A stretch of 64,000 nucleotides of DNA from Deltaproteobacteria bacterium (lineage in GTDB: Bacteria > Desulfobacterota > Binatia > HRBIN30 > JACQVA1). Both the position numbers and the translations under genes were made by a program. Under the pieces are notes generated by a model. The model was not told where the DNA came from. It did not search any database and saw only the letters and a program-made list of their open reading frames with translations. Positions 1-64,000 of the stretch are shown here, piece by piece (within the stretch, counting starts at the first letter, position 1; each line of letters opens with the position of its first letter). The stretch is taken from NCBI GenBank assembly GCA_016178705.1, contig JACOST010000031.1:186001-250000 (forward strand), written 5' to 3'.

Positions 1-3000
1 CGGACCAGCCTGCGCGGCGGGCGAGCGATGCATGAACGGTGTGTGCATCCAAGGCGCCTGCGGCAACGGCATCCTCGATCCGACCTTTGGCAGCGGAGGG
101 AAGGTGGTCACCGCACTCGGCAGCTTCGACGACGAGGCCAATGCTGTCGTACTTCAGCCAGACGGCAAACTCGTTGCGGCAGGGGACTGGGCGCCGGACC
201 AGAACCAGTTCCACTTCCTCTTCACGATCGTTCGGTACAACGTCAACGGCAGTCTCGATACAACCTTCGACAGTGTGGAACACGACGGGATCGTAACGAC
301 CTTTCTCGATGGAAGCGCGCAACCGCGTGCCCTTGTGTTGCAGCCCGACGGCAAGCTAGTCGCGGCGGGCGCAGAAGACGGCCCGGATAATCTCAAGAAC
401 ATTGCGTTGGTGCGTTACGAGTCAACCGGGACCCTCGATACCAGCTTTGGCAACGGTGGAATCGTAAGGACCGATATCGGCGCGGCCCTTGGTGTCTCCA
501 CCAGCGATGGAGCGAACGCACTGGTGCTCCAATCCGATGGAAAGCTCGTCGCGGCGGGCTTCACCAACCGTGGGGGGCCCGCGGATTTTGTTCTGGTGCG
601 TTACAACCCGAACGGCAGTCTGGATACGAGCTTCGGAAACAATGGCATTGTGATCAGTTCAATCAGCGATGGCGACGACCGAGCGGACGCCCTGTTGCTC
701 CAACCAGATGGCAAGCTTGTGGCAGCGGGGTACGGCGGCGACAATGCCAAGAAGTTTGCGCTCGCGCGCTATAACTCAGACGGGAGTCTCGACAGCAGTT
801 TTGGTAGCGGAGGGAAGGTGATCACGCCGATAGGGACCGACGAGGACATCGCAACTGCCTTACTGCGCCAGCCCGACGGCAAACTCGTTGCGGCAGGAGG
901 CTCTTTTTCTGGAGGTTACGACCGATTCGCACTTGTCCGCTACAACTCGGACGGCGGCCTCGATACGGCGTTCGGGGTCGGGGGAGAGGTCACAACGGCG
1001 ACCGCAAGCAGCCACAGCTCGATATCGGCCATAGTGGAACAATCCGACGGCAAGCTCGTCGGCGTGGGCCACATATCACCTGCTGCAGGTGCCGATTCCG
1101 CCCTCGTGCGGTACGACTCGAACGGAAATCTCGACAGCAGCTTTGGCTGCAACGGGATCGTAACGACCATGCTCAGCAGCGAGCCGGATGCATCGGATGA
1201 GTTCCGCAGCGTGCTGCTTCAGCCGGACGGCAGGCTCGTTGCGGCGGGGGCCGCTCGGACTGGGGCCTACTGGAACTACGCGCTGGCGCGCTACCTCATG
1301 AACGGTGCACCGACCTGCTGCGCTTGCGGCAATGGGATCCTCGACACCGGCGAGCAGTGTGATGATGGAAGCACGGCAAGCGATGACGGTTGCTCCGCCA
1401 CCTGCGTGACAGAAACCGGCTGGTCCTGCAGTGGCCAGCCGTCAGTGTGCACGCCGATCTGCGGAGACGGCCTCCTCCGCGGCAGCGAGGAGTGCGACGA
1501 CGGGAACACTACCAGCGGCGACTGTTGCTCGTCGACCTGTCAGATCGAAGCCCCCAACACAGTCGCCGCGTATGTGACGAACGGCCAGTCGGGCACTGTT
1601 TCTGTCATCAACACAATGACGAACAGCGTGGTAGCGACCGTCACCGTCGGATCAAACCCGGAGGGCGTTGCCGTCGGGCCAAACGCAGCCCTCGTGTATG
1701 TCGCGAATCAGGTCTCTGCTGGCATGTCCGTGATCAACACGAGCACAAATTTCTTGGCAGCGACGGTTGGGTTTGGAAACGGTTCGCACATGGTAGCAAT
1801 CACACCTGACGGCGCACGCGCCTACGTGACCACGACATCGAGCGGCGTTTTCGTTTTGGACACCGCCACGAACGGTGTGGTGGCAACGACACCGGTGTTC
1901 CCCATGTATGACATCGCGATCACGCCCGACGGCGCTTCGGCATATGTAACCGAAGGGACCTCGGGATTCTCGAACGTTCGCGTAGTCGACACGGCGTCGA
2001 ACACCGTCACCGCGACTATCCCGGCCGGTGTCGACGTCGTCGGCATCGCAATCAGTCCCGACGGTTCCAGGGCCTACGCGACCAATGCCAACGCGGCCGC
2101 AACCGTGACGGTCATCGACACCGGAACCAAGTCCGTCGTCGGGACGATACCTGTCGGCGTCGACCCGCTCGGTGTCGCGTTCAGTCCGAACGGAGCGATC
2201 GCCTACGTGGCAAACGGGCAGTCGTCTGGGACTGTCTCAGTGATCGACACGGCAGCCAGCACGGTGATTGCTACGATTCCGGTTGGGCAGTATCCGGCGT
2301 TTGTAGCTTTTACTCCTGATGGATCGGCGGCGTACGTGACGAACCGTGTGTCTGACACGGTCTCCGTTGTCGACACGGCAACGAACACGGTCTCCGCAAC
2401 GATTCCGGTTGGTAGTTTTCCGTTAGGTGTCGCAGTCGCAGCCGTTTGCGTGCGGGCCGATGCAACCGTCACGCCGACCGAACCGACGGCCACCCTCGCT
2501 CTAACGCCAACCGTGACCGCAACCGGCGGGCCACCCACGGCGGCAGCAACGGGAACCGTGACGCCGACTGGACCGACGGCCAGCGTTACCCCCGCCGTGA
2601 CCGTACCCGGCACACTGCCCACCAACACGACGACCGCAGCACCGACGAAGACACTCACGAGTATCCCCACCCCCTCGCAAAGCCCTGTGCCGAGCGCGAC
2701 AGTACCCGGTACGCTGCCCAGCAACACGACGACCACAGCACCGACGAAGACGCTCACCAACACAGCCACGGCGACCGGCTCGCCGACGGCTACGGGCACG
2801 AAGAGCCCGACACCGACCGTGAATGCCGCCGCAACCTTGACAGCGACAACCACCGCAACGGCGTCCGGAACGCCAACTACGACGCAAACTATCCCGGCCG
2901 GCTGTGGCAATGGTGTCCGTGCCGGCAACGAAGAATGCGACGACGGCAATCGCATCGATGGCGACGGCTGCGATGCGAACTGCACGCTACCGCGTTGCGG

Positions 3001-3832
3001 CAATGGCCGCGTCGTGCCGCCCGAACAATGCGACGACGGCAACTCTAATCCCGCCGACGGTTGCACCAACGACTGCACGGTCTGCGGCGACGGCATCGTC
3101 AGTGGCAGCGAGCAGTGTGACGATGGCAACCGCAACGACTTCGACGGCTGCACCAACGCGTGTACCGCCTGCGGCGATGGTTTGCTGCGGCTCGGCGAGC
3201 AGTGCGACGACGGCAATGCGAATGGCAACGATGGCTGCGCGGCGAACTGCCGCTACGAACTCATCCCGGGCAACGGTGTTGGTGCAAAGACGACCAATGC
3301 ACGGGCGTGCCTGCTGGAGTTCTCCGTCGTCAATCCGAACAACGTGCCCCGACTCGATCGCAACGGGCGGCTCAATAGCACTCAAACCTGCCGGAACGGC
3401 GATGCCACCTGTGATCTGGGCAGCGATCCATTGGCCTGCGAGTTTCGCGTCGCGGTCTGCGTGAACAACCTCGACCCCCAGCTCTCGAGCTGTACGCCGC
3501 AGGGCGTGCGGGCCGGACTCGACGTGCGCTTCGGTGGCATCGACATCGTGCTGCCGATCGCGAGCCGCGACCCCATGAACTACACGAGCCTGTACCAGGC
3601 GCTGCGGCAGTTCCGCGACCCGAACACTGGCGACACGCTGTCGCTGCCGATCGATTCGTACCGGACCGACGTGTGCACGGACGTATTTGCGATCCGGGTG
3701 CCGTTGCGTATCGTCGGGACGCGTCAGTTCCTCGGCCGCGTACTGTTGCGCACGATCACGCGGGCGCAAGACACGTCCCCGATCCCCGTGATGATCGACC
3801 TTGATGGCCTGACCTTGGTCTGCAAGCCGTAG
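1..3832 (+). CDS. Mosaic secreted repeat protein: delta-60 repeats, Cys-rich repeats, YVTN propeller (5' truncated)
   Basis: The reading frame is open from base 2 (GPACAAGERC...) with no start codon, so the N-terminus lies outside the window. About seven delta-60 repeats (QPDGKLVAAG ... VRYNxDGSLDxxFG) fill bases 70-1300. Two myxococcal-type Cys-rich repeats (CGNGILDTGEQCDDG) follow to about 1550. Bases 1560-2450 hold six or seven YVTN beta-propeller repeats (AYVTN...VSVIDT). A Thr/Pro-rich linker covers 2460-2890, four more Cys-rich repeats run to 3260, and an unrecognised C-terminal domain of about 190 residues ends the protein. These repeat families are typical of large extracellular or outer-surface proteins in myxobacteria and relatives. 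A binding or adhesion role is inference. The stop codon overlaps a hairpin at 3831-3860. Confidence 0.85.
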   Translation, partial: GPACAAGERCMNGVCIQGACGNGILDPTFGSGGKVVTALGSFDDEANAVVLQPDGKLVAAGDWAPDQNQFHFLFTIVRYNVNGSLDTTFDSVEHDGIVTTFLDGSAQPRALVLQPDGKLVAAGAEDGPDNLKNIALVRYESTGTLDTSFGNGGIVRTDIGAALGVSTSDGANALVLQSDGKLVAAGFTNRGGPADFVLVRYNPNGSLDTSFGNNGIVISSISDGDDRADALLLQPDGKLVAAGYGGDNAKKFALARYNSDGSLDSSFGSGGKVITPIGTDEDIATALLRQPDGKLVAAGGSFSGGYDRFALVRYNSDGGLDTAFGVGGEVTTATASSHSSISAIVEQSDGKLVGVGHISPAAGADSALVRYDSNGNLDSSFGCNGIVTTMLSSEPDASDEFRSVLLQPDGRLVAAGAARTGAYWNYALARYLMNGAPTCCACGNGILDTGEQCDDGSTASDDGCSATCVTETGWSCSGQPSVCTPICGDGLLRGSEECDDGNTTSGDCCSSTCQIEAPNTVAAYVTNGQSGTVSVINTMTNSVVATVTVGSNPEGVAVGPNAALVYVANQVSAGMSVINTSTNFLAATVGFGNGSHMVAITPDGARAYVTTTSSGVFVLDTATNGVVATTPVFPMYDIAITPDGASAYVTEGTSGFSNVRVVDTASNTVTATIPAGVDVVGIAISPDGSRAYATNANAAATVTVIDTGTKSVVGTIPVGVDPLGVAFSPNGAIAYVANGQSSGTVSVIDTAASTVIATIPVGQYPAFVAFTPDGSAAYVTNRVSDTVSVVDTATNTVSATIPVGSFPLGVAVAAVCVRADATVTPTEPTATLALTPTVTATGGPPTAAATGTVTPTGPTASVTPAVTVPGTLPTNTTTAAPTKTLTSIPTPSQSPVPSATVPGTLPSNTTTTAPTKTLTNTATATGSPTATGTKSPTPTVNAAATLTATTTATASGTPTTTQTIPAGCGNGVRAGNEECDDGNRIDGDGCDANCTLPRCGNGRVVPPEQCDDGNSNPADGCTNDCTVCGDGIVSGSEQCDDGNRNDFDGCTNACTACGDGLLRLGEQCDDGNANGNDGCAANCRYELIPGNGVGAKTTNARACLLEFSVVNPNNVPRLDRNGRLNSTQTCRNGDATCDLGSDPLACEFRVAVCVNNLDPQLSSCTPQGVRAGLDVRFGGIDIVLPIASRDPMNYTSLYQALRQFRDPNTGDTLSLPIDSYRTDVCTDVFAIRVPLRIVGTRQFLGRVLLRTITRAQDTSPIPVMIDLDGLTLVCKP

Positions 3833-3860
3833 GCGACGCCAGTAACAGAACGCGTCGCCT
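3831..3860. terminator. Hairpin between convergent genes
   Basis: AGGCGACGC (3831-3839) pairs perfectly with GCGTCGCCT (3852-3860): a 9-bp GC-rich stem with a 12-nt loop. It lies between the stop of the mosaic protein gene and the stop of the convergent dioxygenase gene. No T-tract follows on either strand, so it is only a terminator-like hairpin and could serve both genes. Confidence 0.45.
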
Positions 3861-3876
3861 CGCCGCGGCTGCGCCG

Positions 3877-4953
3877 CTACGCCCAGCAGACGGCGATCTG
3901 GCGCGGACCCTGATACGGCAGGCGGCCGTGCGCCACGGCGTAGTTGTCGATGGCGACTACGTCGCCGCGCTGCCAGGGATTGATGACGAGATGCCGCCAG
4001 ATGACATCGCGTAGATGCTCCATGTCGGCATCGGGAATCTCGCTCCCGTCGGCGTAGGTGCAGTGCATCGATTGTTCGTCGGCCGCGCGCAGGGCGCGAT
4101 TGGTGTGCACCATCACCCGGGTGAACTGCCACACTAACCAGTGTCGCAACGTCGGGCGCAGCGCGTAGATGCGCCGATACTCGCCCGATGCCGCGGACAA
4201 GTGAAAGACCTGCATGTGATTGTGCCAAACCTGCTCGCCGCTGATCGGATGCTCGCGGGTTACCGGGTGGGTGCTGATCAAACGCAGACTGTCCTTTGGG
4301 CCCCACTGCGGGGTGAACCCCTCGTCGCGACACTGCGCTTCAACCGCGGCGTGATCGGTGGTCTGGAACATCTCGTCCCAGCGCTTGAGCTGAAAGAAAT
4401 CGAAGGTGCCACCACCCCGAGGCCCACTGTAGTTGCGCACGATGCGCACGCCGCCGCGTTCGAAGCGCTCGCGAACGCTGGGGTCGAGGTCGTGATAGAC
4501 GGCGCAGAAATCGACCAGTGGCGTCTCGCCACAGCCGGTGGCGGGCTCGAGGAGGCAGCAGAAAAAGATGCGCCGAGGCGGATTGGCGGTAAACGTCATC
4601 TCGCAGTGTTGTGGGATCGGATAGTACCCAGGCAGTTCGCTTGCCGAGAAGACGTAGTCGGTAATCGCGTCGCGCGGCGAGGTGCCGAGGTATTTGTTCT
4701 TGAGGTCGTTGTCGATCGTGCGCGCCACGCCCTCGAAGGCCGGTGCGTCGCGCACCTCGAACCCCCGAAACAGAATCGCACCGTGGCGCACGAGGTGGGT
4801 TTGCACCCAGTCGGCCCGCGCATGCAACCAGTCGGAGAGGTGCGCCACCGAGCGATCCTCGATGGGCTCAATTACCAGCGGGAGCGTCCGACCGTTGAGT
4901 GTGGAGATGCGATACTCTGCGCTTGTCGCGCCAGATTGCTGGGCAGCCTCCAT
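3877..4953 (-). CDS. TauD/TfdA-family Fe(II)/2-oxoglutarate dioxygenase
   Basis: About 358 residues. The family couples oxidative decarboxylation of 2-oxoglutarate to hydroxylation or a related oxidation of a small substrate, which cannot be named here. The facial triad is visible: HCE (about residues 116-118; the acidic ligand is Glu rather than the commoner Asp) and the distal His in AVAHGRLPY, followed by the GPR arginine expected to bind 2-oxoglutarate. The start is placed at the ATG at 4953 because GGAGGG lies 8 nt upstream. A longer TTG-initiated frame to 5016 would overlap the neighbouring lipase stop but has no such site. The lipase gene lies 59 bp upstream on the same strand, so the two may be co-transcribed. 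Confidence 0.85.
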   Translation of the reverse strand: MEAAQQSGATSAEYRISTLNGRTLPLVIEPIEDRSVAHLSDWLHARADWVQTHLVRHGAILFRGFEVRDAPAFEGVARTIDNDLKNKYLGTSPRDAITDYVFSASELPGYYPIPQHCEMTFTANPPRRIFFCCLLEPATGCGETPLVDFCAVYHDLDPSVRERFERGGVRIVRNYSGPRGGGTFDFFQLKRWDEMFQTTDHAAVEAQCRDEGFTPQWGPKDSLRLISTHPVTREHPISGEQVWHNHMQVFHLSAASGEYRRIYALRPTLRHWLVWQFTRVMVHTNRALRAADEQSMHCTYADGSEIPDADMEHLRDVIWRHLVINPWQRGDVVAIDNYAVAHGRLPYQGPRQIAVCWA

Positions 4954-5012
4954 TGTGGTCCCTCCAGACGCAGTCATAGTCGCCGATTTGGATGCGCGTT
5001 TCCAGACCGACT

Positions 5013-5846
5013 TCAAAAGCGCGGCGCCGGTTGCGCCGAAGCGCGGAGCTGTTCTTCAATCAGCTTGACGACGCGACGGGAAAACAACAACGCGTTGTGA
5101 CCGACTGCGCGGATCTCGATGTTGCACGCGCCCGGGTAGTCGGCGTTGCGATGCGGAATGACTAGCGCATCGAACGGTGATGAGATCGATATTACTTCGA
5201 ACTGCTGAGGGACGTGGTCGGCGGCGTTGAGTTTCACGATCAGCGGCGCATCCGGCAGCAGTTGCTTGGTCCCGAGTCCAACACGCGCGGCGATCGTGCC
5301 GTGATGGGGTGTGCCGATGGTCACCAGTCGCTGCACGCCAGGCACCGGGTAGCGGCGCAGGCAATAGCGGGCGACAAGACCGCCGAGGCTATGGCCGATG
5401 ATCGTGATCGGTCCCGGGTGTGTCGCGTGTACGCTCGCCAACTGATCGCGCAGGCGCTCAGCGGCGGGCTCGATCTCGATCCCGCGCGTCCGGTAGGTGA
5501 AGATCACGATTGGGCCGAAGCCCGCACGGGCAAGGCGGCGCCGTAACAGCCACAGCGAGCCGGCGTTGAGTCCCCAGCCGTGTGCAAGCACGATCGCCTG
5601 CCCGTTGCCTGGTGCCGCCGTTTGGTGGCGCACCAACCAGCCGAGCGGCGAGACGACAACTAGCACCGCAAGAGACAGACACTCGACCACGAACGCAGCG
5701 ACGGCATCGAGAATGCCCAGCGGCTCGTCGTCCTCGCAGCTCGGCACGTGAGTCCACCAGCGCTGGATGTAGGCAACGCTGTTGAACAGCACCGCGGCAG
5801 CGAAGACGACGGCGATTGCTGCCGCGAGCCAATCAACGGTGCACAT
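5013..5846 (-). CDS. Membrane-anchored alpha/beta-hydrolase (lipase/PGAP1-like)
   Basis: About 277 residues. Two hydrophobic N-terminal segments (DWLAAAIAVVFAAAVLF and VECLSLAVLVVVSPLGWLV) suggest a membrane anchor. The hydrolase core shows the HGWG oxyanion region, the nucleophile elbow GHSLGG, a TPHHGT motif common in lipases, the acidic residue in SPFDALV and the catalytic His in VGHNALLF. It probably hydrolyses a lipid or acyl ester at the envelope. The ATG at 5846 (MCTVDW) is preferred because it begins just before the anchor. An upstream extension would run into the divergent manC gene. It precedes the dioxygenase gene on the same strand. Confidence 0.82.
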   Translation of the reverse strand: MCTVDWLAAAIAVVFAAAVLFNSVAYIQRWWTHVPSCEDDEPLGILDAVAAFVVECLSLAVLVVVSPLGWLVRHQTAAPGNGQAIVLAHGWGLNAGSLWLLRRRLARAGFGPIVIFTYRTRGIEIEPAAERLRDQLASVHATHPGPITIIGHSLGGLVARYCLRRYPVPGVQRLVTIGTPHHGTIAARVGLGTKQLLPDAPLIVKLNAADHVPQQFEVISISSPFDALVIPHRNADYPGACNIEIRAVGHNALLFSRRVVKLIEEQLRASAQPAPRF

Positions 5847-5929
5847 GACCGTTCGCTGTCTATCGGGGTTGCGTGGCAGTTTCAAAGTCCGCTTGCTTTC
5901 CGCGCCGGCATCCCGAATCATTCCACGCC

Positions 5930-7039
5930 ATGCCGAAGGCTTCACGGAAGAGTTCGCCGACCCGTTTTGCGGTGATCATGGCGGGTGGATCGGGCACACG
6001 TTTCTGGCCGCTGAGCCGACGCGCGCGCCCGAAGCAACTGCTGCCGATTGCCGGCGCGTGCACGATGTTGCAGGAGACCGCTGGGCGGCTGGCGGCGCTG
6101 ATTCCGCCGCAACGGATCGTCGTGGTTACCGGCGCCGAGCATGCCGCGGCGGTGCGGCAACAGCTACCGCGCCTGCCGGCGGCCAACGTGTTGATCGAGC
6201 CCTTTGGCCGCAACACGGCGCCGTGCATCGCCGTGGCGGCAGAATGGATTCACCGCCGCGCACCCGGTTCGTCGATGGCGGTGTTACCGGCGGACCACGC
6301 GATCACGCAGCCGCAGCGGTTTCGCCGCGCACTAGCGCGCGCGTTCGACGTGGCCGAGCGCAACGATGCGTTGGTCACGCTCGGCGTGCGACCCAGTCAT
6401 CCGGAGACCGGCTACGGCTACATCAGAGTCGGCACAGCGATGGACAGGCGCGCGCCGATGGCGGCAGGCGTCGCCGAGTTCAAGGAGAAACCAGATCGGG
6501 TGCGCGCCCGCCGGTTTGTGGCGTCGGGCAAGTACCTGTGGAATGCCGGAATCTTCGTGTGGCCGACGGCGGCGATCCGCGCGGCGTTGTCGCGGTATCG
6601 GCCGGACATTGCGGCGGCGATGGCGCAGTTACCGCAGGCGAGCCCGCGCATTCCGGCGAAGCTCTACCGCGGGCTGCCGTCGCTATCGATCGATGTGGCG
6701 GTGATGGAGCCGGCTGCGAGGGCGCGCGATTTGGTGGTGGCCGTGGTCGCTGCCGACTTTGGTTGGAGCGATGTCGGGAGTTGGGCGGCATTGGCCGGGC
6801 TCTGGGGATCTGACCGCGATGGCAACGCCGCGCGAGGCAAAGCCCTCTTGCTCGATACGGCCAACAGCACGGTGTACGGCAACGCGCGCGGCAAGAAGGT
6901 CATCGCACTGCTCGGTGTGCGCGATCTGGTGGTGGTGGACGCCGGCGACGCGTTGCTCATTTGCCCCACCAGTCGGGCGCAGGACGTTCGGCGGGTGGTG
7001 GCCGAATTGGAGCGGCGGGGCTGGCGCGAGTTTCTCTGA
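5930..7039 (+). CDS. manC: Mannose-1-phosphate guanylyltransferase
   Basis: About 369 residues. It forms GDP-mannose from mannose-1-phosphate and GTP for polysaccharide or glycan synthesis. The N-terminus has the nucleotidyltransferase signature FAVIMAGGSGTRFWPLSRRARPKQ. Further family motifs are FGRNTAPC, LPADHAI, PETGYGYI, EKP, WNAGIFVW and DFGWSDVGSW. The length fits a monofunctional enzyme without the C-terminal isomerase domain. The start at MPKASRK (5930) avoids overlap with the divergent lipase; the 83 bp between them must hold both promoters. plsB follows after 42 bp. Confidence 0.93.
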   Translation: MPKASRKSSPTRFAVIMAGGSGTRFWPLSRRARPKQLLPIAGACTMLQETAGRLAALIPPQRIVVVTGAEHAAAVRQQLPRLPAANVLIEPFGRNTAPCIAVAAEWIHRRAPGSSMAVLPADHAITQPQRFRRALARAFDVAERNDALVTLGVRPSHPETGYGYIRVGTAMDRRAPMAAGVAEFKEKPDRVRARRFVASGKYLWNAGIFVWPTAAIRAALSRYRPDIAAAMAQLPQASPRIPAKLYRGLPSLSIDVAVMEPAARARDLVVAVVAADFGWSDVGSWAALAGLWGSDRDGNAARGKALLLDTANSTVYGNARGKKVIALLGVRDLVVVDAGDALLICPTSRAQDVRRVVAELERRGWREFL

Positions 7040-7081
7040 TGCGAGCTTGTTGCTAATGTCGACGCGGATGAGGATGCGATC

Positions 7082-9712
7082 GTGAATGACGCGGCTGCAG
7101 TAGGCCGGCTGCCGGGGCGTGCCCAGCCCAGTACCCCGATGCGGTTGGGATGGCTACCGCACTTTCTCTGTCGTCTCTTCCTGTCCGAGGTGCGGATGGA
7201 CCCGGACGCGGTGACGCGTGTGCGCGACTTGGCGGCGCGCGGGACGGTCGTCTACGTGATGCGGTATCGCTCGTTGGTCGACTACCTGCTCGTGCTGTTC
7301 ATTTTATTGCGCGAGGGGCTGCCGCTTCCGGAGTTTGTCAACGACATCCCGTCGCTGATCATGCGTCCGCTCCATGAAATCGTCGTGACGCTGTGGCGGC
7401 GCGCGCGGGCGCTGCAGGCCTTCGGACGCGAGGTGCGCACTTTCGAGGATCGCGATCGCTGCCAGCGGTTGGTGGGGCAGGGGAGGCCGGTTCTGATTTT
7501 TATGCGCAGTCGCGCCTCGGGGGTACACTTCCTCGCCGGAAGGCGCGGCGCGGTGACCCGCAGCCGTTGGCGCTCCGGTTCGGACTACTTGCGCGAGATC
7601 CTCCACGTCATGCCACGCGTGGAGAGGGAAGTGTTCTTGGTGCCGATGGCGGTCTTGCGCGGACGCGGGTATCGCCGCAAGGAGTCGCGGCTGGCGACGC
7701 TCGTCTATAGCTTGCAAGAAGCACCGGGCGACGTGAAGCGGTTCGTGTCGTTGTTGTGGAATGCGCGCGACACGTCAGTGAGCCCCGGCAAGGAGGTGCA
7801 GCTGCGCGAGTTCAGTGCGCAGTACCAGGGAGAGAGCGAGGAACGCATCGTGCGGCGGTTGGCGCGTGCGCTGCAGATCTTCTTGTACCGTGAAGAGCGA
7901 GTGGTGTGGGGGCCGACGCTGTTGCCGAAGCGGCAGGTGCGGCAGTTGGTGTTGCAGGGGGCGGATCTCGCAGCCACGGTGCGCGCCGTCGCGCGCGAGC
8001 GACAGCTGCCGGAATCGGAAGTGTGGCGCACGGCCGAGAAGTACTTTGATGAGATCGCGGCGAACTTTCACGGTTCGTACTTTGCCGTGGTGGCATTTCT
8101 CGTGACGCGCATCTGGCCGCGCGTCTTTCAGGGCTTCGAGTACGCCGGCCTCGACAAGGTGATCGAGTGCGTCAAGGAGCACCCGATCGTCCTCGTGCCG
8201 TGCCACCGCAGCCACTTCGATTATCTGATTCTGTCGTACATCTTCCACGCCAACTATCTCAGCCCGCCGCACATCGCGGCGGGCATCAACTTGTCGTTTT
8301 GGCCGCTGGGGCCGATGTTCCGCGGTGCCGGCGCGTACTTCATTCGGCGCAGCTTCGACGGCAATCCGCTGTACAAGATCGTGTTCCGAAACTACCTGAC
8401 GTTTTTGATTCGCGAGGGGTACACGCAAGAGTTCTTCATCGAAGGTGGCCGCAGTCGCACGGGAAAGATTCTCACGCCGAAGCTGGGCATGCTGTCCGCG
8501 ATCGTCAACGCCTTTGTCGGCGGTGTGCGGCGCGACCTCTATCTCGTGCCGGTGTCGATTCACTATGGCCGGATCGTCGAAGAGGAATCGTACAAGCGCG
8601 AGTTGACGGGGGAAGAGAAGCCGAAGGAGACCTTGTGGGGCCTGCTCAAGGCGCGGTCGGTGTTGCGGCAAAAGTACGGCACGGTGTACGTGACCTTTGC
8701 GCCGCCGATCTCGCTCAACGACGCGTTGGCGGATCGCACGGAGCGCTGGCGCAGCAGCGAGGACGATCCCGCGATCGTAGAGGAGAAGCGCCGCTTCACG
8801 CAGAAGTTGGGCTTTCAATTGCTGCGCGAGGTGAACCGGGTTGAGGTCGCCGGCGCGACGTCGGTATCGGCGACCGTACTGCTGAGCGCGCTGCAGCCAG
8901 CACTGCGGCGCCCGGACTTCGTGGCGGCCGCCCAGGCATTGGTGGGGTTGCTGCGCCTCATCGGCGTGCGCTTCACGGCATCGCTCGACCGCAATTGCGG
9001 GGCGGACTTCAAAGAGAGCATCGTCTTCATGGAGTCGGGTGGGTTGGTGCAGCGCCTGCCGGGTGAGCACGGGGGCGTCATTCATGTTCCGGCCGACAAG
9101 CGCATGAACCTCGACTTCTACAAGAACAACTCGATTCATTTCTTCCTGTTGCCCGCGTTGCTCGCCCACAGCCTGGCGGTCGGCTGCCGGGGCAGCGCGG
9201 TCAAAGACGAGGTGGCCTGGTGGCTCGATCTATTCCGCTGGGAGTTCCCGTTGCCGGAGCGCGAAGCAATGGCGGCCGACCTCGGCCGCCTGCTGGAATA
9301 TTTTCGTGCCGATGGAGTAGTGACCAGCAGTGATGCTCACGCACTGAACCGACAGCACCCGTTGGTTTCGCCGCTGCTCGGGGCACTCGAGAATTTCCGC
9401 GAGTCGTACTGGGTCGTGGCGGCGACCGTGCGGGAGCTGCCGGCCAAGGGGCAGTCGCGCAAACAGTTGGTGCAGATGATCCGCAAGCGTTTCGAGACCA
9501 GCGTCCTGCTCGGCGAAGTGCACAAGAGCGAGGCGAACTCGGTCGTCACGATCGAAAATGCGCTCAATCGCTACGCGGAACTCGGTTTGGTTGTCATTCC
9601 GCCCGGCAAGGCGAGAGACCAGGTGATCCGCCCGGGGCCGAAGTTGCCGGGCGCCCCCGCATTGATCGAGCGCTTGGGCGCACCCTTTGGTCGAGTGACA
9701 CCACCGTCATGA
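7082..9712 (+). CDS. plsB: Glycerol-3-phosphate acyltransferase (PlsB type)
   Basis: 876 residues with a GTG start. The enzyme acylates sn-glycerol-3-phosphate at position 1, the first step of phospholipid synthesis, at the inner membrane. The acyltransferase blocks are clear in the middle of the protein: HRSHFDYL (HxxxxD, block I), a block II-like stretch ending GAYFIRRSF, FIEGGRSRTGK (block III) and VPVSIHYGR (block IV). The length is slightly above the roughly 810 residues of E. coli PlsB. The N-terminal about 250 residues are weakly conserved. It follows manC closely, so both may be expressed together. Confidence 0.9.
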   Translation: MNDAAAVGRLPGRAQPSTPMRLGWLPHFLCRLFLSEVRMDPDAVTRVRDLAARGTVVYVMRYRSLVDYLLVLFILLREGLPLPEFVNDIPSLIMRPLHEIVVTLWRRARALQAFGREVRTFEDRDRCQRLVGQGRPVLIFMRSRASGVHFLAGRRGAVTRSRWRSGSDYLREILHVMPRVEREVFLVPMAVLRGRGYRRKESRLATLVYSLQEAPGDVKRFVSLLWNARDTSVSPGKEVQLREFSAQYQGESEERIVRRLARALQIFLYREERVVWGPTLLPKRQVRQLVLQGADLAATVRAVARERQLPESEVWRTAEKYFDEIAANFHGSYFAVVAFLVTRIWPRVFQGFEYAGLDKVIECVKEHPIVLVPCHRSHFDYLILSYIFHANYLSPPHIAAGINLSFWPLGPMFRGAGAYFIRRSFDGNPLYKIVFRNYLTFLIREGYTQEFFIEGGRSRTGKILTPKLGMLSAIVNAFVGGVRRDLYLVPVSIHYGRIVEEESYKRELTGEEKPKETLWGLLKARSVLRQKYGTVYVTFAPPISLNDALADRTERWRSSEDDPAIVEEKRRFTQKLGFQLLREVNRVEVAGATSVSATVLLSALQPALRRPDFVAAAQALVGLLRLIGVRFTASLDRNCGADFKESIVFMESGGLVQRLPGEHGGVIHVPADKRMNLDFYKNNSIHFFLLPALLAHSLAVGCRGSAVKDEVAWWLDLFRWEFPLPEREAMAADLGRLLEYFRADGVVTSSDAHALNRQHPLVSPLLGALENFRESYWVVAATVRELPAKGQSRKQLVQMIRKRFETSVLLGEVHKSEANSVVTIENALNRYAELGLVVIPPGKARDQVIRPGPKLPGAPALIERLGAPFGRVTPPS

Positions 9713-9777
9713 TCGTCGGCGGTTGACGCTTCGTGGGGCTGGCCCTAGACTCGGACGGTCGCGTTGGCAGCCTGGTC

Positions 9778-10572
9778 ATGACCCCGCATTGCTCCTCGCT
9801 TCGTTTGCTTACGGTCGCGGCACTCGGCGGTGCGCTGCTAACCGGGTGTCGCGCCAGCGAGCCTACCGAAGTTGAAGTTGAAGTGCGCAGTGTCGGGATG
9901 GATCACGCCTCGGGTGCGCCAGTGGTGGTGCTGCAGGACAAGGCCGCACACCAGACCGCGTTGCCGATCTGGGTCGGCCCCGCAGAGGCGCAAGCGATCG
10001 CGATGCAATTGGAAGGCGTCACGCCGCCTCGGCCGATGACACACGATCTGATGAAGCTGGCCTTGGAGCAGTCGGGCGTCGAATTCGAGAAGGTCGTGAT
10101 CCAGGCTCTGAAGGAGAGCACGTACTATGCGCGCATCTTCCTCCACAGTGGTCGCAAGCCGGTGGAACTCGATAGCCGGCCGAGCGATGCGATCGCTCTG
10201 GCGATGCGCTTCCACAAGCCGATCTTCGTAGCCCGCACCTTGATGGAGAGTAACGACGCCGTTGATCTGCGCCGCGAAGCCGCGCGCGCTGGGGCGCTGA
10301 CGCTGGCCGGAGTCACGCTGCAAAATCTGAGCGAGGAGTTAGCCAGCCACTTCGGCATGCGCGCCGGCGAGGGTGTGCTGGTGTCGAACGTCGCGGATGA
10401 CGCGCGTACGCTGTTGCGACGGGGCGACGTCATCGTCGAAGCCAACGGCGATCGTGTCGGCGATGTCGCTGACTTGCGGGCGAAGCTCGATGGGGTGCAA
10501 CCGGGCGGGCGAACCGATCTCGCGGTGCAGCGCGGCGACCAACGCGTCCACGTGGAGTTTGCAACCGAGTGA
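9778..10572 (+). CDS. Lipoprotein with bifunctional-nuclease (DUF151) domain and C-terminal PDZ domain
   Basis: About 264 residues. The N-terminus MTPHCSSLRLLTVAALGGALLTGC is a lipoprotein signal with a lipobox ending in Cys. The next roughly 130 residues match the DUF151/BFN family (VVVLQDKAAHQTALPIWVG, MTHDLM, ELDSRPSDAIALAMR). The last about 85 residues (GVLVSNV..., LLRRGDVIVEANGDRV) are PDZ-like. DUF151 proteins are usually small and cytosolic, so lipidation and a PDZ domain are unusual and imply a periplasmic role. Nuclease activity is not established by this sequence. The ATG at 9778 is chosen because it begins the signal peptide; an in-frame GTG at 9733 would extend it by 15 residues. 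Confidence 0.8.
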   Translation: MTPHCSSLRLLTVAALGGALLTGCRASEPTEVEVEVRSVGMDHASGAPVVVLQDKAAHQTALPIWVGPAEAQAIAMQLEGVTPPRPMTHDLMKLALEQSGVEFEKVVIQALKESTYYARIFLHSGRKPVELDSRPSDAIALAMRFHKPIFVARTLMESNDAVDLRREAARAGALTLAGVTLQNLSEELASHFGMRAGEGVLVSNVADDARTLLRRGDVIVEANGDRVGDVADLRAKLDGVQPGGRTDLAVQRGDQRVHVEFATE

Positions 10573-10754
10573 GCGCCGGCCTCTCCGCTGGACATTAGCC
10601 GTGCGAATCGGGTCATGAAGCAATTTGTCTCCGTGCGCCGCGCCAGCGAGTTGACGATTGCGGCGGCCAGTGCAAGAAGAGCGCTGCGGTGCAAGGAGAG
10701 CTGGTTGACTCCGTCCGGACATTCATATTAAGGGCGTGGGCGCCGGTTTGAACC

Positions 10755-11111
10755 GTGACCGACGACGGACAAGAGGAACCACGCGAAGCCGAGGCGGAAC
10801 TCGAACGGCTCGCGCGTGAGGTGGTTCGGCACATCAACATGGGGCCGGAAGAGGGGCGGGAGACGCTGCGCGAGATCGCAGTCGGCATAGTGCGGGATGA
10901 GGTCTACATCGTCAACACGGTCCCTGGCGCGGAGAATGCGAGTGTCGGGACGTTCAATTTTTTCGGTATCGGTATCCCACTGTTTCTGGTCGGATCGGTT
11001 TTCTTCTTCCTGTTTCCACCGATTGGCTTGGTGTTCTTCGCCGCTGGCGGGCTGACGGTGGTGTGCGGTATCGCGGTAGCGGCGTTCTCTCGGAACCGAA
11101 GCACAACGTAA
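10755..11111 (+). CDS. Small two-TM membrane protein, function unknown
   Basis: 118 residues with a GTG start. The N-terminal half is acidic and hydrophilic (EEPREAEAELERLAREVV). Two hydrophobic segments follow: FFGIGIPLFLVGSVFFFLF and IGLVFFAAGGLTVVCGIAVAAF. No family was recognised. It ends 12 bp before the Rieske gene on the same strand, so it may be the first gene of the respiratory locus. The 182 bp upstream contain no gene that I can support. Confidence 0.6.
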   Translation: MTDDGQEEPREAEAELERLAREVVRHINMGPEEGRETLREIAVGIVRDEVYIVNTVPGAENASVGTFNFFGIGIPLFLVGSVFFFLFPPIGLVFFAAGGLTVVCGIAVAAFSRNRSTT

Positions 11112-11123
11112 GGTGTCCCTGGC

Positions 11124-11723
11124 ATGGCGAAGGCGGAAAAGGTCCTGACCCCCGAAGCGCTGGCCGCGCTGGAAGAACAGCGGCGGCAAGAACAGAGCCG
11201 CGAGCGCGCCAAACGCACGCGCGAGAAGGCGGCGCTCGGGGGGCTCTGGTCGCGGCGCGATTTTCTGGGGCGACTGAGTTGGAGCGGCTTCGGCGTGCTG
11301 GGCGGGATCGGGCTACTTGCCTTTGTGCGGTCGGCATTCCCGCGAGTGCTGTTCACACCGCCGAGCACGTTCAAGGCGGGACTGCCGAGCGACTACGCCG
11401 TGGGCGAAATCAGCGAACGCTTCAAGAAGGATCACCGCGTGTGGATCGTGCGGGTCTCGGACGGGTTTTACGCGCTGTTCGCGAAGTGTACGCATCTCGG
11501 ATGCACCCCGCGCTGGCTGCCAGTCGAAGAGAAGTTCAAGTGTCCCTGCCACGGCAGCGGCTTCCGCCGCTCGGGGATCAACTTCGAAGGGCCGGCGCCG
11601 CGACCGCTGGAGCGCTATCGGATCGCGCTCGCCGAAGACGGACAGTTGCTGGTCGATATGAGCGTGAAGTACCGCTACGAGAAGGGCGACTGGACCAAGC
11701 CGGGCGCATTCCTGAAGGCGTGA
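11124..11723 (+). CDS. qcrA: Rieske [2Fe-2S] protein of a cytochrome bc/b6f-type complex
   Basis: 199 residues. It carries electrons from quinol oxidation at the Qo site to the c-type cytochrome, anchored in the cytoplasmic membrane. A charged, helical N-terminus of about 45 residues precedes one TM segment (FGVLGGIGLLAFVRSAF). The cluster-binding boxes CTHLGC and CPCHGS supply the two Cys and two His ligands plus the disulphide pair. It is followed by both halves of cytochrome b, as expected for a bc-type complex. The long charged N-terminal extension resembles those of deltaproteobacterial Rieske proteins. Confidence 0.93.
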   Translation: MAKAEKVLTPEALAALEEQRRQEQSRERAKRTREKAALGGLWSRRDFLGRLSWSGFGVLGGIGLLAFVRSAFPRVLFTPPSTFKAGLPSDYAVGEISERFKKDHRVWIVRVSDGFYALFAKCTHLGCTPRWLPVEEKFKCPCHGSGFRRSGINFEGPAPRPLERYRIALAEDGQLLVDMSVKYRYEKGDWTKPGAFLKA

Positions 11724-11762
11724 TCGCACACTCGCCTCTATGACCGAGGGACGGAATCAAGC

Positions 11763-12533
11763 ATGAGCATGTGGGATGAAGTAAAGCGCCAGATTCAGGA
11801 ATCGCAAGTCTGGCAGTCCATCTTCCGCCACGGCTATGAGGACACGCCGCGCAATCGCATCCTGATGGTGTCGGGCAACATCTGGTTGCACCTGCATCCC
11901 TCCAAGGTGCGCAAGCACGCCACGCGCATGCGCTTCACCTGGTGCATGGGCGGGATCACGTTCCTGATGTATCTCGTCACCGTGGTTACCGGCATCTATC
12001 TGATGTTCTACTACCGCCCGACCGCAGAGTACGCGTATGCCGACATGAAGTATCTCGAATTCGACATGCCGTTCGGGATGCTGATGCGCAACATGCACCG
12101 CTGGTCGGCGCACGGCATGGTGATCGCGGTGTGGCTGCACATGTTCCGCGTCTTCCTCACCGGGTCGTACAAGCCGCCGCGCGAGTTCAACTGGGTCGTT
12201 GGCGTGCTGTTGTTGGTGCTGACGCTGTTGCTGAGCTTCACCGGGTATCTGCTGCCGTGGGATCAGTTGTCGATCTGGGCGGTGACCGTCGGCTCGAACA
12301 TGGGGCGCGCGGCCCCGCTGATGGGCAACGAGGGGCCGTTCGCGGAGTTCACCGGCGTGAACCCGATCTACGATGCGCGCGCGTTCCTGTTCGGCGGCGG
12401 CGAAGTAGGCCCGCACACGCTGCTGCGCTTCTACATCCTGCACTGCATTTTCTTTCCTTTGGTCGCGAGCCTGTTCATGGCGGTGCACTTCTGGCGCATC
12501 CGTCGTGACGGGTTCTCGGGTCCGCCACTGTAA
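11763..12533 (+). CDS. qcrB: Cytochrome b, N-terminal half (b6-like)
   Basis: 256 residues, four TM helices. It binds both b haems and forms much of the quinol sites. Two His pairs are visible: MHRWSAHGMVIAVWLH (His-x13-His) and LHCIFFPLVASLFMAVH (His-x14-His). The x14 spacing in the second helix is the cytochrome b6 arrangement rather than the mitochondrial x13. The C-terminal part of a full cytochrome b is supplied by a separate gene at 12711, again as in b6f (petB/petD). It follows the Rieske gene by 39 bp. Confidence 0.92.
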   Translation: MSMWDEVKRQIQESQVWQSIFRHGYEDTPRNRILMVSGNIWLHLHPSKVRKHATRMRFTWCMGGITFLMYLVTVVTGIYLMFYYRPTAEYAYADMKYLEFDMPFGMLMRNMHRWSAHGMVIAVWLHMFRVFLTGSYKPPREFNWVVGVLLLVLTLLLSFTGYLLPWDQLSIWAVTVGSNMGRAAPLMGNEGPFAEFTGVNPIYDARAFLFGGGEVGPHTLLRFYILHCIFFPLVASLFMAVHFWRIRRDGFSGPPL

Positions 12534-12553
12534 GGGCTGTGGAGGGTAGGGCG

Positions 12554-12706
12554 GTGTCATCAGAACTCCGGGCAACAATCGGGGGCCTCATCCTGCTCGG
12601 GATCACGCTGGTGATTCCCGGGGGACGTGTCCTGGTGCTCCCGGCAATCTTCATCTTGATGCTTGTGCTGCTGTTCTGGGCAGCGAAGCCACGGGCCAAG
12701 GAGTAG
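12554..12706 (+). CDS. 50-residue single-TM protein between the two cytochrome b halves
   Basis: GTG start with GGAGGG 7 nt upstream (12541-12546). It reads MSSELRATIG..., with a hydrophobic core (GLILLGITLVIP, then VLPAIFILMLVLLFW), and ends KPRAKE-TAG. The stop lies 4 bp before the ATG of the second cytochrome b gene, so translational coupling is likely. No family was recognised. The tight spacing and ribosome binding site make it a credible small subunit of the bc complex, comparable in size with the small Pet subunits of b6f. That role is inference. Confidence 0.6.
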   Translation: MSSELRATIGGLILLGITLVIPGGRVLVLPAIFILMLVLLFWAAKPRAKE

Positions 12707-12710
12707 AGCG

Positions 12711-13538
12711 ATGGCCGAGGCACAAACCAAGCTGATCGTGAAACCGATTGCCGAGCCGAGCGGCAAACGCATCGAAGTGCCGATTCGCAAAGCAGTGGGC
12801 CCGGGCGACGACAAGGTCCACACCTGGCCCCATCTGGTGCGCGCGGAGTTCCTTTGCACCCTCTTCATCATGGTTTTGCTGGTCGTGTGGTCGCTGCTGG
12901 TCGATGCACCGCTGGAAGAGCCGGCCAATCCGACGCGTACGCCGAATCCATCGAAGGCACCGTGGTACTTCCTGGGGTTGCAGGAGATGCTGGTGTTCTT
13001 CGACCCGTGGCACGCGGGCGTAATGTTGCCAACGTTCATCATCGTCGGGCTGATGGTGATTCCGTATATCGACATCAACCCGCACGGCAACGGCTACTAC
13101 GCGTTCAAATCGCGCAAGATCGAGCTGCTCACCTTCTTCTTCGGCTTTCACGTGCTGTGGATCTCCTTGATCATCATCGGCACCTTCTTGCGCGGACCGG
13201 GTTGGAACTGGTTCTGGCCGTGGGAGAAGTGGGACGCGCACAAGGTCGAAGCGATGACCAACGTCGACCTGCCGTACCTGCTCGGGTTCCGCGACTACTT
13301 CTGGTCGTCGGTGTTTGGTGCAGCGACCGTGTTGGCGTTCTTCGTAGTTGGTACGGTGGGAATGTATTGGTGGGTGATCTGGCTCAAAGGCCGCGAGTTC
13401 ATGCAGCGCTGGGGCATGCCGCGGTTTTTCACCACGTCGTTTTTGTTCCTCAACATGATGGCCGTGCTCATCAAGATGCTGCTGCGCCACGCGCTGAACC
13501 TGAAGTACATCTGGGTGACGCCGTGGTTCAACGTCTAG
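12711..13538 (+). CDS. Cytochrome b, C-terminal half (subunit IV-like)
   Basis: 275 residues. It corresponds to the C-terminal domain of cytochrome b and completes the Qo site. The Qo-loop motif normally PEWY reads KAPWYFLGLQEML, so the conserved Glu is replaced by Ala. Several TM segments follow (MLPTFIIVGLMVIPYI, LTFFFGFHVLWISLIIIGTFL, VFGAATVLAFFVVGTVGMYWWVI), more than in a minimal PetD. A further loop (FLRGPGWNWFWPWEKWDAHK) faces the aqueous side. The start is the ATG just after the small TM gene. The PEWY change is seen directly; its effect on proton-coupled quinol oxidation is not known. Confidence 0.88.
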   Translation: MAEAQTKLIVKPIAEPSGKRIEVPIRKAVGPGDDKVHTWPHLVRAEFLCTLFIMVLLVVWSLLVDAPLEEPANPTRTPNPSKAPWYFLGLQEMLVFFDPWHAGVMLPTFIIVGLMVIPYIDINPHGNGYYAFKSRKIELLTFFFGFHVLWISLIIIGTFLRGPGWNWFWPWEKWDAHKVEAMTNVDLPYLLGFRDYFWSSVFGAATVLAFFVVGTVGMYWWVIWLKGREFMQRWGMPRFFTTSFLFLNMMAVLIKMLLRHALNLKYIWVTPWFNV

Positions 13539-13570
13539 CGCATCGTCGGCAGTGACTACGTGACGTGGCG

Positions 13571-13741
13571 ATGTTCTATCTCGCGAAGTTCGTCCAAGCG
13601 CTTGGCTTTGCGGATGTGGGCTACGCGCTCTTTGTCGGCGTAACGGAAGAACACGCGATGGGTCATGAACTGCGGCTGCTACTGCTGGGTACGGCAATCT
13701 TCTATGTCGGGCGGCTGATCGAGCGGCGCACGGCCGCGTAA
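13571..13741 (+). CDS. 56-residue small membrane protein
   Basis: ATG at 13571 (an in-frame GTG lies 6 nt earlier). It reads MFYLAKFVQALGFADVGYAL..., with a hydrophobic helix (LRLLLLGTAIFYVGRLI) and a basic tail, and ends TAA at 13741. It fits exactly between the second cytochrome b gene and the multihaem cytochrome gene. No family was recognised. Position and composition suggest a small accessory subunit of the respiratory complex, but only the ORF itself is visible. Confidence 0.5.
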   Translation: MFYLAKFVQALGFADVGYALFVGVTEEHAMGHELRLLLLGTAIFYVGRLIERRTAA

Positions 13742-13751
13742 GGGTGATGTC

Positions 13752-16436
13752 GTGGCAGGGGCGAGAGGTATCGACGACGAAAAGAAGTCCTACAGCGGCA
13801 TCTTCCTGCTCGCGGTCGGTTGCTTGCTGGCCGGAGCGGTCTGGTCGGTGTGGGACGACAACATTACCCGCCGCCCATGGAAGAAGTATCAGGCGGAATT
13901 CTTCGCCCTGGAAGTCCAACGCGCGCAGAAGACGTTGCAAGACGAAGTCGACCGTCTCGCCAAGGATACTGGGTATCAAGACGTCACCAAGGAACTCGCC
14001 GCCGCGCGCGAGAGCGTACGCTCGGGGGACACGGCGAAGAAACTCGGCGAGCTGGCCGCGAAGCGCAGCGACCTGGCGGTGAAGGCGGGCGATGCCGAGT
14101 TCGCGTTGCGCCTGGTGAAGAGCAAATTGGAAGAGGCGTGGTACGAGTACGAGCACGCCACGCTCACCAACCGCCCCACCGAGGCGCGCAAGGCCCACAT
14201 CGACGAACTCAACAAGGACAAGGTCGAGGTCGACAAGCGACTCGCCGAGCGCCAAGCCCAAGTTGACCAGGTTGGGAAGGAGATCGACGAGGTCAACTCG
14301 ACCATCAAGAGCCTCGAAGACAAACAGCGCGACATGGAAGTGGCGCGTCTCGGACTGGAGCGCAAGCTGGATACTCTCCAGATCCATCTTGGCCCGGCCA
14401 ATCTGCCACGCATTCCCAAGATCCAGCAGGTCGTGCTCGATGAGTTCGACCGCAGCGCTTTCAACAATCCGCTCGGCCGCGTCGACCGCTGCACCTCCTG
14501 CCACTCCGCCATCGAGAAGGCGGGCTTCGAAAACGATCCGAATCCGTTCAAGACTCATCCCAACCGCGAGGTCATCCTGTTCAAGCACCCGCCGGAACGC
14601 TTCGGCTGTACTCCGTGTCACCAAGGGCAAGGCCCGGCGGTGAACTCGGTGGAGAAGGCGCACGGCGAGGTGAAGTTTTGGGAGAAGGAACTCTTGCGCG
14701 GCGACAACGTGCAGGCGAGCTGCATCAAGTGTCACACCGATCTGCGCATCCCCGGTGCCGAAATTGTCGAGCACGGCGAGGACATGTTCGTACAGCTCGG
14801 CTGCCACGGATGTCACCTGGTCGAAGGCTACGAGGGACTAGACAAGGTGGGCCCCTACTTGCGCCGCATCGCGGCCAAGGCCGACCCGGCCTGGGTGGTT
14901 CGCTGGATCGAAAATCCGCACGCCTTCCGTCCGAACACGAAGATGCCGAACTTCATGTTCAACCGGGCGCAGGCGACGGCGATCGCGGCCTACTTGCTCG
15001 ATGCCTCGAAGGCGGACAGCGAACAATGGACGGCGAGTCACGTGGCACCGGTGGGGGTGAATTCCAACAGCGCCGAGCGGGTCGCACAGGGTCAAGCGTT
15101 GGCGGACAGTCTCGGTTGCCGCGGCTGTCACGGCTTCGCGCCCGGCGAGTCACCGGCGCTACTGGGCGCCAACAAAGACATCGCTCCGAATCTCAGCAAC
15201 ATTGCCGAGAAGACCGGTGCCCGATGGATCTATCACTGGCTGAAGAATCCTCGCGGCTACTCGCCGGTCTCACGCATGCCCAATCTGCGTCTCAGCGATG
15301 ACGAGGCCACCGCGTTGACCTCCTTCTTGCTGACGCTCGGAGCACCGAAGAGCGATGACGAGGCGCTGGCGGCAACCCTGCACCAGCCCGAGACGATCGC
15401 GATGGGCCAGTCATTGGTGCGCAAGTACGGCTGCTTCGGTTGCCACGACATTCCGGGGATGGAAACCGAGTCGCGCATCGGTGTCGAGCTGTCGACCTTC
15501 GGATCCAAGCCGAAGGAAGAATTGTTCTTTGGCAACCACACCGACATTCCCGAGACGTGGGACGCGTGGACCACCAACAAACTCAAGAGCCCGCGCACTT
15601 ATCAAACCGACCGCATCGAGCAGGTGATGCCGCAGTTCGATCTCGCCGAGGATGACATCAAAGCGCTGCGCATCTTCCTGAGCAGCCGCGCCGACGACAA
15701 GATCCCGGTGAAGTACCGCTATCCCAACGTGCAGCGCTCCAACGCGCTGGTGCAAGGGCGGCGCGTAGTCGAGCGCTACAACTGCGTTGGCTGTCACATC
15801 ATCGAGCAGCGCGGCGGCGCGATTCGCGTACGCTACGAAGAGACGCCGACGCTCGCGCCGCCGATTCTCAACGGCGAAGGCGCCAAAGTGCAGCCGCCGT
15901 GGATGTTCAACTTCCTCAAACGTCCGGTCTACATCCGACCGTGGCTGAAGGTTCGCATGCCGACCTTTGGGCTGTCCGACGAAGAGACGAACACGCTGGT
16001 CGCGTACTTCTTGGCGCAAGAGGCGGTGCAGATTCCGTTCGTTCACATCGACGAGGCAAGCATTCCGGCGGAGACCATCCAAGCGGGCAAGGCGCTCACC
16101 GGCGTCGACTACTTCAACTGCTTCTCGTGTCACCAGCAAGGCGACCGCAAACCCGAGGGCCCACCGGAAGGGTGGGCGCCGGATCTCGGCATGGCCCGCA
16201 CGCGGCTGAACCCCGAGTGGATTGTGCGCTGGCTGCACGATCCGCAGCAGGTGCAGCCGGGGACGAAGATGCCGTCGTTCTACCCGGGTGGACCTGATGA
16301 CGTGCTGGGCGGCGACGAAGAGGCGCAAATTCGCGCTCTGCGCGATTTTCTGATGATGATCAACCAGCCGGCGCAAGTGGCGACCAGCGCCACGGGCCGC
16401 ACCAGCGCCGCGAGCAGCAATGGATCAGTCAATTAA
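13752..16436 (+). CDS. Membrane-anchored octahaem cytochrome c with coiled-coil stalk
   Basis: 894 residues, GTG start. One N-terminal TM segment (GIFLLAVGCLLAGAVW) anchors a long charged coiled-coil region (about residues 45-215). Eight CxxCH haem c motifs follow from about residue 247 to 790: CTSCH, CTPCH, CIKCH, CHGCH, CRGCH, CFGCH, CVGCH and CFSCH. Repeated segments such as WIYHWLKNPRGYSPVSRMPN and WIVRWLHDPQQVQPGTKMPS give each mono-haem domain a distal Met ligand. Lying between cytochrome b and the oxidase genes, it probably replaces cytochrome c1 and the soluble cytochrome c, wiring the two complexes together. The coiled-coil stalk is unusual. Confidence 0.88.
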   Translation: MAGARGIDDEKKSYSGIFLLAVGCLLAGAVWSVWDDNITRRPWKKYQAEFFALEVQRAQKTLQDEVDRLAKDTGYQDVTKELAAARESVRSGDTAKKLGELAAKRSDLAVKAGDAEFALRLVKSKLEEAWYEYEHATLTNRPTEARKAHIDELNKDKVEVDKRLAERQAQVDQVGKEIDEVNSTIKSLEDKQRDMEVARLGLERKLDTLQIHLGPANLPRIPKIQQVVLDEFDRSAFNNPLGRVDRCTSCHSAIEKAGFENDPNPFKTHPNREVILFKHPPERFGCTPCHQGQGPAVNSVEKAHGEVKFWEKELLRGDNVQASCIKCHTDLRIPGAEIVEHGEDMFVQLGCHGCHLVEGYEGLDKVGPYLRRIAAKADPAWVVRWIENPHAFRPNTKMPNFMFNRAQATAIAAYLLDASKADSEQWTASHVAPVGVNSNSAERVAQGQALADSLGCRGCHGFAPGESPALLGANKDIAPNLSNIAEKTGARWIYHWLKNPRGYSPVSRMPNLRLSDDEATALTSFLLTLGAPKSDDEALAATLHQPETIAMGQSLVRKYGCFGCHDIPGMETESRIGVELSTFGSKPKEELFFGNHTDIPETWDAWTTNKLKSPRTYQTDRIEQVMPQFDLAEDDIKALRIFLSSRADDKIPVKYRYPNVQRSNALVQGRRVVERYNCVGCHIIEQRGGAIRVRYEETPTLAPPILNGEGAKVQPPWMFNFLKRPVYIRPWLKVRMPTFGLSDEETNTLVAYFLAQEAVQIPFVHIDEASIPAETIQAGKALTGVDYFNCFSCHQQGDRKPEGPPEGWAPDLGMARTRLNPEWIVRWLHDPQQVQPGTKMPSFYPGGPDDVLGGDEEAQIRALRDFLMMINQPAQVATSATGRTSAASSNGSVN

Positions 16437-16458
16437 CTTAAGCAGGAGGACTGCAGCT

Positions 16459-17169
16459 ATGAAATCGACAGCATGGGCAATAGGAGCGATCGTACTCGGC
16501 GTCAGCGCCGCCGCATGGGCCTACGAAGGCGGTGCGGTCGCGGATGGCGGGGCGATCATGGGTAAGGTGAAGTTTCAGGGTAGCGCGCCCGCCCCGAAGG
16601 CGATTGAAATCACCAAGGACAAGGAAGTCTGCGGTGTGGCGGCGAAGACCGAAGAGAGCTTGGTGGTCGGCAAGGATGGCGGCTTGAAGAATGCCGTCGT
16701 CTCGATCACCAACATCAGTAAGGGCAAGGCGCAGGATGCGGCGAAGCCGGCCCTCGATCAAAAGGGCTGCCAGTACACGCCGCACGTGATGCTGATTCCG
16801 GCCGGCGCCGAGATGGACATCAAGAATTCGGACGGCATCCTGCACAACATCCACACCTACGGCAAGAAGAACCCGCCGGTGAATATGGCGCAGCCGAAGT
16901 TCAAGCCGCTGTTGAAAACAAAATTCGATCAACCGGAAACCTTCGAAGTGAAGTGCGATGCGCACGGGTGGATGGGCGGTTGGTTTGTGATCACCGACAG
17001 CCCGTACTACGTCGTGACCGACGAGAACGGGATGTTCAAGCTGACTGACGTGCCGGCTGGTGAGTACGAACTGAAGGTGTGGCACGAGAAGCTCGGCGAG
17101 AAAAGCCAGAAGGTGACTGTCGCCGCGAAGGGCGAGGCCAAGGCTGATTTTGAATTGGCCGGAAAATAG
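16459..17169 (+). CDS. Secreted cupredoxin-like protein with carboxypeptidase-regulatory-like domain
   Basis: 236 residues. AGGAGGA lies about 9 nt before the ATG and a Sec signal peptide ends near AAAWA. The middle region shows type-1 copper-like ligands: LHNIHTYG and CDAHGWMGGW (Cys-x2-His-x2-Met). The C-terminal about 60 residues (YYVVTDENGMFKLTDVPAGEYELKVWHEKLGEK, quoted by its ends YYVVTDENGM and EYELKVWHEK) form a transthyretin-like regulatory fold. It sits between the multihaem cytochrome and coxB, so it may carry electrons or copper in the periplasm. Copper binding is inferred from spacing only. Confidence 0.75.
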   Translation: MKSTAWAIGAIVLGVSAAAWAYEGGAVADGGAIMGKVKFQGSAPAPKAIEITKDKEVCGVAAKTEESLVVGKDGGLKNAVVSITNISKGKAQDAAKPALDQKGCQYTPHVMLIPAGAEMDIKNSDGILHNIHTYGKKNPPVNMAQPKFKPLLKTKFDQPETFEVKCDAHGWMGGWFVITDSPYYVVTDENGMFKLTDVPAGEYELKVWHEKLGEKSQKVTVAAKGEAKADFELAGK

Positions 17170-17205
17170 TGGCGGGCGTGTCGCAACGCCGGCCACCGGC
17201 ACGGG

Positions 17206-17257
17206 CGGGTGATTCCCCAAGAACGGGTGATTTCCCAAGGACAGGTGATTTCCAATG
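17206..17257 (+). repeat. Three tandem ~17-bp repeats running into the coxB start codon
   Basis: Three near-copies lie head to tail: cgggtgattccccaaga, acgggtgatttcccaagg and acaggtgatttccaatg. The last copy ends in the coxB ATG. They form the untranslated leader between the cupredoxin-like gene and coxB. The unit contains GGTGAT, and no strong Shine-Dalgarno sequence is otherwise present. A role in translation or RNA-protein binding is speculation. Confidence 0.7.
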
Positions 17258-17974
17258 ATGAGTTGGCTTCCCGAGAATATCTCCACCTACGGAGGGCAGA
17301 TCGATCATCTCTTCTATCTGATCTACTACCTGACGTCGGTGACCTTCATCCTGGTGGCCGGGTGCATGATCGCGTTTCTGGTGATGTACCGCCACAGCGA
17401 CGGGCGGCGCGCGACCTACACTCACGGCAACACGACGTTGGAGATCATCTGGACCATCGTGCCGGCGCTCATCCTCATCATGCTCGGCTTCATGAGCAAG
17501 GCACGTTGGGAAGAGATCAAGAGTCCGGCGCACATGCCGCCGCCAGACCTGTACGTGCGCGTGACCGCGAAGCAGTTCAACTGGGAGATTCGCTATCCGG
17601 GACCGGACGGTAAGTTCGATACCGACGACGATCTACAAGTGGACAACGATCTGCACGTGCCGCTCAACAAGGTCGTGCGCGTCATCTTGCGATCGAAGGA
17701 CGTGATCCACAGTTTCTTCGTACCGCAGATGCGGCTGAAGCAAGACGCCGTGCCGGGACGCGATATTCAAGTGTGGTTTCAGGCCACCAAGGCGGGGCAG
17801 TACGAGATCCCCTGCGCCGAACTGTGTGGCTTCGGTCACTCGGGCATGAAGGGGGCGTTGTTCGTGCAAACCAAGGACGATTACGACCAGTGGGTCAAGG
17901 AGCAGTGGCCGGCGCCGGCCGCCGCTCCGGCGGCTGCGGCGGCACAAGCACCGGTCGCCGAGGCAAGGGGGTAG
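17255..17974 (+). CDS. coxB: Cytochrome c oxidase subunit II
   Basis: 239 residues, starting MMSWLPEN. It takes electrons from cytochrome c through the binuclear CuA centre. Two TM helices (LTSVTFILVAGCMIAFLVM and IIWTIVPALILIMLGFM) precede the cupredoxin domain. CuA ligands are visible: HSFFVPQ, then CAELCGFGHSGMKG (two Cys, Glu, His, Met). There is no C-terminal haem c domain, so it is aa3-like rather than caa3. The Ala-rich tail (APAAAPAAAAAQAPV) is low complexity. It opens the oxidase cluster; coxA follows after 5 bp. Confidence 0.95.
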   Translation: MMSWLPENISTYGGQIDHLFYLIYYLTSVTFILVAGCMIAFLVMYRHSDGRRATYTHGNTTLEIIWTIVPALILIMLGFMSKARWEEIKSPAHMPPPDLYVRVTAKQFNWEIRYPGPDGKFDTDDDLQVDNDLHVPLNKVVRVILRSKDVIHSFFVPQMRLKQDAVPGRDIQVWFQATKAGQYEIPCAELCGFGHSGMKGALFVQTKDDYDQWVKEQWPAPAAAPAAAAAQAPVAEARG

Positions 17975-17979
17975 CGTCA

Positions 17980-19746
17980 ATGAGTGAAACGGCAGCGGTA
18001 GGCGCGCACGCGCACGGGGCGCACGCGGAGCATCACGAGCTGGGATTCATCCGCACGTACGTCTTCTCGACCGATCACAAGATGATCGGGCGCCAGTTCT
18101 TGTTCATGGGACTGTTCATGATGATTCTCGGCGGACTGCTCGCGCTGTTGGTGCGCTGGCAGCTGGCGTGGCCGGAATCCGAGGTGCCGTTTACGCAATG
18201 GATACCAGAGCCCCACATGTACGCCGGCCACATGGATGCCGCCGCGTACAATTCGTTCTTCACCATGCACGCCACCATCATGATCTTCTTCGTGGTGATG
18301 CCCATCCTCGTTGGCGCCTTCGGGAATTTTCTGATCCCGCTCATGATCGGTACCCGCGACATGGCCTTCCCGCTGCTTAACATGCTGTCGTTTTGGATCG
18401 CCTTGTTCTCCGGCTTCATCATGCTCGCCGGCTTCTGCATTCCCGGCGAAACGCACGCAGCGTCCGGGTGGACGGCTTACTCACCGCTGGCCGCTGTGCC
18501 CGCGTTCACTGGGGTCAACGCCGGACAGAATTTGTGGTGCATCAGCCTCATCGTCCTCGGCATCTCGTCGTTGATGGGATCAATCAACTACATCACCACG
18601 ATCATCAATATGCGCGCGCCGGGCATGGGATTCTTCCGCTTGCCGCTGACGATCTGGGCGCTGTTCATCGTCGCCATCCTCTTGCTGCTGGCGCTGCCGG
18701 TACTGACCGGCGCGTTGGCGATGTTGTTATTCGACCGCATGGCGGGCACCAGCTTCTTCCAGCCCGCCGGCGGCGGCGAACCGTTGCTGTGGCAGCATCT
18801 GTTTTGGTTCTTCGGTCACCCGGAAGTCTACATCCTAATTCTCCCGGCGATGGGCATCGCGTCGGATATTCTCTCGGTGTTCTCGCGCAAGCCGATTTTC
18901 GGCTACCGGGCGATGGCGTTTTCGATGATCGGCATCGCCTTCCTGAGCTGGATCGTCTGGGGTCACCACATGTTCCAGAGCGGTATGAACCCCGCGCTGG
19001 GCACCACGTTCATGATCTCGACGATGGTGATCGCGGTGCCGTCGGCGATCAAGACTTTCAACTGGCTCGGTACGTTGTGGGGCGGCAACATCATTTTCAG
19101 CGTGCCGATGCTGAACGCGCTGGCGTTCGTCTCGATGTTCGTGATCGGCGGACTGAGCGGAATCTACATGGCGTCAACGCCGGTGGACATCTTCATCCAC
19201 GACACCTACTTCATCGTGGCGCACATCCACTACGTCGTCTTCGGCGGCAGCGTGTTCGGGATTTTCGCGGCCGTCTACTTCTGGTTCCCGAAGATGTTCG
19301 GCCGTATGATGAACGAGACCCTCGGCAAGATTCACTTCTGGCCGACGTTCCTCGCCTTCAATGGTACCTTCTTCCCGATGCACATCCTCGGCATCGGCGG
19401 CCACATGCGCCGCATCTACAACCCGCTGCAGTACGATTTCCTCAAGCCGATGCAGCCCATCAACGTATTCATTACAGTCTCCGCGCTCTGCCTCGGCGTT
19501 GCGCAGATTCCGTTCGTCATCAATTTCTTCTGGAGTTTGTTCGCCGGCAAGAAGGCGACCATCAATCCGTGGAACGCCAACACGCTCGAGTGGGATGCGC
19601 CGTCGCCGCCGCCGCACGGCAACTTCGGCGAGATCCCCACCGTCTACCGCGGCCCCTACGAATACAGCTCGCCGCTGGTGCCGGAGGATTTTCTGCCGCA
19701 GTCGCGCAAACTCGCGCCCGAAGTCTCCGCGCGCGCATCGCATTGA
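17980..19746 (+). CDS. coxA: Cytochrome c oxidase subunit I (A1 type)
   Basis: 588 residues, start MSETAAVG. It is the catalytic subunit: haem a, haem a3-CuB, O2 reduction and proton pumping. CuB/haem ligands and channel motifs are present: HATIMIFF, WFFGHPEVYILILP (HPEVY marks the A1 type with the D-channel Glu and the His-Tyr pair), HHMFQSG and DTYFIVAHIHYVVFGG. A His-rich cytoplasmic N-terminus (GAHAHGAHAEHHE) precedes the first TM helix. The start is chosen because coxB ends 5 bp upstream; a longer in-frame ORF would lie inside coxB. Confidence 0.96.
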   Translation: MSETAAVGAHAHGAHAEHHELGFIRTYVFSTDHKMIGRQFLFMGLFMMILGGLLALLVRWQLAWPESEVPFTQWIPEPHMYAGHMDAAAYNSFFTMHATIMIFFVVMPILVGAFGNFLIPLMIGTRDMAFPLLNMLSFWIALFSGFIMLAGFCIPGETHAASGWTAYSPLAAVPAFTGVNAGQNLWCISLIVLGISSLMGSINYITTIINMRAPGMGFFRLPLTIWALFIVAILLLLALPVLTGALAMLLFDRMAGTSFFQPAGGGEPLLWQHLFWFFGHPEVYILILPAMGIASDILSVFSRKPIFGYRAMAFSMIGIAFLSWIVWGHHMFQSGMNPALGTTFMISTMVIAVPSAIKTFNWLGTLWGGNIIFSVPMLNALAFVSMFVIGGLSGIYMASTPVDIFIHDTYFIVAHIHYVVFGGSVFGIFAAVYFWFPKMFGRMMNETLGKIHFWPTFLAFNGTFFPMHILGIGGHMRRIYNPLQYDFLKPMQPINVFITVSALCLGVAQIPFVINFFWSLFAGKKATINPWNANTLEWDAPSPPPHGNFGEIPTVYRGPYEYSSPLVPEDFLPQSRKLAPEVSARASH

Positions 19747-19763
19747 GGTAGCGTAGGATAGGC

Positions 19764-20663
19764 ATGCCGCCGGAAACCGCCACTCTTTCCGTCGCCGTCG
19801 CGCGTCGCCGCGCGGCGGACTTCGTTGCGCTCACCAAGCCGCGCGTGGTGGTGATGGTGCTGCTCACGACGGTGGTGGGCTTCTATCTGGCGTCGTCCGG
19901 CGAGGTCGACTATCTGCGACTGGTGGCCACAGTGGTCGGCACCGGCTTGGCCGCCGGCGGCACGCTCACGCTCAATCAGTATCTCGAACGCGACCTCGAT
20001 GCGCGCATGGAGCGTACTCGTATGCGGCCGCTGCCGGATGGCCGCCTGGCGCCCACCGATGCCCTCGTATTCGGGGCGCTGCTGGTCGCGACTGGGTTAC
20101 TCTTGTTAACCTTTGCCGTGAACCCCCTCAGCGGAGCAGTGACAGCCGCGACCGTCGTGACCTATTTGTTCATGTACACTCCGCTGAAGCAGAAGACCTC
20201 GCTGTGCAGCGTGGTCGGTGCGATCCCGGGTGCGCTGCCGCCGTTGACCGGTTGGGCCGCGGCGCGTGGTGATCTCGGGGTTGAAGCGTGGGTGCTATTC
20301 GCCATTCTCTTCCTCTGGCAATTGCCGCATTCGCTCGCGATCGCGTGGCTGTACCGCGAAGACTACGCGCGCGCGGGCATGCAGCTGCTGCCCGTCGTCG
20401 AGCCCGATGGCCGGAGCACCGGCCGCCAAGTCGTCACCAACTGCTTGGCGCTGCTCGCGGTGGGCCTGCTGCCGACGCTGCTTGGATTGACCGGCCCCAT
20501 TTACTTCGCCGTGGCTGCATTGCTCGGTAGCGCATTGCTTGGGTTCGGCGTCTCGTTGGCGCGCTCGCGCACGCCCGCCGCGGCACGGCGGTTGTTGTTC
20601 GCCAGCCTCGCGTATCTCCCCCTGTTGTTGGTGGTGATGGCGCTCGATAAGGTGGCGCTCTAA
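19764..20663 (+). CDS. ctaB: Protohaem IX farnesyltransferase (haem O synthase)
   Basis: 299 residues, polytopic. It adds a farnesyl group to haem b to make haem O, the precursor of haem A used by the oxidase. The UbiA-family signature NQYLERDLDARMERTRMRPLP contains the first Asp-rich motif; DFVALTKPRVV at the N-terminus is typical of CtaB/CyoE. Several TM helices follow. It lies 17 bp after coxA, a common arrangement. No ctaA (haem A synthase) is visible in this window. Confidence 0.94.
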   Translation: MPPETATLSVAVARRRAADFVALTKPRVVVMVLLTTVVGFYLASSGEVDYLRLVATVVGTGLAAGGTLTLNQYLERDLDARMERTRMRPLPDGRLAPTDALVFGALLVATGLLLLTFAVNPLSGAVTAATVVTYLFMYTPLKQKTSLCSVVGAIPGALPPLTGWAAARGDLGVEAWVLFAILFLWQLPHSLAIAWLYREDYARAGMQLLPVVEPDGRSTGRQVVTNCLALLAVGLLPTLLGLTGPIYFAVAALLGSALLGFGVSLARSRTPAAARRLLFASLAYLPLLLVVMALDKVAL

Positions 20664-20666
20664 ATC

Positions 20667-20783
20667 ATGGCGCAGCTCGATCAGACCCTGAGTCGCCGCA
20701 ACCGCCGTGTTGGGCTCGCCCTGGTGGCGACCTTGGCGGCGTTGTACGTGATGACTGTCGTCAGCGTCTTGATTCTGAACTAG
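20667..20783 (+). CDS. 38-residue single-TM protein (CoxF-like small protein)
   Basis: ATG at 20667, 3 bp after the ctaB stop. It reads MAQLDQTLSRRNRRVGLALV..., with one TM helix (VGLALVATLAALYVMTVVSVLIL) and a basic N-terminus, and ends TAG 9 bp before the next cox gene. Small proteins of this layout (basic RRNR start, one helix, YVxT) occur between ctaB and later cox genes in other bacteria and are sometimes named CoxF. The resemblance is from memory and needs a profile search. Confidence 0.6.
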   Translation: MAQLDQTLSRRNRRVGLALVATLAALYVMTVVSVLILN

Positions 20784-20792
20784 GGTTGAACC

Positions 20793-21443
20793 ATGGCCGC
20801 ATCTCCAGCCATTCAGATCGCCCCGAAGTTGCTCGCTCCCGCGGAGTCGCAAGTGGACTTCGGCGCGCGCCCACCGGGGACGCGAAGCGAACCACCGGTG
20901 GCCAATGCTCGCCTCGCGCTCCTGCTGTTCATGGCCACCGAGACCATGTTGTTCGCCGGACTGATGGGGATTTTCGTCGTGTTCCGCGTTGGCAGCCGCG
21001 CCTGGCCACCGGTGGGGCAGCCATATCTGCCGATCGCGGTCACCTGGATCAACACTGCGATCCTGATGGCGAGCGGATGGACGATGTGGCGCGCGGCCGC
21101 GGCGAATCGTCGCAGCGCGGGTGCGCACATCGGGACCGATCTGTCCGCGACGTTTGCGCTCGGTAGTTTGTTTCTCGCTGTGCAGGGCTTCGAGTGGGTG
21201 CGGCTGATTCATCATGGGCTCACCTTGTCGAGCAGCGTCTACGGTGGGACGTTCTACATCCTGATCGGCCTGCACGCGCTGCACGTGATCGGCGCGGTGG
21301 GGTGGCTCGCCGTCGTCATGCGAGGAGTTTCACGCGGCCGGTACGCCCCCGCGAGTTCCCAGGCGGTCGGCTTGTGTGGCATGTACTGGGGGTACGTGTG
21401 TGCGCTCTGGCTGGTGCTGTTTTGGCTGGCCTATCTAATGTGA
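20793..21443 (+). CDS. coxC: Haem-copper oxidase subunit III
   Basis: 216 residues. Five TM segments fit the short subunit III of bacterial oxidases. Family features include LALLLFMATETMLFAGLMGIF with the conserved Glu, QGFEWVRLIHHGLTLSSSVYG, HALHVIGAVGW and the C-terminal YVCALWLVLFWLAYLM. The subunit stabilises proton uptake to subunit I. A second subunit III-type gene follows at 21738, so this locus encodes two. Confidence 0.88.
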   Translation: MAASPAIQIAPKLLAPAESQVDFGARPPGTRSEPPVANARLALLLFMATETMLFAGLMGIFVVFRVGSRAWPPVGQPYLPIAVTWINTAILMASGWTMWRAAAANRRSAGAHIGTDLSATFALGSLFLAVQGFEWVRLIHHGLTLSSSVYGGTFYILIGLHALHVIGAVGWLAVVMRGVSRGRYAPASSQAVGLCGMYWGYVCALWLVLFWLAYLM

Positions 21444-21450
21444 GGTGATG

Positions 21451-21741
21451 ATGAGACCAATCGCTCTGTATCTTTGTCTGCTCGCGCTCGCGGTCGTCGC
21501 GTTCATGCCGACGGAAACATTGGCGCAGTCGTGCGCGATGTGCGGGAGTTCGTTCACCGATCCCAACGATCCGACGGTGCGCGCCTTCAACTGGAGTATT
21601 CTCATGTTAATCTGCGCGCCGTACCTGATGTTCGGATCGATTGGAGGCTGGATCGTCTACAAGTACTGGCACGCGCGCGACCGCCGCCCAGCGAGCCCGG
21701 TGGCGTACCTGGCGCCGAGCCAGAAGGAGGGGATGCTGTGA
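21451..21741 (+). CDS. Small exported membrane protein with CxxC, oxidase-associated
   Basis: About 96 residues. A signal-like segment (LYLCLLALAVVAFMPTETLA) is followed by QSCAMCGSSF, a CxxC motif on the periplasmic side, and one TM helix (SILMLICAPYLMFGSIGGWIVY). ATG 21451 is preferred over 21448 and GTG 21445 because GAGG lies 5 nt upstream. Its stop overlaps the GTG of the next gene. A role in copper or haem handling during oxidase assembly is inferred from the CxxC and location only. Confidence 0.65.
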   Translation: MRPIALYLCLLALAVVAFMPTETLAQSCAMCGSSFTDPNDPTVRAFNWSILMLICAPYLMFGSIGGWIVYKYWHARDRRPASPVAYLAPSQKEGML

Positions 21742-22361
21742 GTCAAGCCGCGACGATGAATCAAGCCGCAGCTGTGGAGCCCGCCGAAACCCCGCTGACT
21801 CCAGAGAGCTGGGGCAAGCTCGGCATGTGGCTGTTCCTGGCCGGCGACGCCATGTCGTTCGGCGCGCTGCTGTGTGTGTACGGCGCCCTCCGCGTCACCA
21901 GCGCGGATTGGCCGCGGCCGTCGACCGTGTTGGGCATCGGCCTCACCGCGTTCATGACCTTCTTGCTGATCTGCAGCAGCGTTACCATGGTCAAAGGGCT
22001 CTCGGCGATCAAGCACAACGACCGCGCTGGGGCGCGAAACTTTCTGCTCCTGACTGTGCTCGGGGGCGCGATGTTCCTCGGCATGCAGGCGTACGAGTGG
22101 TCCCACCTGATCCGCGAAGGCCTCGGCCTCACCAGCAACCCGTTCGGTGCGTCGCTGTTCGGCACGACCTTCTTCCTCACCACCGGGTTCCACGGCTGCC
22201 ACGTGTTCGGCGGCGTGGTCTACCTCGCCATCATGTCGATGCAGGTGATGTCGGGAAAGTATTCGGAGACGAACTACAGCCCGATCGAAATCGCCGGGCT
22301 GTACTGGCACTTCGTGGACCTGATCTGGATCTTGGTCTTCACGTTCATTTATCTGCTCTAA
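21738..22361 (+). CDS. Second haem-copper oxidase subunit III-type protein
   Basis: 207 residues, GTG start overlapping the previous stop (GTGA), with AGGAGGGG upstream. Five TM segments and family motifs: GKLGMWLFLAGDAMSFGALL, FLGMQAYEWSHLIREGL, TGFHGCHVFGGVVYLAIM and the C-terminal YWHFVDLIWILVFTFIYLL. The last motif is typical of full subunit III, so this copy may be the structural subunit and the 20793 gene an accessory paralogue, or both may be incorporated. The two differ clearly in sequence. Confidence 0.87.
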   Translation: MSQAATMNQAAAVEPAETPLTPESWGKLGMWLFLAGDAMSFGALLCVYGALRVTSADWPRPSTVLGIGLTAFMTFLLICSSVTMVKGLSAIKHNDRAGARNFLLLTVLGGAMFLGMQAYEWSHLIREGLGLTSNPFGASLFGTTFFLTTGFHGCHVFGGVVYLAIMSMQVMSGKYSETNYSPIEIAGLYWHFVDLIWILVFTFIYLL

Positions 22362-22379
22362 CGGCGGCGAGGAGATCAC

Positions 22380-22697
22380 ATGGATACCCATGCGGAACCA
22401 AACTACTACGCGGTCTTTCTCTGGCTCGGGGTGCTGACCGTCGCCGAGGTCGGCGCCACGTTTCTTGCGCTGCCGAAAGTGCTGATCGGCATTTTGCTGG
22501 TGAGCATGGCGCTGACGAAAGCGGCGATCGTCGGCTTGTACTTCATGCATCTGAAGTTCGAACGCACGACACTCGGCGTGATTGCGGTCACGCCACTCGT
22601 GCTCGGTGTCTTGCTCGTCTTCGCATTGATGCCGGACCTGACGGCAGTGGATCACCACACGGCAAACGTTCCGGCGGCCGTCGAGGGGCATCACTAG
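22380..22697 (+). CDS. coxD: Cytochrome c oxidase subunit IV
   Basis: 105 residues, with GGAG just upstream of the ATG. Three TM helices (YYAVFLWLGVLTVAEVGATFL, VLIGILLVSMALTKAAIVGLYFMHL, GVIAVTPLVLGVLLVFALM) and the typical KAAIVGLYFMHLKFE segment match the prokaryotic subunit IV family. It closes the structural oxidase genes. The His-rich tail (DHHTANV...EGHH) might bind metal, but this is speculative. Confidence 0.9.
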   Translation: MDTHAEPNYYAVFLWLGVLTVAEVGATFLALPKVLIGILLVSMALTKAAIVGLYFMHLKFERTTLGVIAVTPLVLGVLLVFALMPDLTAVDHHTANVPAAVEGHH

Positions 22698-22726
22698 CAT
22701 CCATTGCGCGCGACTGACTCACGCTG

Positions 22727-23359
22727 GTGGCGCGCTCCGATCCTCCGTCCTCGTCTCCGCCGATTGCCATGCAGCGCGCGATTTGGGCGGGACTCGTCAT
22801 CGTGCTGTTGATTGTTGGCGGCACCGCGCTGCTGCGATCATCAAAACGTCCCCCATCGCTCCCGGTGCTCGGTGCGGTGCCGGAGTTTTCGCTCACTGAA
22901 CGCAGCGGCACGATCGTCACGGCCAACGGGTTGAAGGGTAAGCCGTGGGTAGCCGACTTCATCTTCACGCGGTGCGGCGGTGTGTGCCCGACGCTCTCTG
23001 CGCGATTTGCGCGCTTGCAGGGAGCAGTGCAGCTAGTTTCCTTCAGCGTCGATCCCGCCAACGACACTCCGGCCGTGCTGCAAGAGTATGCCGGTCGCTT
23101 TCACGCGGACGCGAAGAGTTGGCTCTTCCTAACCGGTGAGCGCACCGCGCTCGATCAGCTCATCATGCAAGGCTTTCGGTTGAGCGTCGAACAGCGCGAA
23201 GGTGCGGCCAACGCAAATCCGAACGATCTGATCACCCATAGCGACCGCTTTGTGTTGGTCGATAGTGCGCTGCAGATCCGCGGCTACTATCGTGGCACCG
23301 ACGATGAAGCGTTGGGACGACTGGGTGCCGATCTCACATTGCTCGATTCGAACCGGTGA
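22727..23359 (+). CDS. Sco1/SenC-family copper chaperone
   Basis: 210 residues. Sco proteins deliver copper to, or reduce, the CuA site of subunit II. One N-terminal TM helix (AIWAGLVIVLLIVGGTALL) anchors a thioredoxin-fold domain. The copper ligands are present: TRCGGVCPTLS (CxxxC) and the downstream His in NDLITHSDRF. A start at MQRAIW (22769) is also possible. It is the last gene of the respiratory cluster, 29 bp after coxD, consistent with a role in assembling this oxidase. Confidence 0.9.
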   Translation: MARSDPPSSSPPIAMQRAIWAGLVIVLLIVGGTALLRSSKRPPSLPVLGAVPEFSLTERSGTIVTANGLKGKPWVADFIFTRCGGVCPTLSARFARLQGAVQLVSFSVDPANDTPAVLQEYAGRFHADAKSWLFLTGERTALDQLIMQGFRLSVEQREGAANANPNDLITHSDRFVLVDSALQIRGYYRGTDDEALGRLGADLTLLDSNR

Positions 23360-23487
23360 GCGCAGCAATTGTTTCGCACATCCTTGGAATTCGTCTGGCG
23401 CGGCGCTAGTCCTGAGACTCCACACGCGGTCGACATGGTGAAGTTGGGTGCATGCAAAGCCGGACAGACTAGTATCGGGAGTCCCAC

Positions 23488-24267
23488 GTGATCCACGAAC
23501 CAGCGACATACTTCGCGCGAACCATTGCGATGCGGCCGGGCGCCGAGCGGGAATATCTCTCGTTCATCGAGGAGCACCGGCTCCCCATCTGGCGCGAGAT
23601 GCACAAGCGAGGCGACGTGGCCTCGCTTGAGACGATCCGCTTGACTCGCGACCTCAAGCGAGATGAGGGCGTCCCGGACTGGAACCTTCTACAGGTCGGG
23701 TGCGTTCCAGAACACGGCAACGGTGCGGCGTTCTTCGAGCTTGAGCGGGCGATGGTGGATGAGCTCTTCGCTCGCCAGCCATCACTGCGTGAGGAGCAAG
23801 CCTCGCTTGCATCCATTCTGCGATGTGAGAGCCTGCGTACGACGCCGAACTCGCACTCACCGCAGCCAATCGATTCCGTCAGAGAGCGTTACAATGACAC
23901 TCTGCTTAGCGTGGAGTGCATTCGCGTCCAACCGGAAGCGCTGGAGCACTACCAGGAGTTGATGATACGAAACGCCGGCCCGGCCAGTCGGGAAATGCAC
24001 GATGAGGGGTTTACCTTCAGTTTCATACCGCTCGAAACTGAGCACGTCATCCTCGAAACCGAAGGGATGCCGGGGTGGAACCAACTGCACGTACTGGCGC
24101 TTCTACCGGAGCACACGGATGACTTCATCGGTCGATTCAGCGAAGCCATCACGCGTGCGAACCCAGAAAGCGGCGGCTATGACGGCTACTTTGGCGAGCT
24201 CGACGGCATGCGCGACCGCCCGCGCTGGAGCGTGGGTCGGTACGTTGCGTCGCTCAGGATTGGCTAG
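23488..24267 (+). CDS. Hypothetical protein made of two related halves
   Basis: 259 residues, GTG start. No family was recognised with confidence. The N-terminal half (FARTIAMRPGAEREYLSFIEEHRLPIWREM) and the C-terminal half (VECIRVQPEALEHYQELMIRNAGPASREM) resemble each other, and each is followed by a DWNLLQ/GWNQLHVL-like segment, indicating an internal duplication. The pattern suggests two alpha/beta-barrel-like domains. It is not obviously linked to the respiratory genes; 128 bp with no feature separate it from the sco gene. Confidence 0.55.
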   Translation: MIHEPATYFARTIAMRPGAEREYLSFIEEHRLPIWREMHKRGDVASLETIRLTRDLKRDEGVPDWNLLQVGCVPEHGNGAAFFELERAMVDELFARQPSLREEQASLASILRCESLRTTPNSHSPQPIDSVRERYNDTLLSVECIRVQPEALEHYQELMIRNAGPASREMHDEGFTFSFIPLETEHVILETEGMPGWNQLHVLALLPEHTDDFIGRFSEAITRANPESGGYDGYFGELDGMRDRPRWSVGRYVASLRIG

Positions 24268-24310
24268 GCCTGACGCTGGACGTTGAGCGGCAGCGCGCGA
24301 CAGGTCAGTG

Positions 24311-24874
24311 ATGGCGTCGATACCGACACAGATGGGAACCGACCGATTCGCCCTCACCGTCCTGTCGGCTCGCGATATACCAGATCTCTACGCTCATTTC
24401 TCACAGCCGGAGGTCACCGAGTTTCTGGACATCGGTCCTCTTCAGAGCCTGGAGGACGCCGCCTCTATCGTCATCTGGGCAGAGTCGCTCCTTCGCGACG
24501 CTCGCGGTGTGCGTTGGTCGATCCGAGAGCGGGAATCGGGCGAATTCCTCGGAACATGCGGATTCAACACCCTGGTTCGCGAACGCGGGTCACGGGCAGA
24601 GGTAGCGTACGATCTGCGCGCGAAGGTCTGGGGAAAAGGGATCATGCACGAAGTGCTTTCGACGGTCGTCCCCGTTGGTTTGTCATCCCTGATGGTTCAC
24701 CGGATCGAGGCGTTCGTGACCCCAGGCAATCACCGCTCCGAACGCCTCCTGACGAAACTCGGGTTTCATCTCGAAGGCCATCTGCGCGCCTACGCATACT
24801 GGAAAGGTCGGTTCTGGGACCAGAGGCTGTACTCGCTCTTGGCGTCCGACTGGCAGTCGCCAAACGCCGCCTAG
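24311..24874 (+). CDS. GNAT-family N-acetyltransferase (RimJ/RimL-like)
   Basis: 188 residues from the ATG at 24311. The fold shows RFALTVLSARDIPDLYAHF at the start, the acceptor-domain GTCGFN, the acetyl-CoA-binding region EVAYDLRAKVWGKGIMHEVL and the late conserved NHRSERLLTKLGFHLEGHLR. This pattern is that of RimJ/RimL acetyltransferases, which acetylate protein N-termini or small amines. The substrate is unknown. Confidence 0.85.
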   Translation: MASIPTQMGTDRFALTVLSARDIPDLYAHFSQPEVTEFLDIGPLQSLEDAASIVIWAESLLRDARGVRWSIRERESGEFLGTCGFNTLVRERGSRAEVAYDLRAKVWGKGIMHEVLSTVVPVGLSSLMVHRIEAFVTPGNHRSERLLTKLGFHLEGHLRAYAYWKGRFWDQRLYSLLASDWQSPNAA

Positions 24875-24902
24875 TTATAGCTTTGAGTACTTCAGGCTAC
24901 GC

Positions 24903-26621
24903 CTACGTGCTCACGTCGCGATCGCGTGGCAGCGTAAACCAGAACGTGCAGCCATCGCCGAGTTTAGTCGTCACGCCGGCTTCGCCGCCGAGCTTCCTGA
25001 CGATGCGCGTGACGATTGACAGTCCGAGCCCATGCCCTTCGGCATGCTCACCATTGAGGCGCTCGAATTCTTTGAACACTCGAACGGACGCTTCGTCGCT
25101 CATGCCCGGACCGTGGTCGCGCACCCAGAATCGCACGGTGTTCGAGTTCTCGGTGGCGCCGATCTCGACGCGCGGCGGTGTTCCGCCGTACTTCAACGCG
25201 TTGCTCACATAGTTCGCCCAAATCTCTTCCACCCAGGCGCCATAGCCGCGGGCCGAGGGCCATGCCGGTGGACCGACAATCTCGGCACCGGTTCGCTGAA
25301 TCTCACTGCCGAAACGCTCCACGACATTCGCGACTATTCGCGCCATATCGAGCTGCGTGGTCTTCACTTGCGCGACGTTGCGCACGCGCGCGAGGAGGAG
25401 AAGCTCATTGATGATGCGAGCCATGGTATTGCTGGTGTCGGCGATCCGCGCGAGATAGCCTTGCGTCTGTTGATCGAGCGGCACTCCCGAGGTTTGGATC
25501 ACCTCGACGTATCCAGCAACGACCGTCAGTGGATTCTTGAGATCGTGAGCCACGGTGCGTGCGTAGGCGTCTAATTCGCGCGTCAGTTGGACACGCTCCG
25601 TCACATCGCGCAGGACCGCGAGGCGGCCGACGACACCGCGCGGTCCATCGAGCGGCGAAATCCGCAGTTCGAGAACACGATCCCCCACCGCGATCTCGGC
25701 GCGCTGGCCGGGTAGATCCAGACGGTCCACCACGGCTGCAATATCCTCGGCGACCTCCGGCAGCGCGACCCCGACGGCTTCCATGCGCGTCCGCCCGAGT
25801 AGCCAGCTGGCTGCAGGGTTGAGATCGGCGATGCGGCCGGCGCTGTCGAGAACGATCGCCGCGTCGTTCATGCTGTCGAACACCGCGTCGAGCGCGAACG
25901 GCATGACGTCGAGAAAGCGAACGCGGAACAGCGCCCATGACCAGGCAATGCCACTGATCGTGAAACTGGCCAGCGTCCAGTCCAGCCAGGGCGCGACCGT
26001 CCCCCCTAGCTGCGGGATGCTCAGGTTGGCGATGGCATTCGCGCTTACCGCGAGCAGCATGCCGAGGAACAGGATGATTGCCTGGCGGCGATAGAAATGG
26101 AACGAGCGGAAGATCTGAGCGAACAAGAGCAAGAGGCTTACGCCAACGAGCGCGTAGCTGTACGCGCGATGGATGGGAAACCACGGTCCCAGCGTTGCGC
26201 CTTGGCGCAAGAAGAAGGGGCCGATGTGGGCGAACTCGATGCTGCGAATGAATTGCGGGTGCAGCGGCGTCCAAATCAATACCTGACTGATGATCGGAAG
26301 GATCGTCAGCCAGACGAAACGCCGCGGCCGCAGCCATGCGCTGTTGCCGGTATACTCCAGAGAGAACGCGAGAAAGAACAGCGGCAGCAGGCTGACCGCC
26401 GACATGCGAATCGGGATCTGCCAAGCGAACGCTACCCGCTCGGTCGGACCGAGGGTCGACAGAAAATCGCTGATCACCCACACCGAGCAATTCGCCATCA
26501 TGAGGAAGAAGGAGAGGATGCCCGGCGCGCTGCGACGTCGCCAGGCCGCGTAGCAGACGGCCACGGTAATCGGCACGGCAACGAACGAGAGCCCGATATT
26601 GGCTGCGAGAACCCAATTCAT
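24903..26621 (-). CDS. 7TM sensor histidine kinase with PAS domain
   Basis: About 572 residues from MNWVLAAN. The N-terminal about 220 residues hold seven hydrophobic segments typical of the histidine kinase N-terminal 7TM region. A PAS domain follows (FDSMNDAAIVLDSAGRIADLNPAAS). HisKA carries the phosphorylated His in TVAHDLKNPL. The ATPase boxes are NALKYGG (N), DHGPGMSDE (G1) and GHGLGLSIV (G2). It is convergent with the GNAT gene and divergent from aconitase, and no response regulator is adjacent, so it is an orphan kinase. The earlier in-frame start at 26729 lacks support. Confidence 0.88.
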   Translation of the reverse strand: MNWVLAANIGLSFVAVPITVAVCYAAWRRRSAPGILSFFLMMANCSVWVISDFLSTLGPTERVAFAWQIPIRMSAVSLLPLFFLAFSLEYTGNSAWLRPRRFVWLTILPIISQVLIWTPLHPQFIRSIEFAHIGPFFLRQGATLGPWFPIHRAYSYALVGVSLLLLFAQIFRSFHFYRRQAIILFLGMLLAVSANAIANLSIPQLGGTVAPWLDWTLASFTISGIAWSWALFRVRFLDVMPFALDAVFDSMNDAAIVLDSAGRIADLNPAASWLLGRTRMEAVGVALPEVAEDIAAVVDRLDLPGQRAEIAVGDRVLELRISPLDGPRGVVGRLAVLRDVTERVQLTRELDAYARTVAHDLKNPLTVVAGYVEVIQTSGVPLDQQTQGYLARIADTSNTMARIINELLLLARVRNVAQVKTTQLDMARIVANVVERFGSEIQRTGAEIVGPPAWPSARGYGAWVEEIWANYVSNALKYGGTPPRVEIGATENSNTVRFWVRDHGPGMSDEASVRVFKEFERLNGEHAEGHGLGLSIVTRIVRKLGGEAGVTTKLGDGCTFWFTLPRDRDVST

Positions 26622-26769
26622 TCGAACAACGGCCCCGTCATCGCTACCCAAGCGTAGCGCACTCGGGCGGCGCGAGCGAAGCCTCGCGTATTCCCGAGCG
26701 GCGACCAGTCTCGCGTTCCAGGTCACCACACGTTAGATTGATTGCCGGCCTGCAAAGGAGGGCCAGCAA

Positions 26770-29046
26770 ATGGCATCGATCGCTTCGACCCCCGCAATGG
26801 CGGCCAAGGTCTATCAAACGATGGAGAAGAACCTCGCCATCGTCCGTCGCCGCCTCGGGCGCGCCTTGACGTTGGCCGACAAGGTGCTGCTCGGACATCT
26901 CGACGACCCCGAGCATCAAGAGATGAAGTCGGGCCAAAGCTATCTCTTCCTGCGTCCCGACCGCGTCGTCCTGCAGGATGTCCTCGGTCAGACGGCGATG
27001 CTGCAATTCCGGCAGACCCGTCGCGATCGCGTCGCCGTGCCCACCACGATCCATTGCGACCACTTGATCCAGGCACGCGTCGAGGGCGAGCGTGATCTGC
27101 GTGAATCACTGGATGAGAACAAGGAGGTCTACGAGTTCCTGCGCTCGGCCGCCGCGAAGTACGGCGCCGGCTTCTGGGGACCGGGCGCCGGCATCATCCA
27201 TCAGGTCGTGCTCGAGAACTATGCGTTCCCGGGCGAGCTGATCATCGGCACGGACTCCCATACTCCGAACGCGGGCGGGCTCGGCGCCTGCTCGGTCGGC
27301 GTCGGCGGCGCCGACGCGGTCGAGGTCATGGCCGGTCTGCCGTGGGAGGTGCTCTATCCGAAGCACATCGCGGTGTTCCTTACGGGCCAGATGCGCGGGT
27401 GGACGGCGCCCAAGGACGTCATCCTCTACGTCGCCGGCCAGCTCACCGTGTCGGGTGGAACCAACGCGATCGTCGAGTACATCGGTCCCGGCGCGCGCAC
27501 GATCAGCGCCACTGGCAAGGCGACGATCACCAACATGGGCGCCGAACTCGGCGCGACCACGTCGATGTTCCCCGCGGACGAAAGGATGGCGACGTACCTG
27601 CGAGCGACCGAGCGCGGTGATCTCGTGCCTCTCATGCAGCAGTACCACGGATTGCTAGAACCCGACGCCGAAGTCGAGCGCGACCCGGAGGCATACTACG
27701 ACGTCGTCGTGCGACTCGACCTCTCAACGCTGGAGCCGCATGTCGTCGGCCCGCACTCGCCGGACCGCGCGCGGCCGATCAGCCGGCTCGCCGCCGAGGT
27801 CGCCGACGCGAGCAACGGCTTCCTCGATACGATCTCGTCCGCGCTCATCGGTAGCTGCACCAACTCTTCCTACGAGGACATGAGCCGCGCGGCGGATGTT
27901 GCCGAGCAAGCGAAGGCGCACGGACTCAAGGCGGCCTCGGCGCTGATGGTGACGCCGGGCTCCGAGCAAGTACGCGCCACCATCGAGCGCGACGGCCAGA
28001 TGCGCTCTCTCAAGGATATCAACGCAACCGTGCTCGCCAATGCCTGCGGTCCCTGCATTGGCCAGTGGCGCCGGGCGAAAGAGGCGGCGGCGGCTCCGAA
28101 CACGATCGTGACCTCGTACAACCGCAACTTCCCGGCACGCAACGACGGTCAGCGGACGACGATGAACTTCATCGCCAGCCCGGAGATCGTCACCGCGCTC
28201 GCGGTTGCGGGGCGACTGTCGTTCAATCCGCTCACCGACACCCTCAACGGCGCCGATGGCAAGCCGTTCACGCTCGCGCCGCCGAAGGTCGCCCCCGAGG
28301 TGCCCGCGCGCAGTTTCGACCGCGGCCACGCCACCTTCATCGCGCCGCCCGCAGACGGGAGCGCGATCGCCCTCGAAATCAATCCGAGCAGCGAGCGCCT
28401 GCAGGCAATGGAGCCGTGGCCGGCGTGGGACGGCAAGGATCTCGTCGACATGCCGGTGCTGATGAAGACCAAAGGCAAGACGACGACCGACCAGATCTCG
28501 CCCGCCGGTCCGTGGCTGCGCTTCCGCGGCCATCTCGATCGCTTCAGCGACAACATGTTTCTGACCGCGATCAACGCTTACACCGGCGAAGCCGGCAAGG
28601 GTAAGAACGTCCTGACTGGCAACGCTGGCCAATCAATCTCGAAGAACGCGCGCGACTACAAGGCGAAGGGCATCAAGTGGGTGGTCGTGGGCGACAGCAA
28701 CTATGGCGAAGGCTCGAGCCGTGAGCACGCCGCCCTCTCGCCGCGTTTGCTCGGCGGTGCCGCAGTGATGGCGCGCAGCTTCGCGCGCATCCACGAGTCG
28801 AACCTGAAGAAGCAGGGTTTGCTGGCGCTGACGTTTCGCGATCCCGCCGACTACGACCGCATCCGCGAGGATGATCGCATCAGCCTAGTCGACCTCGCGG
28901 GCATGGCGCCGGGCAAACCCGTCGCGTGTCTCGTCAAACACGCCGACGGAACCAGCGAACGACTCGCACTCGCGCACTCTTACGGAACGTCTCAGCTCGA
29001 ATGGTTTCGCAAAGGCTCGGCGCTGAATCTGTTCCACGGCAAGTAG
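26770..29046 (+). CDS. Aconitate hydratase (mitochondrial-type aconitase)
   Basis: 758 residues, with AAGGAGGG upstream of the ATG. It interconverts citrate and isocitrate in the TCA cycle. The [4Fe-4S] Cys ligands appear in GSCTNSSYEDM and NACGPCIG. Substrate motifs HCDHLI, IGTDSHTPNAGGLG and the C-terminal swivel segment GDSNYGEGSSREHAALSPR are present. The length and motif order match the about 750-residue mitochondrial-type family rather than the longer AcnA (~890) or AcnB. The gene is monocistronic by appearance. Confidence 0.94.
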   Translation: MASIASTPAMAAKVYQTMEKNLAIVRRRLGRALTLADKVLLGHLDDPEHQEMKSGQSYLFLRPDRVVLQDVLGQTAMLQFRQTRRDRVAVPTTIHCDHLIQARVEGERDLRESLDENKEVYEFLRSAAAKYGAGFWGPGAGIIHQVVLENYAFPGELIIGTDSHTPNAGGLGACSVGVGGADAVEVMAGLPWEVLYPKHIAVFLTGQMRGWTAPKDVILYVAGQLTVSGGTNAIVEYIGPGARTISATGKATITNMGAELGATTSMFPADERMATYLRATERGDLVPLMQQYHGLLEPDAEVERDPEAYYDVVVRLDLSTLEPHVVGPHSPDRARPISRLAAEVADASNGFLDTISSALIGSCTNSSYEDMSRAADVAEQAKAHGLKAASALMVTPGSEQVRATIERDGQMRSLKDINATVLANACGPCIGQWRRAKEAAAAPNTIVTSYNRNFPARNDGQRTTMNFIASPEIVTALAVAGRLSFNPLTDTLNGADGKPFTLAPPKVAPEVPARSFDRGHATFIAPPADGSAIALEINPSSERLQAMEPWPAWDGKDLVDMPVLMKTKGKTTTDQISPAGPWLRFRGHLDRFSDNMFLTAINAYTGEAGKGKNVLTGNAGQSISKNARDYKAKGIKWVVVGDSNYGEGSSREHAALSPRLLGGAAVMARSFARIHESNLKKQGLLALTFRDPADYDRIREDDRISLVDLAGMAPGKPVACLVKHADGTSERLALAHSYGTSQLEWFRKGSALNLFHGK

Positions 29047-29058
29047 CGGCGGGGAGAA

Positions 29059-30292
29059 TCAAGCCGGTAGCGCCGATTGACGTCGCTGCAGGAAGCGGCG
29101 GACCGCAGGGTCTCGCTCGAGACCGATTGCGATTTCGTATGCGCGGCGGGATTCGTCATGCGCGCCTGTTTTGGCCAGCAGCTCGGCGCGCGCGGCCCAG
29201 TAGGGCTGGTATTCGGCGAGCCGCGCATCGCCGGCTACCTCTGGCATCGCCTCGAGAGCGGTGCTCGCGTCCTGTAACTCCGCAATCGCCAGCGCGCGAT
29301 TGATTGCGACCACCGGCGAGCCAGCGAGCGCGAACAGTGCGTCGTATAGCTGAACCACGTCTGTCCAGTTGGCGTGGCCCGTGCGGCAACGATGCACATG
29401 TGCCGACTGCAACGCACCCTCTAGCTGATAGCGGCCGATGGCGCCCAGAGCGCTGGCAATCCCACAACGCCGGATGCTGCTCGGCGAGCGGAATGTACTC
29501 GCCCTGCACATTTCTCCGCGCGCGGCGGCGGGCGTGCGCGTGAAGCATGAGTGCAAGCAGGCCCAGCGCCTCCGGTTCCTCGGGCAGCAACTCGGTCACG
29601 AGTCGGGCGAGAAAGACTGCTTCGTCGGTGAGATCGCGGCGGACGACATCGGTCCCACCGGGGTCGGTCCACCCTTCGGCAAAGGCGGCGTAGATGGCGT
29701 CGAGTACAGTGTCGAGCCGGCCGGGAAGTTCCTCGCGCTCCGGGACGCCGAATGGAACGCCGGCCTGCCGAATCTTGTCTTTGGCCCGAACGAGTCGCTT
29801 ACCCATGGCCGCCGGAGATGTGAGGAACGCCGAGGCGATTGTCTTCGCATCCAGCCCGAGCACCACCTGCAGAATCAACGGCGCACGGATGCCGACCTCG
29901 ATGGCCGGATGCGCGCAGGCGAACATCAAGGCCAGACGATGATCTGGGATTTCCGCATCCGTTGGCGCCGCGTTCAGCTCCTCGCTAAGGAACTGCAACT
30001 GCGTGGCGGCGTTCTCGCCGCTGCGGCGTCGTCGGGCGACATCGATCGTCTTTCGCCGCGCAACGGTCAGCAGCCACGCTTCCGGGTTCGACGGACAGCC
30101 GCGCAGCGACCAATCGGCCAGCGCTGAGGCGAACGCCTCCGAGAGCGCGTCTTCGGCAGCGGCCACGTCCCGCGTGCGTGCCGCAAGAAAGGCGACGAGC
30201 TTGCCGTAACTGCGACGCGCGACTGCGTCTGCCGTCCTACGCGCCTGCGTGTCGCCGTCGCGTGGTTCATTCACGCCATTGGTTTGTAGCAT
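29059..30292 (-). pseudogene. ECF42-type sigma factor with frameshifted C-terminal extension
   Basis: The first frame (30292 down to about 29460) encodes sigma region 2 (AAAEDALSEAFASALADW) and region 4 (ILQVVLGLDAKTIASAFLTS), and enters the C-terminal extension (EYIPLAEQHPALWD). It then turns into unrelated sequence. The correct continuation (ASALGAIGRYQLEGALQSAHVHR to RRQSALPA) is in another frame and ends at 29059. In family members about 15 more residues lie between ALWD and GRYQLE, so the break near 29452-29463 looks like a small deletion as well as a frameshift. The extension is the TPR-like part typical of ECF42 sigma factors. Assembly error cannot be excluded. Confidence 0.8.
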
Positions 30293-30413
30293 GGCTTTGC
30301 ACGAGAAGTGCCCCTCGATACGCGGGGAAACGAGTGCTGTTCACGGCCTTCCAAAACCGTTTGCCCGAGTAGCGACCGAAGCGAGCGTATCGAGGGCGCA
30401 CTTGTGCAAAGCC
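30293..30413. repeat. 121-bp imperfect inverted-repeat element
   Basis: The left arm GGCTTTGCAC...CCTCGATACG (30293-30322) is an imperfect inverted copy of the right arm CGTATCGAGG...TGCAAAGCC (30386-30413). It fills most of the gap between the sigma factor start and the YCII gene. The left arm abuts the sigma factor ATG. It has no coding capacity and is MITE-like or could form a long hairpin in RNA. Confidence 0.6.
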
Positions 30414-30442
30414 GGCCGTGTTGCGTTGTGCTCGTTTGCGGC

Positions 30443-30793
30443 TCACGCCATGACCCAGACTGGACGCACCTCAACAACGCCATGACTTGCGGCCGGGCAG
30501 CGGGCCGCCCACGAGAGCGCGGCATCAAGGTCCGCTACGTCGATGACGAAGTAGCCGCCGAATTGCTCTTTCGAATCCGCATAGGGGCCATCAAGCACCT
30601 GCGACTTGCCATTCGCGACCCGCACGGTCGTCGCTGCCGAACTCGCCTGGAGGCGGTTGCCGCCCCTGAGGGCGCCCGCCTTCGTCAGTGCGTCCATGAA
30701 AGCGGTATAGGCCGCTACCCCTTGTTCCTGCTCGGCCTTTGTCAGTTTGGACCAACCGGCCTCGTTCACATAGGTCATCAGCATGTATTGCAT
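30443..30793 (-). CDS. YCII-related (DGPF-type) protein
   Basis: 116 residues, starting MQYMLM with AAGGAG 7 nt upstream. The YCII fold is recognisable, including the DGPF-like motif as DGPYADSKEQFGGYFVIDV. Proteins of this family are the standard genetic partners of ECF42 sigma factors, and here the partner sigma gene lies just downstream on the same strand. The biochemical role is not settled. The two genes are separated by the inverted-repeat element at 30293-30413. Confidence 0.85.
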   Translation of the reverse strand: MQYMLMTYVNEAGWSKLTKAEQEQGVAAYTAFMDALTKAGALRGGNRLQASSAATTVRVANGKSQVLDGPYADSKEQFGGYFVIDVADLDAALSWAARCPAASHGVVEVRPVWVMA

Positions 30794-30964
30794 GGGAGTC
30801 TCCTTCCTGGGTTCGTGGGTGGGCGACATGCCCGCTACTACGATGACGCTCGAACGCCGGCGATTTGGACAGGCGCGCCAAGATGTTCTTTCCGGAGCTA
30901 GTTTGCAGAACGCGTCTGCGATTCTCACCCGCCGGCGCTCACAAGGGGCGTCTATCTCATCCGA

Positions 30965-31531
30965 TTAAACCAGCGCCTCGTCCCAGCGTTCGAGAATCGC
31001 ATCAACCGTCTGGATCGGCGACTGTTTTGATGAATCGATCCGCAGCCCAATCTCTGGGGTCGCATTGATCCATCCCTGAAATGTGCGAATCGCATCTTCG
31101 ATGCGCTCACCTCTCGACATCCACCTCCGGTAGGCCTCCTTCTCGCGCCCGAGTTCGCGCTCGACCACGGCCTCGACACTTGGGGCCAACACGACAATGC
31201 GAAGTGGTCTGGTCCGCACCCAACTGAGGTATCGCGTGAGGTCCGCGCCGAGGACCATGTCGGTTGAAACCACGATGAAGCCTGCGGCCACCAACGAATC
31301 AACCAGGAACGCTGCGTTGCGATAGCGGAGATGGAGGTGACTGATCGCCTCCGGAGACGGGTCCGGGGTCATGTCTATGCGGCCGGACACGAGCAACCTC
31401 CACATCAGATCGCCCTCGACGAAAGCGCTGCGCTCGAAGCGCTCTGCGAGCAGGCGGCCCACCGTGGACTTACCTGCGGCCTGGATGCCGCTGACCAATA
31501 CAGCGGATGGCTGAGAGACTTGATCAGTCAT
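30965..31531 (-). CDS. P-loop kinase-like ATPase
   Basis: 188 residues. Walker A is GIQAAGKST near the N-terminus. FVEGDLMWRLL and VVSTDMVLG provide acidic residues, and RGERIEDAIRTFQGW resembles a lid region. The layout resembles chloramphenicol phosphotransferase-like or nucleotide kinase-like proteins that phosphorylate small molecules. The substrate is unknown. Its ATG overlaps the stop of the upstream DUF1772-like gene by 4 bp, so the pair is probably an operon. Confidence 0.78.
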   Translation of the reverse strand: MTDQVSQPSAVLVSGIQAAGKSTVGRLLAERFERSAFVEGDLMWRLLVSGRIDMTPDPSPEAISHLHLRYRNAAFLVDSLVAAGFIVVSTDMVLGADLTRYLSWVRTRPLRIVVLAPSVEAVVERELGREKEAYRRWMSRGERIEDAIRTFQGWINATPEIGLRIDSSKQSPIQTVDAILERWDEALV

Positions 31532-32016
31532 TGGCGATCAGCGCGCACGCCGAGCATCACTGCGACAAAGGCACTGGCCCCGATCGCGGTGCGGAGCCAA
31601 TGCCACCACGCCCAAGCGGCAAGCTCTGTCGCGACGCTATCGCGCGCAATAGTTCCAGCGGCAAAGCGCGCGTTGACGTCCTGAAAGTACAACGGGAACG
31701 CCGCGAGAACCGCAAGCGTAAGAACGGCGGACACGATGAGCAGACTACGGCCGGGGCGACGCCCGTATCCGTGCAGAGCCGCCGCTGCTACCGCGAGGAC
31801 GGCGCCGCCAATCTCCAGCGGGCCGAAGAAGTTGAACAACAGCGATGCGTTGGCAGCATACCAATCGAGGAACGACTCGGGCGGTAAGGACCGCCAGTAC
31901 GGTACGAGCACTGCGGCCTCCGTGAGCATCGCACCGGCTGATAGTCCGAGCGCGAGCACGGCGAGCAGGCTGACTACCGACGCAATGGTATCCAGTGACG
32001 TTCTTGTTTTGGACAC
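31528..32016 (-). CDS. DUF1772-like four-TM membrane protein
   Basis: 162 residues with four hydrophobic helices. VSLLAVLALGLSAGAMLTEAAVLVPYW, LLFNFFGPLEIGGAVLAVAAAAL and TELAAWAWWHWLRTAIGASAF follow the DUF1772 pattern (anthrone-oxygenase-like membrane proteins). No function can be assigned here. It precedes the P-loop kinase gene with a 4-bp overlap. Confidence 0.65.
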   Translation of the reverse strand: MSKTRTSLDTIASVVSLLAVLALGLSAGAMLTEAAVLVPYWRSLPPESFLDWYAANASLLFNFFGPLEIGGAVLAVAAAALHGYGRRPGRSLLIVSAVLTLAVLAAFPLYFQDVNARFAAGTIARDSVATELAAWAWWHWLRTAIGASAFVAVMLGVRADRQ

Positions 32017-32046
32017 GAGCTAGGCTCAATCCGAAGGAGGAGAGGA

Positions 32047-32192
32047 AACCGCCGATGCACGCCGATGAACGCAGATGCGGAACTCGACGCGACTCACCGC
32101 TTGATCATCAAATGCCTTTCGATGGGGTTTACTGATCTCGTTCGCTTTTGCAAAACGCTCTGATCGGCGAACATCGGCGTCTATCGGCGGTT
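32047..32192. repeat. 146-bp inverted-repeat element with GCCGATG repeats
   Basis: The left arm AACCGCCGATGCACGCCGAT (start 32047) recurs inverted on the right as ATCGGCGTCTATCGGCGGTT (to 32192). Each arm contains several CGCCGATG/CGCAGATG units. It occupies the intergenic space between the DUF1772-like and DUF2834-like genes and has no ORF. Such GCCGATGAACGC-type palindromes are known as dispersed intergenic repeats in environmental bacteria; family assignment is inference. Confidence 0.6.
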
Positions 32193-32221
32193 GCATCATG
32201 ATCTCGCCTTGGGGCGCGCAC

Positions 32222-32596
32222 CTATGAGCGGGGTCGCTGCGCGGCGATCTTCAACTGCCTGGCGATCATGAAGAGGGGAAACATCACCGAGATGGCGACG
32301 GCGACGGAGAGCAGCATGTACACCCAGACAAAACGGACTCCCAGACGCTTCGCTTCAACAATCATGAGTGTGAACGCGGCGAGGAGAAGGAAGACCAGAT
32401 CGTTGGCGATCGAGGCTGCCGCCGGATTCGCATAGGCAAGCGCGATGAAGCCTAGCGCGCCACCGTTGTTAGGGAGTGCGAAGAACTTCAGGTTCTCCGT
32501 TCCCCACGTGGCAATCAACGCGCCGACAGCGATGACGGCGTACACGATACAGAGCAGCCTGTCGCCGCTGGGCATTCTCTTCCTCTGGTCTGTCAT
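32222..32596 (-). CDS. DUF2834-like three-TM membrane protein
   Basis: About 124 residues from MTDQRKR. Three hydrophobic helices: LLCIVYAVIAVGALIATW, ANDLVFLLLAAFTLMIVEA and WVYMLLSVAVAISVMFPLFMIA. The NGG...ALAYANPAAASIANDL segment and overall layout fit the DUF2834 family. Function is unknown. It lies 54 bp downstream of another small membrane protein gene on the same strand. Confidence 0.65.
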   Translation of the reverse strand: MTDQRKRMPSGDRLLCIVYAVIAVGALIATWGTENLKFFALPNNGGALGFIALAYANPAAASIANDLVFLLLAAFTLMIVEAKRLGVRFVWVYMLLSVAVAISVMFPLFMIARQLKIAAQRPRS

Positions 32597-32650
32597 CCGT
32601 CCTGCCTGTACCTCAGCGTCTGCGGTGAACTCCACCCTGCTTCATCGCGC

Positions 32651-33043
32651 CTAGTTCGACGGCCCACGAAGCGTGGCCTTGCCTCCTCGTTTGGAGACGA
32701 CGACCAGCCCCAGCGCAACCAACGCCGGCGCGGCTTGAACGAACAGGATCGAAGCGTTGGCGGTGAGTCCGCCGAAGACGCCGGCCACGACCACGCAGCC
32801 GAGAAAGAACACTTTGATCGAGCGGGCCGCGCGCTGCGAGAACAGGCCCCAGATCAGACCGACCGCAAGGAAGCCGTTGTAAAGACCTTGGTTGGCGGCG
32901 AGCACCCGCGACGCTTCGGCAAACTCTGGCGTCAGACCGAACGTGCGCGTTCCGAGCGGTGTGGTCCACAAGAACATCTCCAGAACGAGAAACCAGAGGT
33001 GTTCGATGGCGACGATTGCGACGAGCGCGTTAGCTGCAGTCAT
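32651..33043 (-). CDS. DUF1304-family membrane protein
   Basis: About 130 residues. Four TM helices and the family pattern ALVAIVAIEHLWFLVLEMFLW, NQGLYNGFLAVGLIWGL and SIKVFFLGCVVVAGVFGGLT are present. Function unknown. The ATG at 33043 and an in-frame GTG at 33046 are both possible. Confidence 0.82.
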   Translation of the reverse strand: MTAANALVAIVAIEHLWFLVLEMFLWTTPLGTRTFGLTPEFAEASRVLAANQGLYNGFLAVGLIWGLFSQRAARSIKVFFLGCVVVAGVFGGLTANASILFVQAAPALVALGLVVVSKRGGKATLRGPSN

Positions 33044-33175
33044 CACATTGCTTTCCCTCTGGTGGGCCGCTCAACGGGTTGCGCATGAACGGCCGGTGCG
33101 CCGGCACTAGCGTGCTAAGCCGCGTGAAGCTGCGCTCTGAACCCATGACGCACGCCGGGCGGGCGACAGGGCGCG

Positions 33176-33307
33176 CTACCTCTTCGGTTTAGTCGGAAGC
33201 CATGCCTGCGCTCCCTGCCGCTTGTCTTTCTCGCTTTTGGACTGCTGGTTGGCAACGTTCTTTTGTTTCAGGTCGCGTTGCTTCGCCTTTGGAGATTTGT
33301 CGCCCAT
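33176..33307 (-). CDS. 43-residue basic protein of the MGDKSPKxKQR type
   Basis: ATG at 33307 with GGAGGG 5 nt upstream. It starts MGDKSPKAKQRDLKQKNVAN and continues as a highly charged, Lys/Gln-rich protein, ending TKPKR-TAG. Small proteins beginning MGDKSPKSKQR are widely conserved in bacterial genomes without known function. The good ribosome binding site and conserved start make this a real gene despite its size. Confidence 0.7.
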   Translation of the reverse strand: MGDKSPKAKQRDLKQKNVANQQSKSEKDKRQGAQAWLPTKPKR

Positions 33308-33453
33308 GAATGCCCTCCGTTCGATGGCGAAAGGCCATCGCGTCGCAGCTTGATCCTACTCTTCGTTGGGCGCAAGCCGCGAGCACCCCGATTGAGAGCC
33401 TCCACCATCGCAGGTGCTGCGGGTCGTAGCTTCCGACGGATTCATACCTGGCA

Positions 33454-34629
33454 TCACCGCTCAGGCGCCGTCTGCATAAGCGACTTTGCGACTGCTTGTC
33501 GGAGCTGGGGAAAACGCTCGCGAAAGGCCCGCAGAGTGCTCTCCGAGGCGTCGACCACGGTCCAGCCACCACTCGCCCACTCAACGATGCTGCCCCCACC
33601 AGTGAACCGCAATGTGCCCGCGTAGACCACTTGGCGAGCGCCCACCTCGAACCATGCCTGAACCTGGCTGCTCATAGCCGCCGAATTCCATTTCACGATC
33701 CGATATCGGCCCGCGGGTAGCGACACATAGAAGTCGGAGAGAAACCCGCGCGTATCGCATGAAATGGCGTAGCTCTTGCCGTCGGTCTCGCTCTCGATGG
33801 TGAGCTCCATGCGACCAACGAACAGATTCGGAGCGGGCGTCAATGGTTGGCCATCCGGACGGACGACTTCCACGCGCCCAACGACTACTGACTCTGCGGA
33901 TTCTCCCAGGCTATACCCGGCCGGAATCGTTGCTGCCGTCGTACTAGCACCGCCGCCCGATGAAGGCCCTCGATCGTCTCTCGTTGCTGTTAGTTCTGAG
34001 CGGATCGGAAACTTGTTGAACATGAGGCTCTTCACAAAAGGTTCCCCCTCTGCTCCCAGGGATAGCGGTTGTTCTTCTTGGAGCCTCCTTTGGCTGTATT
34101 GAATGTCGATGGCGACGTCCGGCGAATCCGGATGCAGGCAGACAAAGCCATGCATGTCCAGGACGAAGAGAGAGTCTGGAAACCCGGGGACTCCGCGGTC
34201 CTCAACTGTCGCATCATATCTCAAGCAGTCCGGTGCCGGAGTGCCGTCGAGAGAAGTATTGACTGAGAGAGGCCGGTAGCGTCCCGTCTGCTCAGAGTAG
34301 GCCTGGGCAATCTTCTGGAGGACCTCGGCGTGGCTTCCTGCTGAGATGGGAACCCGACCGCCTCTCACTGTCGCAGTAACCGTATGGGTTTGCGATGGTG
34401 GTGTGAGCCGTTTGCCAAACGAGACAATCACACCGGGCCCGAGTTGTTGGCGAAGCTCCGGAGGCGCCACGAACCAGTTTTCTCCACTCGGAGGCAGAAT
34501 GGAGAAACCCTGGAACTCCAGGCGCTGGGTCGGATCGGCAATTGGAACCGGTCGCGCTGTCGCACAACCCACTAGCAGTGCCATCGCGCAAGCGCCCCAG
34601 TTGGGAATCCACCTTCGAAGCGGTCTCAT
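33454..34629 (-). CDS. Lipoprotein of unknown function
   Basis: About 391 residues. The N-terminus MRPLRRWIPNWGACAMALLVGC is a lipoprotein signal with lipobox LVGC, so the protein is tethered to a membrane facing the periplasm. The first half (FQGFSILPPSGENWFVAPPE ... SVNTSLDGTPAPDCLRYDA) and a C-terminal beta-rich half (DGKSYAISCDTRGFLSDFYVSLPAG, here quoted by parts) are separated by a Gly/Ser/Thr-rich stretch. No family was recognised. The start was moved from the longest frame to MRPLRRW because it begins the signal peptide. Confidence 0.65.
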   Translation of the reverse strand: MRPLRRWIPNWGACAMALLVGCATARPVPIADPTQRLEFQGFSILPPSGENWFVAPPELRQQLGPGVIVSFGKRLTPPSQTHTVTATVRGGRVPISAGSHAEVLQKIAQAYSEQTGRYRPLSVNTSLDGTPAPDCLRYDATVEDRGVPGFPDSLFVLDMHGFVCLHPDSPDVAIDIQYSQRRLQEEQPLSLGAEGEPFVKSLMFNKFPIRSELTATRDDRGPSSGGGASTTAATIPAGYSLGESAESVVVGRVEVVRPDGQPLTPAPNLFVGRMELTIESETDGKSYAISCDTRGFLSDFYVSLPAGRYRIVKWNSAAMSSQVQAWFEVGARQVVYAGTLRFTGGGSIVEWASGGWTVVDASESTLRAFRERFPQLRQAVAKSLMQTAPER

Positions 34630-34695
34630 AAGTCTCGCTTGCCTCGAGTGCGGACGGCTACAGGACATTGCTTGACATCGAATCACCGCTAGTCG

Positions 34696-35199
34696 TTAAG
34701 CAGCAAGTGCAGCCTGGCAGCTTGATCGGCGTGCTAGCTGGATCCTTCGGGTGACTTCATCCGGTCGAGTTTCCCCTTCAGTTCCTCGAAGGGTGAGCTT
34801 CCAAGAGGTCCGCAGCGAGTTGCGGCATGTGTGGGCTAGCGCCAACGACAACCGCTGGAGTTGATCCTGCGGGCACTGCTTGTCGATGCACTTCGCGAAT
34901 TCGACCATCGCCGCCTCAACCTGTGGATCCTCAACGACAGCAAGTGGACCCCAATAGAGTCTCCAGAATTCGGCGGCTGCTTTCTTGCGCTCTGGCTCAT
35001 CGCGCGACGTAGCCAGCGTGGCTGCGGCGCTTGTCGCGTCAAAGTACAACGCTACCTGGCGCTCCCAGTAGGGCCTCTTCGATTCCCGCTGCACACCATC
35101 GACGTACTCGTAGAGCCCAAACCCGGCTCCGATGGCGGCGAGTAATCCCGCTACGACCTTCAGTACTAGGTCTCGGCTTCTATACGTCGCCTCATCCAT
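34696..35199 (-). CDS. Hypothetical protein with N-terminal TM segment
   Basis: 167 residues from MDEATYRSR, preceded by GGGAGAG. One N-terminal TM helix (LVLKVVAGLLAAIGAGFGLYEYV) is followed by a soluble, largely helical domain (RKKAAAEFWRLYWGPLAVVE, AKCIDKQCPQDQL). No family was recognised. It lies 66 bp upstream of the lipoprotein gene on the same strand. Confidence 0.55.
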   Translation of the reverse strand: MDEATYRSRDLVLKVVAGLLAAIGAGFGLYEYVDGVQRESKRPYWERQVALYFDATSAAATLATSRDEPERKKAAAEFWRLYWGPLAVVEDPQVEAAMVEFAKCIDKQCPQDQLQRLSLALAHTCRNSLRTSWKLTLRGTEGETRPDEVTRRIQLARRSSCQAALAA

Positions 35200-35313
35200 G
35201 GGCTCTCCCTTGCGTATACGCCCAGGCATGCGCCGCACCGATTTTGGGCGTCGACTCCATACCTTTGATAGGCGTTGCACTCGGATTGTCCCAATTCGAT
35301 GCTCAACGCGACG

Positions 35314-36156
35314 CTAGCCCGCGGCGCCGGGCCATTCGACAGCGTGAACGCGGACCGGGCGCTCGAATCCCTTGAGGGACATTTCTCCGAGATCTTGGAA
35401 GGTCAGGCCCTTTCCAATGCACAGCTCGGCGATCACGTTCGCTACCAGAATCTGATCCGGCTGTGCGTGGGAACAGAGCCGTGCGGCCAGTTGAACCGTC
35501 GATCCGAAGAGATCGTGTTGATGCTCGACGGGTTCTCCCGCCGCGGCACCGATTCGCACCTTGATCGGGTCGTCTGCGTGCTCCTGCTGATACTGAGCCA
35601 ACGTACGCTGAATCCGAGTTGCGCACCGAACCGCTGCAACCGGCGACGCAAACGACGCCATGATGCCGTCTCCGGTATGCTTAACCTCACGACCGCCTAA
35701 CGCGCTCAGGGCGTCCCGGACGATGGTGTCATGGATACGCAGCAGAACCATGGCCGCGTCATCGCCAACGCGTTGAGTCAGCGCCGTCGAGTCGACGATA
35801 TCCGTGAAGAGAACGGTCCGGATTCCAGGGTCTCGCTCGCTGCCCATGCCACCAGGGATGAGGACCGCTCCCGATGGATTCACTTCACCTCCGCCGAGGA
35901 ATCCCTCTGCTACCTCGGGCTCGACCTCGATAATCCGCTCTGCGACCAGGCCGTGTGCTTCACGGTGCACCGAGGCCGCCGCCTCCGGACTAGGCGCGTT
36001 GACGAGGCAGAAAGCCTTGCCGCGGCTCTCGTTGAACCAGTACTTAACATATTCGACGCCGTGCTTCCCCTGCACCTCGACATCGGCGGCGTGCGCCTTC
36101 GCAAGCGCTTCCGCGGTGGCTCCCTGGACCTCGTGGATGTCCATATACATTGGCAT
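35314..36156 (-). CDS. DUF4242 domain fused to class III adenylate/guanylate cyclase
   Basis: 280 residues. The start at MPMYMDIHE (36156) is supported by GGAGG 6 nt upstream. Residues 1 to about 85 match DUF4242 (YMDIHEV...VEYVKYWFNESRGKAFCLV), a small ferredoxin-like domain. The cyclase domain follows: metal-binding Asp in RTVLFTDIVDST and in HTGDGIMASF, plus RIGAAAGEP and FGSTVQLAARLCSHA. It would make cAMP or cGMP in the cytoplasm. DUF4242 may act as the sensory part (inference). The gene follows the selenoprotein gene on the same strand. Confidence 0.85.
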   Translation of the reverse strand: MPMYMDIHEVQGATAEALAKAHAADVEVQGKHGVEYVKYWFNESRGKAFCLVNAPSPEAAASVHREAHGLVAERIIEVEPEVAEGFLGGGEVNPSGAVLIPGGMGSERDPGIRTVLFTDIVDSTALTQRVGDDAAMVLLRIHDTIVRDALSALGGREVKHTGDGIMASFASPVAAVRCATRIQRTLAQYQQEHADDPIKVRIGAAAGEPVEHQHDLFGSTVQLAARLCSHAQPDQILVANVIAELCIGKGLTFQDLGEMSLKGFERPVRVHAVEWPGAAG

Positions 36157-36255
36157 GTCGACCTCCGAAAAGTGCGACGCCTGACCACCCAACGCTCAGT
36201 CGCACCGAGCAGCGACCGCATACCACGAACCCATGTGATCGGAGAAGGGACAAGC

Positions 36256-37074
36256 TCAGGATGATCCAGGCTTCTCTGACATCGAGGGAATCGGCATGTA
36301 TGTGGCGCGCCACTGGCCGGTCGTGTCCCACTGAAATGGAGTCTGCACGGTGGTGCGCGGATGGCGCGCCGTTTCAAGCAGGTCGAGCGCGATGCCAACG
36401 ATCGCTCGTTGCATCAGCACATCATCTGGCTTGCCGCACGGGTTGCCGAGCGGAAAGTCGGTGAACACGAAGCGGGGGACGCCGCACTGCTCGACGATGT
36501 CCCGCGCCGAACCGACTACGACCGTCGGCAGGCCATTCGCTTCAAGGTGTCGGGCGACCAGACTCACGGTCTGGTGACAAACTGGTCAAAGCGGGAAGAG
36601 CAACGCGACGTCGACGGCGTCGGCGCGACAGAGATCGAGGACGGCCGGCGCATACTTGTCGACAGTTCGGCGCTGGCTGAAGTCCGTCGGCACGCCGTAG
36701 AAGCGCGGCGAGGGAGTGCCGATGCGAGCGAGAGTCGCGAATTCTTCGAGGCGGCGGATCGGGAGGAAGGACTCGACGTCGCGAGTGTGCGTGGCCTCTT
36801 TGTGCCACGAGCGGTGGTCGGTGAAGAGCACGGCTGGCGGCGGCGAGGCGGGCGCGGCGTAAACTTCCGTCACACTTCGGTCCTCCTCGGTGAGTGCCGC
36901 GGTCGTAATCAGTGCGACCCGACTCTGGCCGAGCGACTTTGTGAGCGGCGCGAATGGTACGTCCTCGTGGTGTGCCCACCTGTACGGGTTTCCGTAACCC
37001 CGCGCGAGGTAGTACTCGCGCGACTTGTCGATGTAGCTGACGAAGGTGCGATGCGACGGATCGAACTCATCCAT
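36256..37074 (-). CDS. GrdB-family selenoprotein with in-frame TGA (Sec163)
   Basis: Two fragments in the same frame are separated only by a TGA at 36588-36586. Read through, they give 272 residues: ...VDVALLFPL-U-PVCHQTVSLVARHLE. This matches the glycine/sarcosine/betaine reductase selenoprotein B-related family, in which a UxxCH motif stands exactly here. Downstream, GVPRFVFTDFPLGNPCGKPD is also characteristic. GGAGGAG lies 5 nt before the ATG. A 7-bp hairpin follows the TGA at SECIS distance. The protein may reduce or bind a C-N or other electrophilic substrate, but the reaction of these stand-alone family members is unknown. A stop-interrupted pseudogene is unlikely because the sequence is intact on both sides. 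Confidence 0.88.
36557..36575 (-). promoter_or_regulatory. Putative bacterial SECIS hairpin
   Basis: On the coding strand, 10 nt after the TGA, ACCAGAC pairs perfectly with GTCTGGT around a 5-nt loop CGTGA. The loop begins 17 nt after the UGA and carries G at its second position. This fits the bacterial SECIS consensus of a small apical loop with an early G some 16-37 nt downstream of the Sec codon. It would recruit SelB with Sec-tRNA. Confidence 0.7.
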
Positions 37075-37334
37075 GTGGCTCCTCCAGCGTGGGGATCTTA
37101 TCGCCGCAGCGCGAAGAGAGCCACGCCTGCCCTGCTTCGGCGCAGCCAGCGCAGCTCACGACGGCTTTGTTAGCCTTGATCGGACATAAGACTCACCGCC
37201 GAGAACACGGAGAGTCGGCACGAAAGTATTCGAGCTATTGCATTTGGTCTAATTGGCAATGGACCTTCGTTTGGTGCCTTCCTGTCTCCCGCTCCTTGGC
37301 TCGGCGCTCTCGGCGCGCTCTGCGGTGGATCCGT

Positions 37335-37955
37335 TTATGTCACATCAAGGTTAGTTGACTTCCGCACGACCGCGTCGCGGAGGAAATGCATCCGGTCCTG
37401 GCCCCAGTAGAGTTTCCCCGCATAGACGAAACTCGGAGCGCCGAAGATGCCGTCGCGCTGCATGCCGAGACGGAAGCCCTCGGACGCTTCGGCGCGTAGC
37501 GCGTCGGAGTGGGCCGCGGCCAGGATGGTGCCCCGATCCAGCCCGGCGCGATGGGCGGCGTTGGCGATGACGTCGTCGTCGCCGAGGTCGAGCCCTTCAC
37601 AAAAGCGCTTGCGGAACGCCTCCACCATGAACATGTGTCCCGCGCCTTGCTGCTGCGCCCCGAGGAAGGCGGCATGCGAGAGCGACCAGTCGGGATCCAC
37701 AGCCGAGGGAAACTGTACCGTCAGCCCGCGCTCGCGCACGAGACGCCGGATGTCCTGCACGAGGTAGGCGATCCTGGCCGGCGTCGTCACAAAGAGGTTC
37801 GGGAACAGTTCAGGTGTTGGGTAGACCGGTATCCGCTCGATCGGGACCCCGAGAATCCCAATCTCTGTCTCAAGGCGCTCGGCCGCAAGCCAGGCGTAGG
37901 GGCTGCGGAAGCTGAAGTAGAAGCGAATCGAGGGTGTGGGGCTACGGTCGGTCAT
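37335..37955 (-). CDS. DsbA-fold oxidoreductase, 2-hydroxychromene-2-carboxylate isomerase-like
   Basis: 206 residues from MTDRSPTP. The N-terminus IRFYFSFRSPYAWLAAERLE has the Ser (SFRSPY) that replaces the CxxC of DsbA in HCCA isomerases and kappa-class GSTs. The C-terminal GIFGAPSFVYAGKLYWGQDRM contains the cis-Pro loop typical of the family. It could isomerise an aromatic ring-cleavage product or act as a GSH-dependent transferase. About 260 bp between it and the selenoprotein gene hold no feature that I can support. Confidence 0.85.
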   Translation of the reverse strand: MTDRSPTPSIRFYFSFRSPYAWLAAERLETEIGILGVPIERIPVYPTPELFPNLFVTTPARIAYLVQDIRRLVRERGLTVQFPSAVDPDWSLSHAAFLGAQQQGAGHMFMVEAFRKRFCEGLDLGDDDVIANAAHRAGLDRGTILAAAHSDALRAEASEGFRLGMQRDGIFGAPSFVYAGKLYWGQDRMHFLRDAVVRKSTNLDVT

Positions 37956-38055
37956 GGTGTCATGCCCGATGTTTGATACGAGCGGCATCAACCGGCTTGC
38001 TGCGTGATGTCCGCTCGATGAAGGGGTTGGCAGGCAGTTGGAGAAGGGCGGCGCC

Positions 38056-38158
38056 CTTCGAGACGGCGCTGCGCGCCTCCTCAGGACGAGCGGGAAAACG
38101 TTCTGGCAGAAGGGGAGAACCGCTCGTGCTGAGGAGCGCCGATAGGCGCGTCTCGAAG
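38056..38158. repeat. 103-bp palindromic element (CTTCGAGACG ends)
   Basis: The ends are CTTCGAGACGG... (38056) and ...CGTCTCGAAG (38158). Inside, CTCCTCAGGACGAGCGG and CCGCTCGTGCTGAGGAG continue the imperfect inverted pairing. It lies between the VOC gene and the HCCA isomerase gene, directly beyond an attC-like half-box (GTTAGGT, 38182-38188). Repeats of this GAGACG...CTCAGGACGAG type occur dispersed in other genomes; it is probably a non-autonomous mobile or hairpin element. Confidence 0.6.
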
Positions 38159-38192
38159 CATGCGGGGTCAGTCAACTGGTTGTTAGGTGTCG

Positions 38193-38603
38193 TCACTGAG
38201 CCGCCTCGATATGGCTCTTCGGCTCGACCAAATCCCAGAGGTTTCCATAGAGGTCCTTGAACACTGCGACCGTGCCATACGGCTCGTTCCGCGGCTCGCG
38301 AACGAAGGCGATACCTTGCGCCTTGTAGCGTTCGTAATCCCTCCAAAAGTTGTCCGTGTAGAGAAATAGAAACACACGACCGCCCGTTTGTGCGCCGATC
38401 CGTGACTCCTGCTCTGGAGTTGACGCCCGCGCCAGCCGGAGACGCGACTCACGCGCCCCCGGGGGCGTGATGACAACCCATCGCTTTGCTTGCTCGGGGA
38501 CGAACGAGTCTTCGAGGAGAAGGAACCCCAGCTTGCCGACAAAGAAGTCGAGCGCTTCGTCGTAGTCGCGAACGACGAATGAGACCAAACCAAGCGATTG
38601 CTT
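38193..38603 (-). CDS. VOC-family (glyoxalase/bleomycin-resistance-like) protein
   Basis: About 136 residues from MKQSLGLVSF. A single VOC domain: LVSFVVRDYDEALDFFVGKLGFLLLEDS, VFLFLYTDNFWRDYERYKAQGI, and the C-terminal FKDLYGNLWDLVEP with the usual Glu metal ligand. Such proteins are often metal-dependent isomerases or resistance proteins. It starts about 30 bp after an attC-like hairpin and its stop lies 5 bp before another GTTAGGT box, as in an integron cassette. Confidence 0.88.
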   Translation of the reverse strand, partial: KQSLGLVSFVVRDYDEALDFFVGKLGFLLLEDSFVPEQAKRWVVITPPGARESRLRLARASTPEQESRIGAQTGGRVFLFLYTDNFWRDYERYKAQGIAFVREPRNEPYGTVAVFKDLYGNLWDLVEPKSHIEAAQ

Positions 38604-38631
38604 CATCTGTGGCATGTGGGACCAGTTCGAC

Positions 38632-38694
38632 ATCCAACGCCAAGCATCACACGCCCGCGTTTGTCCGCGCGTCGTGTGGATGCCGTTGTTAGGC
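38632..38694 (-). other. attC-like hairpin site
   Basis: On the minus strand it begins GCCTAAC (R'' fits RYYYAAC) and ends GTTGGAT (R' fits GTTRRRY), 63 bp in all. Inside, GCATC-C-ACACG pairs with CGTGTGATGC leaving one unpaired C, like the extrahelical bases of attC sites. It lies between the stop of the HEPN gene (22 bp away) and the start of the VOC gene. Both the boxes and position match an integron cassette recombination site. Confidence 0.55.
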
Positions 38695-38716
38695 CGAATC
38701 GGCGCGACATCTGCGA

Positions 38717-39721
38717 CTACAATCCTCCTACTGCCCACCATTTCTCGAATGCCCAACCGTTCCTCTTTGTGAGATGCCGATAGCAGCGAACCACGGCAAC
38801 CTGCAGGTTGTGAAGAAGGCTAGCCACAAACTCGTCGGTGAGGACTTCGCTCAATCGCGCACGATGAACGAGTTCGTGACGAATCTCGGTCATCTGCTCC
38901 AACGACTCAAACAGCGACTGCCTTCGCCGTCGATATGGTTTTCGGAGCACTCCGGCGAAGTCAAGGTTCGGATCAAGCGCGGAGAAGTGCCTACAAGCCG
39001 CCGACACCCGTTGGAAGGGCAACGCCTCGACAAGGGCCTCCTCAACCGAGCGCCGCCCGTCCGATACCGCAGCGAGATGCTCCGCGGTCAGGCGACCTGA
39101 CCTCAGTATTGCTTCCTTCTTGCTCGAATACCGTAGAAGCGGGATGAAGGTGGACTTCCAGTAGTCTTCTGTTATCGCGACCAGATACGGGAGCAGCAGG
39201 TTGTTCGAGATCAGCCAGGGATTCGTGAAATCCATCACGTACACACCGGTAGGCCGCTTCCGCTTCGGCGACTTGAACTCTCGATCTCTAAAGTAGACAT
39301 GGCACGTAATGAGATTTGCACCGAACCGCTGAAAGGCAAGGTGGCAACCGGAGGCCGCAGGGCTTGGTGGTCCGCTGCCAGGCCGCTGGTATCTACCTCT
39401 TCCTTCGTCGGTGACAAACGATCCACCGAAATGCTTGCGCAAGAGACGAATCGTATCGTTCTGATGGCTGAGATCATAGTAGCTGCGGCCAATCGGCGTG
39501 CGGGTTTCAACCTGCACTGTCCCTTGGGTCTCGTGGATTGATAGCTCGATGCCTGACCACGAACGGTAGTCCGCCTCGTCAAACCAATGGAAGCAACGGA
39601 GGCGCCCGACCTCCTCTGAACTGAGACTTCCCTCCGGTCGATATCGCAGTAGCCGGACAAACTCGATGACATCATTGACCTTCGTGCCGGGCTCCAGACT
39701 ATTCGAGGAGCAGTAGCTCAT
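38717..39721 (-). CDS. HEPN-like domain protein paired with TIR gene
   Basis: About 334 residues from MSYCSSNS. The first about 200 residues are unrecognised. Near the C-terminus (about residue 281) LEQMTEIRHELVHRARLS contains an Rx4H motif (RHELVH) in a helical context, the signature of HEPN RNases or toxins, followed by another long helix (EFVASLLHNLQVAVVRCYRHL). It lies 99 bp downstream of the TIR gene with no cassette boundary between, so the two probably form one operon. Domain assignment is from the motif only. Confidence 0.55.
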   Translation of the reverse strand: MSYCSSNSLEPGTKVNDVIEFVRLLRYRPEGSLSSEEVGRLRCFHWFDEADYRSWSGIELSIHETQGTVQVETRTPIGRSYYDLSHQNDTIRLLRKHFGGSFVTDEGRGRYQRPGSGPPSPAASGCHLAFQRFGANLITCHVYFRDREFKSPKRKRPTGVYVMDFTNPWLISNNLLLPYLVAITEDYWKSTFIPLLRYSSKKEAILRSGRLTAEHLAAVSDGRRSVEEALVEALPFQRVSAACRHFSALDPNLDFAGVLRKPYRRRRQSLFESLEQMTEIRHELVHRARLSEVLTDEFVASLLHNLQVAVVRCYRHLTKRNGWAFEKWWAVGGL

Positions 39722-39820
39722 CGTCGGGTATGCTCGGGCGGCCTGAACGAGCACGCGTTGAGCCTGTAGAACAACCCGCCAATCCCTGTAGAATCAGTGT
39801 TGCCAAGCATCGGCCACCAA

Positions 39821-40687
39821 TCAAAGCGAGTACAAAGCACCCTCAAGTTCGTGAACGGCACCTCCCATGCCCTCTCGAGCGTCCGCGTATCTGATGTCCG
39901 CGAGTATGGATGGTATCGGGCAGTCATCAAGACGCACCGGAAGAATCTTGATGCCCTTCTGTGAAAGCTGCAACATGAGCGCCGACGATAGCTCGCGCTG
40001 CACCCATGGCTTGTTGACAGAGTTCGTCGACAGCAGGAACAGAAAGTGGGACACGATACCAAGCGCGTCGTTGATGCGTTGAACGATAGAGTCGCCCACA
40101 CGTATCTCTCGCTCGTCAAGCCAGACATCGGCGCCGAGTTGTGAGAGTGTCTTAGCGAGTTCTCGCGCAACCGTACGGTCTTCGGACGCATAGCAGACGA
40201 ATGCATGGATGCTGGGTTTTGTGAGACGGGAGAGGCCTTCGACGTAAGCAGCGACTGCGTTTCGAACCAGCGCCCGTGGTGCGCTGGCGCAGGCAATGTT
40301 CAGAAACACGTATGCCAGAACCGTCGGGCCTTCGACGTGGGTGGTCACTTGTGGGTTGCGTGCGAACCCATATGGATCCGCTGCCGTATGAGGAAACGCT
40401 TGCTGAAGACGAAGGACAGTTCTTGGTACATCATTGGGTTCCACGCGAAATCCCACTCCTCCGTAGACACACAGGCCCTCATAGATCCCTGGATCGTCCA
40501 TATTCAGACCATACACTTCGAATTCCGCTCCGTCCGGGACGGGCAACCCCATGATTTCGAGGTGAGAGTGAGGCGGAATGTCGCACATCCTGAGATCGTC
40601 CAGCTCCGCGACGTCGATCTGGTACCGGTCGACATCCGGATTCTTTGTATAGAGACGGCCGGAGACGGTGATGGCAGGGTGCTTCAT
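39821..40687 (-). CDS. TIR-domain protein with unknown N-terminal domain
   Basis: 288 residues. Residues 159-288 are a TIR_2-type domain: IHAFVCYASEDRTVARELAK, GADVWLDEREIRVGDSIVQR, FLFLLSTNSVNKPWVQRELS and KILPVRLDDC. Glu232 in WVQRE is at the position of the NAD-cleaving Glu of TIR NADases. The N-terminal about 155 residues are rich in beta structure and unrecognised; they may sense a trigger. With the HEPN gene it could be an abortive-infection type module (inference). It begins after a repeat-rich region. Confidence 0.82.
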   Translation of the reverse strand: MKHPAITVSGRLYTKNPDVDRYQIDVAELDDLRMCDIPPHSHLEIMGLPVPDGAEFEVYGLNMDDPGIYEGLCVYGGVGFRVEPNDVPRTVLRLQQAFPHTAADPYGFARNPQVTTHVEGPTVLAYVFLNIACASAPRALVRNAVAAYVEGLSRLTKPSIHAFVCYASEDRTVARELAKTLSQLGADVWLDEREIRVGDSIVQRINDALGIVSHFLFLLSTNSVNKPWVQRELSSALMLQLSQKGIKILPVRLDDCPIPSILADIRYADAREGMGGAVHELEGALYSL

Positions 40688-40708
40688 GTGCTCACTCGAT
40701 GCTCCATT

Positions 40709-41000
40709 CGATGCCTAACTACAATTAGGCTGCCGAACGTTGTCTGCAAAGGCCGCGAGATTGCGCGGCCTAACATGCCGACTCATGAGCGTCGTGATAG
40801 CGCAGAACTCGGCGTGGATACAACGGGTTGAATGACGAGTGCTGAGATGAAGTCGCGTTGTGTTAGACCGCGCGACTTGGCGGGCTAACACGCTTGTGAC
40901 CGATCTAGCTGCAGTGCAATGATGCATCGCTTGCGTCGTTCGCGAGTGGTGCTCTATGGGTCGGCGCATCCATTTCCAAGGCCGCCCGCCGAACTTCAGC
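40709..41000 (-). repeat. Intergenic repeat copy 1 with attC-like 101-bp core
   Basis: This about 290-bp unit recurs at 46805-47110 and in part at 42954-43090. The core 40768-40868, on the minus strand, begins GTCTAAC, ends GTTAGGC, and its flanks ACGCGACTTCAT and ATGAGTCGGCAT are complementary with unpaired bases, as in long attC sites. AGGCCGCG-CGCGGCCT followed by TTT (about 40750-40772) forms a terminator-like hairpin. A further GTTAGGC lies at 40713-40719. From 41000 to 41236 I see no gene that I can support. Confidence 0.6.
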
Positions 41001-41236
41001 TACGCCGACGACTCTGGCGCGTTGGAGACTTCCGCGATGCCGCGCGATTGGCGGGGCGGTGTTCGTGGGCCTGGTGTGCAGAACATGAGCTTGCCCGGCT
41101 CTCGGCCGAGGACGCGATGCCAAGCGCCGCGAGGCACGACAAAAACGCGACTGAAGACTCGTTCTGCGGTCATGGCGCACTAAGCTCGGCGCCCAAGTCT
41201 GGAACTCTTGCGCCGTCAATCTACGACTAGAAGCTC

Positions 41237-41953
41237 CTATGGTCGAAGATGCTGCGCCAAGAAGCGCGTGAGCTCTCTCCATGCGTCCTTCGCGGCTGCT
41301 GCGTTGTAAGACGAACGTTCGTGGCAGAAGAAGCCATGATCCGCTCCTGGGTAACTCTTGACTCGGCAATCCTTGCCCAGCTCTCGGAATCGCCGCTCGA
41401 TCTGTTGTACGCGGGTAGGCGGGATGAACGGATCAGCACCGCCGAAGAACAGGTAGACGGGTACGGTGATCCGTTGAACCGCCTCGATCCACTCGTCCTG
41501 AACCATGCCGTAGAACGGTGCCGCCGCAGCGATCTCCGGAGACAGCTCGCAGGCGGTGAGAAATGTGAAGCCGCCGCCCATGCAGAAACCTGTGACGCCG
41601 ATCTTGTCCGCCACGACGTCTTCGCGAGATTTCAAGAACGCGAGAGCAGCGCGGACGTCATCCACGACTTTGGCGGCATCAAGCCGAAGCATCATCGTCA
41701 CGCCCTCGTTGACCTGATCGTAGCCAAACTTGTTGTTCGGAAGATCGCGGTAGTACAAGTCGGGCGCCATCACCACGTATCCCTCGCGCGCGATGCGCGT
41801 GGTCACGTCCTCGATGTGCGGCGTGAGTCCGAATGCTTCCATCAAGACGAGTACCGCAGCGTGCGGCTCGCCTTGCGTCGGGCGGCAAAGCACGGCGGGC
41901 ATCATGCCATCAACCGCCGGGACGCTGACTCGGGAGAGCTCGGTCTCGACCAT
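41237..41953 (-). CDS. Dienelactone hydrolase-family protein
   Basis: 238 residues. The alpha/beta-hydrolase uses a Cys nucleophile: C124 in GFCMGGG. It also has Glu39 in LMEAFGL, and the Asp and His of the triad in GGADPFIPP and PGADHGFF. The family hydrolyses dienelactones in aromatic degradation and other small esters. The true substrate is unknown. A diverged paralogue lies at 43691-44509. Confidence 0.9.
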   Translation of the reverse strand: MVETELSRVSVPAVDGMMPAVLCRPTQGEPHAAVLVLMEAFGLTPHIEDVTTRIAREGYVVMAPDLYYRDLPNNKFGYDQVNEGVTMMLRLDAAKVVDDVRAALAFLKSREDVVADKIGVTGFCMGGGFTFLTACELSPEIAAAAPFYGMVQDEWIEAVQRITVPVYLFFGGADPFIPPTRVQQIERRFRELGKDCRVKSYPGADHGFFCHERSSYNAAAAKDAWRELTRFLAQHLRP

Positions 41954-42392
41954 AGCAGTCTCTCGCTCTGGAGCCGTCTAGCGGATGGCCGCTAACGGAC
42001 GCGTGATGCTACCACGCTGCATGTAGGTTCAGCTGTTTGCAAACCCGAAGCCCGCAGGCCGTCAACTTCATCGCTTGTTGCGCCGCGCGGAGCGGATTGC
42101 GCCTCCGCACATTGGATCTGCCCCGTCATCTCAGCGACGAATGAATCATCGAAGCTCATCGTACCGGTGACCACTCCTGTAAGCTCGATGTGCGATCGTA
42201 GATCCCTCCACTTGCCGCCCAAGGTATCGGCGTTCAGCAACAATCGCCAGAGGAAGTGCGCAACGCGACCGACAAGCTTGGCTGCTGAACGCCATGTTGG
42301 GCAGCCCGTTCGGGAGTTACCTTCGCGGCAGGGGTGGAGTTGAACGAAACACAACGGCCCAACCGAGCACCTTTCGGCCGTCCCGTGGTTGC
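41954..42392. other. 439-bp interval without a clear gene; holds one attC-like site
   Basis: On the minus strand GCCCAAC starts a hairpin (42302 to 42217) ending CTTGGGC. Inside, GGCGTTCAGCA pairs perfectly with TGCTGAACGCC, an 11-bp stem. The end box would fit GTTRRRY but for its first base. Beyond it, 42216-42010 has an open frame on the minus strand (KWRDLRSHIELTGVVTGTMS ... GLQTAEP) with no convincing start or homology. A second, weak pair of boxes (GCTGAAC ... GTTAGCG) lies about 42030-41990, just before the dienelactone hydrolase start. Confidence 0.45.
42217..42302 (-). other. attC-like hairpin site
   Basis: 86 bp. R''-like GCCCAAC (42302-42296) and R'-like CTTGGGC (42223-42217) are inverted copies of each other except at one end base. 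The inner arms GGCGTTCAGCA and TGCTGAACGCC are perfectly complementary, separated by about 40 bp. It lies downstream of the isochorismatase gene, on the same strand as the other sites. Confidence 0.45.
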
Positions 42393-42947
42393 TCAAGCTC
42401 GGAAAACCCGGGCGAGTAACTCCTCCGTCGGAGCAACGCGGACCGGAGGCTTGGCGATCAGGCCAGCCCAAGTGCGATTGTGGTGGTCAATAATCTGCGC
42501 TGCAGTGAGGTGGGTACGATCGCTGACGGTGTGAGCATCAGAAGGCACGACAACCCGGAATCCACGGGAAACGGCAGACCGAATAGTACTGTCCACGCAG
42601 TAGTCTGTGGCCCAACCTGCAACCCCCAACGTACTCACCGATAGCTTGACGAGTTCATCGAGCAGCGGCGTGCCGGCGAATGAATCGTTCATGGTCTTGC
42701 GGATGAAGAGGTCGACGGACCGCGTCTCGAGGCTTGGTAGCACCTGCCATCCCGGTGTATTGGGTGTGAGGCCGTCCTGGTCCGCCCCGTCGTGTTGCAC
42801 GAAGAGAACGATACCGCCGCACCCTCGGACGAAGCTCGCGAGCCGGTTGATGCGGTGAACGACGCCGGAGACGTCGTGCTTGTCGTTGTCGGCAAACGAC
42901 GCAACCTGCATGTCGACTATCACCAACGCGTCCAAGGGTCGTTCCAT
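42393..42947 (-). CDS. Isochorismatase-family cysteine hydrolase
   Basis: 184 residues. The catalytic triad is visible: Asp in LDALVIVDMQ, Lys in DLFIRKTMNDSF and Cys in GVAGWATDYCVDSTIRSA. GTPLLDEL and VVPSDAHT are also typical. Family members hydrolyse isochorismate, nicotinamide or other amides. The substrate is unknown. The ATG lies 7 bp beyond a copy of the 101-bp attC-like repeat (42954-43053). Confidence 0.9.
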   Translation of the reverse strand: MERPLDALVIVDMQVASFADNDKHDVSGVVHRINRLASFVRGCGGIVLFVQHDGADQDGLTPNTPGWQVLPSLETRSVDLFIRKTMNDSFAGTPLLDELVKLSVSTLGVAGWATDYCVDSTIRSAVSRGFRVVVPSDAHTVSDRTHLTAAQIIDHHNRTWAGLIAKPPVRVAPTEELLARVFRA

Positions 42948-42953
42948 CGGTCT

Positions 42954-43090
42954 GTCAAACGTGCCGCCTCATGCGCGCGGTGATAGCGCACAACTCGGCG
43001 TTGATACAATGGCTTGAACGACGACTTCCGAGATGAAGTCGCTCCGCTCTAAGCCGCGCGATGCCGGCGAGCATTCTTGACAGATCTCGC
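42954..43090 (-). repeat. Intergenic repeat copy 2 (decayed attC-like core)
   Basis: The 101-bp core at 42954-43053 aligns with copies 1 and 3 (shared blocks GTGATAGCGCA, AACTCGGCGTTGATACAAT, GAGATGAAGTCGC). The box next to the isochorismatase gene reads GTTTGAC, and the distal box has drifted to about GCTTAGA, so the site appears partly degenerate. It lies between the GNAT stop and the isochorismatase start, in the same orientation as the other copies. Confidence 0.6.
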
Positions 43091-43120
43091 ACCGCCGAAC
43101 CCAAGTTTCACGGTGTCACG

Positions 43121-43657
43121 TCACGCGAGACTCAGCGCAAGATGGACGTCTTCAGGTTCACGCGCAAGCAACTCTGGATCGGGCACTCGCAGCACGGTGG
43201 CGCCCATGCGCAGGTAGGCATCGACGGTACCGCGTGTCGGAGTGGCTGAGATGTAGAGAGTGGTGGCGCCGAGTGAGCGCGCGAGATCCGCCACCATCTC
43301 GGTTAGCTTGCGACCGATTCCCCGCGCGCGGTACTCGGCGCTGACGTAGAGCATGTCGAGCGCCATGACCGCACCATCGCCACCCACGCCAGAAACGTCC
43401 AACGATCCGATGCCCACGAGTCTGCGCTCGTCCCACGCCGCAATCACTCTTCCTCCTGAGGCAATGAGTGCCTGCAATCGTGCAACCCGAGCCGCGAGTT
43501 CGGCACCGTTCCAGGACGGGAACTCCTGCCGCGTCACGTTCAACTCGAGCATCCCGTTGGTTACCCGATAGATTCCCTCGATGACTTCCGACCGATCGAT
43601 GGTTCCCAGCAGTTGTGCTTCGTCGGCTTGGAGATCGCGGTAGACGATCGATCTCAT
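43121..43657 (-). CDS. GNAT-family N-acetyltransferase
   Basis: 178 residues. The acetyl-CoA site is visible as LDMLYVSAEYRARGIGRKLTEMVADLA (R/QxxGxG/A form: RARGIG). ATTLYISATPTRGTVDAYLRMGA is the C-terminal family segment. Substrate unknown. It follows the second dienelactone hydrolase gene by 33 bp on the same strand. Confidence 0.87.
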   Translation of the reverse strand: MRSIVYRDLQADEAQLLGTIDRSEVIEGIYRVTNGMLELNVTRQEFPSWNGAELAARVARLQALIASGGRVIAAWDERRLVGIGSLDVSGVGGDGAVMALDMLYVSAEYRARGIGRKLTEMVADLARSLGATTLYISATPTRGTVDAYLRMGATVLRVPDPELLAREPEDVHLALSLA

Positions 43658-43690
43658 GTTTCTGCTTCTCTGGTCGCTCCGCCGAGAGAA

Positions 43691-44509
43691 TCATGACCTC
43701 AGTCGGCGGGCAAAGAAGGCCAGGATCTCGTCGCGCGCGGCGATCGTCGGTTGGCCGGCTTCATCGATCAGGTGGGCGGTTACGACACTGTGCGGGCATC
43801 CTACCACTCGTTCGAAAAACGGGGGCGTGTCGCGGTTGGCTGCGCTGTCGGGAAGCACCCGTGCGATGAAGCGGTCACCAAGCCCCGCGGAGTAGGCGGC
43901 GAACCGCTGCGCCTTGCAGAACCGATCTCCCTCGAACCGGTAGGCCATGACGGTCAGGTCGTCCCGCTCCATGCGTCGTCGAATCGCGACGAGTTCGTCG
44001 GGAGCGATTTCCAGCCCGGCCGGGTTGTCGAGCGGTAGCGACGGCTGGGACAATACCGGCGCGAGCATCGAGGACTCGAGCATCATCGTGAGCGCGAAGT
44101 TGCCCGTGAAGCACATCCCGATCGCGCCGACGCCCGGACCGCCGCACTCCTCGTGCGCCAGCCGCGCCAGCGACCGAAGCCATTTGGTCACCGGGCTCGA
44201 CTCGTTGGCGGCGAATGCGCGGAACTCGGCGCTGACGCATGCCCGTTGGAAAATGGCCGTACCCTCCTCGACGCTCGGCACGGCACCATCGCGACCGAAC
44301 AGCGAAGGCATGTACACAGTGAATCCGGCATCGCGAACCCAGCGACTGAAGCGAGCCACATGCGGGCTGATGCCGGGCATCTCTGTCATGACGATCACCG
44401 CTGGTCCGACCCCGGCCACGTGCACCACCTTCGCGCTGCCGTCGAGAGTGATCTCGCGGCGATCGAAGTCTTCGAGCCGGTCGTCCTCATTCATATTCCG
44501 TTTCGGCAT
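43691..44509 (-). CDS. Dienelactone hydrolase-family protein (second copy)
   Basis: About 272 residues from MPKRNMNEDD. It shares the fold of the 41237 gene: VIVMTEMPGISPHVARFSRW (Glu), VYMPSLFGRDG, the Cys nucleophile in GAIGMCFTGNFAL, and His in VGCPHSVVTAHLID. An insertion after the nucleophile (LSQPSLPLDNPAGLEIAPDE) sets it apart. Substrate unknown. An inverted-repeat element lies just upstream of its promoter region. Confidence 0.85.
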   Translation of the reverse strand: MPKRNMNEDDRLEDFDRREITLDGSAKVVHVAGVGPAVIVMTEMPGISPHVARFSRWVRDAGFTVYMPSLFGRDGAVPSVEEGTAIFQRACVSAEFRAFAANESSPVTKWLRSLARLAHEECGGPGVGAIGMCFTGNFALTMMLESSMLAPVLSQPSLPLDNPAGLEIAPDELVAIRRRMERDDLTVMAYRFEGDRFCKAQRFAAYSAGLGDRFIARVLPDSAANRDTPPFFERVVGCPHSVVTAHLIDEAGQPTIAARDEILAFFARRLRS

Positions 44510-44586
44510 CGGGGTAGCTCCTTGAGTCGGGATGAGTCGATCACGGGACAATCACACGGGTCGGAATGTCCGTCGATCGTCGGGTG

Positions 44587-44811
44587 AACTAGCCCTGATG
44601 TGACAGAACATGGGCGGCGCGGTTGCGGTTTGCCCACACCAGTTGCGCGGTTGGGCAGGGCTTCCCGTGCATCCTTAACGTCATCGAGAATGAGGTCTTG
44701 GGAGGGCGAGGCTCCCGCCGAGCCGCCGCACCATCGCCGCGCCGGCGGCTCGCCGGAAGGCTCGCCCTCCCAAATCCGCGCACCGATCCATTGTCACATT
44801 CAGGGCTAGTT
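44587..44811. mobile_element. 225-bp MITE-like element with 20-bp terminal inverted repeats
   Basis: The ends are AACTAGCCCTGATGTGACA (44587-44605) and its inverse TGTCACATTCAGGGCTAGTT (44792-44811), differing by one base. Inside, 44699-44773 is a second nested palindrome (TTGGGAGGGCGAGGCTCCCG ... GGCTCGCCCTCCCAA). There is no ORF. It lies between the amidotransferase stop and the dienelactone hydrolase start. The structure is that of a non-autonomous transposable element; no clear target-site duplication was found. Confidence 0.65.
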
Positions 44812-44844
44812 ATCGTGTCGGCGGAGAAGTGCATCGCGAGATGC

Positions 44845-45561
44845 CTAGCGCGGTTGTCGGGTGGCATTGCTCGCACACGCATTGACGAAGGCGGTCACAA
44901 GCGGTGGCAACTGTCCCTTGAGTGCCACGCGCTCGGGCTGGAAGAGCGCGGCGACAAAGAACGGATGACCGTCCAGCTCTACGGCACGCACTTCACCTGT
45001 GGCATCGTCTGCTGTCGCACGAAGTGGCCCAGAGACGAGCACTGCCTGAAACGTTGGATTCAAGCCATAGCGACAGCGATAACCTTCAGTAGCCTCCCCG
45101 GTGCCATAGGCCTTGGCGATGCGAGAGTTGGGGAAGAAGCGCACGGTGTCTGTGACCTCTACCAGCGCGCATGCCAGTGGCGTAATGACAGGGCGAACCG
45201 CGTCGGGGGCTGTTTCGGCATGCTCGGCGTCTGCCCACCCCAGGACGTTGCGAGCGTACTCAATGACTGCGTGTTGAAACCCGCCGCACGTCCCGAGGAA
45301 GGGGCGAGCACTTTCGCGTGCGTACCGAATGGCAAGCAATGCGCCTTCCATGTTGCGATAGGGACTCGCTGGTACGCACCACAGCCCGTCGAATTCAGCG
45401 ACACGCGCAACGCTTCGGAGTTCCGCAGTGGGAACCCATTGCCACTCGACCTCTATCGCGGCCGCATCAGCGGCAAGTTGCAAGGCGATCGGTATTGCCT
45501 GATGCGCGGGTACCGTCGCGTCGTAGTCGCCAATGAGGCCGATGAGAACCTTCTGTTGCAT
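44845..45561 (-). CDS. Class I glutamine amidotransferase-like protein (CTP-synthase-like domain)
   Basis: 238 residues from MQQKVLIGLIGDYD. The nucleophile Cys is in RPFLGTCGGFQHAVIEYARN, the GATase-I signature as found in CTP synthase. FDGLWCVPASPYRNMEGAL and the late FFVAALFQPE also match, although the His of the usual HPE triad is replaced by Gln. It lacks the synthase part, so it is a stand-alone amidotransferase-like enzyme of unknown acceptor. It follows the cupin gene by 38 bp. Confidence 0.8.
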   Translation of the reverse strand: MQQKVLIGLIGDYDATVPAHQAIPIALQLAADAAAIEVEWQWVPTAELRSVARVAEFDGLWCVPASPYRNMEGALLAIRYARESARPFLGTCGGFQHAVIEYARNVLGWADAEHAETAPDAVRPVITPLACALVEVTDTVRFFPNSRIAKAYGTGEATEGYRCRYGLNPTFQAVLVSGPLRATADDATGEVRAVELDGHPFFVAALFQPERVALKGQLPPLVTAFVNACASNATRQPR

Positions 45562-45599
45562 GGTGCCTTGCTTGTGGATGACACCCAACCTCGTGGCGA

Positions 45600-46337
45600 T
45601 CAGCGGCCCGCGCCCCCCAGTGCTCGTGTCGACCCCTCGCGATTCGTGCGCGGGTCCGCTGCATCGCCTTGGGCGGCACCACGCAGAAAGCGCTCAGCAT
45701 ACTCAGGATAGAAGCTTCGATATCCGACAAGTCGCGCGGTGGGTGCCAAGAGAAACGACAGAGTTCCCACCACCGCCGGCGCGGGGCTTGCTGGGTATGC
45801 GTCGTACGCACGCACGAACAGCATCATCTGAAGGAAGGACGGCTTGAAGTCGAGTCCGCTCAACTGACCGAAGAAGATATCGCCGTTGCCTGGAGGCGTG
45901 ATTCGGGCGATCGACCGCATTTCGACATCGCCGCGGTTGAAAGGTTGATGAGGCGTCCCGGGCGGCACGACGAGGGTTTCTCCGGCTGAGATCACCCTCT
46001 CTTCGTCGCCTACAAGTGCGGTAAGCGAGCCTGAGACGACCTCAAAGCGCTCTTCTACGCGGGGATGGATATGTGCCGCCGCTACGTACCCACCTGGAGC
46101 GATGTCGAAATGGACCTCCGCGAACTCGCCATCTGTTTCAAGCGTGCCGCGAATGAGCTCGACCCGCTCTCCGGTCGGCGTCTCGAACGCGAAGCCGGGC
46201 TTAGCGTGAGCCCACTCGGGCGGCTTCTCTTCGGGAAAGACCACATAGTGTAGCAGTGCGCCCAGTCCGAAGTAGAGAACGATGGTAGCGGCGACCGCGA
46301 CTGCGATCATTCGTCGAGAGACTCGCCTTCCCTTCAT
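45600..46337 (-). CDS. Membrane-anchored cupin-domain protein
   Basis: 245 residues. One N-terminal TM helix (MIAVAVAATIVLYFGLGALLHYVVF) precedes a single cupin domain: PGGYVAAAHIHPRVEERFEVVSG (His, His, Glu metal ligands) and GETLVVPPGTPHQPFNRG (second motif with His). A C-terminal hydrophobic region (PAPAVVGTLSFLLAPTARLV) may re-enter the membrane. Its role is unknown. An attC-like site lies 15 bp upstream of the start. Confidence 0.8.
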   Translation of the reverse strand: MKGRRVSRRMIAVAVAATIVLYFGLGALLHYVVFPEEKPPEWAHAKPGFAFETPTGERVELIRGTLETDGEFAEVHFDIAPGGYVAAAHIHPRVEERFEVVSGSLTALVGDEERVISAGETLVVPPGTPHQPFNRGDVEMRSIARITPPGNGDIFFGQLSGLDFKPSFLQMMLFVRAYDAYPASPAPAVVGTLSFLLAPTARLVGYRSFYPEYAERFLRGAAQGDAADPRTNREGSTRALGGAGR

Positions 46338-46352
46338 GGAGCCCTCCTGTCA

Positions 46353-46442
46353 GCCCAACGCCTTGCCAATAGCCCGCCGGCGTGGAATGCCTCGCGACGA
46401 GTTGTGCAGCTCAAGCCGGTCGGGTTCATTGGCTGGTTAGCG
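46353..46442 (-). other. attC-like hairpin site containing a gene's stop codon
   Basis: 90 bp on the minus strand, from CGCTAAC (46442-46436) to GTTGGGC (46359-46353, fits GTTRRRY). The inner arms GCCAATGAACCCGACCGGC and GCCGGCGGGCTATTGGC are complementary apart from unpaired bases. The TAA stop of the upstream 118-residue gene lies inside the first box, as often seen in integron cassettes. The cupin gene starts 15 bp beyond the site. Confidence 0.55.
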
Positions 46443-46793
46443 GGCCCTCGCCCGCAGCTCCTCGAAGTCATGCTCTCCGAGATCGCCGCCCGCTGGCTTG
46501 AAGCTGTACAGGATACGCGGCCGGAGGTTCACTCGTACGCGCTCCAAATGTGCCACCGCGAGGTTCGCCGCTCGACTGCCGGGCGCGGCCGTGAAGTCTC
46601 GGCAGAACCACTCCCCATCCTTGTACCCGTCCGCGGCCAGCTGAATCCCCAATGGCAGATCATGAAGCCCGCAGCGAGAGACGTGCTCGCGGTCGGGCCA
46701 AGAGCCCGGCCCGACGAAGTGCCGGCAATACGCGCAGTCGAGGCCAACGGAATCCCATCTTCCAGTATGGGGGAACGTGTCGGGTACCGACAT
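46437..46793 (-). CDS. Small Cys-containing protein, unknown function
   Basis: 118 residues. Cys/His pattern: LDCAYCRHFVG, HVSRCGLHDLPL and GEWFCRDFTAA, reminiscent of a small metal- or cluster-binding fold. No family was recognised. The stop codon TAA lies within the first box of the attC-like site, and the start follows a repeat copy ending ATTGTAGTTAGCG, so it has the layout of a gene cassette. Confidence 0.6.
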   Translation of the reverse strand: MSVPDTFPHTGRWDSVGLDCAYCRHFVGPGSWPDREHVSRCGLHDLPLGIQLAADGYKDGEWFCRDFTAAPGSRAANLAVAHLERVRVNLRPRILYSFKPAGGDLGEHDFEELRARAR

Positions 46794-46804
46794 CGGTTCT
46801 TCCG

Positions 46805-47110
46805 TGCACGCTAACTACAATTCGGCTGCCGAACGTTGTCTGCAAAGGCCGCGAGGCTGCGCGGCCTAACATGCCGGCTCATGAGCGCCGTGATAGCGCA
46901 GAACTCGACGTTGATACAATCGCTTGAACGACGACACCTGAGATGAAGTCGCGCTGGGTTATGCCGCGCGATTTGGCGGGCTAACCCGCCGGTGACCGAT
47001 CTGGCTGCGACGCACGCGTCACTTGCGTGGTCCCCGAGCGGCGCACTATTGTTCAGCGCATCCATTCCCGATTGGCCGCTGCCCTTCGTCGGCGCGGCGT
47101 GGTGGACACG
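46805..47110 (-). repeat. Intergenic repeat copy 3 with attC-like 101-bp core
   Basis: Core 46864-46964: on the minus strand it begins GCATAAC and ends GTTAGGC, the same length as the core of copy 1. Shared flanks are ATTGTAGTTAGC on the gene side and CGCGCGATTTGGCGGGCTAAC on the far side. AGGCCGCG/CGCGGCCTTT again forms a hairpin. The similarity to copy 1 fades near 47110, within the leader of the plus-strand GST gene. Confidence 0.6.
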
Positions 47111-47146
47111 CAACTTCGATCGAATCGGGGATGAGACGGAGCACAC

Positions 47147-47824
47147 ATGTCCAGCGCACGACCCAAGATCATCTATTTCAACATTCGCGGGCGCGCCGAA
47201 GTCATCCGACTCATGTTCGAGGAGCTGGGTGTTGCCTACGACGAACAGCGGCTGAATTCGGCGGAAGAGTGGCGCGCGATGAAGCCCCTGACCCCGTTCG
47301 GAGCGGTGCCGATCTACGAGGAAGGCGACCTCCGGTTTGCGCAGACCCAGGCGATCCATCGTCACATCGCGCGCACGCGCGGCCTCTATGGACAGAACGA
47401 GCGCGAGCACGTCGAGTGCGATGTCGCTGCCGAGGCGATCAGCGAGGCGATCGAAGCCCTCTGGCGGTTGTTCTGGGAGCCCGACTACAAGGACAAGCTG
47501 CAGACGTTCGCCGCCGGGCCGTTGTCTGACAGCCTGCTGAACCTCGAGCGCTGGTTCACGCGCGCTTCGCCCGCGCCGAGGTACTGGGTTGGAGACGGCC
47601 TGACCTATGCCGACTTCTTCGCGTACCATTTTCTGGACGAAGTGGACGCCCTGTTCCCGGCGGCGCTCGCGGCCCGACCGCTGCTGAAGGGATTCCATGC
47701 TGCGTTCGAGGCTCGGCCGCGGATCGCCGCATACATCGCCTCGGGTCGCCGGCCGGTGGTGTTCGGGATCAAAATCGATGGGTTCAAATTCGACCCGCGC
47801 TTGCCACGGACGAGACGCAAATGA
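47147..47824 (+). CDS. Glutathione S-transferase
   Basis: 225 residues. The thioredoxin-fold N-terminal domain reads KIIYFNIRGRAEVIRLMFEELG (Tyr as the catalytic residue), TPFGAVPIYEEGDLRFAQTQAIHRHIAR (cis-Pro and the SNAIL/QS-like GSH site). An all-helical C-terminal domain (GDGLTYADFFAYHFLDEV, with the N-capping Asp) follows. This is the alpha/mu/pi/sigma-like type commoner in eukaryotes. It is the only plus-strand gene in this region and overlaps the convergent methyltransferase by 41 bp. Confidence 0.9.
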   Translation: MSSARPKIIYFNIRGRAEVIRLMFEELGVAYDEQRLNSAEEWRAMKPLTPFGAVPIYEEGDLRFAQTQAIHRHIARTRGLYGQNEREHVECDVAAEAISEAIEALWRLFWEPDYKDKLQTFAAGPLSDSLLNLERWFTRASPAPRYWVGDGLTYADFFAYHFLDEVDALFPAALAARPLLKGFHAAFEARPRIAAYIASGRRPVVFGIKIDGFKFDPRLPRTRRK

Positions 47825-48509
47825 GTTGGTACCGTGGCGAGTTCGCGCTCGGACGCGAATCTGAATCCCACCAGACCATGTCGGTGACCGGCTCAAGTCC
47901 GGCCCGCCGTGACAGGTCACGGATCTCGTCAGGCTGGTACACGTCGAACTGGATGTCATCGACGCGGCCGCTGTCATAGCGGATCTCATGAAGGCATCGA
48001 CTACCGCGCATCCATCGCCGGACTGAGACCGCACCGCGATCCGCTTCGCCGGCTCGTTCATTCTGCCGGAGCCAATCCGGATGGTACAGATCGAAGACGA
48101 CTTTGCCGCCGGGCCGAAGCACCTTCGCGACGCCGGTCAGCGTTTCCAAATCCGCACCTCTCCCGACGAAGCCCAAGCTGTTCCACATGAAAAGCGCTGC
48201 GTCGAACTCCCAGCGCATGCGACCAATATGCTGCTGATCGAGCGCCACGTAACGAGGTCCAGGCGCGCGACTCTTGGCAGAGAGAAGGGCCTCGACGCTG
48301 ATGTCGAGACCGGTCACGGTGTAGCCGAGTGACGATAAAGGGCCAGTGATGCGGCCAATGCCGCAACCGATATCGAGGATGCGCGCGTGCTGTTCGAGCG
48401 GGAGGATGGCGGCAAGCGCGTTGATCTCCACCGCAACGATCGCGGTGGGTACTGTCGCTGCAAACGTCTCGAACCATTCAGTCGAGTACATGATGCTCGT
48501 CAGCGGCAT
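47784..48509 (-). CDS. SAM-dependent methyltransferase
   Basis: 241 residues. Class I Rossmann motifs: ARILDIGCGIGRITGPL (motif I), GYTVTGLDIS (motif II), FDAALFMWNSLGFV (post-II) and LRPGGKVVFDLYHPDWL. Substrate unknown. The last residues extend into the 3' end of the convergent GST gene, so its C-terminus may have been lengthened. An alternative start is MYSTEWFE (48491). Confidence 0.85.
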   Translation of the reverse strand: MPLTSIMYSTEWFETFAATVPTAIVAVEINALAAILPLEQHARILDIGCGIGRITGPLSSLGYTVTGLDISVEALLSAKSRAPGPRYVALDQQHIGRMRWEFDAALFMWNSLGFVGRGADLETLTGVAKVLRPGGKVVFDLYHPDWLRQNERAGEADRGAVSVRRWMRGSRCLHEIRYDSGRVDDIQFDVYQPDEIRDLSRRAGLEPVTDMVWWDSDSRPSANSPRYQLICVSSVASAGRI

Positions 48510-48674
48510 CGCTCATCTGGTCGGCCGAACGCAGGCATCAGCCGCGCGCATCTTTTCACGCGTCGGTCTGTGTACGGAGAACGTATGAAAACTCGCTCAC
48601 GGTGATGTAGTAAGCACCCTAGAAGTTCCGCTGCAAGAGGCGAGGTAGTGATGGCGTCCGTGGAGGGAGTGGAA

Positions 48675-48860
48675 CGAACCTAGTCGCACTTGTTTCCGCT
48701 GGCGCTGGATGAGCACATCACGGTGGAGAATCCGGTCCGCCTTGGCGATGCGTTCGCGAAGGGCGGGCTTGTTGGACGGCGGTGCTTAAACGATCCGGAT
48801 GCTGAACTGCGCGCGAACGTCGCAAAGAGGGCTATCAAGATACCTCTCGTGGTCCTGCCA
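48675..48860 (+). pseudogene. Possible transposase N-terminal relic
   Basis: The plus-strand frame reads SHLFPLALDEHITVENPVRLGDAFAK and then unrelated sequence to a stop near 48860. The segment resembles the N-terminus of IS1182/IS5-type transposases (LDDYITxDNPVRxxDAF). There is no start and no catalytic region, and it overlaps the 3' end of the minus-strand gene at 48786. Between 48510 and 48675 I see nothing supportable. Confidence 0.3.
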
Positions 48861-49247
48861 TGACCACTTCTCTGACAGCCGGCGGCTACGCCACATGATG
48901 CGGATGACATCTGGGAAGCAGCGCACCAATTCGATCGCGATCCGGAGGTAACCAGTCTGCGTGAAGATTTGGTTCACCTGCGGGAGCCTGAAGTATTCGA
49001 GGTATCCCCGCAACCCGACCGTTGTTGCGAAGATCGTCCATGAATCGATCAAAGTCTCTCCGCGAATGGTGGTGTCGCATCCGAATACTACGTGAGCTGC
49101 GTCATGCTCGCGGAAGAGCCTGGCTGCGTGTGCAGGCATTCGCTCGGGCGCGAGCAATCCCGGGTTGCGGGCGTAGTACTCCACCAGCCCCTCGTTTAGG
49201 GTCTGCGGCGACTCCTGGCAGGTGTACTTGAGGCTGACGATGGCCAT
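48786..49247 (-). CDS. Coq4-like protein (HDxxH motif), tentative
   Basis: 153 residues. It contains LFREHDAAHVVFGCDTTIRGE, an EHDxxH...G pattern similar to the zinc/quinone-binding HDxxH motif of Coq4, followed by hydrophobic helices (IDSWTIFATTVGLRGYLEYF, YLRIAIELVRCFPDVIRIMW). It is shorter than Coq4 (about 220 residues). A role in quinone handling is only a suggestion. Confidence 0.5.
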   Translation of the reverse strand: MAIVSLKYTCQESPQTLNEGLVEYYARNPGLLAPERMPAHAARLFREHDAAHVVFGCDTTIRGETLIDSWTIFATTVGLRGYLEYFRLPQVNQIFTQTGYLRIAIELVRCFPDVIRIMWRSRRLSEKWSWQDHERYLDSPLCDVRAQFSIRIV

Positions 49248-49263
49248 CGCTTCCCTTCGGTGT

Positions 49264-49503
49264 TCAACGACTGGGCGTTGAGCTGCGCGCCGACTCCAGT
49301 TCTCGTAGAACTATTCGGTTCGTGCGTGTCACCCGCCCGAAACGCCTCTGCCCAACCTGAACGCGGCCGCCGCGCCGCGCGGACACCAGACGATTGCCCT
49401 CCGCTTCAATCGTCACCTCTTCGCTCAATCCGGTCTGCCCAAGAAGCGGTTTGGGAATCCGAATCCCCTTCGAATCACCGATGCGAACGATCCGAGCCTT
49501 CAT
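49264..49503 (-). pseudogene. MazE/AbrB-type antitoxin, frameshifted
   Basis: The first about 40 residues are a normal AbrB/MazE-like DNA-binding domain: MKARIVRIGDSKGIRIPKPL...VTIEAEGNRLV. After that the frame degenerates. A neighbouring frame continues RAARRPRSGWAEAFRAGD, matching the usual antitoxin tail (RPRxGWAEAF), so a frameshift near 49380 is likely. No toxin gene lies downstream. It appears to be a decayed, orphan antitoxin. Confidence 0.6.
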
Positions 49504-49570
49504 CCCTGGTGATACCTCCGGAGGCGTGGATACTCCGTAGGCACACTAGAATAGGCGGCGCAAACCTCAA

Positions 49571-49700
49571 GTGCCGGCACAGAAAAGCAGCGTGATCAGC
49601 GCTGACGGAGTCATCGTGGATGCGGCGCCGAGCGGCGCCATGTTGCTCCAGGACAGACAGCGGCGCAGCGCGGCCGTGCCGTCGGTGAGCTGCGACATCA
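49571..49700 (-). pseudogene. Fragment of an ABC-2 permease gene
   Basis: About 130 bp aligns with the 3' part of the ABC permease gene at 52660-52810. Translated on the minus strand it reads LTDGTAALRRCLSWSNMAPL... STMTPSALITLLFCA, compared with LTYGMAALRRCLYWSNAAAV... PTMIPSLLITVLFCA in the intact gene. It has no start or remaining domains. It abuts the stop of the hydrolase gene at 49706 and indicates an old partial duplication or deletion. Confidence 0.75.
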
Positions 49701-49705
49701 CCCTG

Positions 49706-51106
49706 TTACGGCGAACCTTCGGACGCTTGGTTTCGCATGTGCTCCACTTGTTTCGGCGTCTGAGTCGAAAGCAAGATGATCTGTGTGACGAACTCGATCA
49801 CGCGCGGATCGGCGATGTCGTTGTGGTTCTTGATCAGACGCTCGTCGACCCGCACCAGCAGGTAGGGGTTCCTGCCGGCGGACTCCGGGGTACGCTCGAG
49901 GACCAGCAATTCCTTCTTTTCCGACAAATCCTCCACGAACAGAATCTTGCTCCCCGCCTCATCGTGAGCCCAGCTGCGAGCCGTTCCCGCAAGCGAGTTC
50001 ACGCTGGCGTCGACAGTCAGCTCCTTGATCTCTCCGCGCGCACGTTTGTCGGCCGGATAAAGCCAGTGCGTCTGATACGGCATGAAATGTCCCAGTGCCG
50101 TCACGTTGGCCGCCTGTTCACTGATGGTCTCGTCGCGCTTGGTCGTGCCGTTGTATCGTTTGCGATTACTCGTGTGCTCGAAGAGGGTTGAAAACCAGCG
50201 TCCGATCGGAAACGCGCAGCCGGTTGCCGCATCCGCTTCGGAGGTCAACTCTAGAAGGACGGGCAGTTGGGTGGTCGGATATGTCCCCCGCTCCGTCGCC
50301 ATGTTGCTCAGCGGCGCAAACAGCAATGCTTCGAAGGCGGGATTGATCAGGACGACGAGATTGCCAAAGCCCGGGACTTCAGCTTGATTCGCGGCAGGAC
50401 CGACCGGGCGGACGAAGCGATCTTCGAGAATTTGCACCAGCGCGGCATTGACCACCGCTCCGCCGAAGCTGTGCCCGACGATGACCAAGCGCGTGTCACT
50501 CGCGCCACCGGCCATGCTGTCTCTCGTCACTTTCACCGATTCGAGTCGCGTCACAATCTCGGTGACGCCGCCGGTTCCGACCTTCTGGGCGGTGTTCTTA
50601 CGATCCCAGAAGGTCAGGTCCTCGATGAGCGGCAACGGTATCGAGCCGCCGCGCCAGCCGATGTAGATGCCGGCGACGCGGCGTGCGGGTACCCCGCTGA
50701 CCTTATGGTACGACTCGGTCTCGGCCAGCTTGGCGAGGACCTTGCGAAAGGTCTTGATGTTACCGTCATCGGGTGCGGCGCTGTGCTTCCAGCCGTGCAC
50801 GAAGACGACCATCAGCAGGTCGCTGGTGCCGCTCTCTGTCGACAACTCGTCGAGCACCGCTTGCATCTGATCGCGGTCGTGCAACTGACCCTGATCGTCG
50901 ATCTCGATGAAGCCAAGAAGATAGCTGGCGTCTCGCCCGGCGGGGATGTCCTGCAGCGCGTGCTTTTCGTCGTCCTTCGAAAGGCATGCGGTGGGGCTCA
51001 CCAAAAGATTGTAGTTCGTTCGATACCGGCAATACGGCGCACACGCCGTAACGCCGAAACACAAGAAGACAACTGTCCAGACCGCACTAACACGCGCCAT
51101 CGTCAT
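49706..51106 (-). CDS. Lipoprotein alpha/beta-hydrolase
   Basis: 466 residues from MTMARVS, with GGGAGGGG upstream. The signal peptide (VWTVVFLCFGVTAC) ends in a lipobox Cys. A hydrolase domain follows: LMVVFVHGWKHSA (oxyanion region) and the nucleophile elbow VIVGHSFGGAVVNAAL. A long C-terminal region (VTALGHFMPYQTHWLYPADK, LFVEDLSEKKELLVLE) may contribute the His. It is likely a periplasm-facing esterase or lipase; the substrate is unknown. Confidence 0.78.
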   Translation of the reverse strand: MTMARVSAVWTVVFLCFGVTACAPYCRYRTNYNLLVSPTACLSKDDEKHALQDIPAGRDASYLLGFIEIDDQGQLHDRDQMQAVLDELSTESGTSDLLMVVFVHGWKHSAAPDDGNIKTFRKVLAKLAETESYHKVSGVPARRVAGIYIGWRGGSIPLPLIEDLTFWDRKNTAQKVGTGGVTEIVTRLESVKVTRDSMAGGASDTRLVIVGHSFGGAVVNAALVQILEDRFVRPVGPAANQAEVPGFGNLVVLINPAFEALLFAPLSNMATERGTYPTTQLPVLLELTSEADAATGCAFPIGRWFSTLFEHTSNRKRYNGTTKRDETISEQAANVTALGHFMPYQTHWLYPADKRARGEIKELTVDASVNSLAGTARSWAHDEAGSKILFVEDLSEKKELLVLERTPESAGRNPYLLVRVDERLIKNHNDIADPRVIEFVTQIILLSTQTPKQVEHMRNQASEGSP

Positions 51107-51176
51107 GTTGGCCCCTCCCGGTGAGTGCCCATCCCATGATGGAGCGAGAGAAATCAAGCGCGCGATCTAGGCCCCT

Positions 51177-51719
51177 CTACACGCGCTCAAGAGTTCTGTG
51201 CGGCTCAGCCGGTAGTCTGACGTTAACCGGCGCACCGAGGTGCACCGTGCCGCTTGCCACAACAATACCCATGACGCCGGCTTTGCGCATGAGCGTTCCA
51301 TCGACAGCGCGATCCAGTACGGCGGACATCAGCCCAGATTGGAAGTGGTCGAGCTGAATGCATGGATTGCGCAGGCCTGTGAGTACGACGATCGCGGAGG
51401 GGCCAATGTGAAGCGCCGAGCCAACGGGCAACGCCAGCAAGTCCACGCCACGTGTGGTGATGTTCTCGCCGAGCTGCCCGGGTGCGACTGCAAAGCCCCT
51501 CTGCTTCAGTTCCTCGAAGAGCTCGCTATGGATGAGATGGACTTGGCGCAGGTTCGGTTGGGTTGGATCCTGGGCAACACGAGACCGGTGCTTGACGGTG
51601 ACTCCGCAATGCGCGTCGCCCTCGATCCCGAGACCAGCAAGCAGCGTGATCTGCGAGACCACGCTCTTGGAGAAGGAGTGAGTAGGACTCGAACCAACCG
51701 CGATGACGCGACCTTGCAT
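51177..51719 (-). CDS. MOSC-domain protein
   Basis: 180 residues. MOSC features: LLAGLGIEGDAHCGV, QVHLIHSELFEEL, PGQLGENITTRGVDLLALPVG and VVLTGLRNPCIQLD, with the conserved Cys that binds sulphur in MOSC proteins. Family members move sulphur onto molybdenum cofactors or detoxify N-hydroxylated compounds. The ATG at 51719 is preferred over a TTG two codons earlier. Confidence 0.88.
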   Translation of the reverse strand: MQGRVIAVGSSPTHSFSKSVVSQITLLAGLGIEGDAHCGVTVKHRSRVAQDPTQPNLRQVHLIHSELFEELKQRGFAVAPGQLGENITTRGVDLLALPVGSALHIGPSAIVVLTGLRNPCIQLDHFQSGLMSAVLDRAVDGTLMRKAGVMGIVVASGTVHLGAPVNVRLPAEPHRTLERV

Positions 51720-51833
51720 GAGCAACCTAACGAGCTTGCGGCTCAGGCGCGGCGGCGCCCTGGCATCATGCTCTGATCTTGGACACGCCCAATTGCTTCA
51801 ATCACGCTCGCGCCAGCGCCCGCAGCCTTCGAG

Positions 51834-52535
51834 TTAGACCGTGGGTGCATTCACTGCTCGCGTCAACTCGGCAAGATGTTGTTCCACCCATGCTCGACAC
51901 CTCTGCGCCCATCGCTTCGTTGCCGACGGTGTGTTGGGTCGCCGAGACAGTTCTGTTTGGGCGTCGAGCACGGCCGGCAAGGAGTCCGCAACTTCAATCG
52001 CGCCGTACGCGAGAAAGAACTCCGCGATGCGCCTCCCTTGCGAGTGCGGCGCCAAGTTTGACCTTCCGATATCGAGCCACAACCAAGCTGCGTACCCCAC
52101 GTCGTCACGGCGACGACCCGGACGAGCCGCATCGAAATCGATGAAGGCAACCGGTCGCCCATCAACGAAGACGCAGTTGCATGGACTCGCGTCACCGTGA
52201 CAAACGACTTCGCACCCCTCCCTCAACTGATAGTCGGTAGTGGCGTCATGCAGTTCACGCAAAAGGAGCGCGGCGCTGACGAGCTGTGACCGCGTAAATT
52301 CTCCGAGCTCATTGGGAACCTCCCCCGGCAGATAGGAAAGGATCTCGCGGCCCGAAGAATCAACGCCTAGAAAGCGCGGCGCACCCGCAAAACCCCTCCC
52401 CTCCAAGTGGCCGAGCAGGGAATGGACGAACGCCGACTGCGAACTCATCGGACGGCGCACGGTGTCTCCGATCCGGACGACTTCGGCAGTCGTCCGTCCA
52501 CCCCTCAGCAGTGTCTCTTCTTCGGCCACGGTCAT
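51834..52535 (-). CDS. Aminoglycoside phosphotransferase (APH)-family kinase
   Basis: 233 residues from MTVAEEE. The catalytic loop is VVCHGDASPCNCVF (HGDxxxxN form) and the metal loop is FIDFDAARPGRR. RRPMSSQSAFVHSLLGHLEGRGFAGAP resembles the N-lobe of APH-like kinases, but it is short and the Lys/Gly-rich loop is weak. It phosphorylates a small hydroxyl compound; actual antibiotic resistance is not shown. Upstream sequence AATTGTAATTAGC resembles the gene-side end of the intergenic repeats. Confidence 0.83.
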   Translation of the reverse strand: MTVAEEETLLRGGRTTAEVVRIGDTVRRPMSSQSAFVHSLLGHLEGRGFAGAPRFLGVDSSGREILSYLPGEVPNELGEFTRSQLVSAALLLRELHDATTDYQLREGCEVVCHGDASPCNCVFVDGRPVAFIDFDAARPGRRRDDVGYAAWLWLDIGRSNLAPHSQGRRIAEFFLAYGAIEVADSLPAVLDAQTELSRRPNTPSATKRWAQRCRAWVEQHLAELTRAVNAPTV

Positions 52536-52634
52536 ACAGCTAATTACAATTGGGTTACCGAGAGGAAAAGGCAGACACTGCATCCAACCCGCGGGCGGGT
52601 CGCCCGCGCTACTCCAGTTGCGGACGCGAACGGC

Positions 52635-53417
52635 TCACGTTGCGGCGCGGCGGGCCATGCGGGTGGCGCCCCAGAGCGTGACGGCGCAGAAGAGGACAGT
52701 GATCAGCAGCGACGGGATCATCGTCGGTACGGCACCGACCGCGGCCGCGTTGCTCCAGTACAGACAGCGACGCAGTGCGGCCATGCCGTAGGTAAGCGGA
52801 TTGAGTTGCATCAACCAACTCAGTGGGGCAGGGGCGCCACTCGCCGGAAAGAACGCGCCCGATAGCAGCCAGATCGGAATCAGAATCAGATTCATGATCG
52901 CGTGAAACCCCTGCGTCGACTCCATCCGCCAGGCAATGATCAGCCCGAGACAGGTCAGGCTGAGCGACACGATCAGCATCACCGCAACGCTGGCGAGGAC
53001 CGACACGAGCGACAGCGGAATTCCGATCAGTGGCGCCAGGGCGAGCAGCAACACGCCTTGCCCCACCGCGAGCGTGGTGCCACCGAACGCTTGGCCAAGT
53101 ACGATCGCCCACCGCGGTACCGGCGCGACAAGCACCCCTTGGAGAAATCCTTCGCGGCGGTCTTCTACGGTCGAGATGGTCGCGAAGATTGCCGTGAAGA
53201 GCAGCACCAGCGCGAGCGTTCCGGGATAGAAGTAGGCGACGTAGCTGGTGCCCTCCGGTGCGCCGGCGGGACGGAACGACGCATTGAGTCCGCCACCAAG
53301 CAGCAACCAGAACACCAGCGGCTGCATCAACGCGCCGGTGACGCGACTGCGCTGCCGCACGAAGCGCACGATCTCGCGACGCCACAGCGTGTAGACGGGT
53401 AGCAGCAGAGCGCTCAT
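52635..53417 (-). CDS. ABC-2 type transporter permease
   Basis: 260 residues, six TM segments. Typical ABC-2 features are FRPAGAPEGTSYVAYFYPG near the N-terminus, STVEDRREGFLQGVLVAPVPRW in the first cytoplasmic loop, and LSGAFFPASGAPAPLSWLMQLNPLTYG. It pairs with the ATPase gene, overlapping by 4 bp (ATGA). A 130-bp copy of its 3' part is found at 49571-49700. Confidence 0.9.
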   Translation of the reverse strand: MSALLLPVYTLWRREIVRFVRQRSRVTGALMQPLVFWLLLGGGLNASFRPAGAPEGTSYVAYFYPGTLALVLLFTAIFATISTVEDRREGFLQGVLVAPVPRWAIVLGQAFGGTTLAVGQGVLLLALAPLIGIPLSLVSVLASVAVMLIVSLSLTCLGLIIAWRMESTQGFHAIMNLILIPIWLLSGAFFPASGAPAPLSWLMQLNPLTYGMAALRRCLYWSNAAAVGAVPTMIPSLLITVLFCAVTLWGATRMARRAAT

Positions 53418-54355
53418 GCGTCGGCTCCGCCGTCGGCCCAGAAGCGATGCCCCGTCCGATGAATGAACACGTCTTCCAGCGTCGGCTTGCCGTAGGTCAC
53501 CAACGTCACGTCGGATGGAAAGGCCTCGACGACATCGCGCACGAACTCGTGACCGCGCGGCCGTTCCACTCGCAAGGTTCCGTCGATCAACGTCGCCTCG
53601 CAGCCAAAGCGCTCGCGAATCTTGCGGCGCAGCCCTTCGGCGTTCGCCGACTGCATCACCACCACGTCGCCGCCGACTTCGTTCTTCAGCTCTGCCGGCG
53701 CGCCGACGCTCACCAACTTGCCTTGGTGCAGGATCGCGATGCGATCGCCGCGCTCCGCTTCTTCCATGTAGTGCGTCGTCAGCACGATAGTCACGCCATC
53801 CTGGTCGCGGAGTTGTCGCAAGTACTGGGTGAAGTCGCGGCGCGCACCGGGATCAAGTCCGGTGCTGGGCTCGTCGAGCAGCAGCAAACGCGGCCGATGC
53901 AGCAACGCCTTCGCCAGTTCGGTGCGACGCTGTAAACCGCCTGACAACGTGTCGACATAGTCGCGCGCGCGCTCCGCTAGGCCGAGGCGCTGCAACAGCA
54001 CGTCGGCGCGCTGGCGCAAGGTCGCGCCGCTCATTCCATACAGATGCCCGTGCGCGAACAAGTTCTCCATCACAGTGAGCTTGCCGTCGAGACTCGGGTG
54101 TTGGAACACGACGCCAAGGTGACGCCGCGCGGCGTCCGGCGCTTGCGCTACGTCATCGCCGAACAGCCGTGCGCGGCCCTCACACGCAGGCATCAATGTC
54201 GAGAGAATCTTGAACAGCGTGGTCTTGCCGCCCCCGTTTGGGCCGAGCAGGGCAAAGATTTCACCTGCGGCAACGGAGAAGCTCACATCATCGAGTGCGA
54301 CGCGCTCGCCGTAGACATGGCGCAAGTGCTCAACTTCGATTGCAACGACAGGCAT
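53414..54355 (-). CDS. ABC transporter ATP-binding protein (DrrA-like)
   Basis: 313 residues from MPVVAIEVEHL. Walker A is LLGPNGGGKTTLFK, the signature is DTLSGGLQRRTELAKAL, Walker B is RLLLLDEPSTGLDPGARRDF, and the H-loop is VVLTTHYMEEAE. The C-terminal about 90 residues (RKIRERFGCEATLIDGTLRV ... TYGKPTLEDVFIHRTGHRF) match the DrrA-type regulatory tail. With the permease it forms an exporter, substrate unknown. Longer upstream frames overlap the DUF983 gene and are not used. Confidence 0.93.
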   Translation of the reverse strand: MPVVAIEVEHLRHVYGERVALDDVSFSVAAGEIFALLGPNGGGKTTLFKILSTLMPACEGRARLFGDDVAQAPDAARRHLGVVFQHPSLDGKLTVMENLFAHGHLYGMSGATLRQRADVLLQRLGLAERARDYVDTLSGGLQRRTELAKALLHRPRLLLLDEPSTGLDPGARRDFTQYLRQLRDQDGVTIVLTTHYMEEAERGDRIAILHQGKLVSVGAPAELKNEVGGDVVVMQSANAEGLRRKIRERFGCEATLIDGTLRVERPRGHEFVRDVVEAFPSDVTLVTYGKPTLEDVFIHRTGHRFWADGGADA

Positions 54356-54374
54356 GATGGACCGGGAGGAGGTT

Positions 54375-54779
54375 TCAGACGGCACGCCGGTGAATGACGT
54401 GCAACGACGGCGGCTCGGGGCTGAACAGGAAATCGATCGCCAACCATAGACTCTTCGAATAGCGGAAGAACCACAGCGGGAAACCGATGCAGAATGCCGA
54501 CCACAGCACGAGCTGACTGTTGAGGGAGATGCTGGTGTAGGCATCGAGCAGGAAGAAGCCTGCGATACTCAACACCGCCGTCGCCGCGTAGTTGATGTAA
54601 ATCGCCCCGATGAAGTAGCCCGGTTCGCGTTCGAACTTGAGGGCGCAACTGCCGCAGGTCTCGTGCATCGCAAATGCACCGCAAAACAAAGTCGCAGCGC
54701 CGCAGCGCGGGCAGCGCAAGCGCAGGCCGCGGGCGAGAGCCCGACCGATACGGCGAAGAAGCGGGTGTGCGGTGGGCAT
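54375..54779 (-). CDS. DUF983 membrane protein with zinc-ribbon-like Cys motifs
   Basis: 134 residues. The N-terminus shows RLRCPRCGAATLFCGAF and ETCGSCALKFEREPGYFIGA, two CxxC motifs typical of DUF983. Two TM helices follow (IYINYAATAVLSIAGFFLL and LVLWSAFCIGFPLWFF). The function of the family is unknown. It is placed 19 bp upstream of the ABC ATPase gene, so they may be co-transcribed. Confidence 0.87.
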   Translation of the reverse strand: MPTAHPLLRRIGRALARGLRLRCPRCGAATLFCGAFAMHETCGSCALKFEREPGYFIGAIYINYAATAVLSIAGFFLLDAYTSISLNSQLVLWSAFCIGFPLWFFRYSKSLWLAIDFLFSPEPPSLHVIHRRAV

Positions 54780-54850
54780 GTGTCGAACCAGCGAGCGGCA
54801 TCCTGCCATACGGAGCCGTCGCGCGGTAGCCCCCTCGCGTGTGCAGTTGC

Positions 54851-56014
54851 CTACGCTGATGCGCCAGAGGACGCGGTCTGCGGCAGCGTCAGGCGGAAGC
54901 AGGCGCCCTCGCCGGGGGTGCTCTCGACAGTGATGGTGCCGCCCAGCAACGCGGTCAACCGGCGTACGACGTGGAGGCCGATGCCGTACCCATCGGGCGC
55001 AAGGGTAGCGGCGTGACCGCGATCGAGTAGATCGAAGATCGCCTGCAGGTCTTCCGGGGCGATGCCGGGACCGTAGTCGCGCACGACGATCTCGAGACTG
55101 CCGGGTTGCGGCATGCCGACCGCCAGCCGAACGCTCGCACCGCCACCGTGTCGAACCGAGTTGCGCAGGATGTTGCCGAGGATTTGCTTGAGCTTCACGC
55201 GATCGCTGCGCAGCGGAGGAAGATCAGGCGCCGTACTGCAGGCAATTGTGACATCGGGGTGCGGAACGCCCTGCACGACCTCATCGAGTAGGGCCGCGAG
55301 ATCGATCCGTTCAACTCGAACCGTGACGCGACCGGCGTCGAGACGCGACAGATCGAGCATCCCCGTCAACAGCCAGTGCAGTTCGTCGGTCTCGCGAATC
55401 AGATCGGTCAGCACGCGCTCCTGTTCACCGGTGACCGCCCCGAACTCTCCCGCCCGTAGCAACTCCAGGTAACCGAACAAGTGCGCCAAGGGCGCACGCA
55501 GCTCGTGCGACACGGTAGTGACCCGCTCGAACGTGCGCTGCAGATACTCCTCGCGCGCGTCACTGTAGGCGCGGCCGACCAACATCATGAGCTGCGCGGT
55601 CAACTTGGCGTAGGCGAGCACGAGCCGTTCACTGTTATCGCCGAGCCGCTCGCTGATGACAGCCAGACTGATGCGCGCCGAAGTGTACAAGCCCGCTAAC
55701 GAGACGCGGGTTGCCGGGGCGCGCTCGAGGTCGACCTCAATCAATTGCCGATTGAGTTGATAGAAGGCCGAGTAGAGGCCGTCCCAATCGCCGAGTTGAA
55801 TCTGTTCGAGCACCAGCGATAGAAAGCGCTCGTTGAGGCGTGCGAGATCGTCAACTGAAATCTCCGCACCGACTTGATCGGGAACGATGGCAACGAGTCG
55901 GTGCGCCCACTCAGCGCCGATCTCGCCGCGGGTCTCCCAGAGGCGTTCCGCCAACTCCTGCAACGCTGCGTGGTCGGCACCGGACAACGCGTCAGCTTCG
56001 AATCTGAGATCCAT
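54851..56014 (-). CDS. Soluble sensor histidine kinase
   Basis: 387 residues from MDLRFEADAL; no TM segment. The N-terminal about 165 residues are helical and unrecognised, possibly a globin- or RsbR-like sensor. HisKA: TTVSHELRAPLAHLFGY. ATPase boxes: NILRNSVRHGGG (N), DYGPGIAPED (G1) and GYGIGLHVVRRL (G2). It is divergent from the response regulator gene at 56095 with 80 bp between, so the two are likely a regulatory pair. Confidence 0.88.
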   Translation of the reverse strand: MDLRFEADALSGADHAALQELAERLWETRGEIGAEWAHRLVAIVPDQVGAEISVDDLARLNERFLSLVLEQIQLGDWDGLYSAFYQLNRQLIEVDLERAPATRVSLAGLYTSARISLAVISERLGDNSERLVLAYAKLTAQLMMLVGRAYSDAREEYLQRTFERVTTVSHELRAPLAHLFGYLELLRAGEFGAVTGEQERVLTDLIRETDELHWLLTGMLDLSRLDAGRVTVRVERIDLAALLDEVVQGVPHPDVTIACSTAPDLPPLRSDRVKLKQILGNILRNSVRHGGGASVRLAVGMPQPGSLEIVVRDYGPGIAPEDLQAIFDLLDRGHAATLAPDGYGIGLHVVRRLTALLGGTITVESTPGEGACFRLTLPQTASSGASA

Positions 56015-56094
56015 GGGTATGTGCGCGATCCCTTCCGATGGCACCACTGTCAGTGCTAGGCTTGAGCCCAGAGTACTTCCGCAAGCCAGTCACC

Positions 56095-56484
56095 ATGAAA
56101 CCGATTCGGATCCTGATTGTCGACGACGACGCCCGCTTTCTAACATTCCTCAGTCGCACGCTCAAACGCGCGGGCTTTGAGGTGGTGACGGCGAGCGATG
56201 GATGTGAAGTACCCGAACTGATCGCGCGCGTCGCGATCGACGTTCTGGTGTTGGACCTGCAAATGCCCGGCATGAATGGCTTTGAAGTGCTGCGCAGCTT
56301 GCGCGAGGCATTGCCGACGCAACTGCGTGGCGGCGGTCAGCGCCCGAAGGTGATCGTGGTCAGCGGTCGCGACGAAGAGGATACGTCGGACTTCGCCCGC
56401 CACCTCGGAGCAGATGCCTACCTGACCAAGCCGTTGGCTGGCGTTCAGCTGGTCAGTGCGGTGCGCGGCGTACTGGCGAACTGA
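56095..56484 (+). CDS. Receiver-domain-only response regulator
   Basis: 129 residues from MKPIRIL. A single REC domain: acidic pocket IVDDDARF, phospho-acceptor Asp in VLVLDLQMPGMNGFEVL, VVSGRDEEDT in place of the usual Ser/Thr position, and Lys in YLTKPLAG. There is no output domain, so it acts through protein contacts or phosphotransfer. The divergent histidine kinase at 56014 is the probable partner. Confidence 0.9.
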   Translation: MKPIRILIVDDDARFLTFLSRTLKRAGFEVVTASDGCEVPELIARVAIDVLVLDLQMPGMNGFEVLRSLREALPTQLRGGGQRPKVIVVSGRDEEDTSDFARHLGADAYLTKPLAGVQLVSAVRGVLAN

Positions 56485-56571
56485 GCCGCGGTTGTGCGCG
56501 GCAAGTGCCAGGGAGTCTGCGCAGCGGAATCTAGCTTGGGACAGCGGAGCGCGGATGGTATCCTGTCTACC

Positions 56572-59500
56572 ATGATCCGCGTAGCCCCTCGGCGCACTGT
56601 GCGCGCCGCATTCGCAAGTATCGCAGTCGTGATGATGTTCGGAAGCGCGCCGCGCGAGGCGTTTGCGACCTGGAACGTCGGCAACACGTCGCAGGCGGGA
56701 CAGTGGACGATCTATGGACGCACCGGCGATGGCGCCGGACTCGGCTTGCCGGTGGCCAGCGGCGACCTCAACGGTGACGGCAAGCGCGATGTCATCCTGA
56801 CACCGATGAACGCCGACAGCGGTCCCGGCCGCACTCGCAGCCGTGCCGGTGAGGCGGCGCTAGTCCTCAGCTCAGGCTCGATCGCTGGCGAGCTGGATTT
56901 GGCGACGCTCAATCCTGCGAGTCTGCCCAGCAATGTGACGTTGATCTACGGCGCCGACGCGCTCGACTTCCTCGGTACGGAAGTATTTTCCGGCGATCTC
57001 AACGGTGACGGCTTCGACGATGTGCTTCTCGGGGCGCAGCAGGGCGACGGCGCCGGCAACGGGCGCGCGGGTTCGGGCGAAGTGGCCATTGTGTGGGGTA
57101 GCGCATCTATTGGCGGCCGCGTGATCGACTTGGGAGCGCTCGCTCAAGACGATCCAGTAACGATGATCTACGGCGCCGCCGCCGGTGATCGTCTCGGAGT
57201 GTGGGTCAGTGCGGGGGACTTCGACGGCGACGGCGTCGCCGACGCCGTGTTGGGCGCGGATCAAGGCAATGGCCCGAGCGGCCTGCGTCCGCATGCGGGA
57301 CACACCTATGTCGTCTACGGAGGGACTGCGCTGCGGGCAGCGACGAGCGTCGACTTGGCGATGCCTGCCGTGACGGTCACCACTGTTTATGGGATCGATC
57401 CCGAGGACCACAGCGGCTGCACAGTGCGCGCCGCGGATTTGAACGGCGACGGCGCCGCGGAGTTGCTGATCGGTGCGGGATTGAATCGACTCTCGGCGTC
57501 GGTCGATGGCGCCGGCAACGGGAGCGGCCATGCGATTGCGGGTGGCGATGGGCCGACCAACATGCGTTCCAATGCGGGCGAGGCGTACATAGTCTACGGA
57601 CAGACGAGCACGCGCCCGGCCACCATTGATCTCGCGTCGCCGCCAGCGAGCACGGTGTTCATCTACGGCGTCGATGCTGGCGATTCGTATGGCGAAGAGA
57701 TTGGCGCCGGCAACTTCGCGGGCCACACCGATGGTTACCGCGATCTGCTGGTCGGTGCGCTCACTGCTGACGGCCCAAGCAACTTGCGGAACAACGCCGG
57801 CGAGGTTGCGCTGATCGTCGGCGGCGCAAGCCTCGCCGGCAGTGTGATCGATTTGGCCAGCCCGCCGTCGAACGTGACCTTCTTCTACGGTGCAAACGCG
57901 GTCGACATCGCGGGCGATACGGCGATGTTTGCCGACATCGACCAGGACGGCAAAGACGATCTCATCATCAGCAGTCCGCTCGCCGACCCTGGCAGTCGCA
58001 CCAATGCCGGGTCGATCGCCATATTCTTCGGCACCAGCAGCGCGCTACCTGCGAGCGTCGATCTGGCGAGCCCACCGGTCGGCCTGACGCCGTTCATCAT
58101 CGAAGGCAACAGCGTCGGCGATATCCTCGCATACAGCGGCGCCAAGGGTGATGTTGATGGCGACGGGTATCCGGACTTGATCTTCAACGGCATGGGCGCC
58201 GATGGCTTCAACGATCTGCTCAACGGGGCCGGCGATGTCTACGTGCTGAGCGGCCGCAAGCTGAGTCAGGCGGCAGGCCGCCTTCCGGCCGATACGCCGA
58301 CGATTACGCCAACCGAAGCGACTCCGACCCCGGGTGACACGCCGACGCGGACTGAATCGCCAACCATCACGCAAACCCCGACCATCACCCGCACGGTCAC
58401 CATCACCCGCACAGTGACGATCACGCGCACGCGTACGCGGCGACCCACGATCACGCGTACCCCGACGATTACACGCACGCCCACGCGTACTCTTCGGCCG
58501 ACCGCCACGCGGACGCGCACGCGGACGCGCACGATCACGCGTACACCCACGATCACGCCCACGCCCACGATCACGCCGACGCCGACCATCCCCCCGACGC
58601 CGACCATCACGCGGACGGTGACCAAGACGCGGACCCGCACGCGCACGCGCACCCCGACCGTCACGCCAACCCCTAGCAATACGCCGCGGCCGACCGCGAC
58701 GATCACGACCACGCGCACGCGGACTCGCACGCGGACCAAGACACCGACGATTACGGCGACGCCCACGAAGACGGGGACCCGCACGCGCACGGGGACGCGG
58801 ACACGAACCGAAACGCCGACCGCCACGTCCACCAGCACGCCAACACCGCCGCCGATTTGCGGCAATGGTGTGGCCGAAGGCCTCGAGCAGTGCGACGATG
58901 GCAATCTCATCGACGGCGATGGCTGCAGCTCGACTTGTACGGTCGAGGCCGGCGGAAGTTTGTGTACCGGGGTTCCGACCCACAGCGGGACTAGTCTACA
59001 CACGGAGCTGGTGGCTGCGGGTCTATCGAGCCCGCTGTTCGTCACCGCGCCGCCGGGCGATGTGGGTCGCATCTTCATCGTCCAGCAAACCGGCGAGATT
59101 CGGATCGTGAAACTCGGCGTACTGCTCGGTGGCAACTTCATCGACCTGAGCGGCAAAGTGGCCTGCTGTGGCGAGCAGGGTCTGCTCAGCCTGGCCTTCC
59201 ACCCGCAGTACGCCAGCAACGGCCGTTTCTACGTCGACTACACCGATACCAGCGGCAATACGGTCGTGTCGTGGTTCCAAGTATCAGCCGATCCCGATGT
59301 CGCCCTGACCACTGAACACGTGATCCTCACGCAGGCCCAACCGTTCTCGAATCACAATGGCGGGCAGTTGCAATTCGGAACCGATGGCTTCCTGTACATC
59401 GGGTTCGGCGACGGCGGCTCCGGCGGCGATCCCCTCGGCAACGGACAGAAGACGTCCACCTGGCTCGGCAAGATTCTGCGCGTCGACGTGAACGGCACTT

Positions 59501-60072
59501 CGACGTACAACATCCCACCGTCGAATCCGTTTGTCGGTGCCGGCAACCCGCTCGATGAAATCTGGGCGCGCGGTGTGCGCAACCCGTGGCGCTTCAGCTT
59601 CGACCGCGGCACCGGTGATCTGTACGTCGGCGACGTCGGCCAGGACGCCTTCGAAGAAGTCGACTTCCAACCGCACACGAGCGCTGGTGGTGAGAACTAC
59701 GGCTGGAACATCATGGAAGGCACGCACTGTTTCAGCCCGTCGTCGGGCTGCAACCAGACCGGGCTGACGCTGCCGGTGCTCGACTACTCGCACGGCTTCG
59801 GCTGCGCAGTCACCGGTGGCTACGTCTATCGCGGCTGCGCGCTGCCGGACGTGCGCGGGCGCTATTTCTACAGTGACTTCTGCACCGCGTTCGTTAAGAG
59901 TTTCGTGATCAACGGCGGGACGGTTACCGACCAGCGCGACCACACCGTGGAGCTGGCGCCGGGCAACGGTCTCTCGATCGACTCGATTTCGTCGTATGGT
60001 GAGGACGCGCGCGGAGAGGTCTACATCTGCGACCTCGGCGGCGAAGTGTTCAAGATCGTCGCTGGTCCGTGA
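56572..60072 (+). CDS. Secreted FG-GAP / Thr-Pro linker / Cys-rich / sorbosone dehydrogenase-like fusion
   Basis: About 1166 residues with an N-terminal signal peptide ([20 protein letters not shown]...AFA). About seven FG-GAP repeats ([35 protein letters not shown]) cover 56700-58250 and suggest an integrin-like propeller. A Thr/Pro/Arg-rich linker follows (58300-58854), then one Cys-rich repeat ([20 protein letters not shown]). The C-terminal about 370 residues are a PQQ-type sugar dehydrogenase-like propeller: [50 protein letters not shown] (by parts), [22 protein letters not shown]. It may oxidise sugars at the cell surface, but activity is unproven. Confidence 0.87.
58300..58854 (+). repeat. 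Low-complexity Thr/Pro/Arg-coding repeat
   Basis: About 185 codons of degenerate ACG/CCG/CGC-type triplets encode TPTIT, TRTRTR and TPTPT blocks. It links the FG-GAP and sugar dehydrogenase-like domains. A similar Thr/Pro linker is found at 2460-2890 in the first gene. Such stretches in secreted proteins are usually extended, often glycosylated spacers. Confidence 0.85.
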
Positions 60073-60141
60073 GGCGTGCGCCCGCGCAGCGACGGAAATC
60101 ACCTTGACAGATTGGCCTGTCGACCCTAAGCTTGGCGCGCA

Positions 60142-60510
60142 ATGGGTCGACGGGTTCTCACACTGCTGCTCGCTCTTGCGATCGCGCTGCCAGGTCTCCT
60201 GGTGTGCCCTCGCGGTGTGCTTGCGTGTAGCAAGCTGATGCCGCAGCGGGCGTCGCATCCGTGCTGCCGTGAGCGCAGCTCGCTGAGCGCGGCCGATTGC
60301 TGTCAGCGTCAGGCCGGCCAATCAACGCAAGTCGTTGTGACCGGTCGCTCTCAACCCAGCGACACATCGCTCAAGGCCCTGCCGATTACGACCTATCTAC
60401 ACGTTGAAGCGTCTCGCCCGGCGTCTTCGGCCCGCAATCTTTTCTACCTCAACCGCGGCGAGTCACCGCCCGGTTCGCTTCTCACTCATCACACCGCATT
60501 GCTCCTTTGA
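60142..60510 (+). CDS. Secreted Cys-rich protein upstream of metal efflux genes
   Basis: 122 residues. A signal peptide (RRVLTLLLALAIALPGLLVCP) is followed by a Cys-rich stretch: LACSKLMPQRASHPCCRE and SAADCCQRQ (with paired Cys). No family was recognised. Located 85 bp before the efflux operon, it may be a periplasmic metal-binding protein; this is inference from Cys content and context. Confidence 0.55.
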   Translation: MGRRVLTLLLALAIALPGLLVCPRGVLACSKLMPQRASHPCCRERSSLSAADCCQRQAGQSTQVVVTGRSQPSDTSLKALPITTYLHVEASRPASSARNLFYLNRGESPPGSLLTHHTALLL

Positions 60511-60595
60511 TCCGCTAGCCGGCAACCGTTTGGTTTCCGTCTAGTGGAGGTACTCCCGTGCCCGCGACGCGCGGCGGGAGGCGGAAGGAGGAGCT

Positions 60596-61873
60596 ATGCG
60601 TCGCATACGAACCGTCGTGATCTTCGTGGGCACGGTCACGATGTGGGTTGCGCCCTACTGCTGGGGTGACGAACCGTTGGGCGATCCGCTCACGTTGGAG
60701 ACATTGATCGCATACGCGCGGACGCACAATCCTGAGATCCGCTCGGCCGAAAGCCATTGGCGCGCCGCCCTTGCGCGGCCGGCGCAAGCCGGGGCCCTGC
60801 CGGATCCCATGGCCGACATCGGCTACCACAACGAGGGCTTCGACGGCTTTCCGTTAGGCAGCAGCGATTTCACATTCCTGCGCTTCGGCGCCAGCCAGGA
60901 GGTCCCCTTTCCGGGCAAGCTCGGCCTGCGGCGTGACATCGCCAGTCGCAGCGCGGACGAGGCACAGGAATCCTTCCGGCGCGTGGAACTCGATGTCGTC
61001 AGCCGTCTGAAGGTTGCGTATGCGGAGTACGCGCACCTGCAGGAGTTGTTGCATCTGCTCGATCGCAACAAGACGCTACTGGAGCAGTTCGCGCGCACGG
61101 CGGAGTCGAAATACGCTGTCGGTGAAGGCATCCAACAGGATGTCTTGAAAGCGCAAGTCGAGTCGTCGTTGCTGCTCGATCGCGAGACGACGCTCGATCA
61201 ACGCCGCCAGAGTGAGACGGCGCAGCTCAATGCGCTGCTCGATCGCGCGCCCTGGGAGCCGCTGGGTGTGGCCGAGCACCCGACGGTGAAGTCGCTGACA
61301 CTGTCACTGGATCAACTCACCGACGCGGCGCACGCGCACGCGCCTGATTTGAAGATGGCCGAGTTTCGCCTCGCCGGCGGGGAAGCGGCGGTGGCGCTCG
61401 CGCACCGCGAGTATCTACCCGATTTCGTCCTGCGCGCCGAATACATGCAGAAGGCGGCGCTGCTGCCCGAATGGGAAGTCGGAGTCGGCATCAAGCTGCC
61501 GTTGTACTTTGCGACCAAGCAGCGCAACGGCGTGACCGAGGCCGCAGCTACGCTCTCGGAAGCGCGCAGTATGCGCGACGCGGCGCTGCGTAGTCTCGAC
61601 TTCCGTGTCAAGGATTTGTTCCTCCGCGCGCACGCGTCCGAGCGGCTCATCGCGCTCTACCATACCACCGTAATCCCGCAGGCCCGCCTCGCGCTGGATT
61701 CCGCGACGCAGGCGTACGCGGTGGGCAAAGTCGACTTTCTCACCCTGCTCAACAGTTTCACCGTCATGCTGGAGTACGAGATGCGCTACCACGAAGAGCT
61801 GGCGAACTTTCAGAAGGCGATCGCCGAACTCGAAGCCACGATTGGCGAGCCGCTCAGCGAGGTGGCCCTATGA
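60596..61873 (+). CDS. TolC-family outer-membrane efflux protein (CusC/CzcC-like)
   Basis: 425 residues, with GGAAGGAGGAG just upstream of the ATG and a signal peptide ending near YCWG. It is the outer-membrane channel of a tripartite RND efflux pump. Two OEP repeats with long helices are visible: TLETLIAYARTHNPEIRSAE in the first and QLTDAAHAHAPDLKMAEFRL in the second, plus RTAESKYAVGEGIQQDVLKA and TQAYAVGKVDFLTLLNS. Its stop overlaps the start of the adaptor gene. Confidence 0.88.
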   Translation: MRRIRTVVIFVGTVTMWVAPYCWGDEPLGDPLTLETLIAYARTHNPEIRSAESHWRAALARPAQAGALPDPMADIGYHNEGFDGFPLGSSDFTFLRFGASQEVPFPGKLGLRRDIASRSADEAQESFRRVELDVVSRLKVAYAEYAHLQELLHLLDRNKTLLEQFARTAESKYAVGEGIQQDVLKAQVESSLLLDRETTLDQRRQSETAQLNALLDRAPWEPLGVAEHPTVKSLTLSLDQLTDAAHAHAPDLKMAEFRLAGGEAAVALAHREYLPDFVLRAEYMQKAALLPEWEVGVGIKLPLYFATKQRNGVTEAAATLSEARSMRDAALRSLDFRVKDLFLRAHASERLIALYHTTVIPQARLALDSATQAYAVGKVDFLTLLNSFTVMLEYEMRYHEELANFQKAIAELEATIGEPLSEVAL

Positions 61874-63156
61874 CTCGCGGCACGATGTTCTCGAAGGCAA
61901 TCCTGCTGCTGGTGACGAGTGTGGTCGTGGGGTGCAATCAGTCCACCCCGCCAATGCCAAGCGAGCACCAACACGCTGCAGCGACGGCCGAGCGCCCGGA
62001 GCAAACGATCCTGTATTGGTACGATCCGATGCATCCACATGTCCGCTCCGACAAGCCCGGGCCGTCACCTGATCAATGCGGCATGGACCTAGTGCCAATG
62101 TACGCCGACGAGGGCGGTACAGTCGACGCGGCGCCGGGCGGCATTCACATCTCCTCCGCTCGCCAGCAACTCACCGGCGTGCGTACCGCAACGGTGGAGC
62201 GCCGCACGCTGACCAAGGACATCCGCACCGTCGGGCTTGTCACCGCCGACGAAACGCGCGTGCGCAAAATTCAGAGCAAGGTCGCCGGCTGGATAGAGAA
62301 GCTCTACGTGAACTTCACCGGACAAGCGGTCGCGCGCAACGAACCGATCGTGGCGATCTACAGCCCCGATCTGGTTTCCACGCAGGCGGAGTATCTGCTC
62401 GCGCTGCGCGGCCATGAGGAGCTGCACCACAGCCCGTTTCCGCAAGCGGTTGATAGCGCGAAGACCTTGCTCGAAGCGACCAGGCGCAGGCTGCTGCTGT
62501 GGGACATTACGCCGCAACAGATCAAGGCGTTGGAAGAGAGCGGCCAGCCGAGCCGGTCGGTCACGTTGCATTCGCCGATCAGCGGCTACGTCACCATGAA
62601 GGACGTTTTCGAAGGGCGCTACGTCATGCCCGGCATGGAGTTATACACGGTGACCGACCTGGGGCGAGTGTGGGTGCTGCTCGACGTCTACCAGTACGAA
62701 ATTGCGTTGGTACGGGTCGGCGAACCCGTGACGCTGACGCTGAGCTACTTCCCGGGCGAGAAGCTCTCGGGCACGGTGAGCTACATCTCCCCGTACCTCG
62801 ACGAGAAAACGCGCACCAACAAGGTCCGCGTCGAACTCGACAACGTCGACGGGCGACTCAAACCCGAGATGTATGCAACGGCGGAGATTCGTGTGCCGTT
62901 GGCCGATCGGCTGGCGGTGCCGGAGGACGCGGTGATCGACTCGGGCAGCGAGCAGATCGTGTTTGAGGCCAGCGGCGAAGGCCACTTCGAGCCTCGCCCG
63001 GTACGGCTTGGCCAACGGGCAGAAGGCTACGTCGAAGTGCTCGATGGTGTGCATGAGGGCGAACAGGTAGTGGTCGCCGCGAATTTCATGGTCGACTCCG
63101 AGAGCCGCCTCAAGTCCGCACTCAACGCGATGTCGGAGCATCAACATGGCCAGTAG
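61870..63156 (+). CDS. cusB: RND efflux periplasmic adaptor with heavy-metal-binding domain (CusB-like)
   Basis: 428 residues. The ATG overlaps the preceding stop (ATGA). A lipoprotein signal (ILLLVTSVVVGC) leads into a heavy-metal-binding domain (about residues 49-77: YWYDPMHPHVRSDKPG, CGMDLVPMY), then the lipoyl/barrel/hairpin adaptor core (KIQSKVAGWIEKLYVNFTGQ, VTDLGRVWVLLDVYQYEIAL, VPEDAVIDSGSEQIVF). The HMBD and gene order indicate Cu(I)/Ag(I) export, though other divalent metals are possible. Confidence 0.9.
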   Translation: MTRGTMFSKAILLLVTSVVVGCNQSTPPMPSEHQHAAATAERPEQTILYWYDPMHPHVRSDKPGPSPDQCGMDLVPMYADEGGTVDAAPGGIHISSARQQLTGVRTATVERRTLTKDIRTVGLVTADETRVRKIQSKVAGWIEKLYVNFTGQAVARNEPIVAIYSPDLVSTQAEYLLALRGHEELHHSPFPQAVDSAKTLLEATRRRLLLWDITPQQIKALEESGQPSRSVTLHSPISGYVTMKDVFEGRYVMPGMELYTVTDLGRVWVLLDVYQYEIALVRVGEPVTLTLSYFPGEKLSGTVSYISPYLDEKTRTNKVRVELDNVDGRLKPEMYATAEIRVPLADRLAVPEDAVIDSGSEQIVFEASGEGHFEPRPVRLGQRAEGYVEVLDGVHEGEQVVVAANFMVDSESRLKSALNAMSEHQHGQ

Positions 63157-64000
63157 TGGCGGCGGAGCGGAGCGTTCAACTCTCATCAATCGAGTCATCG
63201 ACTACTGCGCGCACAATCGTTTCACCGTGTTTCTCTTCGTCGCCGCAGCGGTGGCGGCCGGCCTGTGGTCGATGCAGAACCTGCCGCTTGACGCGATCCC
63301 GGATCTGTCCGACACGCAGGTGATCATCTACTCGCGCTGGGATCGCAGTCCGGACGTCATCGAGGATCAGGTGACGTATCCCATCGTCACCGCGCTGCTC
63401 GGCGCCCCAAAGGTGCAAGCCATCCGCGGCTTCTCCGACTTCGGCTACTCCTACGTGTACATCATCTTCGAGGACGGCACGGATGTGTACTGGGCGCGCT
63501 CGCGCACGCTCGAGTATCTCAGCAAGATTCTCCCCAAGCTGCCCGAGGGTGTGCAGACGGAGCTCGGGCCCGACGCCACCGGTCTCGGCTGGGTCTTCCA
63601 GTACGCCCTCGTCGATCCCACCGGCAAGCATGACCTCGCCGAGCTGCGCAGCTTTCAGGACTGGTACCTGCGCTACTACTTGCAGAGCGTACCCGGTGTC
63701 GCGGAAGTCGCGCCGATCGGCGGCTTCGTCCGCCAGTATCAGGTCAACGTCGATCCCAACGCGCTGCTCGCATACAAGCTGCCGCTGGAGAAGGTCGTCG
63801 AGGCCATCCGCCAGGGCAACAACGATGTCGGTGGCCGGCTGGTTGAGCTGAGCGGGCGCGAGTACATGGTGCGTGGGCGGGGCTACGCGCGCTCGACGAA
63901 AGATCTCGAGCAGATCGTCGTGGGTAACGACGAGCGCAGCGGAACGCCGGTGCTCATCAAGGACATCGGCCACGTCGAGTTAGGCCCGGACATTCGGCGG
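63146..64000 (+). CDS. cusA: CusA/CzcA-family heavy-metal RND transporter (3' truncated by window)
   Basis: The ATG at 63146 overlaps the end of cusB by 11 bp. 285 codons are present and the frame is still open at the window end; the family is about 1040 residues. Features: the first TM helix (FTVFLFVAAAVAAGLWSMQN), NLPLDAIPDLSDTQVIIYSRW, VIEDQVTYPIVTALLGAPKV, GFSDFGYSYVYIIFEDGTD and PDATGLGWVFQYALVD, all typical of heavy-metal RND pumps. It exports metal ions using the proton gradient. Confidence 0.93.
   Translation, partial: MASSGGGAERSTLINRVIDYCAHNRFTVFLFVAAAVAAGLWSMQNLPLDAIPDLSDTQVIIYSRWDRSPDVIEDQVTYPIVTALLGAPKVQAIRGFSDFGYSYVYIIFEDGTDVYWARSRTLEYLSKILPKLPEGVQTELGPDATGLGWVFQYALVDPTGKHDLAELRSFQDWYLRYYLQSVPGVAEVAPIGGFVRQYQVNVDPNALLAYKLPLEKVVEAIRQGNNDVGGRLVELSGREYMVRGRGYARSTKDLEQIVVGNDERSGTPVLIKDIGHVELGPDIRR

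Follow-up and report, generated by a model that had tools for sequence, protein, structure and literature searches.

The stretch from 36256 to 37074 of the window (the whole 64,000-nucleotide piece of DNA that was analysed) is most likely a genuine selenoprotein gene hidden by an in-frame stop codon, a conclusion to which comparison with relatives lends strong support. The selenoprotein is probably neither a D-proline reductase nor a glycine reductase. We consider it likely to be a stand-alone selenol reductase recycled by thiols, in which selenocysteine (Sec) would be genuinely inserted, no pyruvoyl partner would take part, and glutaredoxin or another thiol system would reset the active site.

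The gene and its in-frame TGA codon

The original prediction described two same-frame fragments interrupted by a single TGA at FPL-U-PVCHQTV. Its coordinates proved correct, and the strand, which it had not given, is minus. The gene comprises 272 codons running from 37074 to 36259, with one internal TGA as codon 163 (36588-36586). Translated with TGA as U, the minus strand of 36256-37074 reads M...LLFPL-U-PVCHQTV...SS; nothing comparable comes from translating the plus strand there. In the list of open reading frames the gene is cut into 36586-37074 (162 aa) and 36256-36567 (103 aa, GTG start). We take the two fragments as one gene because the PrdB profile spans the TGA, because TGA or a Cys codon is kept at this position in relatives, and because the matched core contains no other stop. 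An alignment of 77 sequences backs the call, and the strong ribosome binding site claimed for the start is indeed present (Table 1).

Table 1. Features of the selenoprotein locus, in positions of the window
Feature	Positions	Strand	Basis
Selenoprotein gene, most likely, with Sec163; 272 residues	36256..37074	minus	ATG 37074-37072, terminal TGA 36258-36256; read-through translation
TGA, very probably the Sec163 codon of the U-P-V-C-H motif	36586..36588	minus	TGA in 78/80 and TGC/TGT in 2/80 of the best 80 of at least 570 named-genome relatives
Ribosome binding site GGAGGAG, 4 nt 5' of ATG	37079..37085	minus	Sequence
SECIS-like hairpin CCAGAC-CGTGA-GTCTGG	36558..36574	minus	17 nt between TGA and loop; energy test and conservation
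SCO4226-like nickel-responsive domain and nucleotidyl (adenylate/guanylate) cyclase domain in one ORF	35314..36192	minus	PF14026 E 5.3e-22, PF00211 E 1.3e-15; next gene downstream
DsbA-family thioredoxin-fold protein, 260 bp upstream	37335..37991	minus	Pfam PF01323 E 1.6e-25

The continuity of homology on both sides of the codon, which the original prediction had also asserted, is borne out by the NCBIfam PrdB model TIGR04483, which matches residues 41-249 straight across the TGA (E 2.3e-24). A scan of named genomes returned at least 595 stretches, at least 570 of them encoding relatives, and the best 80 were kept. As predicted, these relatives carry Sec or Cys at the position of the TGA: 78 of the best 80 have TGA, one has TGC (L057) and one TGT (L092), and none has a further stop in the matched core. 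Altered motifs or N bases let three of the 78 escape the motif pattern, and in these the codon was read by eye. For L024-L049 the match table gives one TGA each, the Sec codon itself having been read in part of them. Further Cys forms are L016, which comes from the order of the window genome, L153 and L154, with TGC at the Sec codon in L016 and in the plasmid copies of Roseomonas haemaphysalidis and Haematobacter massiliensis. A search of plasmid records yielded Cys forms together with annotated PrdBs, and a search of phage records for relatives found none. On the tree, three Cys rows require three independent changes to the Cys state. This tree, of a quick kind with SH-aLRT support and no bootstrap, omits L151 as partial and keeps one of each of the pairs L097/L134 and L109/L135, which were treated as identical contigs on the strength of their equal length. 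It places the window gene nearest two Candidatus Binatia genes, and the gene is 70% identical to L050. The genome of the window also encodes a second, shorter PrdB-like selenoprotein candidate (G000:C2:43448-44104; L022, L149), which has the motif UPFCNQ and one in-frame TGA and is 37% identical.

A SECIS-like hairpin lies just past the TGA. It folds at -9.7 kcal/mol in the window; synonymous recodings, which leave the peptide unchanged and follow the codon usage of the gene, average -2.1 (P 0.02). The same test was extended to 77 Sec rows, namely the window and 76 of the 78 TGA relatives (L082 and L119, with N in the stretch, were skipped). All six pairs are kept in 70 of these 77 rows, and the energy averages -8.8 kcal/mol versus -2.7 for recodings. 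The codon choice under the hairpin is equally telling: eight codons after the TGA, AGT is used in 66 of the 67 rows with Ser at that place, against 93 of the 1004 Ser codons in the rest of those genes. All three Cys rows have AGC at the eighth codon after the Sec position, and five Cys homologues (L057, L092, L016, L153 and L154), inspected by eye, have no GT-ending codon at that site. The arms also covary, since a CAA left arm pairs with a TTG right arm in all eight CAA rows, TTG occurring in 10 rows. By these sequence measures, the hairpin is conserved beyond the protein constraint. Folding a wider stretch of 42 nt at 17 other loci gave mixed results, with P about 0.013 or less in five and 0.037 to 0.37 in 12; in several loci, including the own-genome paralogue (P 0.22), recodings folded about as well. 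The case for the hairpin rests on the narrower test of the named-genome rows and not on this one. An Rfam scan of the 64-kb window at gathering thresholds returned no family.

The genome itself (6.1 Mb, 98% complete) has everything on the list of Sec machinery that the original prediction proposed as a check. It encodes a tRNA-Sec (74.7 bits, anticodon tca), selA (597 bits), selB (389 bits, its match lying 35 bases from that of selA) and selD (407 bits). The last of these has one in-frame TGA (L012, G000:C14:751984-752913), and selD is therefore probably a selenoprotein gene itself. Across the class, selA exceeds the cut-off in 94 of the 96 genomes with a family member and in 29 of the 52 without one. 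Two genomes, G012 and G126, have TGA copies but no selA over the cut-off, and both are fragmented assemblies.

The machinery, the relatives, the RNA hairpin and the distribution of selA are thus four grounds on which the TGA is very probably a selenocysteine codon. SelB, directed by the hairpin that follows the TGA, would insert Sec at residue 163. That both halves figure as separate entries in the list of open reading frames is what a real stop would give, be it the mark of a pseudogene, a sequencing error or the boundary between two small proteins. We find such a stop scarcely credible, given a TGA at the same codon in nearly all of the best 80 relatives from several phyla, the constraint on the hairpin, the Sec machinery of the genome and homology that runs uninterrupted on either side.

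Kinship with PrdB and GrdB and the search for partner subunits

The original prediction assigned the protein to the GrdB family. Homology to that family stands, but the scores place the protein nearer PrdB than GrdB and below every NCBIfam cut-off. The match to TIGR04483 reaches 86.2 bits against a curated cut-off of 300, and the weaker matches to GrdB-type models are confined to their C-terminal part (profile positions about 275-429 of 431-435). A Pfam-A search gave no family above the cut-off, and PF07355 did not come up even at E values as high as 1. Profile comparison by hhalign with a GrdB-like protein encoded next to a PF09338 gene (L150) gave a probability of 99.1 over 200 columns. When the protein is aligned with PrdB of Peptoclostridium acidaminophilum (L155), the two TGA codons fall in one column, within UPVCHQ here and UGTCHR there.

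The AlphaFold model (pLDDT 92.1, pTM 0.90) predicts a single alpha/beta domain in which a strand at 156-160 is followed by Sec163 just before a helix at 164-179. Four of the 80 relatives (L082, L119, L089 and L129) were left out of the alignment and hence out of the input for this model. Searches of solved structures by sequence and by fold brought up no convincing relative, Foldseek returning nothing at E 0.001 or better. The best fold match (VIA, Z 9.0, 7.0 A rmsd over 153 residues) has a LacI-type core, which is a common arrangement.

What sets the protein apart is the company it seems to lack. The pyruvoyl subunits PrdA and GrdE both belong, as we take it, to Pfam PF09338. According to the available text of two papers, D-proline and glycine-type reductases use PrdA or GrdE, mostly pyruvoyl-bearing, as the substrate-binding subunit (PMC13188914, PMC10838667). 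The PF09338 model finds no match in the genome of the window or in the other 14 genomes of its order, and the same model matches 33 of the 148 genomes of the class. It matches a single one (G059) of the 19 class genomes with a close member, and 26 of the 96 that hold members of the wider family. Beyond these, none of 48 other member genomes has a match, in a search whose sole positive control is the 33 of 148 obtained separately. This search covered 48 of 80 loci, three of which (L050, L051 and L097) probably already figure among the class genomes. GrdA (PF04723) is likewise without a match in the genome of the window, and 30 of the 148 class genomes match it, one of them barely over the cut-off. 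In the genome G132 and others of family code f16 we came across many GrdB-type reductases outside Clostridia; a single genome has 10 PF09338 and 16 GrdB/PrdB-like matches, some side by side.

Because the genome of the window has no match to either partner, PF09338 or GrdA, the protein would be placed outside both enzymes, as a homologue of PrdB and of the C-terminal part of GrdB. The absence of the partner proteins of amino-acid reductases also suggests that the reaction is probably a different thiol-driven reduction. A true PrdB subunit of D-proline reductase, or GrdB subunit of glycine/betaine reductase, is what the survey papers and automatic names would have it be, plasmid records calling even the Cys forms 'glycine/sarcosine/betaine reductase selenoprotein B family protein'. 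TIGR04483 is the best NCBIfam match, and the Sec column is common to Peptoclostridium PrdB. We nevertheless hold such a subunit to be very improbable and strongly disfavour it, since the 86 bits fall so far short of 300, identity to Peptoclostridium PrdB is 29%, and neither the genome of the window nor the 48 other member genomes matched PF09338, the former lacking a GrdA match as well.

Gene neighbourhood, a linked glutaredoxin and the proposed mechanism

The two genes that flank the selenoprotein gene on its own strand, the cyclase-domain ORF and the DsbA-family gene (Table 1), form no cluster in common with the neighbours of its relatives. No neighbour is conserved around the selenoprotein gene throughout the window's clade, and none provides a consistent hint of the substrate. 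The neighbours there, named mostly by eye and in part by Pfam (whose tally covers 37 of the 64 listed co-directional neighbours), include acyl-CoA dehydrogenases, enoyl-CoA hydratases, CoA transferases, luciferase-like monooxygenases, SDRs and others, in no fixed place. An alpha/beta hydrolase follows immediately downstream on the same strand in nine loci of one actinobacterial group, and we take this adjacency as the shared gene order of that lineage. A promoter scan of 35200-38100 found no sigma-70-like site. Elsewhere in the window, at 29059-30292 on the minus strand, lies a gene for an ECF sigma-70 factor with DUF6596, whose C-terminal part, judged by eye, seems to run on in a different frame (29059-29556). 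The change of frame would be a frameshift or a sequencing error; searched by itself, the second ORF matches nothing in Pfam.

A different picture emerges in the sister clade. As the ORF picker was crude, taking the longest first, and left spurious ORFs among the neighbours, glutaredoxin was sought in six frames, with a profile of four glutaredoxin-like proteins, in flanks of up to 10 kb per side at 101 loci. The profile matched at 14 of the 101 loci (12 distinct), always on the same strand and immediately downstream of the selenoprotein gene, and a glutaredoxin of that type occurs at no other position in the flanks of the 101 loci. In 10 of the 12 loci, where it could be read, the ATG of the glutaredoxin gene lies 0-61 nt past the selenoprotein stop (0 nt in L128, 3 in L104 and 4 in L126). 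A clade of 15 tree rows (SH-aLRT 100), whose named members belong to Pseudomonadota, Myxococcota, Hydrogenedentota and Actinomycetota, accounts for this linkage: the gene is present in 12 of the 15 rows, or 12 of the 14 testable, the sequence of L118 ending 15 nt after the selenoprotein gene. Among the 148 genomes, all seven strong glutaredoxin matches (at least 97 bits) adjoin the selenoprotein gene, the next best match scoring 56 bits. By NCBIfam, the linked glutaredoxin resembles the YruB and NrdH types and stays below their cut-offs. The window gene belongs to the sister group of this clade on the tree; its locus has no such neighbour, and a search of its genome for that type of glutaredoxin at E 1e-5 came back empty. 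In many genomes (G108-G116 and G134 among them) there is a glutaredoxin-like gene of more distant kinship that carries one in-frame TGA and may encode a selenoprotein of the UXX-star kind.

This glutaredoxin might serve another pathway altogether and say nothing about the selenoprotein, and its absence from the window's clade and from two members of the sister clade itself (L136 and L138) would be in keeping with that. We think this quite improbable, because in the flanks of the 101 loci it occurs nowhere but beside the selenoprotein gene, because every strong match in the 148 genomes adjoins that gene, and because the clade in question spans four named phyla. A precedent for such a pairing is the subject of a 2011 paper cited in PMC9312934, in which, by its title, a selenoprotein glutaredoxin is said to reduce a selenoprotein methionine sulfoxide reductase. 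In the available parts of PMC1794560 and PMC9312934, proline reductase and glutaredoxin appear as two distinct selenoproteins, with nothing on a joint operon.

Taken together, these observations favour the stand-alone, thiol-recycled selenol reductase proposed at the outset. In such an enzyme, the selenolate of Sec163 would attack a small molecule that is electrophilic or oxidised, or else the disulfide of a partner, and the substrate would need no pyruvoyl anchor. Cys166, the presumed resolving residue, would then displace the product, leaving a Sec-S-Cys bridge between residues 163 and 166, which glutaredoxin or another thiol system would reduce. In the sister clade the reductant would be the enzyme's own glutaredoxin, encoded in the same apparent operon; the window copy would draw on a general thiol donor.

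The strongest alternative is a relay of the thiol-disulfide or peroxide type, in which Sec163 and Cys166 would exchange electrons with glutaredoxin as well as with a protein or peroxide substrate. Such a relay would sit well with a glutaredoxin gene adjoining the sister-clade genes and with UxxC being a common redox motif among selenoproteins, as the accessible text of PMC2398784 describes it. The neighbours of a few relatives would fit it too, namely the thiol peroxidase-like gene (identified by eye) near L145 and L146 and the GST near L136 of the sister clade. On the other hand, where a reaction has been described or proposed for a homologue, the bond acted upon is a C-N or C-F bond in a bound small molecule, so far as the available text of PMC13188914 and PMC10838667 goes, and the order of strands and helices in the predicted model does not, to our eye, look thioredoxin-like. 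We therefore regard the relay as unlikely, though it is the most serious competitor of the selenol reductase. The thiol peroxidase-like gene lies shortly downstream on the same strand at L145 and L146, which belong to a neighbouring clade with the motif UPVCHQSVGLIARE.

Comparison with known systems

The original prediction that stand-alone members of this family have no established reaction is consistent with our literature search, which was of limited extent. The family is already in print as 'PrdB', and neither the missing partner nor the glutaredoxin operon turned up in the same limited search. Marine selenoproteome surveys, in the text available, describe a 'proline reductase PrdB' UxxC family, abundant in metagenomes, with 42 and 235 selenoprotein sequences (PMC1088965, PMC2398784), the 2005 survey among them assigning D-proline reduction to it. 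The window gene would probably have received that name. However, the absence of the partner speaks against a D-proline role for the window's clade, with the caveat that the surveys were compared by description. PrdB proper (TIGR04483) is a homologous single domain with Sec in the same column and U-x-x-C-H in common with the window protein. The latter differs in its 29% identity, its longer N-terminal stretch, the D-F-P-L-G-N signature that is invariant within its clade, and the want of a PF09338 partner match. The GrdB, GrdH and GrdF proteins (PF07355, TIGR01917, TIGR01918) are homologous through their C-terminal part, whereas the window protein, at 272 aa, is without their N-terminal half and its genome without a PF09338 or GrdA match.

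Another related system is the fluoroacetate reductase FarB/FarE of rumen Synergistota, whose GrdB homologue is proposed, in the part of PMC10838667 at hand, to use Sec for nucleophilic bond cleavage. The proposed Sec nucleophile and a substrate other than an amino acid are points of likeness; FarB differs in being paired with a FarE subunit and in belonging to an anaerobe, and no such partner was found for the window protein.

If the window's clade is truly without the proline reductase partner, the name PrdB misleads and a common selenium-dependent reaction remains to be found, as selenoproteins so named are among the commonest in ocean metagenomes according to the available text of PMC2398784 and PMC1088965. 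More broadly, we would put at a little under an even chance that Binatota, Chloroflexota, Actinomycetota, Myxococcota, Thermodesulfobacteriota and Pseudomonadota harbour widespread stand-alone selenol reductases of this kind. These would consist of the GrdB/PrdB Sec domain without a pyruvoyl subunit, take electrons from glutaredoxin (operon-encoded in one clade) and catalyse an undescribed reaction, the metagenomic label 'proline reductase PrdB' then being wrong.

Two routes to the reaction suggest themselves. The glutaredoxin of the sister clade is a redox partner from which a screen for substrates could start. The other route leads through cultured Alphaproteobacteria, in which WP_207415257.1 and WP_035710215.1 are 46% and 42% identical to the window protein. 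They differ from it in having Cys (TGC) in place of Sec, and 'glycine/sarcosine/betaine reductase selenoprotein B family protein' is in their case only a name. As Cys forms in culturable hosts, they offer a genetic handle on the family that does not call for Sec expression.
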